In this document: one piece after another, positions 1 through 64,000 of the stretch | How the letters are laid out: every line of letters begins with the position of its first letter | Position numbering within the stretch: position 1 is the stretch's first letter | Origin: Thozetella sp. PMI_491 | Taxonomy: Eukaryota; Ascomycota; Sordariomycetes; Chaetosphaeriales; Chaetosphaeriaceae | Assembly: GCA_021432635.1 (NCBI GenBank) | Contig: MU270050.1 | Coordinates: forward strand, 611,413 to 675,412 | Direction of reading: 5' to 3' | Length of the DNA: 64,000 nucleotides | The notes under the pieces: model-generated | Database searches by the model: none | What the model saw: the letters and a program-made list of their open reading frames with translations, nothing else | What the model was told of the DNA's origin: nothing | Translations under genes and position numbers: made by a program

Positions 1-584
1 GCATGGGTGCTAGTTCATCGGGAACCGCAAGGTCGATTGAGGAGCTATTGTCGTTGATGGAACAACCCCAAGTCACATTCGCATATTAGCGGTGAAGTGG
101 CTAAGCGCCGTTGCATAAGCATTACGCCGCCGGGTACGAGAGCCATAGCTCCAGGCTCAGCTTGGCCAGGGAGTTTCAGCATGGAAGATTGTCATCAGGA
201 TGAGGCGTGCAGGTTGGTCGGGGACCATCGGCCTCCTGTCGGAGACTCCAACAACACCCCCTCCCTTCGACGACACCGACGATGTCTGCTGGCCTATCTG
301 GCTGACAAGGGCAATCATGTCTCGTTAGGCAGGTCGCATTCTACCTCCGTCGGCGAGCTGAGCCATGCATGGCCAGTGGGTCGCCCCGGCCTGTGTTTGA
401 CGTGCCACTGTACTTGTCAATCTCAAGGAGGAGCTTCTGTTGGCCTGTAGTATCCCGTTATCGCGGCAACTCGGCTACCAGTGCTGTCTGCGTATCCTGG
501 ACGGCTCGGAGAGGAGAGATGCTCTCCTTGGCGGCAACGGACTCCCGCTAGATAACCCAGAGAAACTTTGCGAACCAGACAGCT
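1..584. other. No supported gene
   Basis: Open frames here are short, overlap on both strands and have no signal peptide or family motif. I see only the upstream region of the repeat-peptide gene that starts at 725. Confidence 0.5.
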
Positions 585-602
585 CATTGGGAGGGCTATA
601 AG
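585..602 (+). promoter_or_regulatory. Putative core promoter of the first repeat-peptide gene
   Basis: An inverted CCAAT box (ATTGG, about 586-590) lies just before a TATA-like TATAAG (about 597-602), roughly 125 bases before the ATG at 725. The order and spacing fit a fungal core promoter. No transcript data; assignment is by motif only. Confidence 0.4.
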
Positions 603-724
603 TATGGGACACGAGAGCATTCTCTGCTTGTTTCTCGAATCCCAAGCACTCTAGTTCCTCATTTACTACTCTCTTGCTCCTCTCACACAATCACACCCCC
701 ATACTTTGATTTTTTATCAGCATC

Positions 725-1363
725 ATGAAGCTCACTATTGCTGTTCTTCTCTCGGTAGCCGCCTCCGTTATTGCGGTGCCAGCTTGCACGGACGTCGTTG
801 GCGAAGATGGCACCATCGCAAAGCGCTGCCCCATCCCGTGGACCAAGAACTACGGCGAGTATGAGAAACGTGGCTGCACCGATGTCGTCAGCGAGGACGG
901 CACCATCGCAAAGCGCTGCCCTATCCCGTGGACCAAGAACTACGGCGAGTATGAGAAACGTGGCTGCACTGATGTCGTCGATGAGGACGGCACCATTGTG
1001 AAGCGCTGCCCTATCCCCTGGACCAAGAACTACGGCGAGTATGAGAAGCGCAGCGAGGAGGTTGAGAAACGTGGCTGCACTGATGTCGTCGAGGAAGATG
1101 GCACTATTGTCAAGCGGTGCCCGATTCCTTGGACTAAGAACTACGGCGAGTACGAGAAGCGCAGCGAGGAGGTTGAGAAGCGTACTTGCACCGACGTTGT
1201 TGAGGAAGACGGCACTATTGTGAAGCGCTGCCCTATCCCCTGGACCAAGAACTACGGCGAGTATGAGAAACGTGGCTGCACCGATGTCGTCGGCGAGGAC
1301 GGCACCATTGCCAAGCGTTGCCCCATCCCTTGGACCAAGAACTATGGCGAGTACGAGAAGTAG
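725..1363 (+). CDS. Secreted Kex2-processed repeat precursor (candidate RiPP precursor)
   Basis: Single-exon protein of 212 residues. Residues 1-20 form a classic signal peptide. The rest is six tandem units, each made of a variable half (GCTDVVxEDGTIxKR) and an invariant half (CPIPWTKNYGEYEKR). Units three and four are each followed by SEEVEKR. Every segment ends in KR, the Kex2-type cleavage site, so processing would release two peptide types per unit. The invariant half keeps every residue in all six copies although third codon positions vary (Pro CCC/CCT/CCG, Ile ATC/ATT, Tyr TAC/TAT). This suggests selection on that peptide. It carries Cys, Trp and two Tyr, which are plausible sites for oxidative cross-linking. 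A UstYa-like gene lies 1.9 kb downstream on the same strand. Known: dikaritin precursors have this build. Inferred: this one is a substrate of the neighbour. A pheromone or hydrophobin-like repeat protein is an alternative. Confidence 0.85.
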   Translation: MKLTIAVLLSVAASVIAVPACTDVVGEDGTIAKRCPIPWTKNYGEYEKRGCTDVVSEDGTIAKRCPIPWTKNYGEYEKRGCTDVVDEDGTIVKRCPIPWTKNYGEYEKRSEEVEKRGCTDVVEEDGTIVKRCPIPWTKNYGEYEKRSEEVEKRTCTDVVEEDGTIVKRCPIPWTKNYGEYEKRGCTDVVGEDGTIAKRCPIPWTKNYGEYEK

Positions 1364-3275
1364 AAATGTCTACTATGCGCGCTCAAGATCCCAGCACGCT
1401 AGAACCGTAAGCCTCCCTGTCTATCATTTCTTATCCAAGCTTAACCATAACTTGAACAGATCTCATCCACGGCCTGCACAATTTACTCTAGCTTGTACTT
1501 CTGGGAATAGAGTTTTTAAACTGAGGGGAGGCAAGAAAGTTGGAGTTTTAGATCAAGGGGGAATGTGTTCCTGTATCTCGCAGAAATACATTCAAAGCTG
1601 CTCTAGTTTGAAATCTAAGGCCGACTTGTACTAGTTTGAAAAGCCGCACTGTTCTCACCCGTAGCTTTCCATGTGAATCTTCTTAGCCTTCTGCACTGGT
1701 CCCTTTCTCCAACTTCGTGTGTTTGTTTCGCGTCGACAGTTTCTGTAACCTTTCCCTCCGGGCAGATTTTGAGACTCGGTCTGTTCTAAGATAGAGGGAA
1801 ACCTAATGCCCTGGAGGACATGCTCGTGTTCCATCCAACGGGAATGTCTCTACTCCAAGGCTTAGATGCGACATGCGGTCGAAAGACTAACAAAGAGAGT
1901 ATGATTTCTATTGGATAATCAACCATCTGCAGTTCTCAAGGTTTTCCAAGTGCTCCCAGTGTGGCAAGTCCTCGGTTAGAGGGAACCAAGACATCTAACA
2001 TGCAAGTCTCGTTGTCTGATACCTAAAAAGGAAATGATTTCGGTCTATTCCTCGGGCTACATGAATTAGTGCCTTATTAATATATAGCATCCTACACATT
2101 TTCATTTGGATCCACTATTACTCGGGAAGGTCTTACCGAATGAATTGGAATTGACTCTGTAGGCGTTCCGTAGCTTACCCGTACCTCGAGGAGTGACATC
2201 CTTGCAACTAAGGTAAGGTTTCGGATTTGGTACATACCTTCCTTAGACGTTGCGGGACGTAGGTGAAAGAGAAACCCCGACACTAGGCATCTAAGACACG
2301 TCTACATACGCATACGGGGCTCGCACCAGAAGAGGTGAAGAAGTCTGTGGATACCCAGGCAGAAGAGTTACGGGGGCGGCAAGTAGATTGGCCCCGCACC
2401 AAAATGCGCCGCTGACCGAGAAAGGCCGCTGACAACATCTTGCTGTTCCCGCCACTCTGCAAGCTATAGACCACGCTATCCAACCAATTAGAACAGTTCA
2501 CTGAACAGTTTCTTGGGGCAAAGGTGCATTAACCAGCCAGCCAGCCAGCCAGCCACGTTGCGGTCGAGGACAGGCTTACGTGGACAGCTAAACACAAGAT
2601 CCACTCTGTATGAAGCTTTCTTGGTCTTCAATGTATATATCTACTCGATTAGGCAAGAAGTCCTGCGGGACTATTATGACAGAAATAGCTAGAAACCTTG
2701 TAAATCAGCGATGCGACACTTCCAACACGCTCCTTCGGGCCTGGTACCACCGTTGGTTTGCAGAAGATACCATGCCGGGATTTATGACCAAGCGGCATTG
2801 TCATCTCGCAACATGCCGACCAAGCACGTCCAATCCATGTTTGTTTTGGTTCCAAGCGATGTAGTATGAGGCGTGGCAATGTGGCCCAAGCTAGAATGCC
2901 GCGCCTCGGGATCCCCCTCCCCACCTCCGCCTAGGGGTTTTCGGATTGCCCTTTGCCTGCAGCGGGAGGCAAGGTATGATGCCGGAGGCTCGGGGTGCCC
3001 GGGGGGCGTGGGGGGGCGTGCATGGATGAATGGCTGGGGTTGTGGATTTTGCGCTTACCCCCCTGCTTAAACGGGACGGGAAAGGGGTGACAGGCCAAGG
3101 CTGAGCTGCTGCACCTCGTAGCGGCAGCTCGTAGCGGCACCTTGTAATGTGACCTCGAAGTGTTGCTCGTAGTGCCACAGAGAGTCACCTTGAATTCAAG
3201 CCGCCCGCCACGAGAATCGGTTCTTTGTCAAATTTGTACGCAATACGCCCATTCCGTGGGACAGCTGTACGAATC
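1364..3275. other. Intergenic; (CCAG)5 microsatellite
   Basis: No gene supported. It holds the 3' region of the repeat-peptide gene, five tandem CCAG units at about 2533-2552, and a GC-rich stretch with G runs near 3000-3020. Open frames overlap on both strands and show no domain. Confidence 0.45.
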
Positions 3276-4053
3276 ATGGAGACCACCAAGAGAGCAGAGA
3301 AACAAGCCTACACCTACGATCAGTGAGTGCCGCATATACTGTTATGTAATCTACCTCGAAAAAGCAACAATTCACTGACGATATTTCAGTCTGGACGACG
3401 CAAATGTGACTGAGGAGATTCCCCTTAACCATGACGACCATCTCCCGGTGATGCGCACCCGGTGGGGTAAGTCCCCTCGTCCAGCGACGCTCCTCTCTGT
3501 AGTCAAGGATGTCGGGTTGCTGGTTGTCTCGCTACTCGCCATCGCTGCCAGCTACCAGACGCTACAGCCCCCTAGGAATAGCGCTGGTCCTTGTGACTGT
3601 GGCGATTCGGTTGCGGAAGCCAAGCAGATGGGCTGCGAATATGACACCATGGCCGCGGCCTGGCTCCCTCAGCATTGTCTTGACAAAGGCTTGATTGCAG
3701 AATTCGACAAGGCAGGAGATGGGCCGGGCGGTCGATGGCAGTACTGGGCCGACGCGAACCATACCTACGAGTTTACCAAAGAAGAAGTTGGACAGCTGGC
3801 GGATACTCCCGGCAAGCTCTTCTACACGACCCCGAGATGGCACTTTATGCATTGCTTTTTCTACTGGAGAAAGCAGCAGCGCGCCAAGATAACAGGTGTC
3901 ACCATTGAGCGAAGATATGATAATGAGCGCCACGTGAAGCACTGCGGTCACATGTTTGACAACCCCGGCCATACTGCGTACTCGTATGTTGAGCTGAAGA
4001 GCAGCAGCCCAGAGCCTCCCGACTTTGTCAAGGATCTGATGGTGGAGGATTAG
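3276..4053 (+). CDS. UstYa-like (DUF3328-type) membrane-anchored oxidase, variant
   Basis: Two exons, 3276-3322 and 3390-4053, give 236 residues; the donor CA|GTGAGT and acceptor TTTCAG keep phase. The more obvious downstream start at 3406 is a GTG and would lose the N-terminus. A single membrane helix lies at about residues 49-69, followed by a lumenal region. Two HxxHC motifs are present: HFMHC at 167-171 and HVKHC at 197-201. UstYa-family proteins need paired HxxHC motifs and act in oxidative cyclisation of ribosomal peptides. The context around both motifs (WHFMHCFFYWRK, ERHVKHCGHMF) differs from the usual HQLHCL/HCLD pattern and the motifs are only 30 residues apart, so this is a divergent subgroup. 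Its nearest likely substrate is the repeat precursor at 725. Confidence 0.8.
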
Positions 4054-4341
4054 TCGCCGAGACCGGGTATTCTAGCTACCATGCTTGGATAGGTAGCTTG
4101 AGACGACACTATAGCTAGAGACTACTTCATCCTACGGCTGAACACAAGTGCTAAAGCAATCATTTACTGGCGCAAGAACATGATCCCTTCTTTCCCAGGA
4201 CGCGTCGTATTATATGAAATAAAAGATGCATCATTTCCTGCCACATATAGCTCTATTTATTGCATGGCTGACTCTCAATATCCATGTTGATGTATACATG
4301 GTCGGAACAATTTGCCTACCCTCCTCAAGATCCGTGACATC

Positions 4342-5441
4342 TCATAGCTTAACAACTAACTTTGTCGCGCTAACTCCTGCCTTCGACGCCTTCAGGGCCA
4401 CCTGGATCTGTTCCAAGCCTTTTCCAACAATACGAGGAGGCGGAAGGCACTTGAGCTTCCCCTGCTGGAGCGCCAAGGTTACGTAGTCCCTCCATACTGG
4501 AGTGGCGACGTCATTTACGGCAAAGATCATACCGGCCTTGACGTTTTCCGGGACGTTGTCCGGTGGCGGGTGTGAGCAAGCCAAATGTCCTCCGCCTAGC
4601 TTTTTCAATATGGAGAGGTCGTTTTCGTACGTCTCAGCCGACGAAATGGCGTCAAAGATGCCCACGAATTCCTGCCCGGCTGCAGTGACGGCCTGGATGA
4701 CTTGCTCCACGAAACCTGGCTCGTGGTAGTCAAACACTTCGGCCGCCCCGCAGCTCTTGACCATGTCAAAGTTGCGCACACTGGCGATGGCGATCACCTT
4801 GATCCCGGCTGCTGTTGCTAGCTGTATCGTCATAGAGCCAGCTGAAGAAGAACCTCCGTACACGATGAGTGTCTTGTTCACCGCGGTAGGCTCTAGGGAT
4901 GGATATGGCAAGCCAAGGGCAGGCGTAGGAACGCCAGGCATGGCTACGCCAGGCTTATTTACGAGAAGCGTGCAGGCTGCGGCCTCCATGGCAAATGGCA
5001 CGACTACTCCATCTGCGAATGATATGGCGCCGGGGAGGATAGCCGCTTTGTCCGCGGGCACGACGGTGTACAGAGCAAACGCGCCGTCCTGGGGTCGGCC
5101 GCTGACCAGATTCACTGTGTGCCTAAGAATCTCAGGTTAGCTTCGGCATTCAAATGGCATTTTCTTGGGTCGCCTCACGCGATGACGCGATCTCCTTTTT
5201 TGAAGCGGCCCTGCGCCTCGGATCCGACCTCGTAGACCTCGCCGGCAACGTCACAACCAAAGATGGCGGGCCACTGCTGGACGAAAACCCCGAGGTCTTG
5301 CATGTGGCAGTCTAGCGGGTTGATTGCCACCGCAGCATTCCGGATCACAAGCTCATGAGGGCCAGCGGTCGGCATAGGCGCCTCGCTCACTTCCAACGGT
5401 GTGTTGGCCTCATTGAGCCAAGCGGCTTTATTCGACGGCAT
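4342..5441 (-). CDS. Medium-chain dehydrogenase/reductase (trans-enoyl-reductase-like)
   Basis: Two exons, 5441-5179 and 5122-4342, join in phase across GTGAGG...TTCTTAG to give 347 residues. The N-terminal GroES-like part contains NPLDCHMQDLG and a GCDVAGEV segment. The nucleotide-binding region has VYGGSSSAGSMTIQLA, a glycine-rich turn typical of NADPH-dependent MDR enzymes. It resembles the fungal group that includes trans-acting enoyl reductases of polyketide pathways, usually about 350-370 residues. No polyketide synthase lies in the window, so its substrate here is unknown. It could reduce an enone or quinone elsewhere, or tailor a product of the neighbouring peptide system. Family call is firm, role is inference. 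Confidence 0.85.
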
Positions 5442-6258
5442 ATTGTTGGGGATGATGTGCCAAGAAAAATAATGATAGAATTGTATTTTTTAAGGAAGGC
5501 TGCGATGTATGGTGGAATAGAAGTCGTGAGAGGGATGAGAACGAGCATCTGACTTATATACTGGAAGACTGGAAGTTGCGCCTAGGCAGCGGGCAGCATG
5601 CTCGCCGTGGCGGGGATTTCAAAGCAAATGGGGATTGACAGATCTCGTACGCAAAGATATTGGGAGCATACTATTGATTACGAAGAAACCGGACGTCTGA
5701 TACCGTACATTCGAAATTTAGGACAATAGGGGTATGGGCCAACACACTAAGGCTAAGGTAGCCACCGAACCCGATATGCGGTTCTAGGTCACAGTGTTGA
5801 TAATCAAGGGCCCCACAGAGCGGGAACCGCATGTGCCATTCTGGAACCTCATGTGACGACCCCGCTCCGGCTGGTTATTAATGTCGGATAAGCTCATGGC
5901 TTTGGACATCCCCGCGCTTTAGCTTGCTTTAGAGCATATCACTTTAAGAAGGAAAAGGTATGGTTGTTTGGTCGCAAAATACTTATCATGTCAAGTATCC
6001 TTCGCCTACTTGTGTGAAACCTGCAAGTGATGGAATAGAGAGTTTCAGGGTCGATCCAGCATGAAATTTTGAGTGAACCTCCTGTTGCGCTCATACATGC
6101 CCGGCATCCTTTTTCCCGGCGTCACCCCTATATAAGAAGTTAATCGTCTTAGATGCATACGGAATCCTGATAGAGCAATGCGTGGTCGTCGCGCCCTAGC
6201 TTCCGGCAACCGTCCGGGAGCCTGCTGAACCCTCTCGGAGCAGCTGAGCACCTATAGC
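5442..6258. other. Divergent intergenic region
   Basis: Shared upstream region of the reductase (minus) and the OrsD-like gene (plus). I see no further gene. TATA-like ATATAAG lies near 5553-5560 on the reductase side. Confidence 0.4.
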
Positions 6259-7770
6259 ATGCCGGCGCCCTCTAGCAAAAACGATCTCCTTATATACGAG
6301 GCGAATTATCGCGTTCTAATATGCCGACCATGCAAGTACGCCATTCAGAAAAGCGCTCTAGGGAGCCATTTGCTTCGGCACAAAATCTACCGGGGCGAAC
6401 GGCAGCGGCTGCTAACCTCCCTCTCCCAACTCGACCTCTGGGAGCCAGACGATGTGCAGCTTCCGCCCCCTAGATCGCCACCTATTGAGGGGCTCCCTAT
6501 TATTTCAGGGTACAGGTGTACAGCTGCGGAGTGCGATTGTCTCCTTGCCAGCTCGAAGCGAATGCGGCGGCACTGGAGCGAGAATCATGGCATTAGCGAT
6601 CCTCCCACTTCTTGTGCACGCCCGGTCAATCTCCAGACATTCTTTCGGGGGACCAAGATTAGATACTTCGAGGTCGCTACGCCCGGGTCTACCACTGCAA
6701 GTCCCCCGATTACCGAGGATGACCAGTTACAGCTACAACCTGGCCATCCAGCCGCACTAGCATCGCTCCCTCAGATGCCAGAAGATTCAGCCTCTCCTAG
6801 TCCTCACTATATCCCAGACCTAGACACTTTAAGATACTTTCACCATTTCACGACTGTTACGGCCCATACACTCCCCACCGGACCTCACGACCCCGTGGGC
6901 TATTGGCAGACAGACGTAGTTGCGCATGCCTTGCGGGTGCGTTGGCTGATGTGCGGTCTTTTGGCCATCTCAACAAGCCACCTGATTACAATTTCCGCCA
7001 ATGAGACGGACTTAACACCTCACCAAGACCGGCTGGTGTACTGGACTCAAAAATTCTTTACGGGCTGGGAAGAGGCTAGTACCAGCACTGGTACTGGTGC
7101 GAAGGACGCCGAAGCGACGAAGATAGGGGGGAGGATGACGTGTATTCAGCGCTGCTTCCACTGGACGCATAAATCACAAGGACTTCACCGAGGAATTCTC
7201 CCAGAGCTTCCGCCGTTTCAATTCGATTCATTTACAGCGGCAGTCCAAGGGTGCGTCGACTCAAAATCTCCACATTCCGAGTCCCGGAATTGGGAAGTAC
7301 CGAAGCAAACAGCACCGAGAGTGCACGAAACTACAGTCGTAGGATCTACCGATGAGAGCCGCTCTGAAAATTTCCTATCCGGCTTGATCGAGCGCATTCG
7401 TGCCCTCCCTTTTCGCTTGACCGAGTTCCTAGGAAAGCCGGATCATGCCATGGGTGTCTTGACAATCCTGGCCGCCATCAATATCCTGGTCGAGTGCTGC
7501 TCCGAGAGTTGCGCATCACAGGGCGATGCGGCGACCTGGGTGGGCATGGAGACTTGGTTAAGAAGGCTACCTGATAACTTTTACCAGATGGTCTCGCAGC
7601 AGGAAGCGGCCGCGCTCGTCGTATCCGCTCACTGGTTATGCTTAGTTGCGCAAGCTGAGCAGCGCTTTTGGTTCCTCAAAGGCTCTGCAATAATGATGCT
7701 ACGACAAATCGTTGACCAACTATCCCCAAACGATCCCATCCAGAGTCTGATCGAGAATCTAGGTATTTGA
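6259..7770 (+). CDS. OrsD-like (DUF3505-type) protein
   Basis: Uninterrupted frame of 503 residues. The N-terminus has two degenerate zinc-finger-like segments: CRPCKYAIQ...HLLRH (about residues 22-40) and YRCTAAECDCLLASSKRMRRHWSENHG (about 86-111). This is the layout of the family named after the OrsD protein of the orsellinic acid cluster, common in fungi and of unknown biochemical function. The middle and C-terminal parts are alpha-helical and contain no catalytic motif I recognise. Members are often species-variable and found in accessory regions. It sits alone between the reductase and the HET gene. Confidence 0.7.
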   Translation: MPAPSSKNDLLIYEANYRVLICRPCKYAIQKSALGSHLLRHKIYRGERQRLLTSLSQLDLWEPDDVQLPPPRSPPIEGLPIISGYRCTAAECDCLLASSKRMRRHWSENHGISDPPTSCARPVNLQTFFRGTKIRYFEVATPGSTTASPPITEDDQLQLQPGHPAALASLPQMPEDSASPSPHYIPDLDTLRYFHHFTTVTAHTLPTGPHDPVGYWQTDVVAHALRVRWLMCGLLAISTSHLITISANETDLTPHQDRLVYWTQKFFTGWEEASTSTGTGAKDAEATKIGGRMTCIQRCFHWTHKSQGLHRGILPELPPFQFDSFTAAVQGCVDSKSPHSESRNWEVPKQTAPRVHETTVVGSTDESRSENFLSGLIERIRALPFRLTEFLGKPDHAMGVLTILAAINILVECCSESCASQGDAATWVGMETWLRRLPDNFYQMVSQQEAAALVVSAHWLCLVAQAEQRFWFLKGSAIMMLRQIVDQLSPNDPIQSLIENLGI

Positions 7771-8136
7771 TGCTAAGTTAGCAGGAGGGGAGAATCCTAG
7801 CACGTATATAATGCCGGCTTCGTCCCTCGACATTACCAGATACCACCAATGGTCGGTAGATGCGGCGCCTTGGGCTTACTGTATTAGCGGGTTTGTTTAA
7901 CAGGAAACTCAGTTTGGGAGATTTCAGATTCGGCTCTTGTAACTTATAATATTCTCAAACTAGCAAGCACAACCGTTGGTCGCAACTCATGAGATTAAAA
8001 TTGCGGCTGAAAGGGTTGCCCGACATCCATGCACTGCGTCGGGGCTGAGCTGCGCGGCGTTTGGAGGCTTCTTCTTTCCATCGCGCCGCGTTCTCCACCT
8101 GTCACCTAGTCGCTAACTTTAAAATAATTTGACAAG
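7771..8136. other. Intergenic, upstream of HET gene
   Basis: No gene seen. TATATAAT at about 7804-7811 is too far from the next ATG to be assigned with confidence. Confidence 0.4.
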
Positions 8137-10177
8137 ATGTTATGTATGTTTTGCAAACAAATCTCGCCTCGGACCCAGCGGATGTATCACCACGCTCGGT
8201 TCTCCGAGCTGGTAGAATCTGCAAAATCGTGTCCAATCTGCAAGATCTTGCTAGATCTGTTCGACCCCGCAACGAGGGACCAGCTCGAGAAAACAGTGTA
8301 TGAGTCCAATTATGCCAAAGTCTTGCTAGTGGGGAACTCGAGAAGTACACTAGATGGAAGCCCTACTCAAGATGAGTTCCCGGCCATGGTGGTTGAAGTC
8401 GCGACTCGAACGAAGTATTACATCAGCCGGAAATTCGTCCTAAATTTTGACGGACGTATGTCACGCTTGCTAGGAGCATGAGATCAATGAAGATGCATGG
8501 CTAATGCTCACGAATATAGATATCTACAGCGATAGAGCTATTTGGAAGAACACCCAAGCGATCTCATTCGAGCAGTCCATTCCAATCCTCAAGGGCTGGT
8601 ATGAGGAGTGCACTTCGCAGCATGCAGGCTGCTCATCCCTTGCCAAACCCTTGCCGACAAGGTTACTCTCTATAGGCCCTGATGCAGACTCGAATCCGCG
8701 GCTCGTCAAAACAGTTGGCCAAGTCGGCATTTACGCGGCGTTGAGCCACTGCTGGGGTAAAGCGCAGGACACCATTAGAACGACTACTGCTCTCCTTGGC
8801 GAGTTTTCGACGAGTATAGAGCTTACGCGATTCCCTAAAACGTTCCGGGACGCCATCACTGTCACGCGGTTACTGGGAATCGAGTATCTCTGGATCGACT
8901 CCCTCTGCATTGTGCAGGACGACGAGGAAGATTGGCAAAAGGAGTCCGCGAGGATGTCTTCTGTTTTCACCAACACCAATCTCACCGTCGCAGCAACCGC
9001 GTCCGAAGACAGCCACGGTGGTTGTCTCTTTGATCGCGAACCGGCTGTGCATGTACTTGTCGCAAATAAGGAGGAAGAAGCGGCCGATGCGGATGCGGGT
9101 AGCTCGTGCTATGTCCGGTATCCGGCGGAAGAGGCTACATCGCTTCGGAGCTCACCGCTCTACCAGCGGGGGTGGGTTTTGCAAGAGATGGTGCTCTCCC
9201 GCCGAACAGTGCACTTTGCCAGGGACCAGTTGTTTTGGCACTGCTGCAGCCGCATCACGTCTGAGGATGGCTACTTTGACGCTTCTCTGGGGTCCACTTA
9301 CTTCGACCTGGAGAACCCGGCTAAAGCGCACCAAAGCTGGTGGACCTGTGTGGAGGACTACAGCAACCGTAAACTGACCAAGGAGTCGGACAAATTTGCT
9401 GCGCTCGCTGGGTTGATCAAGGCGTTTCCCCTCGACGCAAAGCCCATCGCTGGCCTATGGGAGGACGACATACACTTCGGACTGCTTTGGTGCACTCGTG
9501 GGCCAGCGACCAGATGCGGAATGGATGGGATTCCCACGTGGTCCTGGGCGTCCGTGAATAGTCCCGTGCGTGCTCTGGTCGCGCGCGACTCGCCGATATG
9601 GAGTGACCACTCGAAGAACGTGACCAAACAAATGCAGCTCCTAGAATCCTCAATCGAGTGGTCTGGGGAGCCTCTCACCTCGTCTATCCTGAAGGCAAAA
9701 CTGACTGTCCGTGCACGTGTCGCTCTCGCCGTCGTGGCCGGCGAGGGAGAGCAGGAGCAGTTCACCCACGGCCTCGATCCCCTATACAAGGGGCTGAACT
9801 ACCATCGATTCGTGAAGCTATTCCGACTCGTTCCACATGCCACAGACTACGATTCCATCTCGAAAGATTGCGAGGGCCACTGCTGTTTTGACTTGGCGTC
9901 TCCACAGATAGGCAGCCGTGTGCTGTGCTTGCTCGTATCCACAGCGACGCACTGCGGGACTTGCAAGCAGCTGAAGAAGAAGGCAAAGGGCCGGGGTGAC
10001 GAGGATTTCGAATACAACCCGAAGTGTATGCATCGAATGCACAATATCCTCATTATCGAAGGCACCGGCCAAGTGGCCGATGAATTCACAAGAATTGGCG
10101 TGGGCACAATCACGCCGAACGACAACGGCGGAGACTTTTTCACCGACAGCGAGGAAATGGATATTACTCTTCGTTAA
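8137..10177 (+). CDS. Heterokaryon incompatibility (HET) domain protein
   Basis: Two exons, 8137-8455 and 8520-10177, join in phase across GTATGT...ATATAG to give 658 residues. The N-terminus has cysteine pairs (CMFCKQ, CPICK). The HET domain starts near residue 178 with the hallmark YAALSHCWG and continues with LGIEYLWIDSLCIVQDDEEDW. A later GWVLQEMVLSRRTVHF segment is also typical of the family. HET-domain proteins trigger cell death after fusion of unlike individuals, or act as NLR-like immune effectors, and occur in large variable families. This copy looks complete. Its partner and specificity cannot be read from the sequence. Confidence 0.92.
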
Positions 10178-10261
10178 GGCATCAATAGGTTTAGCTATTA
10201 CGACCCTGTAGATCTGATATATATTAAGACACACAGGAGGGGTGATCCTGCTTGGGATATC

Positions 10262-11847
10262 TTAGTTAAAGTGGTAGCACTGGTCCGCAATGGGCACCTC
10301 GACACTGTACAGCTCGCCGCTGATCCACTTGGTGGCGAATCCCTTCAACGAGAACAAGAAGTCGGATACGATATAGACACCCTGGTCGCAAGTCTTGGCA
10401 TCGCCATCCTCAGGCAGAGAAACGACCGTACCGTTTATCTCCTCCAGGCCCGAAAGCGTGAACTTGTTGTGGATCTGGGGCGTCGCGGTCAGACCAGAGC
10501 TCAGGTCAATGAGCCCGCCCAGGGCCTTGATCACCAGCTCGACAGTCACGCCGGCGCCAACATCAGCCTCAATGGTAGCCTTCTCGGTGATGTTGATCAC
10601 GCTGGAGTGAGTAGGCTCCCAGCCAGTGGCCGAGGTCTTGCTACCGTCAAGCACGTCGATGTGCACATTCCCATCGGGAAGCTGAATACCGAACTCGGTA
10701 TCAATGCCAACCGCAGCATCCGTGGACAGGTTGAGGCCGATAGAGAAGGCCACGCCAGGCCCGATGTCGATGAGGCCCGGGACGCTGACAAGCGAGTAGG
10801 TGAACTCGTCCGGAGCATATGTGAAGTCGTGCTGGTAGGCCGCAGCCACCTCGGCAGAGAGACCGACATCGGCGCCGAAAGAGGCATCAAGGTCGAAGTA
10901 GAGCTGCTCCAGCTTGAAGCCCCAGAAGTTGTACTTGAGGTAGCCTGAGAAGGTGACGGAAGAGGTGAAGGAAGCCTCCTTGGCTGTTACGTTGACGTAC
11001 GGGGGCTGGCTGAAGATAACGGTCTCAGGGATGGACTTGTCGAACGAAAGGCTGAGACTGGGGTCCAGAGTAAGGCGGCGGGTAATCTTCGAGGCGGGCA
11101 GCGACGAGAAAGTCAGCTCGCAGCCCTCTGAGGTTGAGGATGGTTAGCTCGTATATCTCCAGGAGGTATTTAGGAAACCTTACCAGCGATGTCCTGGATC
11201 TCGTGCGGCGATGCGCTGCAGACAATAGTGTTGGTATAGTTGGACGCAACGCTGTCAACCTTGAAGAACCCTCTGCCCAGCTCAGCATCGCAGTTGCCGA
11301 GGTGGTTCGTGACCAGGACCAAAGATTCCTCGGCGGACCACGAGTCAAGAGCGCTCTGGAATGCGGTCTTGTCATTGAAGGAAACAATCACGCTGTCATC
11401 GCTGCAGGAGACGTTGCGAATGGCGGAAATATACTCAAGTGCGACGGTGCCCTTGCCCATAGCCAAGGTCATGTTGATGGAGCCGGCGCCCTGAACCTCG
11501 GTGGCATTTGGAACCGGGGCCTGCCCATAGTACAGCGATACGTTGGTCTTGGGAATGACGTTGGTGATATCATCCAGATCGATATCGGGGGCAGAGATGG
11601 GCCCATATGTGGCAGTGGTGTTGGTTAACGGACTGGGCGCCGGAGCCGAGTCCTCAGCATTAGCCGCTTGAATCGGCTCGGGGTTGGTCGCGTTCGGCAG
11701 CGGCATTTCCACCACGATATAGCGAACCACGGTGTTCTCCGGTGCGCACTGGCAGGAGTACTCCTCGGCGCCACCGAGCGTGGCGGATGCCGAGTGGAAT
11801 AGGAGAGCGGCCGCGCCGATGCGGGCGAGCGACCAGCTACGAGCCAT
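10262..11847 (-). CDS. Large secreted protein, beta-rich, function unknown
   Basis: Two exons, 11847-11184 and 11127-10262, join in phase across GTAAGG...CCTCAG to give 509 residues. A signal peptide (hydrophobic stretch RIGAAALLFHSASA) is followed by a CQC motif, many N-glycosylation sequons (NATN, NTTA, NVSL, NMTL, NVSC) and alternating hydrophobic strands. The C-terminal half reads like a beta-structured module with VPGLIDIGPGVAFSIGLNLS. It resembles fungal secreted proteins carrying DUF7029/DUF7223-type modules, but I am not certain of that name. It is probably a cell-wall or extracellular protein. I see no catalytic residues and no GPI signal. Confidence 0.75.
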
Positions 11848-13915
11848 TATATCGTAATTAAGGGGGGTTGATGCGAAACGAATGTCGGTAAGTAACGAAA
11901 ATTATGAATGCCTAAAGAGTGAAGGTAGCGGTATTAGGAAACCGCAGAGTGACCACAAGTGATCGATAGTAAATGAGCGACAGGTACAGGAGGTCAAGCC
12001 ACGACGACAACTCTCACGATGCACCTCGGGCCGGACATGGTAGTTAATGTATTCGATTGCGTCGGAGGGCATCGCTTACCCCTGACTCGCTGCCGACCGT
12101 AGCGACCGCTCAGGGTCCATTCTCGATGTACCGGCCGAAACCCCTAGTGCCCGGTTCGGCAATTGGCCACTGGGCCCCGTTGTTGCATCGACCTCGGGAC
12201 CCCGTAGTTGGGGGTCGAGAGGCTACAGTACCTCCACAGCTCGATATAGCTCGGCGCAGTAGTAGGCCCTGGCTAGCTGTGTCGAAGGGCAAAGGCCTGC
12301 CGCGCGCCAACCAGGGCCTGGTTAGCCGGCAAGGAAAGACCATGAAACCGCGTGTGGAGGCTCTGAGTCGCGACGATATGGGACGGTATTGGGTTTTGAC
12401 AGGTTGCTGAAGTCGGGCCTGCTGGGATGGCAGAGGGGAAGGGGGGCTTGCGTGTACGGCGCCTATGCTATGCCTTGGTAATTGAACGGCCGGAGCTTTA
12501 GCTAATTGAGGGTTGCCATGAGTCGGCGCGCTGCCCCTGAGATCCGGGATGAGGACCGATTTGGCAATGGGCCCGTGAAGGGTTCTCGGCTTGTGGGCCG
12601 ACCGCTCTGGGCATAAGATAATTAGCTGGTCACCGTGCGCCGTCCTTGCTCCGTGCTCACGATTAGGCCTCCCGCGCTTCTCCACAGGGCCGACAGCTAT
12701 GAAAGCCAAAGTACATGCTCATACCCCTTCTGGAAGCAACACCGGTATACTTCGGCCACTTTGGGACCAATCCAATTCATCTGGCAACGGGATGCTTGCT
12801 CTCGTCGCCGAGCTTTGGTTTATGACACGACATCCGAAGCGAACCAGCCGATGCGACCGAGTTCGGACTATGAGAATACACGTGGGCGCGAACTCCCACT
12901 GCTTAAGGTGCCAATTTGACCATGTGGCAAGGGCGATAAACGCGTCTGCCATACCATTTGGGGCGTGGCACTGGCTTCTTTCTTGCAGCTCACCGCAGTT
13001 GGTTATGGACTGCTACTGCGCCACTGTTGGTGCGCCCAGACTCGGGCCGTGCCACGAGGTAATTAGACACCCACCCACGAGAACATTTTCAAGAGTGCCT
13101 TGCTCCTTGTATGCTCGACGGAGTTCTCCATCGAACCCAAAATAACCTCAACACGAACAACGCAACTGGAGTCAAGCTCCGAGCTCGGGCCCATGATTCC
13201 GTATAGACGAGCCCCCAGCCCCGTAGCGACGCGTCCTAGAAGGCGATCAAAGTAGCATCTAATTGCAGATACGCGAAGATCGGAGGCACTCCTCGGTGGC
13301 CAAAGACATGCTGGGGCACGGATGTCCACTACCGTATGAAGAGAGACCATAGGAACTGGATGCGACATCAGTTTATACAGCCTCGCGCTACCGCTAAGTC
13401 ATAGCTACACGGTCGGGACTTTGAGCTACAGCTCAGTGTCCTAGCCAAGTACTACCAGAAGAACCCAATGTAATTACAGCTGGTCCCCCACGGGTGTCCG
13501 TGTTAAGGATCCTCGATGACGTACTGGGCCGTGGAGAGGTCCGATGTTGCTGCCGCGAGAAATCCCGAGCCTCAGTTCATGACCCACCTTGGGTCTCGAT
13601 TTACCCCGCTCAAGTGAGCAGGGAACCTGGACGGACGGACGCTGCTCTGGCTACCGAGCATGCAAATAGCCCAGCATAGCTAATGGCCCTAGAGCACCTT
13701 AGAGCACCTATTAACCCTATTCTACCTATACGGAAAGTGAGGCCAGCTAGGTCTCTCTAAGTAAGGTACGAAGTACCTAATCCCATCTCCAGCCTCAGAG
13801 TACGCCGCCCCACCCTCGTCATTGGCTTGCCCTGAAACTTACGACGCATCCTTCACCTGCGAAGGGAGCTTTGGCCGTCCATCCCGGAACCCCGCTCTGC
13901 GGCGCACCGAGGAGA
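11848..13915. other. Long intergenic region without supported gene
   Basis: Two kilobases with several open frames up to 199 codons on both strands. All overlap one another, none has a plausible signal, membrane or domain motif, and none continues through a good splice site. I treat them as chance frames in GC-rich DNA. Confidence 0.45.
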
Positions 13916-14758
13916 ATGGCAGAGAGATCGGCGACTGAGCTGGCCACCTTTAGTCGGTTTTCAAGTCTCCCGCCAGAGCTGCGCAATCAGATCTGGGGAG
14001 AGGCGCTGCCGGCGAGGGACGGCCCTGCCCTCTACTTCTACAAGAAGGGTTTCTGGCGCCCCGAAGCGCCGCCGCCATCCGATGGCGAGCAGGACAGGGA
14101 AGAAATTCTCGAATACGAGTTCCGTCACGAGCTTCTAGACCGTGTCCAGGTTGACATCCCTTTGGCGTTTGTCAACCGAGAGGCGCGAAGCATCGCCCTG
14201 GTCTGGCTTCAGGAGCAGGGCATTGAGACCCACTTCGGCGACAACAGGCAGCGCCATGTCTTCATGCGCCCGTTCGACCCGGTCCAGGATGTCCTGTACG
14301 TTGCACATAGCAAGTGGGCCGACTTCTGCTCAGAGCCTTACGACCGGTTGTTCGAGCCCGACCTTTTTGAACGGACTGTCAATACCAGCAGTGTAGACTT
14401 CACCCAGATCGCTATACCCGAGGCGCTACTACAGAGCGAAAACGACGCACTATCCGACATGCTCGAGTGGTTTTTTAACATCAGAATCTTGTACATCATT
14501 ATTGGAACAGAACCAGGGCCAATAGTAGGACCAGATGGCCGTGAGGCGTACCCTCGATGGGAGCTCGCAAAGACCCGGGGGAGGTCATTCTACTGGCAGG
14601 CTCAGCGGTTCTGCTTTGCGCTGGGTGATGGAGAACCTATAGCTGAAGACAGCTCATATAAGAGGATAGAAGAAGCAAGTAGAGGACTGGCGGAAAGGCT
14701 AGCAAGGGAACATGTCCCTCACTTCGAGATTCGACCTGCTCTCGCCATTAGAAGATGA
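13916..14758 (+). CDS. 2EXR-domain protein
   Basis: Single exon, 280 residues from the ATG at 13916; an in-frame extension upstream begins only with TTG. Near the N-terminus it has FSSLPPELRNQIWGEAL, the opening of the 2EXR fold, an F-box-like family expanded in fungi. It continues with VQVDIPLAFVNREARSIAL, the usual 'few hits are related to other names' segment of that domain. The remainder is helical with no enzyme motif. The role of 2EXR proteins is unknown. It ends with a basic tail. The copy looks intact. Confidence 0.8.
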   Translation: MAERSATELATFSRFSSLPPELRNQIWGEALPARDGPALYFYKKGFWRPEAPPPSDGEQDREEILEYEFRHELLDRVQVDIPLAFVNREARSIALVWLQEQGIETHFGDNRQRHVFMRPFDPVQDVLYVAHSKWADFCSEPYDRLFEPDLFERTVNTSSVDFTQIAIPEALLQSENDALSDMLEWFFNIRILYIIIGTEPGPIVGPDGREAYPRWELAKTRGRSFYWQAQRFCFALGDGEPIAEDSSYKRIEEASRGLAERLAREHVPHFEIRPALAIRR

Positions 14759-15054
14759 GACAGCTTGAGCCATACTGGTGTTATTTGGACAGACGAGGCA
14801 AGTCTAGACGAGCCCCAGAGCCTATCACTGCAAGGGGTAGTGGCGACGCGTCGCGAAAAGCAGACATAAATTGACGTTGGACCACGACTCGTGTAATTGC
14901 GGGCCCCACGAACATTGCACCTTAGCTTAATTTGCGTCCACCTAAGAAAAGATTTCAGGGATACAGCCTTTTATTCTGGGTAATTTTGTTCCGGGCAACC
15001 CCAAGGTAGATAAAGACGCAATATATCCCACCCAGGTAGCCCGGTGGCCACTAT

Positions 15055-15903
15055 TTAAGCCGCACAAGGGCATGTGCCTGACTTGGGGTCAAAGGAGACC
15101 CCGATTCGGTAGGGGCTGGCATAAACGGTGTTAATCTCGCTAAGCATCTGGTTGTAAGCTGTTGGCAGACGCGAGAAAACAAAGTTGTTAGTTGAGGGAC
15201 GGTCATTAAAACAACCCATGAGGAGAGCATACTCGTAATGTTAACACCGACATTGTACAGCCCGGTTCCTTCCCGCGTCTGGAGAGTAACCTGCCCATCA
15301 AGCCAATAATATTCATTGTGCCAATGGTTCGCGAGGTTTGTAAACCATGTATAGCCATAGGTGGTTCCGCCCGTGGCGTTGTAGCAGACACCGGACGGAT
15401 CATTGCAGAACGGGGCGGGATGATCAGCGTGCTGCATGCCTCCGCCCCCAGCGACGAGCTTGAAGGTACCAGTAGTGGTGATAGACACATCGGTAGTTAC
15501 TCCGGCACGCCTGGGATATGGCCATGTCAGAAACTATCCGGTTCGATAGGAAGCGTGCATACTCACTGCCAGTATTCAACTTCCCACCGGAGCAGAACGT
15601 AGCCAGTCCCCTTGAGGGTAACGTAGTCCGTATTATGGAACAGCAGATAAGTACCCGCTACCCACGCATTGTCAGTGGTTTCACGCGGTGATAATTTGAG
15701 TAGTTGGGTGGCTTACTCGGGTATCCAGGCTGCCATGCGACCCAGGTGCCATCAATAGCAGATATGCCTGTTTCAGCACGGTGGGTGAGCGTAGTAGCCC
15801 GCGTCTGAAGAATAGTCTCGGGAGTAGGGCTAGCGACCGTCAAGTATGGCGTAGATACCAGTAGGGCAAGGTGCAGAGCGATCGTGCGAAGAGCTCCGAA
15901 CAT
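15055..15903 (-). CDS. Secreted protein with four exons, family unknown
   Basis: Exons 15903-15717, 15657-15567, 15510-15233 and 15158-15055 join in phase with GT-AG introns of 56-74 bases and give 219 residues. The last intron matters: without it the tail becomes an unlikely basic, low-complexity extension. A signal peptide covers about residues 1-25 (FGALRTIALHLALLVSTPYLTVAS). The mature protein is rich in Thr, Tyr, Gly and Trp and has four cysteines, two at the extreme C-terminus in a GTCPC motif. Segments such as NLANHWHNEYYWLDGQ suggest a beta-sandwich, perhaps sugar-binding. I do not recognise the family. Confidence 0.65.
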
Positions 15904-17468
15904 CGTGATAGCAGTTAGCATAAGACTATCCTGGATATTTGTCTCAAAAGCACCGTGGAAAGCTACAGCGCAGACGGCCTCTCGACAAGACTTGATGTAT
16001 TTAACCATCTCTCCTTTTGGCGCGGCTACCTTCATAGTAGCAATGTTGCTGCCCTCTACCGAGGACGAGACGGATGTGATACTAATTCCCGGCCCATCGG
16101 CCGGTGGGTAACCCCAGCTCCATGCACCCCGGATCGACCTCTGTCTGGGGTAATGACATCTTAAACCATCGTGGATAGGTGGAATCGAGACTCTGATCAA
16201 GTTCCTCTGCCAAAGCCCATATATCGTCATAGTCGATTACTCTATATTACGCATCAACGACTCGGGGCAATCATCGGATATCTCCTTCTCCTCAGTGGAG
16301 GATCAAAAACGTGGCGAGCCTGGTGTCCAGAGCTGGGCCTACCAATGTTGTCGTGACAAGTTCTATCTCTGTATCCGCACCAACCCGGTACAAATGTCCC
16401 CCCTGTGACTTGCGGGTTGTGTTACATTAGGTTGCTATGATGGCCCGAGTGGGTACCCCTTGTCTAGTTTGAGAGTTCTGACCCGAGCCCGGGATTTCGC
16501 CCGACGGCCGAGAAGACCTTCGAGAACCGGGTGCGAACGTAGGAAGCATTACTTTGAGCGGTACCTTCCATGACAGGGTTCCCCGCAGATGAGCATCTAA
16601 TCGATGGTTGAGCGCACTGGGCTAGATATCTGTCGAGACTGCGGCTTTCCAAGCCGCGGCACCGCGAAGTCTCCATTTCATTATCCCTCTGAGGAACTAG
16701 CTGCAAGTAGAACAAAGTGGAAGTCGCTCAACCTCGCCGCCACCGCATCATCTCTTCTGACAGGAAGATTCCGCTCGACTTGCCGATCTGCAAGCTGTGA
16801 GGTCTCGTTCTAATCCTATTTAATACCGTATCCTAAGCGATTGCCGGCGATTGACCTGACACAGTGGTGCCGTGCAACCATCCACGTAATCACTATTTGT
16901 TTGAGATCACCCCGGCGTAATTGCTTTTTATATACTTTCGATATACTATGCCATAACTGAATGCTGCAGGACATTACTAAGGTGGCGGGCGTGCGACTTA
17001 GTCTGTCAGCCGCCACGTACCTCTTGACCTAACCGCCCATCGGCATCTCATTGGTGTCAAAGTACCCCAGATTCGTAATCAATGAAGAAGTTTCCTTGAG
17101 AACCGGAGATTCTTCGGGATCCGACTGATTTCTTGCAAGACATGACTGGCTTTTCATCACTCTATACAAAGCTGATTCAGATGCAGGGAGCTTACAGGGC
17201 CAGCAATGAGCCTACAGGACCGTTTTCTGACTTTCAGGCTGTCAAATCTAACCGAACAATGTCTCATACCACGCTACCTAACATATTAGGGGTGCAATAT
17301 GCAACCCGCAGGCCACAGGAAACACATTGTCAAATCATTCAAGTGGGGATTATGTGTGATGCTGGCGAAATTTGTTTAGCGAGGATGGATATTCATCAAC
17401 TTCTCCCGTACTGCACTGATGAGATATAAGAGCTACGTATTATAACCGAGTGCGCGTACCTCAACTCC
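15904..17468. other. Intergenic, no supported gene
   Basis: Open frames here, the longest about 98 codons at 17133-17429, lack signals, motifs or splice partners. I see no RNA gene or repeat. Confidence 0.45.
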
Positions 17469-17744
17469 TTAAGTCGACTCCCAGATAAAGGTATCCTTGT
17501 CAGGCGCGGGCAGCTCTCGGCCCACCGGGTCCCAAGTGAATATATCAGCACTGAGACCTGATCTCTTCCGTTGCTCTAACCCTTGAATTGAAGGCTTGAG
17601 GTCCAGGGATCCTGTTTTAGTGTCAGCCCAAACGAAAGTAAAGATATAGTTTTGCATTGAAGCGAATGGTTACATGCCTAGGCTGACAATTGGGAGAGCC
17701 ATGACGGCGGCAAGAAGAAGCGAGATCAGGGAGAGTGACTTCAT
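17469..17744 (-). CDS. Putative small secreted peptide precursor
   Basis: Exon 17744-17678 encodes a strong signal peptide (MKSLSLISLLLAAVMALPIV) and stops shortly after if unspliced. A GC-AG intron (CTAG|GCATGT ... CTGACACTAAAACAG) joins it in phase to 17611-17469, giving 69 residues. The second exon contains an RKR Kex2-like site. After it comes a tail with two similar blocks, DIFTW and DTFIW, so cleavage would release one peptide of about 30 residues. The gene is divergent from the UstYa gene at 18141, only about 400 bases away. That placement suggests a single-copy substrate peptide. Donor GCATGT is weaker than the usual GCAAGT, so the second exon is less certain than the signal peptide. 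Confidence 0.5.
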
Positions 17745-18140
17745 AGTAATCGATCTAAATAAGGGGGTTGAAGTTTTATCGGAATGGATTCTGTTGTAAT
17801 AGCGAGAAGAATATGGCCCAGTGTGGAGCGATAGAATAGTTTTTATAATGCTTGCTTTTCGGAGCACTCTTCAGACGACCAGGGATACTTCCCATGCAAA
17901 ATAGCGTCTGCCCTCCCATGATTACTGAAATAAATTCATTAGTGTTCTGTTTTTGGTAACAGTCGATATGCTAGATATCAATAATGCCTAAGATTACTTA
18001 TCGTGAGTAATCGCTCAAAATAAATAGACTGGACGTGTCAGCTGCTACACTCCATCTTTATCAGGTTCATCCTCTGCCCCGATTTCCTGCCGATCTTCCA
18101 AAGCCCGTTACTATACGATTCCAAAACCACTTTGCTCACA
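17745..18140. promoter_or_regulatory. Shared divergent promoter region
   Basis: About 400 bases between the small peptide gene (minus) and the UstYa gene (plus). It would allow co-regulation of both. I could not single out a binding site. Confidence 0.4.
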
Positions 18141-19256
18141 ATGCCCGACAGTGAATTTGGATCGGAGGATCCTCTTCTTGAATACGCATCTAGCAAGACT
18201 CAACCGCAATGGGCCGCGCGGAACCGGATCAGAGCTATGGTCTACATAGGGATAGGATGCATTCTGTACTCAGTTGTGCTTGTTCTAATTACTTCAAGAG
18301 TATTAGAGACGCAAAGGCGCTACGGAACCAGATGGATAGATTGTCAGTATACACTGCGACTGATATTTGTGCATTGCTAATAGCCGTGGCACTCTGAAGC
18401 GCCGGCCAATGATTTCATTGCCTACGAATCCCGAGTATTTTCTGTCGATGAGGCGATCAAGCAAGATGGATACTTCTCATCCACTCCATCGCCCAGAGTC
18501 GATCAAAACTGGCACGAGCTATTCCAAGGTGTGTGATGCTTGCGAGTTCAAAACGCGTATCAAGCTGCGGGGACTGATGCACGATCGAAATAGACCAGGA
18601 CATTGCCCTTTCCCCCGAAATCATGCGGAATCTCGGGCGGGAGGATCAAGGAATCAAGCTACCAGATGGAAATTATTTCGGGGCTATGATGGTCTTTCAT
18701 CATCTCCACTGCCTCGTAAGTCTTCCAACATATCCTGAAACATGATCAACAGAGGATTTCTAATATTGTACGACATGATAGAAAAATATATACCATACTC
18801 TTCACCCCGAGTATTATACATATGTGATCCAGAAGACCCCGGAAGGTCGTGCCACACAAGAGTTCCACACGAGTAAGACATAATGAATGCTTAAGATATT
18901 CTAAAGTGATTCTGATGATAGTACCATAGGGCATTGCCTCCACTTGCTTAAAGAGGCTGTCATGTGCCAGGCCGACCCAACATTTATCACAATGAAATGG
19001 AGCGAGCATGCACCGATCCCGATTGGGAACCTGTCCTCTCCTCATGAATGTGTAAATTGGGACAGGCTCCAAGAATGGGTTGTACCCCACTCGTTTGATC
19101 CATTGGAGGATGGAGTTCTTGTGCATCCTAAATATGGTATGCCAAAACACCCAGGCCCTTGTAACTTCGCGGAAGCAATGCTAACACCAAGAAGGCCCGG
19201 CATTTAAAGACCGTGATTGGGTAGACTTCAAAAAAAAAGACGTACCAAGTGGATAA
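18141..19256 (+). CDS. UstYa-family (DUF3328) oxidative cyclase
   Basis: Six exons (18141-18342, 18400-18528, 18594-18715, 18782-18872, 18930-19136, 19195-19256) keep phase throughout and give 270 residues. A single membrane helix lies at about residues 33-52. The UstYa core follows: ANDFIAYESRVFSVDEAIKQ, then HHLHC at 146-150, HPEYYTYVIQ, HTRHC at 180-184, and LLKEAVMCQADPTF. Both HxxHC motifs are present. At first sight the gene looks frameshifted after HHLHC, but using the acceptor ending at 18781 restores a normal family sequence. The family oxidises ribosomal peptides in ustiloxin-, asperipin- and cyclochlorotine-type pathways. The nearest candidate substrate is the divergent peptide gene at 17469-17744. 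The last exon is the least certain join. Confidence 0.82.
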
Positions 19257-19712
19257 GAGCACCGAATAAATCGGTATGATTCTAGCATGCGGACTTAATC
19301 CAAACCACTCGTTCGTATTTGCTAGAACTACATAGCAATGCATTTGAACCACGACGTCGAAGATAGGGTGCCACTATAACGTCAGCCCTGAAGTTGGGAA
19401 GTTGTCCTAGCCCATGAGACTAGACGAAAAATTAAATAGAAGCCCGAAGCGACCAAGAAATTGTGTGCTTAGCCCGCTAGTTCTCGGCATCTACCATTAC
19501 CAGCTCCCGATTGTATCCCACGGCCCCTAGCCGCCGGACTCCGCTCTGCCGGTATTCCGCTAGGAGAAGGGCCCGCCGGTTGGCGCTGGCCGATTACAGC
19601 TCTAGATAAGGGTGATGCATATGGAGAAAATGTACTAAGGTCAACATCAAAACCTTATAGCGGTGTTGGCCTCCAGCTCCAGTTCTGCAGCATATTTCTC
19701 AGTGAAGAAATC
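19257..19712. other. Intergenic
   Basis: No gene seen; upstream region of the reductase at 19713. Confidence 0.4.
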
Positions 19713-20796
19713 ATGGCAGCGCACCCAAAAGCTGTCGGGGATGGATCCACTATTCTGATTGTGGGAGCATCAAGTTTTGTCGGCGCGCACATAGTGCTTG
19801 CATTCCTTTCTTCGGGGTATAAAGTCAGAGCAACAGACTACGAGGCATCAAAAGCAACGTGGTTGACGGAGGATGCTTTCAAATCCTACGCAGATTCCAG
19901 CTCGCTCGAGCTAGTTATCGTTTCCGATATTACCGCCGACAATGCCTTTGCCAATGTCGTCCGAGGGGTATCGGCCTTCATCTACGTTGCAAATGTAGCG
20001 GTACAACTCAACCCGAACGATACCATCCCGCAGAATGTTGCAGGAATACTCAACGCCCTGCGAGCGGCCACCAAGGAGCCTTCTATTCGGCGGTTCGTCA
20101 TGACCTCGTCGTACGCCGTCGAGTTTACGCCCAACCCGAGCCCAGACGCCCGACTTGACTCCAAATCCTGGAATCTAGAAGCTCTTGAGAGAGCCTGGGC
20201 ACCTCCACCATACGAGAACAGCCGTTTTTCAGATGTCTCTATGGCTAGCAAAGTGCAGGCGGAGCAAGCGCTGTGGAAGTTTGTCGACGACGAAAACCTT
20301 CCCTTCGGTGTGAATACAGTGCTTCCAGGCTGGATCACCGGCAAGCTGTTCAGCACGATGCAGAATCCATCTTCGATTCTATGCCTGCTTGGTTTGTACA
20401 ATAACGACCCTACCTGGCTCAGATCTCTTCAGATACGTAAGTTTCGCCGTTGCCTCCTGAAATTTTACCACAGCTAATACATCTCCCCGGTAACCAGATA
20501 GCTATGTCAGCGTACGCGACGTCGCTATGGTGCACGTGGGTGCAGCGATTGACTCGAATATTGCGGGTGAACGGATTTATGCGATTGCGGAGCATACAGA
20601 CTGGAACGACTTTCTAGCCATTCTTCGCAGGTTATACCCCGAGAAGAAGTTCATGGACGACATGCCAGATTTGGGACGGTTTCGAGGGGAAGTCGACACA
20701 AGCTTGGCGCGAGGAATGCTGAAGAAATGGGGCGCGCGTGATGCGTGGGTTCCGCTGGAGGATGGGATCAAGGATACTTTCGACTATGAGCACTGA
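19713..20796 (+). CDS. Extended short-chain dehydrogenase/reductase (aldehyde/dihydroflavonol-reductase-like)
   Basis: Exons 19713-20436 and 20498-20796 join in phase across GTAAGT...AACCAG to give 340 residues. The N-terminus has the NAD(P)-binding turn TILIVGASSFVGAHIV (GxxxxxG type). The catalytic area shows FVMTSSYAVEF, and YENSRFSDVSMASKVQAEQ in the YxxxK region; here the spacing around the tyrosine is unusual and the canonical YxxxSK triplet is replaced by a serine-rich version, so activity is not assured. A PGWITG segment follows. Related fungal enzymes reduce ketones or aldehydes in secondary metabolism. It is followed tail-to-tail by the broken P450. Confidence 0.8.
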
Positions 20797-20961
20797 TGAT
20801 GAAGCGAAGAAGAGGAAATATGTCACATCTGGCACATTTAGATGCACTGCAAAACTTAGTTCTAGGTTTCTAGTCCAAGCCCATTATTTTCTTCTGCAGC
20901 CATATGAAACTATCTACGCGATCCGGCAGAGCCCAATACCTTCAGCGAAGAGCAAGCAGGC

Positions 20962-22816
20962 CTAAACCGAGCTCGCAAGCATGTTTTTGAGCCATACCTC
21001 GTCTCGCGCCACAAATGCACAATCGTATAACCTAGGCAACGCGACCAGCCCGTAAGCATCGGAGAAGTCGATCATATCAGTGGAGGGCAGTCTGGTGCCT
21101 TCCACTTGGTTCATCTCAAATGCCAACAACAGTCGCGTGAGGACAGCGTACATGATGCGGTTGGAAATTATGTATGCGGGACAGATGCGGCCGCCAGTCC
21201 CAAAACTCAGGTGTGGAAGAGGTGTCGTATTCCCTAAAAATCGATCGGGCTTGAAAGTGTAGGCGTCGAGACCGTAGTGCTCAGGGTCATGGTTCACAGC
21301 CTGGATGTTCATAGTAACTTGCATGCCTTGCGGGATTGTCGTGCCGTACAGGTTAATGTCTTGCGATGCACGGCGATTGTTGAACGGCGTAGTGGCGAAA
21401 AATCGACGCGTCTCCTTGTAGAGGGAAGAGATAAGCTCAACCCTTTCCTCGCGAAATGCCATCTCCCACGCCTTCTCCCTATCGCCGTCATAGGCGTTCA
21501 AAATGGCTTTGAGTGCCTCGACCTGGAATGGCTGTCCGGTAGGGCTACAAAGCCACGCCACGCACTGATAGACCCCGGACGACACGGTGTCAGGTGCTGC
21601 TTGGAGTAGAGACATGCAGGTACCGTGCAGCTCGTCTATGGACAATTTGTCCGCGCTAAGGGAGGAGACGATGCACTGTGGTTTCTCTCCATCGGCCACC
21701 TTCTGCAGATACTGACCATATAGTATGTCAATGCACCGCTGACGCTCCTTTGCGGCGGCCATGACTTTCGACATCTTCTCTGGCCACATACGAAGAAATG
21801 GTACGAAGTGTCGGAATGTGGCGGTTGATCCTCGAACTTCGGTAATCTCATACAGAGAGTTGAGTAAGCGATTTGTTAGCTCGTCATCAAAATCGCCGGC
21901 TCGCGCCGCGTACGTGATATTTAATGTCAGATCCAGCATCATCTGCGGTCATTGGCATTGTTTTATTCATAAAGTCTACTTCCTTGCAAGTAAGGCTATC
22001 GTACCTGTCGTAGCCATGGATACATCTAAAATGGTGTCAGCGATGTCTGGCGAGCGAGGGGCTGGTGGCTACTCACGTCCATGGTGCTCGCTCCATTCTG
22101 GCCTTTCTCATAAAGCGCGGCCATAAATTTGACTGAGTTGGGTTCCATTAGCTTGTAATAGCTCGGCCAATTCGGCTTGCCCAACGCTCGCTAGTTTGCG
22201 GTCAGCTTTCATCTTGAATAGTTTTGGTCCTCAACAATATAGACCAGGGTTACATACGACGGCGGCATTGTGGCATCTCTTGATTTGTTCGTTCATTGGG
22301 GATCCCGAAATGTCGACTCCGATGTGATCTAGGAAACCTTTGTGATGAGGCCGATCTAGCAACGAAGAGTTGTTGGTAATCCAAAAATCCTTCATTGTCG
22401 ACCAACTATTCACAACAACAGCGCGTTATTCTCCTAGTTTCATCTGAAAGATGCCCGCAGACAGCTCGCGGCTCCATCTTGTGAAGATGGTCGCATCATT
22501 TTGCCTATTCCATTGTCAATAGGTAACGCGCTGTCTAGGTTTCAGAAGCTAACTTTAGACGCCCCCCAAGGAATGGAAGGTGCCCGACAAATGGATAAGA
22601 GCCTGGGGCTTCAGGGATCTTGGCTACCCGAGGGAAGTTTGTTCGGTATGCTTCTCGCTGTTTAAGAAGTTAGGACCGGATTACACAGCAATGGAGGAAA
22701 GGGGTAGTTACCAGGATAATGGCGACACCGATGATTGCGAGAAATCCATAGAAATACCAAGTGGTCGTGAACAACCCTTCCTCTCCAAGGAATGTCTCGT
22801 ACAATGAACTCTGCAT
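20962..22816 (-). pseudogene. Cytochrome P450 (CYP504-like) with in-frame stop
   Basis: Coding pieces are 22816-22712 (N-terminal membrane helix), 22657-22561 (proline-rich hinge, IPEAPGSYPFVGHLPFLGG), about 22504-22258, 22190-22077, 22025-22005 and 21942-20962. The last piece carries the I-helix region (AAPDTVSSG), ExxR (LYKETRRF) and the heme loop FGTGGRICPA. The overall pattern resembles phenylacetate-hydroxylase-type P450s. In the third piece a TAA at 22428-22426 interrupts an otherwise continuous frame between FQMKLGE and RAVVVNS, where related enzymes have no break. No intron removes it. The join between the second and third pieces also needs a non-consensus GC donor or an indel in the G6 run near 22562-22567. 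The gene is therefore probably dead, unless either lesion is a sequence error. Confidence 0.75.
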
Positions 22817-23464
22817 GGCTTACGATTGCGGCGTGGTTCGACGTGATCTCGACTGCAGAGTATCTTGCAATCACCCAATGAGAAATAGGGCAATAAGTAA
22901 CAGGTATTGGTATTGGTACCCAAATTCTACAACCATTTCCCTTAGAACCCTCTAACACAATCCGCATTGCATTGTCACGCTGTCGGGTCGAGGGTACAGC
23001 CATCCGACAAGGCGTCTTATCAGTGAAGGCCCATCCGCTTGCAGGGATGCCCGGTCGTGGAGATAAAAGCCTTTGCTGCTTAGCCAGCCGACCCACAGTC
23101 CCGGCCGGGGTCCTTCCTTGGCGGGATGTCCGTTCCCGCCGGGATCCAAGAAGCCGATAGATGCGCGTTGCCCATCGGGCCAGCCGGGCCAGAGCACCAA
23201 CCCAGCGCTTCGGATCGGTAAATTCCTAATGCAGATGGAAGCGCTTGGCTTAGCCAATTTTATGGCACACCGTCGAACGATTGACCTGGGCTGATCAGCA
23301 GCTAGGATAGTGGTAGCTGCGGAGCAACGAGTCGGTCATCAACAAACTGGTGGCCATAAATCATTCTGCTCCGTCACAAGCGTACCGCATTCCAGGTTAA
23401 AGTTCTAAGAACTATCCACCCACGCCTCTAGCTGCATACATTGGAAATAGTAGCATCACACAAA
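22817..23464. other. Divergent intergenic region
   Basis: Between the P450 and the transcription-factor relict. No gene supported. Confidence 0.4.
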
Positions 23465-25185
23465 ATGGTTGACGTACCAACAACGCCGCCGCTGCGGCCT
23501 AACAGGATGATGCAGCTGAACTTTGCGGACACCTGCTGCACGGGAAGGTAACAGAGGACTGACCTCCTAATAGTAATTCCGAGGACAAACGCTGACTAAT
23601 TTTCGCCTTACAGCCATATGGGAATTGGCCCACAGATTAGAAAGTTGCATAGCCGACGCGAGTCCTTAGACGACCCGTACGAGACGAGCATGCTCAATCT
23701 AGTGTACGCCTTGGGGGGGGGCAGTTTCTGGAAACGGTAAGAGAATCTTTATATCTCAAAGTTGATATTTTTCTATCCTTAGTTCTGCGTTCAGCGTAAA
23801 ATAGCCGCTGAGCTTTCCAGTAAGACAGGGCAGTTGGGTGGATACCAATGGCGATACAACTACGAAGCTGCTTTGGAGAAAAAAGACGATATCATTCGAC
23901 TCGGAGATATCAGAACCCTAACCTATCTTTTGTTGGTCATCCAGCACTGCCTAAGGGTACCTCGAGATCCCGGAGCATGGACATTCGTGGGCGTTGCTAT
24001 GCGACTGTGCGTTGAGCTGGGGCTGCACAGGAGAAAGAAGCCCAACGCGGAGTCGACGCTGAAGTCTGAGCTCGAAAAGCGGCTGTTCTGGGCATGCTAT
24101 TACTTAGACCGTGATCTTGCTATGGCTCTGGGGAGACCCCCTTGCATAAGTGACCACGACATTGATGCAGAGGTAAGAGGTTTGCTCTACCCCCAATAAC
24201 TGAACACACGCTAACTATTTGATCCTTCAAAGCTACCTCTTGATCTAGACGAGGAATGCGAGGACCCGTCTGTCATAAAGAGAATGAGGCCTTCAACAGC
24301 TCCAGCAAGTCCCGCTACGTCACTGACCTGCTTCATCCATACCGTGAGGCTCAAGCGAATCAAGTCCCGGGTTCGATACAAGCTGTATCGCGTGGATACC
24401 ATACCGAACGATGCATGTCACGAAATAGAGCTGGCGTTGGAATCGTTGAATTCCTGGAAAGAGGCAATACCACCCGAGAGCAATGCGAGAGACCGGCACA
24501 GTTTGACGCATTATGTAAGTGTAGGAATCGGTGGAATCGATCTCTGGACTCGCCTACTAAGAGGGCTTCAGATGCTTCACTATCATATATGCACTCGTCT
24601 TATCCTGCAACCGCAATTGTATGCTGCTATAATCGACGAACGATATCTCGAATTATGCATCAAAGCCTGCATCGGGATCTGCGAGACGTTTAGGCGGCTG
24701 CACGACTTCTTTCCAGTTGCCTTCTCTACCTCTCCCTACAGACCGTCTTCCTGGCCGGCTTGACTCTGGTCTACACCATGTGGCATGCCCCATCGAGCAC
24801 CTCTGTGAAGAAACTCTCGGCTCTGTCAGATTGCAGCGTCATGCTTTATGTTACGACGGAGCGTTGGCCGGCCATCCGGAGGTATCGCGACGCATTCGAG
24901 GCCATCAAGCGGAGCGTCCTAGAGCTGATCGCGGACGACAAGCACGCACCCCGGATGGTGGTCCCGGCCCTTACAACCGATGACACGATTTGGTCATCTC
25001 TGCAAGGACTGAATCTAGACATTTACGAGAACTTGAACAGGGACGATCTTGAGCAGATGTTGGGGGACATGGCGGGCGAAAATAGACACCTTCCACCGTT
25101 GGGCGAGCTTGGTGGCGAAGAAATGGAGTTCTACTACGGCGTGGAGAACGAAACAGACAATACCGCAGAAACAACGATTAGCTGA
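23465..25185 (+). pseudogene. Fungal transcription factor (MHR domain), frameshifted and without zinc cluster
   Basis: Exons 23465-23547, 23614-23736, 23821-24172 and 24233 onward join in phase and encode a fungal-specific transcription-factor middle homology region (for example GVAMRLCVELGLHRRKKP and LFWACYYLDRDLAMALGRPP). The start, MVDVPTTPPLRPNRMMQ, has no Zn2Cys6 motif, and I found none upstream. Near 24727-24735 the frame changes: up to RLHDFFPVAFS the reading is in one frame, then LQTVFLAGLTLVYTMW continues in the next. The intervening distance is too short for an intron, so a one-base deletion is the simplest reading. The tail runs in frame to 25185. It lies divergent from the broken P450, so both partners of what was probably one unit are damaged. 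Confidence 0.7.
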
Positions 25186-25881
25186 AGAATGCCATCTTTG
25201 ATTTGCGGCCATCAAAGAATGCGAAAATATTCGTGTGGCCGAAAACGATAGAATGATTGTAGGCGAAGATTTGCCACCGTTTGAAGGCGCTTTGATGAAT
25301 CCTGACTATACGTACGGCAAAAAACCCCCATTCGTATAAGTTAAGCCCACGCATCAACCCACGTGGGCTAGGAGGATCTTTAGACTGTCACCCGCCCATT
25401 CCCGCAGCACATGCACCTGATACGCCGACGGGCGGCGAGGTTTCCTGCTAGGGTCCGTTCAGCGGAAAGTGTAGGTCTAGACATCCGCAGGGACCCTTTA
25501 CCTAAAGTCTGCAGGGGATATCGGAACTTCTCCACTGCAGAATCTACGACATCTCTAAGCGCGGTCGCAGTGCAAACCGCCCGGGCGCGGGATGCGGGAC
25601 CGCGACATCCCGATCAAAGACCCACAATCGCCCGTTCCCGCCGAGAGCTGTCCCGCCCATCCAGCCGCGGACGGCATCCTGCTCTCGCCCCGCTAGCACC
25701 CTGTAACTCACCTCATCATGCATTTGCAGGAAAGGCCCGGGGGCCTAGTCGTTAGGTGAATGAAGTGGACAGCTTAAGAGTGACAGCTGCTTCAAGAGGT
25801 TACTCATACAAGGCCTGTTACAGTGTTACAACAGCGTACTGCCAATACCTAAACTCCGTGGTGTCCCTAGACGACCGCAAA
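25186..25881. other. Intergenic, GC-rich
   Basis: Upstream region of the monooxygenase, with many CGG/CCG triplets between about 25430 and 25680. No gene supported. Confidence 0.4.
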
Positions 25882-27756
25882 ATGGCGAAGAAGCTGATAC
25901 AGCTCAACTTTTTTGAGAATTCAAGCTGCGGCAATGCCTCTTGTATGGGCCAGTGGAAGTCAGTTCTCTGTGCCTTTTTCCTTTTTCCGGAACATGTACT
26001 AATTGGCCACCACTAGAAACCCCAAAGACCAGGCAAAGCTGAAGGATCGTCTGGAGTATTACGTCAATCTGGCAAAACTTGCCGAGAAGGGGAAGATCAC
26101 ATCGGTCTTCTTTACAGACGCGTACGGCCACCATGAGGTGTACGAAAACTCGGTTTCCGCCACGTTGATGGGCGGTGGGCACGTCGGGCTTCTCGATCCT
26201 ACCGTTATAGTCGGGGCGATGGCCATGGCGACTAAGTCGGTAGGTTTCACCGTGACTGGAAGTTCGACATACCTAAGTAAGTTCCATACCAGACCATTGC
26301 ATCCGAGCTCCTCCCAAGCATATGGGCACACGCCCTTAGGATCTCCTAGCTTACACGTCATGTAGATCCATACATGATGGCACGCACGTGGGCAAGTTTA
26401 GACCACATAACAGATGGGCGAGTTGGGTGGAATATCGTAACCAGTTTCAGTGACTCCAGCGCCCAGGCGATTGAATTTGACATGATCATCCCCCACGATG
26501 AACGATACGAGCGCGCACACGAGTACATGGACGTGCTCTACAAGTACGTCCTTACCGTATCCTTACTTCCCTCACCCGAAAGTGGTATGCTAATAGAGCC
26601 TGGACAGCCTGTGTGAGGGAAGCTGGGAAGACGGGGCACAGGTCTTCGATGCTGAGAAGGAGATGGCCTATGATCCGAAAAAGATTCGCCGGGTGGAGCA
26701 TGAAGGCAAGTTCTACAAGATGAAGGCGTACTTCCAGACGCATCCCTCGCCCCAGCGCACTCCAGTGCTGTTCCAGGCGGGTGCATTGAAAGGTGAGGAG
26801 CCCATTACTTCCCTAGCTCTCTCTCAACCTAAGCTGACCGTCAGCAAGCGGGCATGAGCTTCGCGGGGAAGCATGCAGAGGCGCTGTTTGTGTCCGGCCC
26901 CACGCCGGAGATTGTCAAGAAGCAAGTGACGACGGTCCGTCAAGAAGCATACAAGAACGACCGTGACGGATCCAAGATCAAGTTCTTCTTGGGCATTCTC
27001 CCCATTATCGGCCGGACGATGGTAGAGGCCCAGGCCAAGTACGAGGAAGCCAAGAAGAACGTGCACGCGATTGGCGGCATTGCTCGATTCTCCGGCTTCG
27101 CCAACCTAGGCTTGAGCCAGTATCCAATTGACGAGCCTTTCCAGTTCAAGGGCGAGCAGTCAGAGGCATCCATCCACGGCATCATCAACACGGTCAAGAC
27201 CATGACCGGATCTAACAAGGACGACGAGCCATGGACCCCGCGGAGACTCGGTCGTCTGTTCTCGCTCGGTGGGACGGCCCCGTCACCGGTCGGCACGCCC
27301 GCTATGGTGGCGGATGTGATGGAGATGTGGATGAGGGAGGCCGACATTGACGGGTTCAATCTGCAACGTAAGCTACACTGGATGCCTAGCTCCTCAAGGC
27401 AGGGATGCTCACGCGCGTTAGAACTGATCTCCCCGGGAAGCTACGAAGACATCGTGGAGCTACTAGTCCCGGAACTGCAGAGACGGGGCATTTATAGGAA
27501 GGAATACCCTGTACCAGGCGGCACGATGAGAGAAAATATCCTTGGCGCTGAGGGGCAGACTTATGTCCTGGCTGACCACCCCGCGAGCCGCTTCAGGTGG
27601 GACAAGCGTGAGGAGAAGGCCGTGTCGGCTTGGGACGCGCGACGCCCTGGCCTGGAGACAGCACCGGCCAAGGTGAGCAAGAAGCGGAAAGCAGACGCGG
27701 TGCCTGAGCGCGGAGAAGTGATCACCAGGGCATACGCAAAGGCCCTGTACAGTTAG
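25882..27756 (+). CDS. FMN-dependent monooxygenase (NtaA/SnaA/DszA family, luciferase-like)
   Basis: Six exons (25882-25958, 26017-26276, 26366-26543, 26608-26792, 26849-27367, 27422-27756) keep phase and give 517 residues, slightly longer than the usual 440-480. It starts MAKKLIQLNFFENSS. Family marks are VFFTDAYG, MARTWASLDHITDGRVGWNIVTS, LFQAGALKAGMSFAGKHAEALFV and DIDGFNL. These enzymes use reduced FMN from a partner reductase to oxidise substrates such as aminopolycarboxylates, streptogramin precursors or thiophenes. The fungal substrate is unknown. It is followed by an SDR and then a Zn2Cys6 regulator transcribed toward them. That suggests a small catabolic or tailoring unit. Confidence 0.88.
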
Positions 27757-28464
27757 GTCCGGCGTGCAAAGAGCGCGAAGCGACCGCCTTAGAAGTGTCT
27801 AGAATAGCGTTCAAATTGCCGCGCGCTGCCTAGCCGAGGTGCGACTTTAGGTTGTGCACACTTGTTCCTCGCCTGTTCACTAATTCTGTCCGATCCCGCG
27901 AGATGTTCTTCTACGCATGCTGGTCGCTGTAGTAGGAATGCTAGTTCAGGGGGTTAAATTTTTAGGAGCTGTCGAAAATAAACGGTGCTGACAAACACCT
28001 CGCGAAGTCAACAGGCTGTGGAGCCTTAGTTATGCCTCGGCTTGCCTAGAATAGTTGCTATTCGACGAAGAGTCTTGCGGTCGCTGCGGCCCGCTGCGGC
28101 ACTGTGCGGGAATTTGCGGTATTGCGGTGTCCCGCGGCATCTGCGGGGCCTACGGTCGCGGCATCCGCGCTCGTCGCTGAGTTAAGCGGGTCTCGAAGTG
28201 CAAAGGAGCTGAGTTAGCTTCTTGCAGGTAAACACGAATCTCTAAGACGTTGTGGCAATTAGAAATCCGGTTCCAGTTCAGCGTGCTGAAAGGGTCTATA
28301 AATGTTCACGATGCCTTCCATCATGTTCACGACTGTCTACCAAGTTGTCTACCAAGTCATTATCACACATTCTCATCACCCAAGGCATCAAACCATACTC
28401 CTGACACAAGCCTTAAAAGCCGCCACGTAACTCAACCGCTCAATCATATCATACACACAGCAAC
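27757..28464. other. Intergenic; carries phased TGCGG array
   Basis: No gene. Contains the TGCGG repeat cluster listed separately and the proximal promoter of the SDR at 28465. Confidence 0.4.
28085..28146 (+). promoter_or_regulatory. Phased TGCGG array (candidate Zn2Cys6 binding region)
   Basis: TGCGG starts at 28085, 28095, 28105, 28115 and 28123, with another at 28142. Four of the steps are 10, 10, 10 and 8 bases, close to one helical turn. CGG triplets are the classical half-sites of Zn2Cys6 regulators. The array lies about 320-380 bases before the SDR start. A similar array precedes the neighbouring regulator gene. Confidence 0.5.
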
Positions 28465-29484
28465 ATGCCTTCGTACCTTGTTACCGGAGCAAGCCGTGGC
28501 CTTGGCCTGGGCTTTGTTACTGAATTGGTATGCATTTGACAAACCATGCTCGCCAAGGACTCTAAGTATGCGTGGCTAACGCACTCGCAGCTCAAGGACA
28601 AGAACAATGTTGTCGTAGCCACTGCTCGTGATCTCGCCGGCTCAGAGGGCCTTCAGAAGCTGAAGGCCGAGGTCGCCGACGGCAAGCTTCACCTTGTGGA
28701 GTTGGACGTTAGCAAGCCCGAGAGCATCCGGGCGGCCGCCGAGAAGACCAGCCAGCTACTGCCCAACGGACTCGACCATCTCGTCAGCAATGCTGGCGTC
28801 ATCTACCAGCCTCTTTCGACTTTTGATGACTTGTACGGCCCCCATCCTCGCCCGGTGACATCGGGCTTCGTTTGCCTTTGTGGATTCTCGTTGACACGGC
28901 CTAGGGACCTCGACGTGCTGAAGAACGAGATTGACTTCACCGTTACCTCACCCATCAATCTCCTGCGGGAATTTCTACCTCTGATCCGCAAGAGCGAGGC
29001 CAAGCGAATTCTCGTCATCACATCGATCCTGGGCTCCCTCGACAGAGCGGTCTACCTTCCGAACCTCGCCATCGGGTACTCGATCGCCCGTGCTGCTCTG
29101 AACATGTATGCACCCAAATGACGCAACCCATCATCTGCTAGTATTAGTGAACTAACTGTGGAATGTTCTTAGGGTGGTTCGCAAGTGGAGCACGCCCCTG
29201 AAGAGCGAGGGCATCACGATCGCGCTCGTCCATCCCGGTAAGCCGATGCTACGCCCCAATATTTTGTCCGGATTCCAAGCTTGCTGACAATATGGTGCAC
29301 AGGTTGGGTTAACGTCACCGAAGTCGGCGACGGAATCACTGAGTGGATGAATAAGTACGCCCCCGACGCCGAGAAGACGTCCCTTGAAGTCTCAGCTGCC
29401 GGCTGCATGAAGGTCTTGAACGGGCTCACGCTCGAGAATAGCGGTGCCTACCTATCCTACGATGGGACCACTCTCCCTCTCTAG
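28465..29484 (+). CDS. Short-chain dehydrogenase/reductase (classical SDR)
   Basis: Five exons (28465-28527, 28591-28832, 28905-29105, 29173-29237, 29303-29484) keep phase and give 250 residues, the normal SDR length. It opens with YLVTGASRGLGLGFV (TGxxxGxG cofactor motif), has the NAG motif (LVSNAGVIYQP), then ILVITSILGSLD and the active-site region IGYSIARAALNM, where Tyr is followed by Ala-Arg instead of the standard YxxxK Lys. The sequence is YSIAR, so Lys is replaced by Arg. It is close to fungal 'carbonyl reductase sniffer-like' SDRs. Catalysis with Arg is uncertain. Likely co-regulated with the monooxygenase upstream. Confidence 0.85.
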
Positions 29485-29548
29485 AGAACTGATTGGCGCT
29501 GGGGACTGCTTTATGAGGAGTCGGCTGGTGCGTTTGATGCCAAGTTTG

Positions 29549-31494
29549 TTACCATGCAGTGGCGTGCTTCGCGGTAGTCGAAGTTGCCATCATTTCTTCA
29601 GCATCAAGGATTTTCAGATACACTCCTTGGAAACTTGTTAGCCTGAGTATTGAAATTTATTAACATTGCATGTGTTGACTTGCCTGCGAGCCGCCACCTT
29701 GAGTCCATGAGGTTGAGCAATTCTCGAAGCGTGCCGATCTTCTCAGCTGTCTCTTCATCCGGTGCGCCGCGGGTCAGCCTCAATAGTGTGGAGGCGACTT
29801 GGTACATCGCATGGATAAGAAAACATGACACCAGGTTTGATGCGAACCGATTCGTGACGCAGGTGACGTTGTACGAAGCCGCTGCCCCCGTCAGTCTATC
29901 CAGGGCCGTGCGAGTCTCATCCCACAGCGCCTCGTTTAATAGCACAGCATGCTCCTCTTCGCTCAGGGTGGCGTTCCCTATGCTATCATTCTTGAAGTGA
30001 TGTGCTTGTAGCAGAAGTATTCCGCTCGGAACCAGTTAGTTCTCGCTGTTCGGGATGTTTCCGGCTCAGAAGTGCCCCGTGACTAAGGTACGAACCTGAA
30101 GCTGAGTGCTGACTGAGCGCAGAACTCTAGCTGACGGGTTTGCGCTTCCATGTCTGTGGTGTGGACCAGAGCAAGTAATGTCCGTCGTAGCTGCCTCGTT
30201 TCGTCGTACAGTGCGGCTGCTCTTTCCGGTGCTGCGGGTTGGAAGGACCGGAGAACCTGGCTGAATAAGAATGTAGACTGTGCCAGCCTTGCGAACCGCC
30301 CCATCTTGAGCGTAAAGCCAGTCCGTATGTTGACAGCGTCGGATGACCGAGTTGTCTAAGAAAGGTCATATTTAGCACCTCCAATAGCTTAAACGGCAAA
30401 ATGCAAGGGATGAATGCGTACCCCGTCGTCCCAGGCGTCGTCGTCCACTGGCAGGTACGTCTCGAATGAGGGGTCTTCTGTTGACAAGGAGCGCAAGGGG
30501 TTGGTGACGTTCAAGAACCTAATAAACCCAACTTTGTCAGTGATTCATCGTTCAGTATTACATGCCCGCTGCTGCGATGATTGCGGTTATCGTGGGTAGG
30601 GCCAGATGCACACCTGTCAAAGATCAACACTGCCCACCAGACTCTCCTCTTTTCCTCAACCTCATGCCAGATACGCGGCCCATCACCGTCGCCCATTAGC
30701 TTCAGGCCAAGCTTGTCGATTCCCAGGGCGAGGCCGTACCGCGCACAAGCGCCGACACTTAGATATGCGGCAGGGTAGATAGCGTGACCAATTTCGTACA
30801 TCGCGATGAGGATCCCAGCCTGAAGCACGCGGACAGACAAGACGCTGGAGGCCTCTACATCGCTGTAGAAGCGTTTCGCAGATCTGTAAATGGCTGTGGA
30901 GCTCTCCTCCCCCTGATCCCGGTCCGTTGGCGTGCTGCATGATAGCTTCATGCATAGCGTAAGCAGGCTCAGCTCGGTGCGTCGCTGCGCGAGGGGGTTG
31001 AGGAGGGTGGTGAAGAAATCCTGCCTATATATGATTGGCAGCCAGTGGATGTTTTTGAAAAATTCCGACGCAATGCAACGCATCGAAGCAAGGTCCCCGG
31101 TGGTGAGCGAAACGTCGGAGGGGATCGGCACGTCTAGCTTGGGAAGCTCCAGGCGCGCTTGCTGGAAGAGACGCGGTGCGAGGAACGCAACAGCGCTAGG
31201 GTTTGGACTAGCGGAATAGGAAGGCGGCTGGTAGGGCTGAGAATAGGACGCATCATCGCGCATGCGCTCGTTGAGCTGGCTGTCAGGCGGGGACGTGACT
31301 GGCGTCATGCCGCCGGGTCCGGATGCCGCGCCGAGCCCGTGGCTTGTCTCTCGGCGCGCGGGGTAGTCGCACTCGACCTCTTTCCGGAGGCATAGGTCAC
31401 ATGCGGGGAGGTTTCTATCACAGCGCCTCTTGCTCCTGCGGCAAGGCAGGCAAGCCGTTCGTGCAAGCCTTGCGGACTCACCATTCGTCGTCAT
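29549..31494 (-). CDS. Zn2Cys6 transcription factor with MHR domain
   Basis: Exons 31494-30614, 30518-30422, 30355-30096, 30024-29684 and 29625-29549 keep phase and give 551 residues. The zinc cluster (CLPCRRSKRRC ... CDLCLRKEVEC) is at about residues 15-42, followed by a Pro/Ser linker and a fungal-specific middle homology region with LQAGILIAMYEIGHAIYPAA. The last intron has a GC donor (GCAG|GCAAGTC) and a CTAAC branch point; using it yields the tail GVYLKILDAEEM, which matches the end of the related regulator at 47700. It converges on the SDR, and the 3' ends are 64 bases apart. A TGCGG array lies just before its start, so autoregulation and control of the SDR and monooxygenase are plausible. 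Confidence 0.88.
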
Positions 31495-31520
31495 GGCTGT
31501 AGGTTTGGGGAGCAGACAAA

Positions 31521-31554
31521 TGCGGATGCTTGCGGGAGATGCGGAAATTTGCGG
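31521..31554 (+). promoter_or_regulatory. Phased TGCGG array upstream of the regulator
   Basis: TGCGG starts at 31521, 31531, 31540 and 31550, steps of 10, 9 and 10 bases, in the 60 bases before the regulator's ATG (31494, minus strand). Same motif, orientation and spacing as at 28085-28146. Candidate operator for CGG-binding Zn2Cys6 protein. Confidence 0.5.
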
Positions 31555-31943
31555 CCAGAGATGCCACTGCGAATCTCGGTGTGGAGCGCTGGCTTAGTAA
31601 CGCCCGAAGCTTTATTTAGCTCGTAGTACCGTACTTCTGACGTAGGTCCTCGCCACTTGGGGGATCTACTAACAGACAGCAGATACCGGTATCGATTAGT
31701 AGAACGAGCACATCGTCAGTAAAAGGCATTGCCACTGGCTTGTCTTTCTTCGGTGGAGACATGACTTGGACGCAGCGTTTGCTTTGGAGGGGTAGCTTAG
31801 AAGAGCCTAGAGTACGGCTGTAAACGCCTGCTCTATACCTTATTCCGCTATCCATGACGGGCTGGATGGATGTATCGCATCCAAGCGTCAAATCTAGCTT
31901 GGATGTCTCCAGAGCCTATTAAAATGCAAAAAAAAACTAAACT

Positions 31944-32564
31944 TCACCCATACTGTACATTCTTTCTCAGCCTCATCATCTCTAGCCCCTCTTCTGTAGT
32001 CAGCTGGCCGAGTGCATCTGCCCTGATTCGCGTATCCATTCTCCAGGCAGGGACATTCCCAATTCCTACTCCAGTCTGGGCTAGTTGCGGTGGAGGCGGC
32101 GAGCTCCAGACCAAGACGCGCAAGTCTTGTAGGTCGTCCCAGGCGACCACGGCCCGAGCGCGAAGCAGCAGCGCCACCACGAAGTAGATCCCCACGATGA
32201 TGAAGTATATGAACATCACTGCGAGTCCGAATTTGCAAAGTGGGTCCAGGAACGCCAAAGCCGTAACCGTACTGTTGGGCGTCGAAGTCAAACCCCACTA
32301 ATTAGGCCGTCAAGAACATCTCTGAAGTATTGTACGGTGGCGTTGACAGGCTTTGCAGTGTTGTGCTGAATGCCAACAACTGGCCCCGACCTCCAGTCAT
32401 ACGTGATCTCGCCAGCACCAAGGCCCCCACTGTATACCCATATCCGCCATTGTAACGCTGGTATCGTTCCTGTCTTCGACGGCATAGGTGGCCTCGTTGG
32501 AAGATGTTCGAGCCAAGCCCTCAGCAACAACGGCGCCGAGAAACTTTTGCAAAAAGTCTCGCAT
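31944..32564 (-). pseudogene. Remnant of a fungal integral membrane protein
   Basis: Three reading frames in succession carry pieces of one protein. The first (from 32564) has FLQKFLGAVVAEGLARTSSN. The second has GPVVGIQHNTAKPVNATVQY. The third contains DFDAQQYGYGFGVPG. A final frame has a membrane helix (FGLAVMFIYFIIVGIYFVVAL), WDDLQDLRVLVWSS and a stop at 31944. These segments occur in this order in a common, unnamed family of fungal membrane proteins. The gaps between them are too short for introns, so several indels best explain the pattern. An alternative is an unusual set of micro-exons. Confidence 0.5.
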
Positions 32565-33653
32565 CACCTCAGAACTCGGCTTGCCGCGGTGGCGTAAGCA
32601 GCCACTCCAGTCAGGCAGGCAGCCGTCCCAGGCAGGAGAGGTCCGAAAAAGATCGCGGCTGCTTCTTTATAGACCCCTCCTGTCCGATAAAGACCGCGAG
32701 CCGGGGTTTTGCATGAAAGATAGCATGGTTCTGAGCCGCGGTTCAGAGCGTACTCAAGTGGCCCATGCTACATCCTCAGCAATGCACTAACGTTCAACCG
32801 TTTGTCCGCCCTGCAGTTTTATATTTTGAATTGGCAGGCGAGTTAGACCGCAGCTTGATCGCGTTCCCGGGCTCTTTAACCCAATAACGGGGTTCAATTG
32901 TTCTGCAAAGGATTCCTGCCCTTGCAGGCTACGGGTTTCCAATTGACCCAAATCTATTTTGGGGGGGGGGAGGGATCAAAAGCACTGCTGCCCCGGCTTT
33001 CGTACTGTTCTAGGCGGAACTCAGTCATAGATCGTCCGCAGGAGCATATCCTTGGCCCCCACTGCGTCGTCTATTCCCATTCCCTCGGGGCAAGGCCTGT
33101 AACAGTGCCTGTCAGGAAGAACCCCATGCTGTATAGCCCAGCTTGCGTGGCGTGGCTATATTTGTGTATCTAAGAGTGACCTAAGGAGTTAAACCTTTAA
33201 CTATAATCCTTAAAGGGAATACCTAATTAACTATTTTTTTTTCTTCTTTACTTGGATCTTTCTTTGGATATGCATCAACTCGGCGCTGAATCTACACCTA
33301 ACATACATATTCCCGGCGAACTACTTCCAGAGACTTTATACCTATTTAAATAAACCGTATATATCGTTCACCCTAACTCCTTATTTTCCCTAGGGCGCAT
33401 GCGTGCCCCAAACTCGCTTCGAGTAATCATGTCAATTATATGAGAGCTGCCAACCAAAGGTAGCCTATGCCACAGCTGGGGCTTCGAACAGGGATACACA
33501 AAGGAGAGCAATGAGAAAGCATTGGACTCATGCAGGGCCATATTACTTTAAAGCATGCAATACCGCAGCCCTTCAATTTTAGCGCAGCTTGACCACTCCT
33601 CTGTCTACAGATGAAACCCCACACAAGCCATTCGTTAAGGGCATACCAGTCCT
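32565..33653. other. Intergenic, no gene supported
   Basis: Contains a G9-10 run near 32961-32970 and an AT-rich stretch near 33180-33370. No coding signal found. Confidence 0.45.
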
Positions 33654-35210
33654 TTACTTCGCTGAAACCTCGGGCTTTTTACCGTAGACGACATAGCTGT
33701 TCCAAGTTAGCAGTACAATACATGTTAAACCCGAGAATGTCTTACATGGGAAGGTAGGCGTGGATCGTGGGGTCGCGGAGACCTTTCTTCACATCAGCAC
33801 AGAATGCACCGGTCGCCTCTGGAGTCCAGCTCAGGACTCTCGTGGCCAGTGCCATCGTTAGACCCTCTAGCCCTGTGTCTAAGTTGACGCACATCCACTT
33901 TCCGAGCTCTTTGTAGTATTGGTCGCGCGGCCATGTCCCGATGGGCCACTTGTACCGCTTCTCGACAATGTCGACAAATCCTGCCTTCTCCATGAGACTC
34001 TTGTATTCTGCAGCCACGGTGATCGACCGGCCGATCTTGGCGCTAGCCTCTATAAAGAGGTGCCCGAGCTTATCTAGACCCGAACCTTCCTTTAGAGTGC
34101 CGTCATCACTCTGATAGGGCATGTGGAGATCCTGAAGCTCCAGGTACCCGCCGGGCTCAAGGGCGCTGCACAGGACCAGCTGATTAGCAATGCGAGCACA
34201 AACCGCGCTGCCTAGGAGAAAAGGGGTAAGTATTACGCAAAAGCTTTGTTGATAAAGGCTTGATAGTCCGTAAGGCTCCCGGCGATGACTCGTGCAAAGA
34301 TCAAATCGAACGGCTTAATCCATGCCCAGTCCTTCTCAAGATCGTCCACCTCGAACGAACAGTTGGGGGGCACACTATCACAACAGAGCGGTCAGATCAT
34401 CACTCAGACCAGAGGATAGGGTACCACACAAAGGGTGCCACTTGCAGTGACGGTTGAATAGGGCTCAAGTCGATCCCAATAACCTGCCATTACTTAGCAA
34501 GAGTCAATAAGCTGAAAGAAATGGAATAAGGTCCCATACCTCCGACTCGGGATGAGCATCCGCTACAACAAGCCGTGTTAGTCACGTCATAGCCTCTCAG
34601 TTAGTGTTACAAAGCATAGACTCGCCGTATTCGATCGCCCATATACCAGTGCCAGTGCCAGCATCTAACACCCTTCTAGCACCATTTTCTGTCTTGGGAC
34701 AGAGTCCAAGAGCGCCTCTAAATGTGAGGAGCCAGATATTATGCTGAAGATCTAGGGCACCGATGTTAAAGACGTGTCTGCAGATGGGAGGCGGGTTAAC
34801 ACGTACCAAGACGCTCATTTTCTGCGTCATCGTTGGGGTAGGCATATTCTCATTGTGGCGTAAGCATAATATCTTCATTATACGCCTTCAGGCATAGCGG
34901 AGAGGCGAGCCATACTTCCAGAGCTGACTGAGTGATAGGTCCTCCCGTTTTCCATCTGATACTGCAGCACGCTAGACCGCAGCGAGGAGAGCGAGCTCGT
35001 ACTCTGTTTACCAATCATCGTATTGGATTACCTGCTCCAGAAATATACACTTTATCATCCGTACCATTTCTACGGCGGATCCATCGTCCACTTGGCTTCC
35101 TGGCTCGGGGTCCGGCTCTGCGATCTTAGGTTGGTCAATGTTAATGCATGTGCTAGGTCTCGCGACTGTTGAACATAACTTACAATATTTTCGTTGTCAC
35201 GACTTGCCAT
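33654..35210 (-). CDS. LaeA-like SAM-dependent methyltransferase
   Basis: At least nine small exons, starting 35210-35184 and ending with a stop at 33656-33654. The acidic, serine-rich N-terminus (AEPDPEPGSQVDDGS, then SLSSLRSSVLQYQMENGRTYH) leads into KYAYPNDDAENERLDLQHN, the SAM motif VLDAGTGTGIWAIEYG, then IGIDLSPIQPS, FDLIFARVIAGSLTDY, LEPGGYLELQD and the terminal YVVYGKKPE. This order is typical of LaeA/LAE1-type proteins, which control secondary metabolism, and of cluster-borne tailoring methyltransferases of the same fold. One intron (34445-34375) has a GC donor, CT|GCAAGT. An apparent TGA between the N-terminus and the catalytic exons lies inside an intron (GTATGG...CAATGAG). I favour a cluster or accessory paralogue, not the global regulator itself. 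Confidence 0.82.
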
Positions 35211-35790
35211 TTTGTGCTGCAAGACACTTTTAAAAATTGGATAACTCAGTTCGTAGTCTGAGCAACACTTGGTTGGCGCGCTTGATGATGCGAGTGGTTA
35301 TGTCGTGATGAGAAGCGGGGTTGGAGAGAAACGAGGGACGTCCAGACAAGGCCACACCTCGCTTGTGTCACAAGGAAATGCCCATTCAAACGCTTTCCAG
35401 CCTGCCTGGTGGCATTAAAAGCGGTCTTCTGCCTGGGGGGGCACGATGATGGAGCAAAATTATTGGCTCCAAGCGCCGGCAAGGATGAATTGACTGCAAG
35501 GTGTATTGAAAGCGTGGGGGCCGTTTCGACGCCCACATCATGCCACTTGCGGAAGACTGGCCGTCGCATATTACGGACTTTGGGGCACAGCATATGCAAG
35601 ACTAATGACTACCGATTTGATAGAAGATAGATAATTCTCATGCAATATGTTGAAGTGAGTAAGTGCGCTTGGTACTAAACAGTTATATCTGCCGTTGCAG
35701 CAGTCATTTGTCCTTCATGTATCCGGCAGAACAAGCGGTGACTCGATTGCAAGATCAAACACGTATAGTATTCCTGTTTCCAGACTGCTA
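35211..35790. other. Intergenic
   Basis: No gene supported. Upstream region of the methyltransferase and downstream region of the repeat peptide gene. Confidence 0.4.
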
Positions 35791-36087
35791 TCAAGCTAGG
35801 ATATCCTCGATATTCTGCGAAAAAGCCGTCTCCTTTCGCAGGGCCAACTCAATGTCCTGGCCAGAAGGCTCTCTCTTGCGTAAAGCGACTTCTATATCCT
35901 GTCCACTAGGAATCCTCTCAGTTACAGATCGTTTGAAGTCCTGGCCGTGGGTCCCAGAGACCTACAACGACAGTTAGTGTATCCAAAGCGCCAACTAGAG
36001 AGAGGATTCGCTATGTACCGGAGCTGCTAAAACGAACCCAGAATAGCCACCGAGGGCAAGACTGATGAAAAGAGCCGAAAGTTTCAT
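35791..36087 (-). CDS. Small secreted Kex2-type repeat peptide precursor
   Basis: Exons 36087-36019 and 35961-35791 join in phase across GTACAT...CTAAC...GTTGTAG to give 79 residues. The first exon is a signal peptide (KLSALFISLALGGYSGFVLA). The second encodes related segments: GTHGQDFKR, PSGQDIEVALRKR and PSGQDIELALRK, and a divergent last block (FSQNIEDILA). Dibasic KR/RKR sites separate them, so Kex2-type cleavage would give several short peptides around GQDIE. None of the blocks has Tyr or Trp, unlike most UstYa substrates, so it may be a linear peptide or signal, not a cyclised one. Too short and split to be found without splicing. A TATATA lies about 25 bases upstream of the ATG. Confidence 0.68.
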
Positions 36088-37203
36088 GGTAAAATTGACA
36101 ACGACAGAAAATGATATATAGTAGACCAGGGCGGGCATATGGCATTGCGTATGTAGGACACATGACAATCTCTCTACCAGAGGGGATAATTTGCTTCTTA
36201 TAGTGCAAAACTGGCGGCCCCTTCATCAACCTAACTCTCAATGAGGGAAGAAGACTGCCTGAAGACATGGTATCTGGACTCTATCCTATATCAAATAAAT
36301 GCGAGATGAGCTGTCTCCGTCCCAAGAGGTAGTTAAGCAACATTGGAAATGTTTCCACTTCGGATCCAGCCATCTACCTTATTGGACGCGACTAGCCCCT
36401 ATTTCATCGCTACGGGGTCGGAGTGGAGGGGGAATACAACACAACAATCCTCCAGTGCCCGCTCTCTGAGATGTCCGGAAGTCCGTCTGTGCCTTCGATC
36501 TTGTCCGTGGTTCGTCACAGAGGGGCCCCTCTTTTCTACGACGCAGTTGATTAAAGTTTAGATAGTGGTGCACTAGCCAGGAGAGTTCACTTCCCCGGCA
36601 TGGCACACGGCAGCCGGGAATTTTGATCAAGAGTCCCGGCATCGTCATTTGTACTAAATGCAGGAAATATACTTCTAGAAGATAGTATCGATAGGAATTG
36701 CACTTTTAGTGCAGTGCGCGCGCACGACCTAGGCGTCACTCATGCCTTTGTCACTCGCTTATAGATCACGATAGAGGAGATAGATTGCTGTTTATAATTG
36801 GCTGGCTCAGTTTATTTGCTCAGATCACTGTCTCGTGCCGTGCCGATTTGATCAGCTCACCCCAATCGACTCTTGTATTGCCCTCCTTATGTGCAATACT
36901 ACTGGCTTCAGACCGGGTTAGGCTGGCTGCTGTGACAGGTTCAGATGATCCCACTAAGACTAAATCATTACCCTAGGCCTAGGTGCAAACACGACAAACA
37001 GGCAATGAATGTGATTGAGAAAATGCAGGGCGGCAGATAGGTCCACTCGACTCCTTTTCTAGCAGCCTCTAGCGATCTCGTTTAACAATGTCCTTTCCAG
37101 CGTCCGGCCCATTCTTTCATTTCTGCCAATTCAGGCCATCTGCCACGCAAGCTACATTGCAGTCTCCGCAAAAATACCGAATGAGGAACAAAGGAGCATC
37201 TGT
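36088..37203. other. Intergenic
   Basis: No gene supported in this 1.1 kb; frames overlap on both strands without motifs. Confidence 0.4.
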
Positions 37204-38858
37204 TCATGCTCCGTCCCTAGCCATCACTACACCTCCGATGACTGACTGGTAGAACGTTCCATCTGGACCGACAGTTCCCCCCGCCCAGTTGTCATTATAA
37301 GTACCACCAGCTCCCATCCTCTGCTGCCAAACCACGGCTCCGGACACCCAGTCAATAGCAACAAGGTACCAGATATACTCACCCTCAGCTGAGAGAACAG
37401 TGTCCTGTAAGTAGCCGTATAACAGCCCGGTTGTAATAGACAGCACCGGCACAGCCTTCATCGCCATTTCAATGTCCCACGCCACTTGGCATGTTTGTCC
37501 ATCTGGGCTCACGTCCACTCTCACGATGCCTGGCGCCATCTTGCTCATGTCGTTCCAACCTCCGTTCACATCAAATTCGGCGCCATATTCAAGCATTATG
37601 TGGGGGCCGTCGTAATCGTTTAGCACAATCACGCCGTACTTCTCTCCGTCAAAATGCACTGTGACGGCAAGGTCGTTGGCGCTTGCTCCGGGCTCGAACA
37701 GCGGGACAGAGCAAGCTAGCTGCTGCATCGATCCGGCTTGGGCGCTTTGATGATACACTAGCAGGTGGATCTGCGTGTCGGCATTGTCCGTGATGGCGAC
37801 AAACTGGTCATTCATCAGCGCAGGTGTTGCTCCAGACCCGCGCGCGAAACCTCCAGGCTTAAAGGCGGATCCGGCCGAGTAAGGCTCCTGCCAAAGCACC
37901 TCGATTTCGCCATCGGTGCCGGCAGTCAGCGACCACATGTAGCCCGTCGCATTCGCTGTATCGGCCGGGCCAGAAGGACCGGTGACCATGAAGATAGTTG
38001 TATTGCTGATAGCGATGCCGTTCTCGACCATCTGGGTTTCGATGCGTTTCGAATAGACGGCTCCGTCGGGCTTGACATAGCCGACTAATGTCGAGTTCTG
38101 TACGGCGTCACCGGCCCCAACGAGGCCACCAGTACTGAACCACACGTTCCCCGCAGTGTCTAGATTGCTATTGAGCAACATCTCACCGCTTGTGAGGATA
38201 TCTGCTACATTGATAGTGCGTGTGAGCGTGAAGAAGGGATTCCCGCAGCAATTGTCGCGGTGCACAATGTAAATTTGCCCCTGCTGCGTGCTTAGGACTA
38301 GGTCGTTTGTCGCCTGTAGGTATTCGATGTATGCTAAACTAAGTATTTCGTCTTGGTCGGGAGGAAACCAGCTTGCAAGGACCTGCAGGGTGGTCGGGTC
38401 GACGGCGGCGATGCCGCGGGGCACCGGCGTCACGCCAGCCGAGGTGTTTGCGTAACCTGTCGTAAGGCTGCCGTCGGGACCCCAGAGCATTATACTTAGC
38501 GTTTCCAGTCCGCTCGTGATGGTCAAGTTCCATCCTAAAGGGCCAGGGTGGTCAATGCTACCGACGTTGCCGGCATCACCGTGCATCAGAGACGCCTCAG
38601 GATAGTATATCCACTTGGGCGCAAGGGTGTTGCTGAATGCGCCTGATCCTATGAAGGCAGAGCCGTTGAGTGGTTGTGAAGATGGGATGGAGGTGGGTAT
38701 CGGAGACGGGGAAAATGGCGGCGCGTCCTTCGTTCGATCCGTATCGTTAGCATCTAAGACGGTAGCAAAGCTCTGTATGGCTGACTTACAGAACATGACG
38801 CTGCTACACCAGGCAAAACCAAGCCTACAGCGCCGGTTAGAACTCGAACGACGTGCAT
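37204..38858 (-). CDS. Large secreted protein, beta-propeller-like
   Basis: Exon 38858 to about 38812 encodes a hydrophobic leader (HVVRVLTGAVGLVLP) and joins in phase (GTGTAG...GTCTTAG) to a long exon ending at 37204, giving roughly 530 residues. The leader plus a Pro/Ser-rich segment is followed by regularly spaced strands ending in motifs such as GIAAVDPTTLQVLASWFP, DTAGNVWFSTGG, GYMWSLTAG and AIDWVSGAVVWQQRMG. That pattern of 'x-D-x-x-x-G-x-x-x-W' repeats fits a PQQ- or quinoprotein-like propeller. Several N-glycosylation sites support secretion. I see no clear metal or cofactor site, so enzymatic function is open. TATAAATA lies about 85 bases upstream. Confidence 0.7.
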
Positions 38859-39690
38859 TTTGAACAAAAGATTGCCCAAGAAACTGTTGTAATGAGTTGA
38901 AGTGCGGACAGATTAGACATACACGAGACTACCGTCGGTATTTATAGTTGTGCATGCCTAGTATCTTCAGATAAGTTTTATGCTGTATGTACAACCGGAA
39001 GAAACAGGGCTAAGATTGGCTCTTTTCTGTCGATAATCTGAAGGTAGTCTCATCCCGCGAGACGACTCTGTGGCGCCATGTCAGATAATCTGGGTCAGCC
39101 AATCATATCACTCCTTGTGCGAACACGACCTCGGCACCACAGATCGGCGATTAGCACTGGGGTTGGGAAGGAGGCTTAGCCTGGGCTGGCTCGGTGACGG
39201 ACTATTTACCCAGTTAGGAAAGCCGACCGCCGAAGTCAACAGACCTAGGTCAACATTCGATATTTACTACAGGATCTCGGCTATCTCATCACTACCTTTT
39301 TTTCTAGCTACATTCGATTTCTAGCTAAACTCTCCTGCTTTACTCCAGGCTGCTTTAATCCACACTGCTCTGGTATGAACCAGGTTGCTCTGCTTTGTGG
39401 CCACACGATACTGTAAATATAGTGTATATAGCTAGCTTATAGCCGCCAGCCTACACCAGAGTCGATAAGATGTAGCTCCCGTACGAGGATAAATATTTGG
39501 CTCCTCAGACAACATTCCGAGCGGCAGTTGAAGCAAGCATATCTCTTTTTACACACTCTACACGCTCACTAGCCCTCTCAGCTAAATACTATACCTATAT
39601 ACTAGTCATACGCTCGTCACCACTACCTCGTCGGTCCCATAAAGCTCATACTTGGCCATAATCACTGTAGGATTTGCATTGGCCAATCTC
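38859..39690. other. Intergenic
   Basis: Upstream of the secreted propeller-like protein and downstream of the regulator at 39691. No gene supported; CTGCTTTA/CTGCTCTG-like repeats near 39330-39400. Confidence 0.4.
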
Positions 39691-40972
39691 TCAGACCTCA
39701 CACCTGTCCACAATATCTAAAGCCTTCCGCAGCAGCTGTAGGTGCCCTCCATCTAGACGCCGCTCGATGGCCCCTAAATCCCTCTCGGCGCTCGCATCTA
39801 TCACCGAACGCGGCGCGAGCAGTTTCACCAGCCCAAAATAGACACCCATAAGTAAAAGTGCTACCGGCTCGCCACGCTCTACGCACCGGACAAATACCGG
39901 TCGCGCATCTATAAGGAAGCGCATGTGCAGTGGTCGCGACGGTAGGCTGCGAATCGCTGAGAGGTAGGCCATCGCATTCCGGTAAGCGGCGTGTTCTTCA
40001 TCGCGCGTACCAGTGCCACACAGTCCGTCAATGAGAAATTTGAAAACCGGGTCATCCGTCGAAGGTTCCAATTCGGGTACGAAGGGGTTCTGCCATCCGC
40101 CTTTTGGAAAGACAGTGGCAATATTGCTTCCTAAAAATAAGTCCGGTGAGGCCGCTCCTACCGTTCGGATGCCGCGGAAGACATGGAACCAATAGGCAAC
40201 TCCAGCACCCAGATCTTCGACGGCATCTGGGGGCAGGCACTGTCGTATGGCGATCGTTTGGGCGGCAATGATGACGGCCGTGAGGTATACGGCATCAAAG
40301 TTGGCATGATTAAGCCCCGCACCAAGGAGCCGAACTTGACTGGATATGCACCGCGCCATATAGGCGTGTGAGGCTGTGGCAAGACGCTTAGTATCATCAG
40401 GTCGGCCCAGCCGAAGTGACGTCGCGCACATGCCCAAAAGAGCGTCCATGAGAACGCGGTTCTTAAGAGCCAGGATAGGCAGGATCTCAGTGAATGAAGG
40501 CAGCACGAACGGAGCAGATGCGCTAGTCCACGATGACTGTGTGAAATAGCTGAACAGCTGCAAATCGAGGTTCCAAGCTCTGCTGCTCTGCTGACCACGG
40601 CTGAAAAGTAGTTGGTACTGGAGGGACCGAGGAACATTTGCGGCGACTGGCGTTACAGGCCTGGCGGCAAGATTGTTGACCAGGCCGCTGGCGTTGCGCG
40701 CGGCATTGGCAAGCCCTGCCAACGTCGGCAATATGGCTTCAAAATCGCAGGGTACTCCGTGTTTCACACATTGACCGCAGCATGGCATAACTAGGTCACA
40801 CTGTTCAACTCGTAAGTCTGGGCAATTTACACGAATAAGGTGATACCGAAAATGCTGCACAAAGGATTATCTGTGCATAAATTTTTTGCCCACTCACCTT
40901 GATACGGCGCCGCTTGCAAGTCTGGCATCCTCTTCGAGTCTTGGAGTGGAATCGTGGAGTCTTGCTCATCAT
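39691..40972 (-). CDS. Zn2Cys6 transcription factor
   Basis: Exons 40972-40898 and 40800-39691 join in phase (GTGAGT...GAACAG) to give 394 residues. The intron splits the zinc cluster, a frequent feature: GCQTCKRRRIK in exon one and CDLVMPCCGQCVKHGVPC in exon two give CX2CX6CX6CX2CX6C. The rest is helical, of the fungal_trans_2 type (LALKNRVLMDALLGMCATSL, AAQTIAIRQCLPP). Such small regulators often sit in metabolic clusters. Its targets cannot be read from the sequence; it is the nearest complete regulator to the right-hand RiPP-like locus, 1.5 kb away. Confidence 0.88.
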
Positions 40973-42430
40973 GGCAACGCAGTTTGGGATGGAAGAGATG
41001 ATTTGAACGTAGGGATGGGGAAATAACTAAATGACATCGCCACAATGGCGCAGCAGCCAAGAAACCAGCCACAAAACCACCCCCTTAGCATGTGAGACAT
41101 GCAGATTTTACACATCCATCCTCTTTAGCTACCGTATTTTCGAAAATGGGCCGTTTGACTAAAACGAGGTTCGTACACACTTCAGAAGCCCCCCCCCCCC
41201 CCCTTTACGAGATGAAGCCAGCAGCAGTAAAAAGCTCCAGCAAAAAAAAAAAAAGCAGTAAAAAAAAGCGGTCAAAAACACAGCCAAATAGATCGATATA
41301 GCTGTAAATACTGCCCCTACACCTTCGCGTTACAGCCACCCAAGCTCAGCGCCATCTCGATCGCTACTCAGCATACGCCACCATCCGGTCCAGGGAAGCT
41401 TTATCTCAACCTGGTATAAAATTATATGCGAAGCCGTTACCGAAGCCTGCGATATGCCCTGGATAACCCAGAGGGAGAGGATTAGAGGGCTCGAATCCAC
41501 TCTTCTTTGCTGTGTTTTCCACCCATTTTTATGGACCTAGCCTTCTATTCTGGGCTTAGCGGGGTAGTATTAGCGCACGGCAGCTAAGATTGACCCGGAG
41601 AGGTACTGTGTAAATGAGATGTATAGTAAGGCGGGGCCGGACGATCAGTCTAACAAACACTTTGCTATCAATTGGTGCCTTTCTCTGCGTGGTTAGGCTC
41701 TGCAATATTCTTTTAATCTTTTTGGGGCTTTGCTACCTTCCGGTCGACCAGAGACAACAGCGCCGGGCGCCTAATACAAGATAGGGACCAGGTTATACCC
41801 CTACCTGTCTTATCTTACATTACCTGCTCCATTAATGTTAGGGTCGCTTTATCCAGTATTTGTATCAGCCGATGTCGGGAATGAAAGGCCTGAAACCCTG
41901 GCTTTGGCTCAGCGAACTATGTCCTATGTACATATATAACATGCATAGGCACAAAGCTCACAACTGGCATTGTTTTGGAGAAACTGCGAGCATAGGAGGG
42001 ACGGTACGTAGAGGTTACTATGCCGCATAGAGAGGTACCGTGGCGTTACCAAATAAACCTCTATTTTCTGTGGATTGACTCACAGTAATATACTGCTTGC
42101 TGTTGAATAGCCCCTAGTTGAACTAGTGTACTCTATCGGTATCGGAACAGTTGAGTACCACCTAGTTTGAGGCTGAAGTGAAAGCAATGGGCGTGCTGAA
42201 GTTAGTGACCCCCGGGCACCCTCGCTGGATAGAGTGCCAAGGGTCAGAGCCAATTGTCATCTCTGACCAAGGAGTCTACGGCAAGGCAATCTGGGCGGCG
42301 GGAGAAGAGAAGTTTATTTATAGCTCTGTATATAGTGAACAGCATGGCCTTCTTCGATCCCAGCATCTGATTTACTTGGACTACAGGAGGTAGAGAACGG
42401 GATTGCAAATGCTGCATGTAGGTGACACTC
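40973..42430. other. Intergenic with homopolymer runs
   Basis: Contains a C16-17 run near 41187-41204 and A-rich runs near 41240-41272. A short open frame spanning these (41092-41301) is low complexity and not credible as a gene. Nothing else supported. Confidence 0.45.
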
Positions 42431-42719
42431 TTAGATGCGCTTGCCCGTCTGGTATCCCTTGTCGTTGTCAGCGGCGTTGCTCCCACGCTTTCCGGTCTGG
42501 TAACCCTTATCCTCATCAGCAGCAATGTTCCCGCGCTTTCCGGTCTGGTAGCCTTTGTCGTTGTCGGCGGCATTGCTCCCACGCTTTCCGGTCTGGTAGC
42601 CTTTGTCGTTGTCCGCAGCGTTGTTGCCACGTTTGCCAGTCTGGTAGCCTTTGTCGCCGTCAGCGGCATTACTTCCGCGCTTTCCAGTCTGATATCCTTT
42701 GTCGTTGTCGGCGGCGTTA
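42431..42719 (-). repeat. Six in-frame 48-bp tandem repeats
   Basis: Each unit encodes one 16-residue KR-ended segment of the precursor. Units differ mainly at synonymous sites and in the first half. Copy number could vary between isolates. Confidence 0.85.
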
Positions 42720-42888
42720 TTACCGCGACCTACTACATCCCTAGCTTGGACAGCGGTGTCTTCTGTTTCGCCTAGTTTTAGTTTCTTTGGAAATACCGGG
42801 AGAGGACTAAGTATGGAATCTACTTACGAAGCAGCGGAGCAGCCAGGCTCAGGGCCGGAAGAGCGAGGAGCAGATAAGAGGCTCGCAT
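42431..42888 (-). CDS. Multi-core secreted precursor peptide (dikaritin-type RiPP candidate)
   Basis: Exons 42888-42828 and 42771-42431 join in phase across GTAAGT...ACTAG to give 133 residues. Exon one is a signal peptide (MRASYLLLALPALSLAAP). After a short leader come six direct repeats of 16 residues of the form GxxAADxDKGYQTGKR, then Ile and stop. Each ends in KR for Kex2-type cleavage. DKGYQTGKR is identical in all six although codons differ, whereas the first half varies (GNN, GSN, GN-I; D-N, D-G, D-E). The single Tyr in each repeat is the likely cyclisation site. Two UstYa genes (43924-44891 and 45610-46510) lie immediately upstream, as in known dikaritin clusters. The gene is hidden in simple translations because its start is in a separate exon and antisense frames are longer. 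Confidence 0.88.
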
Positions 42889-43923
42889 TTTGGAACTTTG
42901 ACGCGAGATATTGTAGGACACGGGGGGTTTTGAGAAAGTGGTAGGCGTTAGTGTTCTCTAGAATTGCAGAACTCTACCGTTATGCGAACATGGTGCTTAT
43001 TATATGCAAAGATTGCTACGTTACTAATGCTATTTGTTCATCCGCTCTCTACACCCAGCTGTCCCGGAACCAGAGGGGCGAAACATCATCCATCCTCCCG
43101 TCACATAATTCGCTTGCATGGCAGCACATCCCGTCAGTGTGCCCCACAAACAACCCATAACAAGCAGAGTAAAAAGTGGAAGTGCGACTGCAACCCTCCC
43201 AAAGCAGCGTTGAGCTACAATAGCGCCAACGTCATCACATGAACCAGAGCAGCCAACGCCAAGCACACCTCCGCGACTGCAGCCTAAATTGAAAAAAAAA
43301 AAAAAAATTTGACCAACACGAAGTTGCAAAGAACTTGAATATGCTGGGGCCATGCGCTGTTATGGCTAAGCATTCGCTGACCTTCCTAAATAAGATATAT
43401 TGGGCTCTCATCTTCGTGGTTGGTCTTTTATGGCTGTCGCAACTGGATGCCTTGCTGCGTAGGATCTTCGTTTAGACGAGTTTACATCGCGTGAGCTAGG
43501 ATGTGCGTTGGTTACAACGCGCTAGTATACGTAGAGACTCTTATTGGGGGCGAGCGTCGCCAACATGCAGAAGAGCGGCATCGGCGCCAAGCAACGCCCC
43601 ATAGTGGTAGCTTGGTTTGGAAAAGGGTACTTGTTGACATGAAGAAATAATACCCATTAAACCATGAACGTGAAATTGAAGCATAGTGACTGAGTGAAGC
43701 GGGTGTCCCCTGTAGCCAGCATGCTTATTGCACATGGATCGGCTTAACACAACTCCAGGGGTAAGAAAGCTAGGGCATCTAAGGTACTATATCTCCTCTT
43801 TACTAGGTTTACATGCTTGGAGTCGATTATCTTAGGTCTGCTACATTCCTTTGACTACTAAATATCATTGCCACCTCCGCTATAATCGAACGGACCGGCT
43901 AGCATATAAAGTCAGTGCCCTTT
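42889..43923. other. Intergenic, with promoter of the precursor gene
   Basis: A TATA-like TATAATAAG (minus strand, near 42997-43005) lies about 110 bases upstream of the precursor ATG. A14 run near 43292-43306. No further gene supported. Confidence 0.4.
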
Positions 43924-44891
43924 TTAGAAGACTAGAATTACTGTGATTTGTGACTTACGCATGTCTGGTTCATAATTAGGATGTTGTAGCAGGCTCTTGT
44001 TGAAGTAGTCAAAATTGTGAGCCCAAGCCCAGTCCTCGATAGCCTGCCAGTTAGCGCACTGGTGTACGCTCTTGAAATTAGGCCAGGGCCTGGGGAAATT
44101 GGGAATCCAGTCGTAGGTCATTAGTGTCAGGTCTGCATTACACATGATGTACTGTCGAAGTGATTCGAGGCAGTGGTCAATGTGTTGTCCACGATTTGCT
44201 TCTTTTTTGTTGGCCTGGTAAAGATCTGGATGTAGGTATGCCCGAACCTGCCTCTGTAGCGATGTGCGGTCAATTAGCTATGGGAAGGAGAGATGAAGAC
44301 AAAGTGTTGGCTTGCCAGGCAATGCAACTGATGGTAGACATCAAGGCCTACAAAGTAACCGGATCTGTCACTGAGCTCGACGGAAGTCTTGTTGATCTTT
44401 TCCAGTATGTCCTTTCCAACGCGAACGGCATCTGGTGACAATAATCGGTCCCATGCTTCTTCAAACTCCGGCCTGGGCGGCCCCTTGAACGGGTTGGAAG
44501 TCCCTAGATCGTTGTTTAACATCTGAGGTTGCCACTCTAGGGCTTCCCATGCCGGACCTAAAACGGTATCAGCGTAGGCTTAGTGTAGAGTTCCATGCAT
44601 CAGCTCACTATATGCCAGGGAAGCCTGAGGATTTGGTCGCCAGTTAGGCTGCCCTATTGCCGATTTCTTGGACATGAAAAAGAAGAAGATAAACGTATAA
44701 AGGGCAAAAAATAGGATGTGAATCATGTAAGGGAGTGATTTTCCCCTCATAGAAGGGGAAAATATGGAACCTGGAGGAGCGTTGAGATCGTCATCTGTCC
44801 AGGACAGGGAACTCAACCTAGATTTCTCTTGTTCGACTCTGAATAAAGGATCTGTATCCGCGCAGCGGTCTTCGTCAATAGACGGCGACAT
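43924..44891 (-). CDS. UstYa-family (DUF3328) oxidative cyclase
   Basis: Exons 44891-44609, 44557-44316, 44247-43959 and a tiny last exon 43931-43924 keep phase and give 273 residues. A membrane helix lies at about residues 53-73. Core features are AYSPAWEALEWQPQ, HQLHC at 170-174, VRAYLHPDLYQ, HIDHC at 197-201 and SLRQYIMCNADLTLM. The second intron has a GC donor (CTG|GCAAGC) and ends after GAGGCAG. Both HxxHC motifs are canonical, so it should be active in oxidising a ribosomal peptide. It faces away from the other UstYa gene across a 0.7 kb shared promoter and points toward the repeat precursor at 42431. The last 8-base exon is the least certain part; without it the frame ends at the same place. 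Confidence 0.88.
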
Positions 44892-45609
44892 GGTATCCTG
44901 ACTAGACAATAAATTGGGCGCGGATGAAAGGTATGGAAAAATGGAATGACGAATGTGCGGAGGGGGTAGGAAGAGAGGAGGCCGACCATAGAGCCAAGAG
45001 AGGAGGCTGCTGTGGTGGAAGGAGCCTTCTTGGCATTATGGTCGATGATGCGCGGTGGGCTCTTAGCAGAGTGACGAAGGTGGGCGAGAACAAAGTACAA
45101 GACCCGTTGCTGACATGCTTGACTAACTGATCTACACTTACGTATGACTGTTGAAATGAAGAGGGTCTGTTGTCAGAAGCAGTCGTCGTCGGACCGTAGC
45201 ATGCATAGCGGCATGCATGCTACAAGCGAGGCCAATCAAACCACATAATCCAAGTCCGTTGGCTGGGCCATTCCGTATTGTACAAATGTGCCCAACATGC
45301 ATAAAGCAACCATCCTTCCAATGGTGTGGCTAACTACATGCCAAGGTAGCCCCCAATTGCGGCGAGGCGATCCAAGCAGGCACCTAAGCCGGGTCTAGAA
45401 TGCGATTGACGCGGGGTCTAGAATTTACGAGCTACGACTGAGGGCAGAATGGGATGTTTGTCAAGAAATGCCCAAGCATCAACCCCGCTCGTCATCTCTT
45501 GGCCGTTTACCTGGGTTTCTGTTGCGGAAGACGAGCCAGGACCATTTCCTTCCCTGCTGTGCAAATTTTTTTTTATTTTTTTTTTTGGCTCAGCTCAAGT
45601 GCATACACC
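44892..45609. promoter_or_regulatory. Shared divergent promoter of two UstYa genes
   Basis: About 720 bases between two oppositely transcribed UstYa genes, which should allow joint control. A GCATGC palindrome is repeated near 45199-45222 (GCATGC ... GCATGCATGC). A T-rich run sits just before the right-hand start. Confidence 0.45.
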
Positions 45610-46510
45610 ATGAGCGCTTCAAAGCGAAGTGACGGCTATGTGCCAGTGAATACCGAGCCAGCATCCCGAGTTTCTTCTAGTTCTATATCGAGTGAGAAAC
45701 CCTCATCCGACAAGCAGATTATTGGAATTGGGAAAATGGTATCCTTGTGCCGGATCTTGTTGATGTGTTCGGCATGTGCCCTCGTGTCAGCTATCGTTGC
45801 GACATTTGCTACAATACATATTATCAGGACGTATTATAGTGACTACAGCGCGCCTCTCATGAGGACTCCAGTGCCGAGGTGTACGAGAAAGTCCTTCTAC
45901 AACCCCGTGGCCAGATATTGACAGCGCATTGTGCAGTGCCGCAAGAGATTCGAGTCTTCGAGTTGGACCCCATGTTCAGCTCGCCCCCGTCCCCAGAAAC
46001 GGATGAAGCTTGGGATGCACTGCTCCCGGTTGGACGTGGTTTTGTCTACTTCCAGGACAGTGATAGCTACGGGCTCCAGCCAGGCATCGACAAAGAAAAC
46101 GGAGAAATCTACAGCGTCGCGATGTTTCACCAGCTACACTGTCTAGGTTTACTACGGTATAACTATTGGGCACTGCTAGAGGGTATTTTGGCCGGCAATA
46201 CAAGCTTAAATGCAGAAGAAGCCCAGCGCCAGCTTAAAGAGCACCATTCCGGTCATTGTTTCGATTACTTGCGGCAAAGTATTGAATGCTCGGCGGACAT
46301 GACTCTAGAATGGCCACGCACCGACTCTGACGGCACACGAACAGTTGTGAATGGGAAGGATGTGCCCCACGTCTGCACAAGCAAGGTGAGAGTGCTGAAG
46401 TATGAGAATGGAATTTGAAGCTGACATTCTTGTTCTTTTAGTCTGCAGTTTATGAATACATGGTGAGGAATCATTACAATGGTTCATACGACAGTGACAT
46501 TGCCGCTTGA
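45610..46510 (+). CDS. UstYa-family (DUF3328) oxidative cyclase
   Basis: Exons 45610-45880, 45937-46385 and 46442-46510 keep phase and give 262 residues. The cytosolic N-terminus is serine-rich, followed by a membrane helix at about residues 44-72. The lumenal part has RVFELDPMFSSPPSPETDEAW, HQLHC at 155-159, HSGHC at 194-198, FDYLRQSIECSADMTLEW and a terminal VYEYMVRNHY. These are textbook UstYa features. The start at ATG 45610 follows a poly-T stretch. With the divergent paralogue and the repeat precursor it forms a three-gene unit resembling minimal dikaritin clusters, where paired UstYa proteins act on one precursor. Confidence 0.9.
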
Positions 46511-46817
46511 GTCTCGTCTGTTTCGCGTAGCGCAACATGCGGGCCTAGTTTTAGAGTAAAGCCAATAGCATTCAGTCTAATAGAAGTAAAATTTCTAGAC
46601 GGCCTCAGCCTAGAGTCCATAAAATCTCAATAGTAGCAAACTACTCAGGCTATTAATTATCACCCGGTACTGCGCGCCGAGATTACCTTAGGGTACTTTG
46701 TAAGTAAGCTGGTTATGGCGTTGAAGAAGGGGCTCCTAGCAAACTTGCTTACTTCTAGTCTCTCGATCTGGTAAATTGCTCACTAACTTCCATGCATACC
46801 ATTCTGCAAGCACTAGA

Positions 46818-47300
46818 TCATGCCATTCCCGCGTATTCGATCGACCCCTCAACACCTGGGAACCAATCGACCCTGCGTTTGACATAAAACTCGCTACTCG
46901 GTGCCGTATCTCGTTTATCATCCATTATACCCATCGGAATAATGATGAATGGCATGATATCGGGGTTAGTTATGTTGGTAATGCATACATTGGACCCGCA
47001 TATGCTACAAAACGACCTCTGCACTATTCCTCCGTTGTCGCAAGACGAATCCTTGTATCCACGAATGGCGTTGTCCTTATCCATAATTTCAATTTGCTGC
47101 TCTTAATTAGTAATGAAACTTTGTGTGGATAGTAGTGATTTCCATGCCTCTTTGAGCAAGAAAAAGTTTGACTCAAAGATCGCGCCGCTAGACTTCTGGC
47201 ATGACGTGCAGTGGCAAAGCACTTTGCGTATTGGTTCGCCTTTCATGTGGACCTTAACGAGGCCACAGAGACAGGATCCAGTCCTCTCGACCACGCTCAT
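46818..47300 (-). CDS. GFA-domain (DUF636) zinc protein
   Basis: Exons 47300-47148 and 47096-46818 join in phase to give 143 residues, normal for the family. Zinc ligands are CLCG near the start, CHCTSC (CxCxxC) and CSICGS. This is the fold of the glutathione-dependent formaldehyde-activating family, in which most fungal members have unknown substrates. The only intron that keeps the domain whole has a GC donor (GAG|GCATGG) and acceptor GAGCAG; the donor is weak, so the exact join is uncertain. It converges on the UstYa gene (3' ends 307 bases apart) and is divergent from the regulator at 47700. Confidence 0.75.
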
Positions 47301-47699
47301 TTTGCCCTTCCGCAACTTCGAGGATGCAATTCTTAAGGTGTCCAAACGAGAGGGGGTAGGACGTAATGACTGAGCTCGAAGCCGAGACGCTCTGGCATCG
47401 AGAGTGAGTTCAAGATTAACACAGGAATTTTTCGCAGAATCAGAAGGTTTATTCTACGGCGAAGGGGAAGGTAGAATCTGGCGTGGTGGACCGTTTTATG
47501 TATCAAGTGCTAGCATATAGAGCGGACGCAGGAGCGGATAATATCCCGCTCGCACTAGCGCGCGTCACCAAATGCCCGCTCGGCTGCAGGATCCACATAA
47601 CCTTATGCGGGGCTAAGACTGCTGCCTCTTCCTTTCACAACAAAGTCTCCTTCCTTGCAAGTGCTCCGACGAGAGCAGGAGTCAGAGCGATCATCTTAC

Positions 47700-49485
47700 A
47701 TGGAATCACCACAGAGGGCGCCTCGCGCCTGTCGAGCGTGCAAGTACGGAACTCTCCCTATCAAAGTTTGACCAGGTGCTGAGACAGACAAGGCGCTTGA
47801 AGCGCAAGTGTTCTCGCGACCTACCTCTATGTTCCCTGGTGTGCACTACCCTGGCTGTCTCAGGCGGGATTGAAGGGCCTGACTTGATGATTAGTGTATC
47901 CGCCTAAACAAATCGTGCCAGTACTCTTTAGGAAGCCAGAGCCAGGAAGAGCTTTTGGAGCGGATCAGAGAGCTAGAGGAGCGACTTGAATCCGGATCGC
48001 CGGACAAGGCTGAAGAGACTTCAAACCATTCTTCATCAACTCACACCTTCCCGCCATCCTTTTTCTTGGATACAGATCGTCTAGCCCCACTTCTGCGGAA
48101 GTCTCTAGAATCAAAGGAAGAGACGCCACCGAAGCTATTGGGCCAGTTAGGATCCAATCTTTTGGCCATTTTGGACAGATATCTCAGGAATACGCACCCA
48201 TGGTTCCCTATACTTAGCCCGAAGAAACTGCATGAGCATGCTACGGAGTTCAAGGAGGACCTCAAACCAAGTGTTGCATTCCTATTCCTGTCACTTAAGC
48301 TTGTTTCGAGCTGTCGAAGTGAGCAGACTAAGGACGAAGCTAGCGAATTGTACTTCCTAGCGAGAGACATCCATAACAACCTGGAAGGTGCATCGGGAAT
48401 ATCCTTATGCTTTCTCCAGGGCGCTATTTTTATTGCTCTGTACGAGCTCGGCCAAGGAATTTTCCCAGCCGCTTATATGACGATTGGTAAAGTAGCAAGG
48501 CTGGCATCCCTGATTGGGCTGTCAGGCACAGCAAGTCCAACAAAATTATTCAAGGAGGCAAATACTTGGACGGAGAGAGAGGAGGAACGCCGAGCTTGGT
48601 GGGCTGTCTTTATTCTAGAGAGGTAAGCAACCATACTCCACAGACATGTCCCGCTTGTCTCGCTGATATTTATATTCGAAAGAATAATCAATGTTGCCCC
48701 AAGCGGTCTTCACATGGCAACGCCGGATCCATCGTCAGCCACGCTCTTGCCCATATCGGACTCCCGTTGGAATCGAGGAGAGATCGGTCCTTCCGAAGCG
48801 CTCTTCACACACGGATTCTCTTCCGCTGCCAACGTTGGACCCTTTGCGCGTCTCTGCCAAGCATCTCACGTCCTCTCTATGGTCCAACGCCATCGTGAGA
48901 CTAGGCACACAAGCACCGATAAGACCGCGGTCCTTAACGAAGCCCTGCAGCTTCACTCCACGCTTGTCGCCTTAGACAATCATCTTGCCCAGCAGCTAGA
49001 TACTGCCGCCTCCTCAGATAGCTGGAGTTGTGCAACTGATCTCGCTATATGTTGCTCCGCGCGTATGATGCTATATGACATGTATGGGTGCAACAGTCTC
49101 GACGCCGCGGTGCTCTCTACCGAGCGCGTAGCTCTGGAGACGGAGATGCAGTCGGCGAGTCTTGAAGGTCTCATACAGTTGGTAAGCCAGAGAGCGGTGA
49201 CACTGGCCGCGGCCGTGTGTTCGCTGTATGGAGACGCGGTCGGCGCAGTCTCTCCATTGATCATAGAGTGCCTATATACGGCGGCGTGCGAGTGCAAATG
49301 GTTCGTTCAGGAGAGGATGGTTCCGGACATGACTGGAACTCTGCAGACCCTGAAAAATGCCTTGGCCATTGTTGATGGCAGATGGGGGATTTCCGGTAGG
49401 TGCCAAGAGCCAAGAATGCTTCGGTGAGAGACAGCTAACTGGATCAGGACAATATATGAAATTGCTCGAATTTGCAGAGTATTAA
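47700..49485 (+). CDS. Zn2Cys6 transcription factor with MHR domain
   Basis: Exons 47700-47743, 47793-47838, 47895-48622, 48683-49395 and 49448-49485 keep phase and give 522 residues. The zinc cluster is divided over three exons: CRACK, RLKRKCSRDLPLCSL and CIRLNKSC, giving CX2CX6CX6CX2CX6C. A coiled coil (QEELLERIRELEERL) and the middle homology region (LQGAIFIALYELGQGIFPAA) follow, then GQYMKLLEFAEY at the end. It is a clear relative of the regulator at 29549-31494. Starting at a later Met, as a simple frame would suggest, loses the DNA-binding domain. It converges with the DHA2 pump so closely that the two stop codons overlap. Confidence 0.88.
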
Positions 49486-51334
49486 ACTTGTTTCTTGCGT
49501 GTAATCCGGCCCCTACTCAAAAAGACCGCTGTTAGTGCGACTAAGCACGCTATGGCGGTTACTAGGTAAAAGACGTTGTCAATGGCCTCAGTGTATGAGG
49601 CAATCACTGCTGGTAACTCGGCGTCGGTAACAACGTTCCGGAAATGAGTTGCCCCGAGCTCCAGAATTGTGTTAGGATTACGATTGGGCACTCTGATTGC
49701 CAGTTCCGATTTCAGCGTTTCGTCAAAGATGGTGTTACCAACTGTTAGGAAAATCGCTCCGCCCAACGACTGGAGATACATGATGAGGGACAGTGCCATG
49801 GAAATTTGTGCAGGTTTGATGGAAGTCTGAATACAGACAACAGGCTGAAGGGATTGTTAGTTTAGACTGTCTTATCATATCTCCTACGTGGACTTGCCAT
49901 CTGTATGCCGATGCCACGACCCGCGCCAACAAGTATTTGGTACCCGATCCATTGGCCCGCAGTGCTAGTAGGTGACAAGGTCGAGAGCAGGCCAAAGCCT
50001 ACAGAAAGAACGATGCCAGAGAGAAGAATGTATAGAGCAATGTGGCCGGTTTTCTGGACTAGAATCTGTCAATCATTCCACGACCGCTCTGAATAAGTAG
50101 AGGGGTATGAGACATACCCAAAAATCCGGTACTTAGCACCATCAAAAGCTGGCTGAGAATTGTGGGTAGATAGTAAACGCCAGACATGAAAGGGGTGGTT
50201 CCGTTGGCTGCCTGGAAGTAAATTGGGAGAAAATAAGCCTGGACAGTCACGGTTGTCAATATCCAGAATGAACTGAGACCGCTGGCCCAAACTAATCGCC
50301 TCTTTGCCATGGAGAAAGGGAGCAAGGCGTCGTCGCCTTGGCGCCAGTTCCATATCACCCAGGCCACGAATGCTACTCCGGTGCCGCAGAAGAGCCCGAT
50401 CACAACGCTCGAGTCCCAAGAATATTCCCTGGATCCATACTGAAGTCCAAGGAGTAACTGGATGGCGAACAGCGCCGACAACAGGAAGCCGATGAAGTCA
50501 AGCTCTCGGTGAAGTCGCGACAGCACGGACCAAACCGCGGGCTTCTCAACTTGGTCCGGAATGCGGAGGAAAGCCATGGCAATGAGGCCAAGACCGCCAA
50601 CGGGAAGGTTGATGTAGAAACACCAGCGCCACGTCGAATATTCCGTGAAGGCTCCACCAATCAGCGGCCCAACCGCGATTCCGAACTGTGAGATACCAAG
50701 CACAATCGATGTGATAGATGCCCGCTGAGCCGGTCGGGTGATGCAACTGACGATGGTGAAGGCTCCATTCAGGAGACCAGCCGATCCCAGGCCAGCGACC
50801 GCGCGGCCAATTATAAGCATTCGCGATGAGGAAGCGCTAGCGCAGAGCAGAGACCCGAGTTCGAAAATGAAGATGAAAGTCAAGAAGGTCCATTTCGTGC
50901 TGAACCTGTGATAGATCTTCCCAGTGAGGAGCTGAGGGGCAGCCGCGGCAAACTGGTATGCTGACCCATACCAGCCCACGTCTTGAAGAGAGTGAAACTC
51001 GTCAGTTATTCGAGGGGTCTGAGAAAAATTAGCATCTATCTGCTGTGCTATGCCTGTGGCAGTTACGGCTGGAACTAACAGCAGTCCCAATGATGGAAAT
51101 GTCGAGCATGAGTAAAAAAGTAGCCAAGGTGATGGAGATGGTGATGAGAACTCTAGATATCGTCGAAGGATACTCATTTTGCTGGATCTGGTCGTTCTTT
51201 TCGCTTGGCATCTCGGCGGGAATATCTGGCTGGATAGGGGCACTGCTATCGTCAGGTACAGGCGACTGGGAAGACTTTTCCAACATTTCCAAGCCTGCAA
51301 CGGGGCTTCTGGGTTCCATGGCCGCTTCTGCCAT
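49482..51334 (-). CDS. MFS efflux transporter, DHA2 family (14 helices)
   Basis: Exons 51334-51080, 51018-50118, 50058-49898 and 49844-49482 keep phase and give 559 residues. A long charged N-terminus precedes the first helix (LITISITLATFLLMLDISIIG). Family motifs are TPRITDEFHSLQDVGWYGSAY (helix 1-2 loop), GRAVAGLGSAGLLNGA, GPLIGGAFTEYSTWRWCFYIN (motif C region, GPxxGG) and GIGIQMPVVCIQ. The last intron has a perfect GC donor (ATG|GCAAGT); using a nearby GT donor breaks the frame. DHA2 pumps in fungi export toxins, drugs and cluster products. Location 3-4 kb from the UstYa/precursor unit makes it a candidate exporter. Confidence 0.92.
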
Positions 51335-52160
51335 GACTGTATCGTTTGTCCAGGGTGGCTAAAGGCTTAGATACACATGAGCGCCTTTTTTTTCTGCGAA
51401 ATCCAGCTCCGTAATGTGCGGCTGTGACTTCGAGCTAAAGGTAAGACACTATATCAAGTGCAAACGGCATTTTTGAAGCGAGAAGTTCAAATCTGCTTCC
51501 CAAATCGTCTTTTATTTCCCAGCTGCGAAGTGGACATGGATACAAGCGAGCCAAAGACTAAGCCCGTGTGCTCAAAGAGTTTCCCAACGGGGTTCGGGAG
51601 CGGAACCGTTCTACACCCATGTTTGTCAGCTAAAGGTCTTGCTGCATTTCTTTTACGCATCTGGTTCAATAACATTCTATCTATTGTAATCTTCGATAAA
51701 GTACTGATGGAGTACAGCTCGCTGGTCTGGATTTGGTAGATATCAATGCTGGGAAGTTCAATAAAGCTGATCCGTAACTGCTGCACCTCGTCCGCCGGTT
51801 AATCATAATGCAGAATTCTTCTGGCATAGTAATTAGCAGCACGTTTGCAATCCTACTATGACCAGTTCTCCGTTCTCATCTGGTTGGCCGCTAGCATCCG
51901 ATGGGCTTGAACAGAGAGTTGAAGTGGGGCGAGCGGAGTTCGGAATCCGTTGGGCCAACGGCATTCCGTTCCTTAAATAAAATCCCGCCCCAACCTTCGT
52001 CTTGCCAAGGCGTGGGCAGTCCCTATTGCAAGGTCCGGCGGATTGAACCATCGCGCACTGCAAACCGTGCATCTCCGTTCCGGCATTCCACCGGAGATCT
52101 TGTCTGCGCATTCTGCAGATTCCTTCGGATCTGAACCCAGCATTGCTCCATCCCTCAGGC
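51335..52160. other. Divergent intergenic region
   Basis: Between the transporter and the next regulator. No gene supported. Confidence 0.4.
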
Positions 52161-54307
52161 ATGGAAGCTGCTCTCGAACCAGTCGGCAGGGCTGTTCCAG
52201 CGAGGTACGGCAAAGCGTGTACTAGTTGTACAAAAGCCAAGTGCCGATGCGTCTATCGTGTCGATGGACCTGACTGTGAAAGGTAATAAGGCTCACATGG
52301 CCCCCCCCAAGGCTGTTGCGTTGCTTGCACAACTCCATACCCATCGTTTCTGTTGCTTGACATCCTAGGAGCCTGAGAGCTGGTATCATCGTTAAGCCTT
52401 TTGACTAGATGCCATCGTCTCGGAAAGCGATGCGACCCATCTACTCCCCAACGCAGACGCAATGTCACGCGCAGCGCCGGAGCACAAAACGCCCTAGAGG
52501 CGAAGCTAAACGAAGTAGTCGCTCTTCTACGAAATCAACCCATCCCCAGGAACGCGGCCGCTCAGGGTCTCAATTCGCAAGCCGAGCCTATCACACCTGC
52601 AGCAAGTGCGATCGTTTCCGAGGGTGGTCTCTCCAGTGGCGATTTCCTCGCTGAGGGTTCAACCGCTGCGGCCACGACATCCTTGCGAGCGTCGGGTTCG
52701 CTACACGTAGACACTTCAGCTGCTCTACCCGACCTGCCGTTTTGCGCATCACAACCAACCGGTCTTGAGGCCGAGGAAGCATTATGGAGGTTTCAAAAAT
52801 ACATAATTGACTTCTTCCCATTCGTATATATACCTCCTGGCACAACCGCACGCCAGTTACAAGAGTCATCCCCGTTTTTGCACCTCAACATAATGTCTAT
52901 TGCCTGCCAGGATCCTTATCGGCAACGCGCCATGTCGGATCATATCAAGCAGTATATTGCTAGCAGGGTACTAGTTCACCATGACAGAAATTTAGACTTG
53001 CTACTCGGCTTGCTCGCTTTCTTGGCTTGGTATGTAGTCGCAACTCAACGGGGGGAAGTCAGGCTGACTTGGCCTTTTTAGGACCGGCCACCACCGGAAA
53101 GAAAAGCCGTTCCTCTCGTTCTTTGTTTCTATCGCGTCCGGCTTGATCTGTGAGCTTCAGTTGCACAAGCCCATAGTGGAACCACCACTGGGATATCCTT
53201 TCACGGACTGCACGAAATCAGCACCTCAACCTGCTCCAGAGCAGTATCGTCCATCAGAACGAAGAGCTGTCCTCGCGCTCTTTTATGTCTCATCTCAGTT
53301 AGTACCATGATTTTCCTCTCGAGAGCAAACTGCTATATAGTTGTATAGACTAATATGGGACTTCTCAGGATCGCATACACGCTCAGAAAGGTCGATTCTC
53401 TCAACTGGACACCCCATATGGATGAATGCATAAGAGTACTTTCGGAAAGTCCAGAGTGGGAGGGCGATCATGTCCTCGTCACCATGGTCAAATCACAGCT
53501 AATCATTGATCAATTACTTCGCGCTTCGTGGCAGACGCCGCCACCAAGCCCGCCGATTATATTTGTATCAGCCCTCCGGTCGCAAGTTCAGGGTATTAAA
53601 AACGAGATTCCTCGCCAGTTGAAAGAAGATGGCAAGTCTCTCAGACGATATGGATTAGGATCGAAACGTCTAACTATTCGCGTATAGCAAGGGTAAAGGG
53701 CGTAATAGCCTTCACGGAATTTATCGTCCACCAGTACGCTTGGCGCGCACAGCCGCCAACATCAGCCGGCCTAACTCTCCAGCGGCACGAGATCCTCGCA
53801 TCGATGCTTTCGGGTATCCAGACCTGGTTCGACGCCCATTTTACCTTGGCACCGACCTTGGGCTTCGGCCCGACGTTCGCATGGTATTCACAGATGGGCA
53901 TGTGCCTCATAGCGCTGCACTGGCTGACATGTGTCGTCAATGATCCAGTCTGGGATCGCCGCGCCGCGCGCCAGACAATCGATCTGATCTCCGTGTGCGA
54001 TCGCGTTCTGGCCTTTATGGACGCTATTGCGGCGGAGCGGCGTAGACTGGCCTCTCGGGCTGATGAGAGCAGCGAGAAAGACTCTTTTCGGGACGGCTCC
54101 AACACCATTCGCATGTTTCGCAATCAGTGGTATGCAGACTTGCAAGGAGAGCAGCCGACGGCCCAAGCAACGGTAATGGCGACCATGACAAGGAGTCTAG
54201 ATGGGGATCAAAGGATCGAGGCATCTTCGATTGGGCTTAGCCCCGCGCCGCATGATTATTGGTCTAACGAAATATTTAGCTTTATGAACTGGGAGCAGGT
54301 GTTATGA
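52161..54307 (+). CDS. Zn2Cys6 transcription factor
   Basis: Exons 52161-52282, 52409-53029, 53082-53297, 53369-53631 and 53688-54307 keep phase and give 613 residues. The zinc cluster CTSCTKAKC...CERCHRLGKRC is split by the first intron. A linker rich in Ala, Thr and Ser is followed by a helical regulatory part (LLGLLAFLAWTGHHRKEKPFLSFF, LICELQLHKP). The fourth intron has a GC donor GATG|GCAAGT with branch point CTAAC; with it the frame runs on to the end, without it the protein would stop early. It is probably pathway-specific, since it sits beside an export pump, but the target is unknown. Confidence 0.86.
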
Positions 54308-55476
54308 GTTTAGTGAGTTATATCGCCACTCTAGCGACTGACGCTCAAAGGGAAGGGGGCCGTGACCACAATTAGGCCTGTATCTGCGTCTAAGTGGACA
54401 AGGTGTCTTAGGGACGCAGACACCTAATATGGCCTGTGTGGTCGTGGCTCGGCCGACCTGGGGAAGGGCCGGCTCCATGGGCTTCCGCGCACCCACCCCA
54501 TCAATCTACTATTTGATGTGCGATTTGCTTGATTCCATGACTGTCCCCAATGTGCCTGGTATGCCATCCGGTGTGCGAGCTAAAAGTGGTTGTTTGCTTA
54601 CACTAGCTTAGCTGCGAGGCTATGACCGATGTATATACCTTATACTAAACCTTGAATAAATATTTATAACCTTCAAGCTTTATATTTTATTAGGTTTAAG
54701 CGATTATTTATGAAATTTTAGCCACTAAATTTACATAATTATTTCGGGTATATATATGTAGGTGTGTTGTTTAGTGTCGATTTTTATGCTGGCTCTATAG
54801 TTAAGCTACACTATTCCATGTAACTACTTTGAGACGGTAATAGTTAGACTGCTCAGTACTTAACAGATGATCGCTGAATACTTGGGAAATGGCCGGTAGC
54901 TAAACCCTTGTAAGCTGGAAACCAAGGATCAGTCTACGTTTTAAACCCCAACCACCACTTCTCTCTTTAGAGTTAAAGTCCCTACCCTACTACACATGCT
55001 CAAGTTGTCAAGACTGATACAGCATGTCTTTGCACTTTTTTACCACTTGGATCTTGACTCAACTAGAAATAAGTCGCTATCATGGTACGGCATCCACTAC
55101 TGAAGTGCCGAGGACTTCAACTAAGATGATTTAATACGTGTAGCATTAAGCGCCCTTACTAATAGTGTGGGGAAGTGAGAGAGAGCAGCCTGTTTTAACC
55201 ATGCTAGCATCGCCAAAACTCAGTCATTTCTCTGTATATTGCCAATAGCTTTACCTGGTATTCGCCGGCAGTCTCAGGATTAGCTGAAGCAGAAGTGATA
55301 GCCCGGACAGCCCATTTTATAGTGGCATCAAAGAAGTTGGGTAGATCCAAGGAGAGGTTTAGGTGGTTTCCACTCTCAGATTATAAAGAGTACCGGGGAC
55401 GTCTCAATCCCAGAGACTAAGCTTCCCTCTCGCGTCCCCATCATAGTTGACGTTTCTGCTACAAAGCTCAATCGAC
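54308..55476. other. Intergenic, partly AT-rich
   Basis: AT-rich stretch at about 54610-54800 with many TTTATA/TAAATA words. No gene, no clear transposon ends. It could be a decayed repeat. Confidence 0.4.
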
Positions 55477-56551
55477 ATGCTGTTAGCTTGAGCCTTAGCC
55501 TCCGCTAGCTTTCTCTTCGGTATTGCGGACGCGCCCGGATGCGTCATGTTCTACACAATTGGCGGAAAGAACTATGCCGGGTATTCCTTGCTTGGGTGGC
55601 TCTCAGGTGCCTGCCGAGGGCTACAACTTACTTTGCATAGATCATCGAGCAATCGAGTGTCACCGGGCTCGATCCAACGTCCTTGGGCGAACATTGACCC
55701 GCTGAAGGACTTAAACTCCATCAATCTGCGTTGCAATACTCCAGGTCGAAGTGTTAACGGAACGGCCCCGGTTACGGGTGGGTTGTGCCATGGCGAGTGA
55801 TGCTTGCATGCTTGACTGGCTGGTTCTTCTATCCCATGCAGCGGGCTCGGCTATAACTGCCCACTGGCAGAGCTGGTCGCACACTCATGGCCCCTTATTG
55901 TGTAGGTGTCGATATGCCTAGGAAGCGAGCGGGTTGTAGGAGAGTGGGCACTGACTCTTTTTGATGGTGCATCCTAGAGCTGGATGGCCAAGTGTCCAGA
56001 CAAGTGTTCCGAGTACGACGGCAGTGGAGCATTATGGGTGAGATGAGAAGCTCTAGTTCCCAATCCTCTTCTCTATGCTAACGGGAGTCAATCGCGTACT
56101 AGTTCAAGATCAACGAGGTCGACCTGCTCGGCGGCACCCTGAAAGAAGGCCAGTGGGGCGTCGTCAAGATGATGAACAACGGTTATAGCTGGACTTCAAC
56201 CATCCCGGCAAGCTTGGCAGATGGCGAATATCTGCTCCGACATGAACTAATTGCGCTTCACGACCCTGGCAAGCCGCAGTTTTATCCCGAGTTAGTCCAG
56301 CTCTTGCCTTCCCACCTTCGGCTAATCACTAGCACGAGGAACAGAAATGAGATGGCCCATGCTCACAGTCATACAGATGCGCCCAAGTTACCGTCTCTGG
56401 CGGCAAGGGCGCCCTTCCACCCGAGAACACTAGGGTCTCGATTCCTGGCGTCTATAATATCAACCAGCCGTCCTTGAACATCAATGTCTATTCTGCTCAG
56501 GCTAGTCAGACCTTCTGGGCACCTATCGGACCCGAGGTGTGGAAAGGCTAG
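55477..56551 (+). pseudogene. AA9 lytic polysaccharide monooxygenase, N-terminus damaged
   Basis: Exons 55477-55777, 55842-55899, 55980-56037, 56103-56290 and 56377-56551 join in perfect phase (260 codons with stop). AA9 landmarks are clear: IQRPWANIDPLKDLNSINLRC, AHWQSWSHTHGPLF (second copper His), WMAKCPDKCSEY, WFKINEVDLLGG, SLADGEYLLRHELIALH, PQFYPECAQVTVSGG (Gln and axial Tyr) and the end VWKG. Two lesions are at the start. Codon 5 of the signal peptide is TGA (55489-55491). The residue at the expected mature N-terminus, which must be His to form the copper brace, is Pro (CCC at 55534-55536). The body looks well preserved, so inactivation may be recent. A start further inside would lack a signal peptide. 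Confidence 0.75.
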
Positions 56552-57767
56552 TCTACAGGAAGGAGAGACATAGGTATGGATATGTCGACCAGAGTTGGAG
56601 CTGCAGATTGTGTTGATAAGCAAGCATATCTAAGAATTCTTAACAAGATGCCTAAGTAATTATCTACAAACAGCGTAAAATATTGGTAATTTGCTTGGAT
56701 CTAAACTATATTAGTATCCTATTTGCCCTAGTAAAAGCTTCTTGATTTTGGTCATCTAGTAGTATCGCTTACTCGGCTATCCTTATCCAGCCTGGACTAA
56801 AGTCAGTCTACTGGTCATCAACGGCCTGCAGAGCAGATAGGTCCAACAACATCCATTCCACAGGGTCCATAAAAAAGTAGCTAGGTCTTAGGTTTTTGTG
56901 GTATGGAAGACTATTTGGAGTGTTTTTAGGCTATTTATCAAAATGTTTGGGTAGAGATACGACGAAGTCCGCCCTGTCTAGCGACACAGCTGCAAAAGAC
57001 ATCTTGGACTAGACTTTAACTTATATGATTCCGGAAGGCCCTAAGAGACAGATTGTCTCTTTTCTCTGGCAAAGTCATAGACCAGCCAGAGGCCATTTAA
57101 TTCCACCCAGAAAAAGGCAGTCGGGCCTAGGGGCAGGACACACAAGTCAGTTGCGAACCACCAGCTCAATTGCTTTAAAGAGTGCCTCGTCGTGTGCCGT
57201 ATGTCTTATTTCCTAGCGCATCTTGGCACCTCTCCTTCGCAAGATGGGACGTGTCCCGGCGCTTGGACCGGACTCTTCAGCAATGCGAGATCTATGACTC
57301 CGCTATGATCAAAAGGCTAGACTTACAAATCACATTGTCCTGCAGCTAACACGCTCGCACATTTTATCTACCCTCTCAATGCGCTTGCAGTAACCTAAAG
57401 GAATGAGCTCGAAGACAAGCGCTGGTAAACATTGTACTACTGCGAAGAGAGTAAGTTTCCCACCCGGTTTGCCTCCGGTAAGTAGGCTTGCCAAGGCGAG
57501 TGCACAGGCCGCATTGGCCCTCACGGAACGACCGCCGCCACGCCTATATCCAAGCCTCCAACAATTGGTAGTTTGTGTCTCCTTGGCATTTGTTTGATGT
57601 TGTGTGTGAAACCAGATTAACGTCTTGGTGGTATCTTGGTAGTATCTTGGTATTGTAATACTATAAACTGCACTGTCCGATCCAAGTACAGCTCTTCACT
57701 TTTTCCCTCCGTTCAACACCTCCCCAGCAGGTCAAAATATTCCAGACTTCTCCCAAGAACTACAGCA
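56552..57767. other. Intergenic
   Basis: No gene supported; AT-rich in the first half. Contains tandem TGGTA/TCTTGGTA words near 57625-57650 upstream of the SYLF gene. Confidence 0.4.
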
Positions 57768-59828
57768 ATGATTGCTCAAAGCAACAACCAGAATCCCGCT
57801 GCCGAATATCTGCGGCAGGAAGGGCCGATCCTCCCACCGCTGCCTCCTAGCCCCCCGCCAGACTATGCTGACGAACACTCGAGGGAGACTCCGATCCCGG
57901 AGTCCAACAGCCTCCCGTACAATCCTCCCAGCCCGATCCTTTCTTCTCCCCCCACAAATGATACAGATTCGGTTGTCTGCAATGCTATTCATGTGAAAGA
58001 ACATGGGCCGGAGGTTCCTCCTCACGGGCAGCAGCTCCAGGTGGAAAAACAGGAAGAACAGAGTACGAAACCATCCCGTTGGGGCAAGCGTCTGTCTGGA
58101 TGGGGATCCAAGGCAGCGAAGCCATTCAACACACTGGCGAACAAGATGGGATCAGAGACGTTCCTCCCGACTACCATGGACAAAGAATGCGACAAGGCAG
58201 CCAGGATATTGAAGAGTTTCTGTAGTAGGTGTCTAACCTCTTTCTCTTTCATTTCTTATCAGTCGGACGGTGATTAATGTCTAATAGAGGATGGTATCTA
58301 CATTGACAACAACGAGGTACTCAGTGGAGCTCCGCCAAACACAACTTCCGACAAATCTACCGACGCTAAATCTAAGACTAAATCTATCCTCACAATTCCC
58401 TCAAAAGTTATCAGCCGCGCGCAGGGTCTTGCCATCTTCACTACTGTTCGTGCAGGTTTCCATGTCACTGGTGCTAGCGGCAGTGGTGTGCTTATTGCCC
58501 GTATGCCGGATGGAAGTTGGTCCCCTCCAAGCGGTATCCAGGTGCACAGCGTCGGTGCTGGTTTCGTTGTTGGTCTCGATATCTACGACTGCGTGATTGT
58601 TATAAACACAAAAGAGGCTCTAGAGGCATTCACACGCACAAGAATGAGCCTCGGCTCCGACCTCGCCGTGACTGCTGGCCCCTGGGGTGCTGGAGGTGCC
58701 TTGGAATGGGGAATCCCGCAAGTTAAAGGCAAAGGGAAGAGTGTGGAAGAAGAGCCGCAACCTGAGGATGCAGGGACATCAAATACCAGTGTTCCAGCTT
58801 CTGATTCGGCTCCTTTCGCCCAGTCACCATCGCCGACGGCAAATCACCAGGCCCAAGAGGGCGAGGATCACAAGGGAAAGTTGAGTAGAGACTCCCTAAA
58901 ACCTGTTTACAGCTACATCAAATCTCGTGGGTTCTACGCCGGAGTCCAGATCGATGGAACGGTTGTCGCTGAGCGCAAGGATGCCAACGCAGCGTTCTAT
59001 GGCGCGCCGGTGTCGGTACAGAAGATCCTGGAGGGTGAGGTTCCGCTCGTTCCCTCACACGTGAACTGGCCCGCAACTGTAAGAGGTCTTTTCGATGTCT
59101 TGAAAGGCGCGGAGGGCTGGCGCGGCCAGCAGCGGGAGTCACCCCCACTATTTCCTACACCTCCGGCAATCGCAGCAGACACAGATACAGACGCGGAGGT
59201 CTGGCGCGACCAGCATACAGAGCCGCCCCTGCTATCTCCTATACCTCTACTATCGCCTATACCTCTAGCCGCCGCAGCAGACACGAATGCAGACGCAGAG
59301 GGCTGGCATGGCCAGCAGATGGAGCCACCCCAACTATCTGCTATACCTCTAGCTGCCGCAGCAGACACGAATGCAGCCGCGGAGGGTTGGCGTGGTGAGC
59401 AGATAGAGTCACCCCAGCTATCTCCTACCCTTCCAGCAGCCGCGGTAGACGCAAATACAGGCGCGGAGGGCTGGCGCATCCAGCAGCCAGAGTCACCCCA
59501 GCTATCTCTTACACCTCCGGCAACCGTCACAGACACAAACATAGATGCGGAGGTCTGGCGCGGCCAGCAAGTGGAGCTGCCACAACTATCTCCTACCCCT
59601 CCAGCAGCTGCTGCAGATACAAACACAGGCGCGAGACAAAAGAAATCAGACACCGCCGCCCCTACGGTACCGCTACCCCGCCATGGTAGATCAATTTCTG
59701 TAGCAGAGAGAGTCAAGGTGATAGAGGCGGCGTTAGAGGCGTTTTTAAAAGAGAACTATGCGAACTTGGCACCGCCACCATACTCGAAATCGATGGATGG
59801 TAGAGGGCTGGCGACAACAAAACTATAG
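57768..59828 (+). CDS. SYLF-domain protein with C-terminal tandem repeats
   Basis: Exons 57768-58224 and 58288-59828 join in phase (GTAGGT...TAATAG) to give 665 residues. The N-terminus is proline-rich with PPLPPSPPPDYAD, a PPxY-like motif. The SYLF (DUF500/Ysc84) domain covers about residues 150-330, with ILTIPSKVISRAQGLAIFTTV, GSGVLIARMPDGSWSPPSGI and VGAGFVVGLDIYDCVIVINT. Such proteins bind phosphoinositides and actin-regulating partners. After a linker, six degenerate 28-residue repeats (AEGWRGQQxESPQLSPTPP...) lead to a basic C-terminus. The family core is conserved; the repeat tail is not part of it. Confidence 0.88.
59107..59632 (+). repeat. Six 84-bp coding repeats in SYLF gene
   Basis: Each unit encodes about 28 residues beginning AE[GV]W and ending ADTNx. 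The second unit has an internal duplication of LLSPIP. Degenerate copies suggest ongoing expansion and drift. Confidence 0.75.
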
Positions 59829-61483
59829 TTAGGGCATTTTAGTGCACTTGAAGGTTATATTGGGTTCGCGATTTCCTAGGTGCCGCTCCTTGAAAAACAA
59901 CCTAATATTTCTTTTAAAATACCTGGTAAAAATAAAACGCTTCTCTTTTTCCAATCTAAGCTGGATGATTGCACTAATCGTGCTTCTTGGGGTTCCATTT
60001 GTCCGTGCTCTCGTGGTCATGGCTAATGCGAGGAGGGCAGAGGTGTTCGGCACCTGTGCGGCGTATGCCACTGTGTTGGTCTTTTTCGGCGAGGACTTTT
60101 CTGGATCAGGAATGAAACCCATGATATGTATTCAACCCTTCACATGAAACTGCATTTATCCGCCACAGCTTCCTATCACGTTGCAGTCTGCGAGACTGCC
60201 GTGCATGCAAGTGGCCTCTGTATGTCGTTGGCCTTCATTTTATGAGCACAAGGTTTCTACAAGGAATGCTCGGTAGAAGCAAGATACCTAAGATCAATTT
60301 GCAAGGCGAGAACTCTAAACTTAGCATGATATAGGGCAGGTCATGTCAAGCTAGACCAGGGACCAACATAATACCAGCAATCGGTCTCTGGTAATGGTCG
60401 TAATCACATGGCACTAGAACTTTCGAAGTGGCAGGTGGGCCGCAAAACGGGATATTTGATGCTGTCTTGAAGCAATTTGGTCCTCGTTGCCAATTTGAAA
60501 GTCCGAGTGAGCGGAATCCGAACCTGGTCTCAGAGCCCTATCCCCATCAAGTCTATTTCATGCGAGGCCCGCCCATGTATGGCTAATTCCTCGTGCCTCT
60601 AGTAATTAAGCTTGGCTGGAGCATAAGAGAGTCCTTTGGTTTACCATTGTGGCTTTGTTGTAGCCAGGCAAATCCCGTAGTTTCGCCTCTGTGGATTGCA
60701 ACACAGCAGGCTTCCAGGCACCTAACTTCTCTATTGCTCGCGAGTCAACACCGGTTTCACTAGATCTTCTACTTCTACAGTATTTTCTTCCTCTTCTTTA
60801 AGCCATCCTATCTCCGTGTAGCCCATTTCTGTCTGCGGCGTAGCGGTCCTGCATAGGCAGATATATAATATCCAGCGATCTGAGGCCTATAACGGTCACC
60901 TGCGGCTAAACTAAACTCCAAGACTTTCCACTCTAATCGCCCTATAAAAGGCTCTACTAATAATCTTCTATAGCTACTTTTGTTCCTGTCGGGCGGGTTT
61001 GATAAGTGTCATCCGGCCTCGCCGGTTCCACTCATGCGATCTTCTGCTAAGAGGCGTGACCATCGCCACTTGAACTGAGGCCACACGCCGTTCAACCTGA
61101 CGCACCTCGCCCCCTTCACTGTGATATTCGTAGCGGAACGGACGTGTCTAGTCTGAAACCGGCAGGTTCTCGGCGCGTGCTAAGTGTAATGGGGATAGAG
61201 ATCAACTCATTCACCTCGAAGCCATATCGACAGTTGCAACGAAAGAACATGTCCATCAATGCGCACATCACGGCTTTCCGCTTCTCTCTCTCTGTAGGTG
61301 GGAATGGGATATGTAGACGGGTATGAGCCGGTCGGATTATAAATACCCTTGATGGTGCCATCCAAAAAGCACGCTCGGCATCACCAACAATCGCAGCATA
61401 CTGTCTCTACTCCACTGCCAGTCAGTCCCTCCAACTAAAGATTCAAAATACATCCATTTTACCCAAATCATCAATAGTTCAAA
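59829..61483. other. Intergenic with promoter of the small secreted gene
   Basis: Two overlapping frames of about 100 codons at 59829-60147 lie on opposite strands and show no motif. TATAAATA at 61338-61345 lies about 140 bases before the ATG at 61484. Nothing else found. Confidence 0.45.
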
Positions 61484-61723
61484 ATGCACACCTTCACTAT
61501 CACCACATTCCTTCTTGCTGCGTTCAGCGGCGTCGCCATTGCCTGCAACCCTGGAGAAAAGAGTTGCGGTAACCTCCAGGGCCCGTCTCGTGGAGGCTCC
61601 GATATTCTTCAGTGCAACGCCCAAGGCACCGGCTTCGAGCTCGTCCAATCCTGCAACGGCGGATGCTGCGGGGTCGACACTGCCAGCCGGACGCCTAGCT
61701 GCGGGCCCTGCACCCCTCCGTGA
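61484..61723 (+). CDS. Small cysteine-rich secreted protein
   Basis: Single exon, 79 residues. Signal peptide at residues 1-20 (MHTFTITTFLLAAFSGVAIA). The mature part has eight cysteines in the order C-x5-C-x15-C-x12-C-x3-CC-x10-C-x2-C, including a GGCCGVD block, and ends GPCTPP. Eight cysteines in about 60 residues suggest four disulfides. Proteins of this build are common as fungal secreted effectors, antimicrobial peptides or surface proteins. I do not recognise a named family. A TATA box lies upstream. Confidence 0.75.
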   Translation: MHTFTITTFLLAAFSGVAIACNPGEKSCGNLQGPSRGGSDILQCNAQGTGFELVQSCNGGCCGVDTASRTPSCGPCTPP

Positions 61724-62736
61724 GCTGTGGTAGCCACCGGCACCCTGGAAGATATCTGACCGGATGGCGGAGCTTGATTACGAAGGGGGTTGCTGGGGAG
61801 AGGGAGGGAGACATTGAAGATGGCAGAAAAGTTAAATGGTGTTAGAAAATTAGATGAACATTTGTTTCGTGGGAGCCTACTGAGGTAGCCGGGGGTTCCA
61901 TGGTCTAGACAGACAAGTAACTAGAACTCAATACATATGATCATCGGCCAAATTTTCAATATACAGCGCAGTGGTTATCGTCAGTGGTTGGCCAGAGGAT
62001 AAATATTCTCGCCCGTCGTGAGCCCTTCACAGCTGTCTTCATCGATGTAGGGAAAGTGAAAGCTATAACTGCTATCCGATTAGGGTTCGACTTGCGAATT
62101 AGGCCATCTGGCAATACCACCCACGCTCTGGCCAATCTCAGAACTGATTGGGCTCGCATTGCAGCCAGTAACCTAAGCGGGAAAGGCTTAAAGTTGCGGA
62201 AAGAGGGGGGTGTGCTGTCGTCACGACAGGTTCTTACAATATCCTTTCGGGCAGGAGGCACCACAGCTATACGCCATGTCTCACCTCTTTACCACCCTTC
62301 TGGCCTCACTTTGATCTCGGGCATTACTTGATCTTGGAGTTTTAAGGAAGTTTCATTCCTATTAGGTCACCTCTCTGCTCATTCCCTTGTGAATTCTGCG
62401 CGTGATGAAGGGTTGAATTTAGGGTTATAAGGTGACAGAGACCGTGGGTAAACTTATCAACACCCAACTATGCTCGGCATGGAATGGGGTGGAAGTGGTG
62501 TGAGATGAGGCGCGGACCTATTGGTCGCTGTCTGCATCGTGGGGCAAGGCGTGACTAGCGCCTCACCAGTGCCACAGACCTAGGATTAACTCGCTCGGCG
62601 GATAACTACTGGTCGGCGCAGCACACCGCCACTAAGGTCGGCAGCCGCATGCATTTCTTTGCTCAGCGCGCTGCCCGCCTGCTTCTGCCTGCTGCACAAG
62701 ACTATCTGGCTCAATACCTTGGCTTCCTCTATCGTG
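61724..62736. other. Intergenic
   Basis: No gene supported. Frames at 61956-62331 overlap on both strands without motifs. Confidence 0.4.
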
Positions 62737-63297
62737 ATGAATCGCGCCGCTGATTCACCGCGATGGAGGGTTAACCTAGGATCCTTCTGGAAGACAGTTT
62801 GGTCCTCTATCTTGATATATCTCGCCATCGCGTACTCTATCATCTGGGACCGCCCCCCAGAGAAGGCGAAAACACAAATGAGCTATCGATTTTCCCGCAG
62901 GGGTGAAGCCGCTCGGCCGGCGAGAGATTTCCAAGGCGTCGCCGCCGCGAGGAGGAAACAGGTCTTGATTCAGGGTCTCATCGAGCGCACACCTGCAGAT
63001 CCAGGCGTCGGTACGAGTCCCCCTGTTCTCGTGCAGGTCAAGGAGGTCGGTGGCCAGGCAAGCGTGGTCCTTTACAGCCCATCTACGGAGTATCAGGCAC
63101 AGCTTGTCAAAGCGATCGAGACAAGCAAGGACATCGGCATGCATGGCACAAAAGGCTCAGGACCAGCACTCTACACACGAAATGAGCTAGAAGGGCGGTC
63201 GGACGTGAGAGAAATAGGCCAGCAGGAATCGACGAGTGCGGCTCTGGAAATGGGGCCGTCGACGGGAGAGGAGACGATTACCCTGACTGACGTTTAG
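62737..63297 (+). CDS. Hypothetical membrane-anchored protein
   Basis: Open frame of 186 residues from the ATG at 62737. One hydrophobic stretch near the start (SSILIYLAIAYSIIW) could be a membrane anchor. The rest is charged and contains VLVQVKEVGGQASVVLYSPS, with no known motif. The composition is coding-like, but an overlapping antisense frame exists and I have no family evidence. It may be spurious. Confidence 0.3.
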   Translation: MNRAADSPRWRVNLGSFWKTVWSSILIYLAIAYSIIWDRPPEKAKTQMSYRFSRRGEAARPARDFQGVAAARRKQVLIQGLIERTPADPGVGTSPPVLVQVKEVGGQASVVLYSPSTEYQAQLVKAIETSKDIGMHGTKGSGPALYTRNELEGRSDVREIGQQESTSAALEMGPSTGEETITLTDV

Positions 63298-63929
63298 GGA
63301 AATAACACGGCGAAGGCGAGGCTGGCGACTATGAACCACGCAATAACTATGCCAAACCACCTCCCAAATCTTGGTGCTGAGGGAGCTGCCGACGCGGACT
63401 CCATGGCTGGGCGGGGTACGGAATTCAGGCGCCTCGTGGACTCCCAACAACAAGTCTGGAAGATGCACTAGGGACAGGAACATGCCTGCTCATGTCGGCC
63501 TGAGATTAGCGTGCTGCAGGCTCGCCTGTATACTAGCAAAGATTGGCTCTCCTCACCCTGCTATCCTCGCAGGTCACGCCTCATACCGCCGTATTCAGCA
63601 CTTCTATTGGGCCTACACAGCCACATACGCAGCAGGCTGGAGACTAGTCAGAAATAGGAAAATATCGCTCTGCGGCTGTACTTTGCGCGCGTGTAACAAC
63701 TCCTTGTTACAGCTCCCCCCTTGAGCCAAGATCCAGAACTCACCAGAGCAAATGTCGAAAAAGCACTGGCGGTTGCTTGTCCCGGTAGCACTCGATATTC
63801 CTCTACCCCACGTTACCTCAAAGTACTCTCCGTCTTGCCACCGTATATCTCTTCGCTATTTCATTAGCCGTCTGGGTAGCCCATGGCATGTTAAAAGAGC
63901 AAGTTCTCAGGACCAAGACCTAGAATCTC
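63298..63929. other. Intergenic
   Basis: No gene supported. Confidence 0.35.
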
Positions 63930-64000
63930 ATGTTGGGCCGGCCACCACCACCACCACCTCCACCGCCGCCGCCTCAGCCTCCTCCTCCTCCTCCTCCTCC
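63930..64000 (+). repeat. CCA/CCT microsatellite at window end, possible start of a proline-rich protein
   Basis: From about 63941 the sequence is almost pure CCA, CCG, then CCT triplets to the edge. An ATG at 63930 would read M-L-G-R followed by a proline run broken once by Gln. This may be the start of a proline-rich protein cut off by the window, or just a microsatellite. Confidence 0.4.

Follow-up and report, generated by a model that had tools for sequence, protein, structure and literature searches.

In a working definition, fungal dikaritin-type clusters are recognized by a precursor that has a secretory leader and tandem repeats with kexin sites between them, and by neighboring DUF3328/UstYa genes (PMC9632046, PMC10512285). 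PMC9233826 describes a Tyr-Ile link in ustiloxins and phomopsins, a Phe-Leu link in victorin, and the use of two tyrosines in asperipin; in epichloecyclins, a link between Ile and Tyr is presumed. A 2020 survey of 1461 strains reported a DUF3328 neighbor for 1758 of 7878 KEPs, with the DUF3328 count peaking at the gene that adjoins the KEP and Y present in 65.6% of the repeats of DUF3328-accompanied KEPs versus 38.2% of those of other KEPs (PMC7329392). Here, we describe a locus of Thozetella sp. PMI_491 in which a six-repeat precursor lies beside two divergent UstYa genes (Table 1), and which is probably a minimal dikaritin-type (KEP/UstYa) RiPP locus.

Table 1. Features of the locus and its flank; positions refer to the window, the whole 64,000-nucleotide stretch of DNA analyzed
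Feature	Position	Strand	Details
Precursor gene	42431..42888	minus	two exons, 133 aa; splice predicted
Precursor exon 1	42888-42828	minus	carries hydrophobic leader MRASYLLLALPALSLAAPLL
Precursor intron	42827-42772	minus	56 nt, GT-AG, GTAAGT...AACTAG
Precursor exon 2	42771-42431	minus	carries the six repeats
Six 16-residue repeats, G[NS][NI]AAD[NGE]DKGYQTGKR	42437..42724	minus	Kex2-type KR sites between; limits counted from exon model
UstYa-A	43858..44891	minus	286 aa; PF11807 190.9 bits (final spliced model)
UstYa-A introns	44608-44558, 44315-44254, 43958-43899	minus	second intron GC-AG, 62 nt, set from homologues
UstYa-A protein features			hydrophobic segment residues 56-74; HQLHC at 170; HIDHC at 199
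Intergenic region, UstYa-A/UstYa-B	44892..45609		718 bp; candidate bidirectional promoter
UstYa-B	45610..46510	plus	262 aa; PF11807 100.9 bits (first spliced model)
UstYa-B introns	45881-45936, 46386-46441	plus	intron 1 set from homologues
UstYa-B protein features			hydrophobic segment residues 49-67; HQLHC at 155; HSGHC at 194
GFA-domain ORF	46818..47102	minus	directly past UstYa-B; PF04828 32.6 bits
Fungal transcription factor gene	47617..49427	plus	several ORFs; PF04082 44.9 bits on 47895-48626
MFS transporter ORF	50059..51366	minus	PF07690 96.1 bits; 3.5 kb past UstYa-B

A predicted spliced precursor, apparently overlooked by annotation

The initial annotation had proposed a spliced, secreted protein built of six KR-ended repeats, and its coordinates, its exon junction, and the 16-residue units all proved correct, the splice itself being predicted. 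Nine donor/acceptor combinations, with introns of 15-150 nt, keep a DKGYQTGKR repeat in frame; we prefer the predicted 42828/42771 junction because it has a GTAAGT donor. The leader was assigned from hydropathy alone, residues 6-20 forming the most hydrophobic 15-residue window (KD 2.24). With this leader and its repeats, the precursor has the features laid down in the methods of PMC7329392, namely, a leader and at least three tandem repeats of at least eight residues between Kex2 sites. Read without splicing, the frame from the precursor ATG runs into a stop shortly after the leader, so gene finders may overlook the gene. It does appear to have been overlooked: among ~5.8 billion proteins, 1750 of which had words in common with the spliced precursor, there was no match at E≤0.1, although the species' own UstYa-A has been deposited. 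The precursor likewise matched no Pfam family at E≤0.01, and the DKGYQTG motif was not found in print in one full-text search of a collection of papers, main texts only. Across the 72.3-Mb genome, a degenerate DNA pattern for DKGYQTGKR allowing up to two mismatches matched solely at the six copies in the precursor.

The repeated DKGYQTGKR block is conserved coding sequence under purifying selection between copies, because all eight of its variable bases are synonymous third positions. The block (unit codons 8-16) encodes the same residues in all six copies, while its codons vary at eight of the nine positions, bearing out the earlier remark that the peptide is identical despite synonymous changes; none of 200,000 simulations produced eight synonymous changes by chance. 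Over the whole 16-residue unit, third positions account for 15 of the 19 columns that vary (p=6e-5). Mean dN between copies of the block is 0 and mean dS is ~1.5, as computable for 9 of the 15 copy pairs; the copies are therefore old rather than freshly duplicated, and selection keeps the peptide constant. This constraint is one measured between copies of a single gene.

Amino-acid variation is restricted to positions 2, 3, and 7, all in the N-terminal half of the unit. The six copies comprise four sequence variants that differ in the spacer alone, so a single product would be expected from all of them if the spacer is trimmed. From KR to KR, the precursor would yield segments of 14 residues, with calculated linear [M+H]+ values of 1424.604 (GNNAADNDKGYQTG), 1397.593 (GSNAADNDKGYQTG), 1340.571 (GSNAADGDKGYQTG), and 1438.645 (GNIAADEDKGYQTG); those of the linear peptides DKGYQTG and YQTG are 768.352 and 468.209, respectively. 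The repeat unit contains neither Trp nor Cys. Ile, Leu, Val, Phe, and Trp are all absent from the DKGYQTG core, and Ile is present in one of the six spacers.

The UstYa pair and its surroundings

Both genes described at the outset as canonical UstYa genes score above the PF11807 cut-off of 25 bits, and each carries both HxxHC motifs by which a UstYa (DUF3328) protein is defined in PMC12048977. Their reported placement, upstream and on opposite strands, is also accurate. UstYa-A shares the strand of the precursor and lies ~1.0 kb upstream of it, and UstYa-B, 2.7 kb from the precursor, diverges from UstYa-A across the 718-bp gap. This proximity agrees with the enrichment of DUF3328 genes next to KEPs reported in PMC7329392. 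The deposited GQ53DRAFT_826711 is a truncated, 202-residue model of UstYa-A (94% match over 75% of the query) that lacks the first HxxHC motif. No Thozetella-named entry was present among 82 protein matches to UstYa-B, for which the best identity is 59%.

Beyond UstYa-B, the transcription factor gene and the MFS ORF are, by position, a candidate regulator and a candidate exporter. Zn2Cys6-like cysteines are seen by eye in the transcription factor ORFs. Neither a peptidase nor a methyltransferase was recognized among the selected long ORFs scanned with Pfam, and a methyltransferase-looking ORF at 33742-34314 is without a Pfam match. Tyrosinase (PF00264) gave no match within ~460 kb of the precursor on one side of it on contig C36, or up to the contig end 21 kb away on the other; the nearest match on this contig is at 193-194 kb, with the precursor at 654 kb and the contig end at 675 kb. 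A kexin-type P_proprotein match occurs at one locus in the genome, on contig C4.

Relation to described pathways

The proposal that the arrangement matches dikaritin-type pathways is supported, with qualifications. The sequence features support calling the locus a dikaritin only in the broad, UstYa-defined sense, because its core does not fit Tyr-X-Ile-X and no tyrosinase was found near. Tyr-X-Ile-X is given in the discussion of PMC7329392 as the motif of the ustiloxin/phomopsin type G-10; all six Thozetella repeats have YQTG instead. The locus also falls outside the original five-gene definition of a dikaritin cluster, credited to Ding et al. in PMC12048977, which includes a tyrosinase: none was matched within ~460 kb on contig C36 or in the 21 kb up to its other end. 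That definition further names a methyltransferase and a transporter or peptidase; in this respect, the scans showed the MFS ORF and the methyltransferase-looking ORF that has no Pfam match.

The locus resembles the ustiloxin and phomopsin clusters in its secretory leader, its short tandem units between Kex2 sites, and the presence of two or more neighboring UstYa genes. The unit lengths are close as well, with 13 residues for ustiloxin and 14 for phomopsin reported in PMC7329392 and 14 between KR sites here, and YQTG has Tyr first and Gly fourth, like the ustiloxin cores shown in that survey; yet the third core residue is Ile there and Thr here, and no tyrosinase match lies near the Thozetella locus. 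Asperipin-2a likewise combines a KEP with UstYa and lacks the full ustiloxin enzyme set, but it is bicyclic via two internal tyrosines (PMC9233826) and has one UstYa gene (PMC7329392), whereas the Thozetella repeat has one Tyr and the locus two UstYa genes. The epichloecyclins (GigA) share a repeat precursor with kexin sites, a UstYa-like gene, and an internal Tyr. GigA, however, has 27-residue repeats and its own kexin in a four-gene cluster (PMC7317419), in contrast to the 16-residue repeats and the distant kexin match described here, which places the locus outside that group; the link suggested for epichloecyclins is to an N-terminal Ile (PMC9233826), and the invariant DKGYQTG part has no Ile. 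Among orphan KEP/DUF3328 types, G-6 (Umemura 2020, PMC7329392) similarly combines Y with several D residues, and its genera overlap those holding UstYa-A/B homologues, e.g., Aspergillus, Penicillium, Beauveria, Cordyceps, Ophiocordyceps, Hypoxylon, Rhynchosporium, and Rutstroemia. We treat kinship with G-6 as no more than a lead: these genera are sequenced often, and the comparison is by description, the consensus being available as a figure only.

KEP/UstYa neighborhoods in Thozetella and the UstYa pair in other fungi

PF11807 gave 149 exon matches in the genome, corresponding to ~125 UstYa genes when matches less than 350 nt apart are merged. The counts of annotated proteins in PMC7329392, obtained by a different counting method, average 6.4 per strain. 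The locus lies in a UstYa-rich part of its contig, with nine UstYa genes in 85 kb. Six UstYa genes lie immediately to the left of the window, with a second KEP, at 725-1360, 1.3 kb from the nearest of these six; a scan of C36:590001-675412, which spliced or few-repeat genes could escape, revealed one other KEP, ~42 kb from the pair. Around the 30 best UstYa matches genome-wide, some at overlapping neighboring loci, a KEP-like repeat ORF lies within ±1.5 kb in four cases, two of which (L021 and L028) show a leader. Together with the DKGYQTG and 725-1360 loci, the genome thus holds at least six KEP-like/UstYa neighborhoods. No such ORF was found in eight random 10-kb stretches or in 600 shuffled loci. 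A comparison of KEPs near to and far from UstYa genes is weak, its p value being 0.11 against an initial 40 kb of control sequence and 0.03 once a further 40 kb had been added. Stronger is a Poisson bound that grants 200 KEPs at random genome-wide and gives p=0.00025 for four KEPs in 106 kb around UstYa genes. KEP/UstYa neighborhoods are numerous and mostly uncharacterized, and the arrangement is less rare than the initial annotation implies.

Thirteen other fungi appear by name among the matches to UstYa-A as well as those to UstYa-B, and in 8 of these 13 the two homologues are co-located, as judged from neighboring locus tags or from contigs of equal length, the latter a proxy rather than a map and weak for the largest contigs. 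The eight are Purpureocillium lavendulum, Epichloe festucae, Ophiocordyceps camponoti-saundersi, Annulohypoxylon nitens, Beauveria bassiana, Cordyceps sp. RAO-2017, Nemania abortiva, and Delitschia confertaspora. In the other five, Ophiocordyceps australis (where the locus-tag prefixes differ), Emmonsiellopsis PD_33, Phlyctema vagabunda, and two Cadophora, the homologues are not co-located by these criteria. The co-located pairs include C2857_004661-004664 in Epichloe festucae Fl1, CRV24_006142/006143 in Beauveria bassiana, and CDD83_2138/2139 in Cordyceps sp. RAO-2017. The annotated Epichloe festucae homologue of UstYa-A ends in seven tandem 15-residue repeats that extend beyond the end of most aligned members, which suggests, as a lead only, that a repeat gene downstream on the same strand may have been fused to it by annotation. 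These repeats end mostly in KER, not KR, and bear no resemblance to DKGYQTG. A repeat-coding stretch downstream of UstYa-A on the same strand is seen in Epichloe festucae as in Thozetella sp. PMI_491.

Proposed pathway and alternatives

By analogy with ustiloxin-type pathways as described in PMC9233826 and PMC10512285, we posit that the precursor would enter the ER, that Kex2 would cut after each KR, and that a carboxypeptidase would trim the KR. In each 14-mer set free, the membrane-bound UstYa-A/UstYa-B pair would oxidize the core that bears the tyrosine (all of DKGYQTG, or YQTG alone), the likeliest reactions being linkage or hydroxylation around this residue, and the product would then be secreted. 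Given a core free of Ile, Leu, Val, Phe, and Trp, any cross-link from the tyrosine would have to go to an unusual partner; otherwise, the outcome could be hydroxylation or desaturation with no cross-link, or a linear peptide. A bolder version is tentative and on the whole doubtful: UstYa-A/B would act together as the conserved oxidases of an uncharacterized RiPP family found in many fungi, and in Thozetella they would install on Tyr-Gln-Thr-Gly a cross-link or oxidation of a type new to these enzymes, the partner (e.g., Thr, Gln, or Lys) being none of the aliphatic or aromatic residues seen in described dikaritins.

The absence of a customary cross-link receiver is also what could be expected if the precursor were the source of unmodified linear secreted peptides, serving as a signal or in a repellent-like or effector-like role, and UstYa-A/B had another substrate. 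About 78% of catalogued KEPs (6120/7878) have no DUF3328 neighbor (PMC7329392), and the local density of UstYa genes raises the odds of coincidental adjacency. Against this stand the tyrosine in the core, the gene order, and the adjacent divergent UstYa pair; moreover, the scan of the surrounding 85 kb, which could pass over spliced or few-repeat genes, revealed just one other KEP, ~42 kb from the pair, and the Poisson bound disfavors chance proximity even on its generous assumption. We regard linear peptides as unlikely. A mating-pheromone precursor would be alike in overall layout, with a leader, repeats, and KR sites, but the precursor falls outside the alpha-type pheromone family, having no Pfam match, its repeat has no Trp or Cys, and pheromone-type KEPs, according to the abstract of the 2020 survey, are almost all free of accompanying DUF3328 genes, with three exceptions (PMC7329392); this identity is scarcely credible.

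The locus could instead be silent or decaying, a former RiPP cluster that is now unexpressed. The public annotation has the truncated UstYa-A alone, the UstYa-A model requires a GC-AG intron, and no accessory tailoring enzyme was recognized, all of which would fit a relic. However, the three reading frames are intact in our models, both HxxHC motifs are retained in both UstYa proteins, and the core combines a dN of 0 with appreciable synonymous divergence, making decay very improbable.

Implications

The Thozetella locus is an uncharacterized example of a known fungal KEP/UstYa pathway type, with an unusual peptide core. A 2022 review lists just five described dikaritins (PMC10512285), as against the 1758 DUF3328-neighbored KEPs of the survey (PMC7329392). 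With one precursor and two oxidases, the locus is small and offers a tractable case of how a UstYa pair acts on a core that has no usual acceptor, and the co-located UstYa-A/B homologues of eight other fungi provide a route to partner precursors that annotation has overlooked. The genome of Thozetella sp. PMI_491 (Sordariomycetes, Chaetosphaeriales), with its large complement of UstYa genes, seems to be a rich source of such pathways.

Further UstYa Genes and Candidate Repeat Precursors in the Genome

Across its 72.3-Mb genome, Thozetella carries about 125 UstYa-family genes, some 20 times the per-strain mean computed from a 2020 survey, the two counts having been made by differing methods. 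On the contig that holds the window (C36), nine lie in 85 kb when the window is counted together with the stretch to its left. A third Pfam-level match in the window, 23 kb from the six-repeat precursor, contains internal stops, which are probably introns; a scan of C36:590001-675412 for Kex2-processed repeat proteins (KEPs) detected none beside it. A further open reading frame, with HFMHC and HVKHC motifs, gave no match in a Pfam scan, but its hhalign alignment to the UstYa-A profile (E=2e-4, probability 44.5) covers the two motifs, making it, from its sequence, a possible divergent UstYa.

UstYa and Kex2-repeat features in the window and elsewhere in the genome
Feature	Position	Strand	Details
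Second Kex2-repeat secreted protein	window 725-1360	+	one open frame
ORF with HFMHC and HVKHC	window 3379-4053	+	
Third UstYa match	window 18599-19081	+	82 bits
Six UstYa genes (L039-L041), left of window	C36:596800-610866		within 14 kb
KEP-like ORF, L008	1-504	-	12 copies; units end in YIKEGKR
KEP-like ORF, L015	50-433	-	units end in YGVDTFGAIKR
KEP-like ORF, L021	146-529	+	units end in SPDILYNNPAGWGKR
KEP-like ORF, L028	2572-3069	+	units end in NVDVVLKAENWGTKR

The second Kex2-repeat protein of the window has six copies, [AGT]CTDVVxEDGTI[AV]KR alternating with CPIPWTKNYGEYEKR; it has a single match across the genome, and the closest UstYa match (C36:610189-610866) is 1.3 kb off. Four more KEP-like repeat ORFs adjoin UstYa matches at other loci. 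In Epichloe festucae Fl1, annotation gives the UstYa-A homologue (C2857_004664; P0086) a C-terminal stretch (residues about 273-378) of seven 15-residue units in tandem, most of them reading xxEPDRHQSYLKERS, which is probably an adjoining repeat gene merged into the model.
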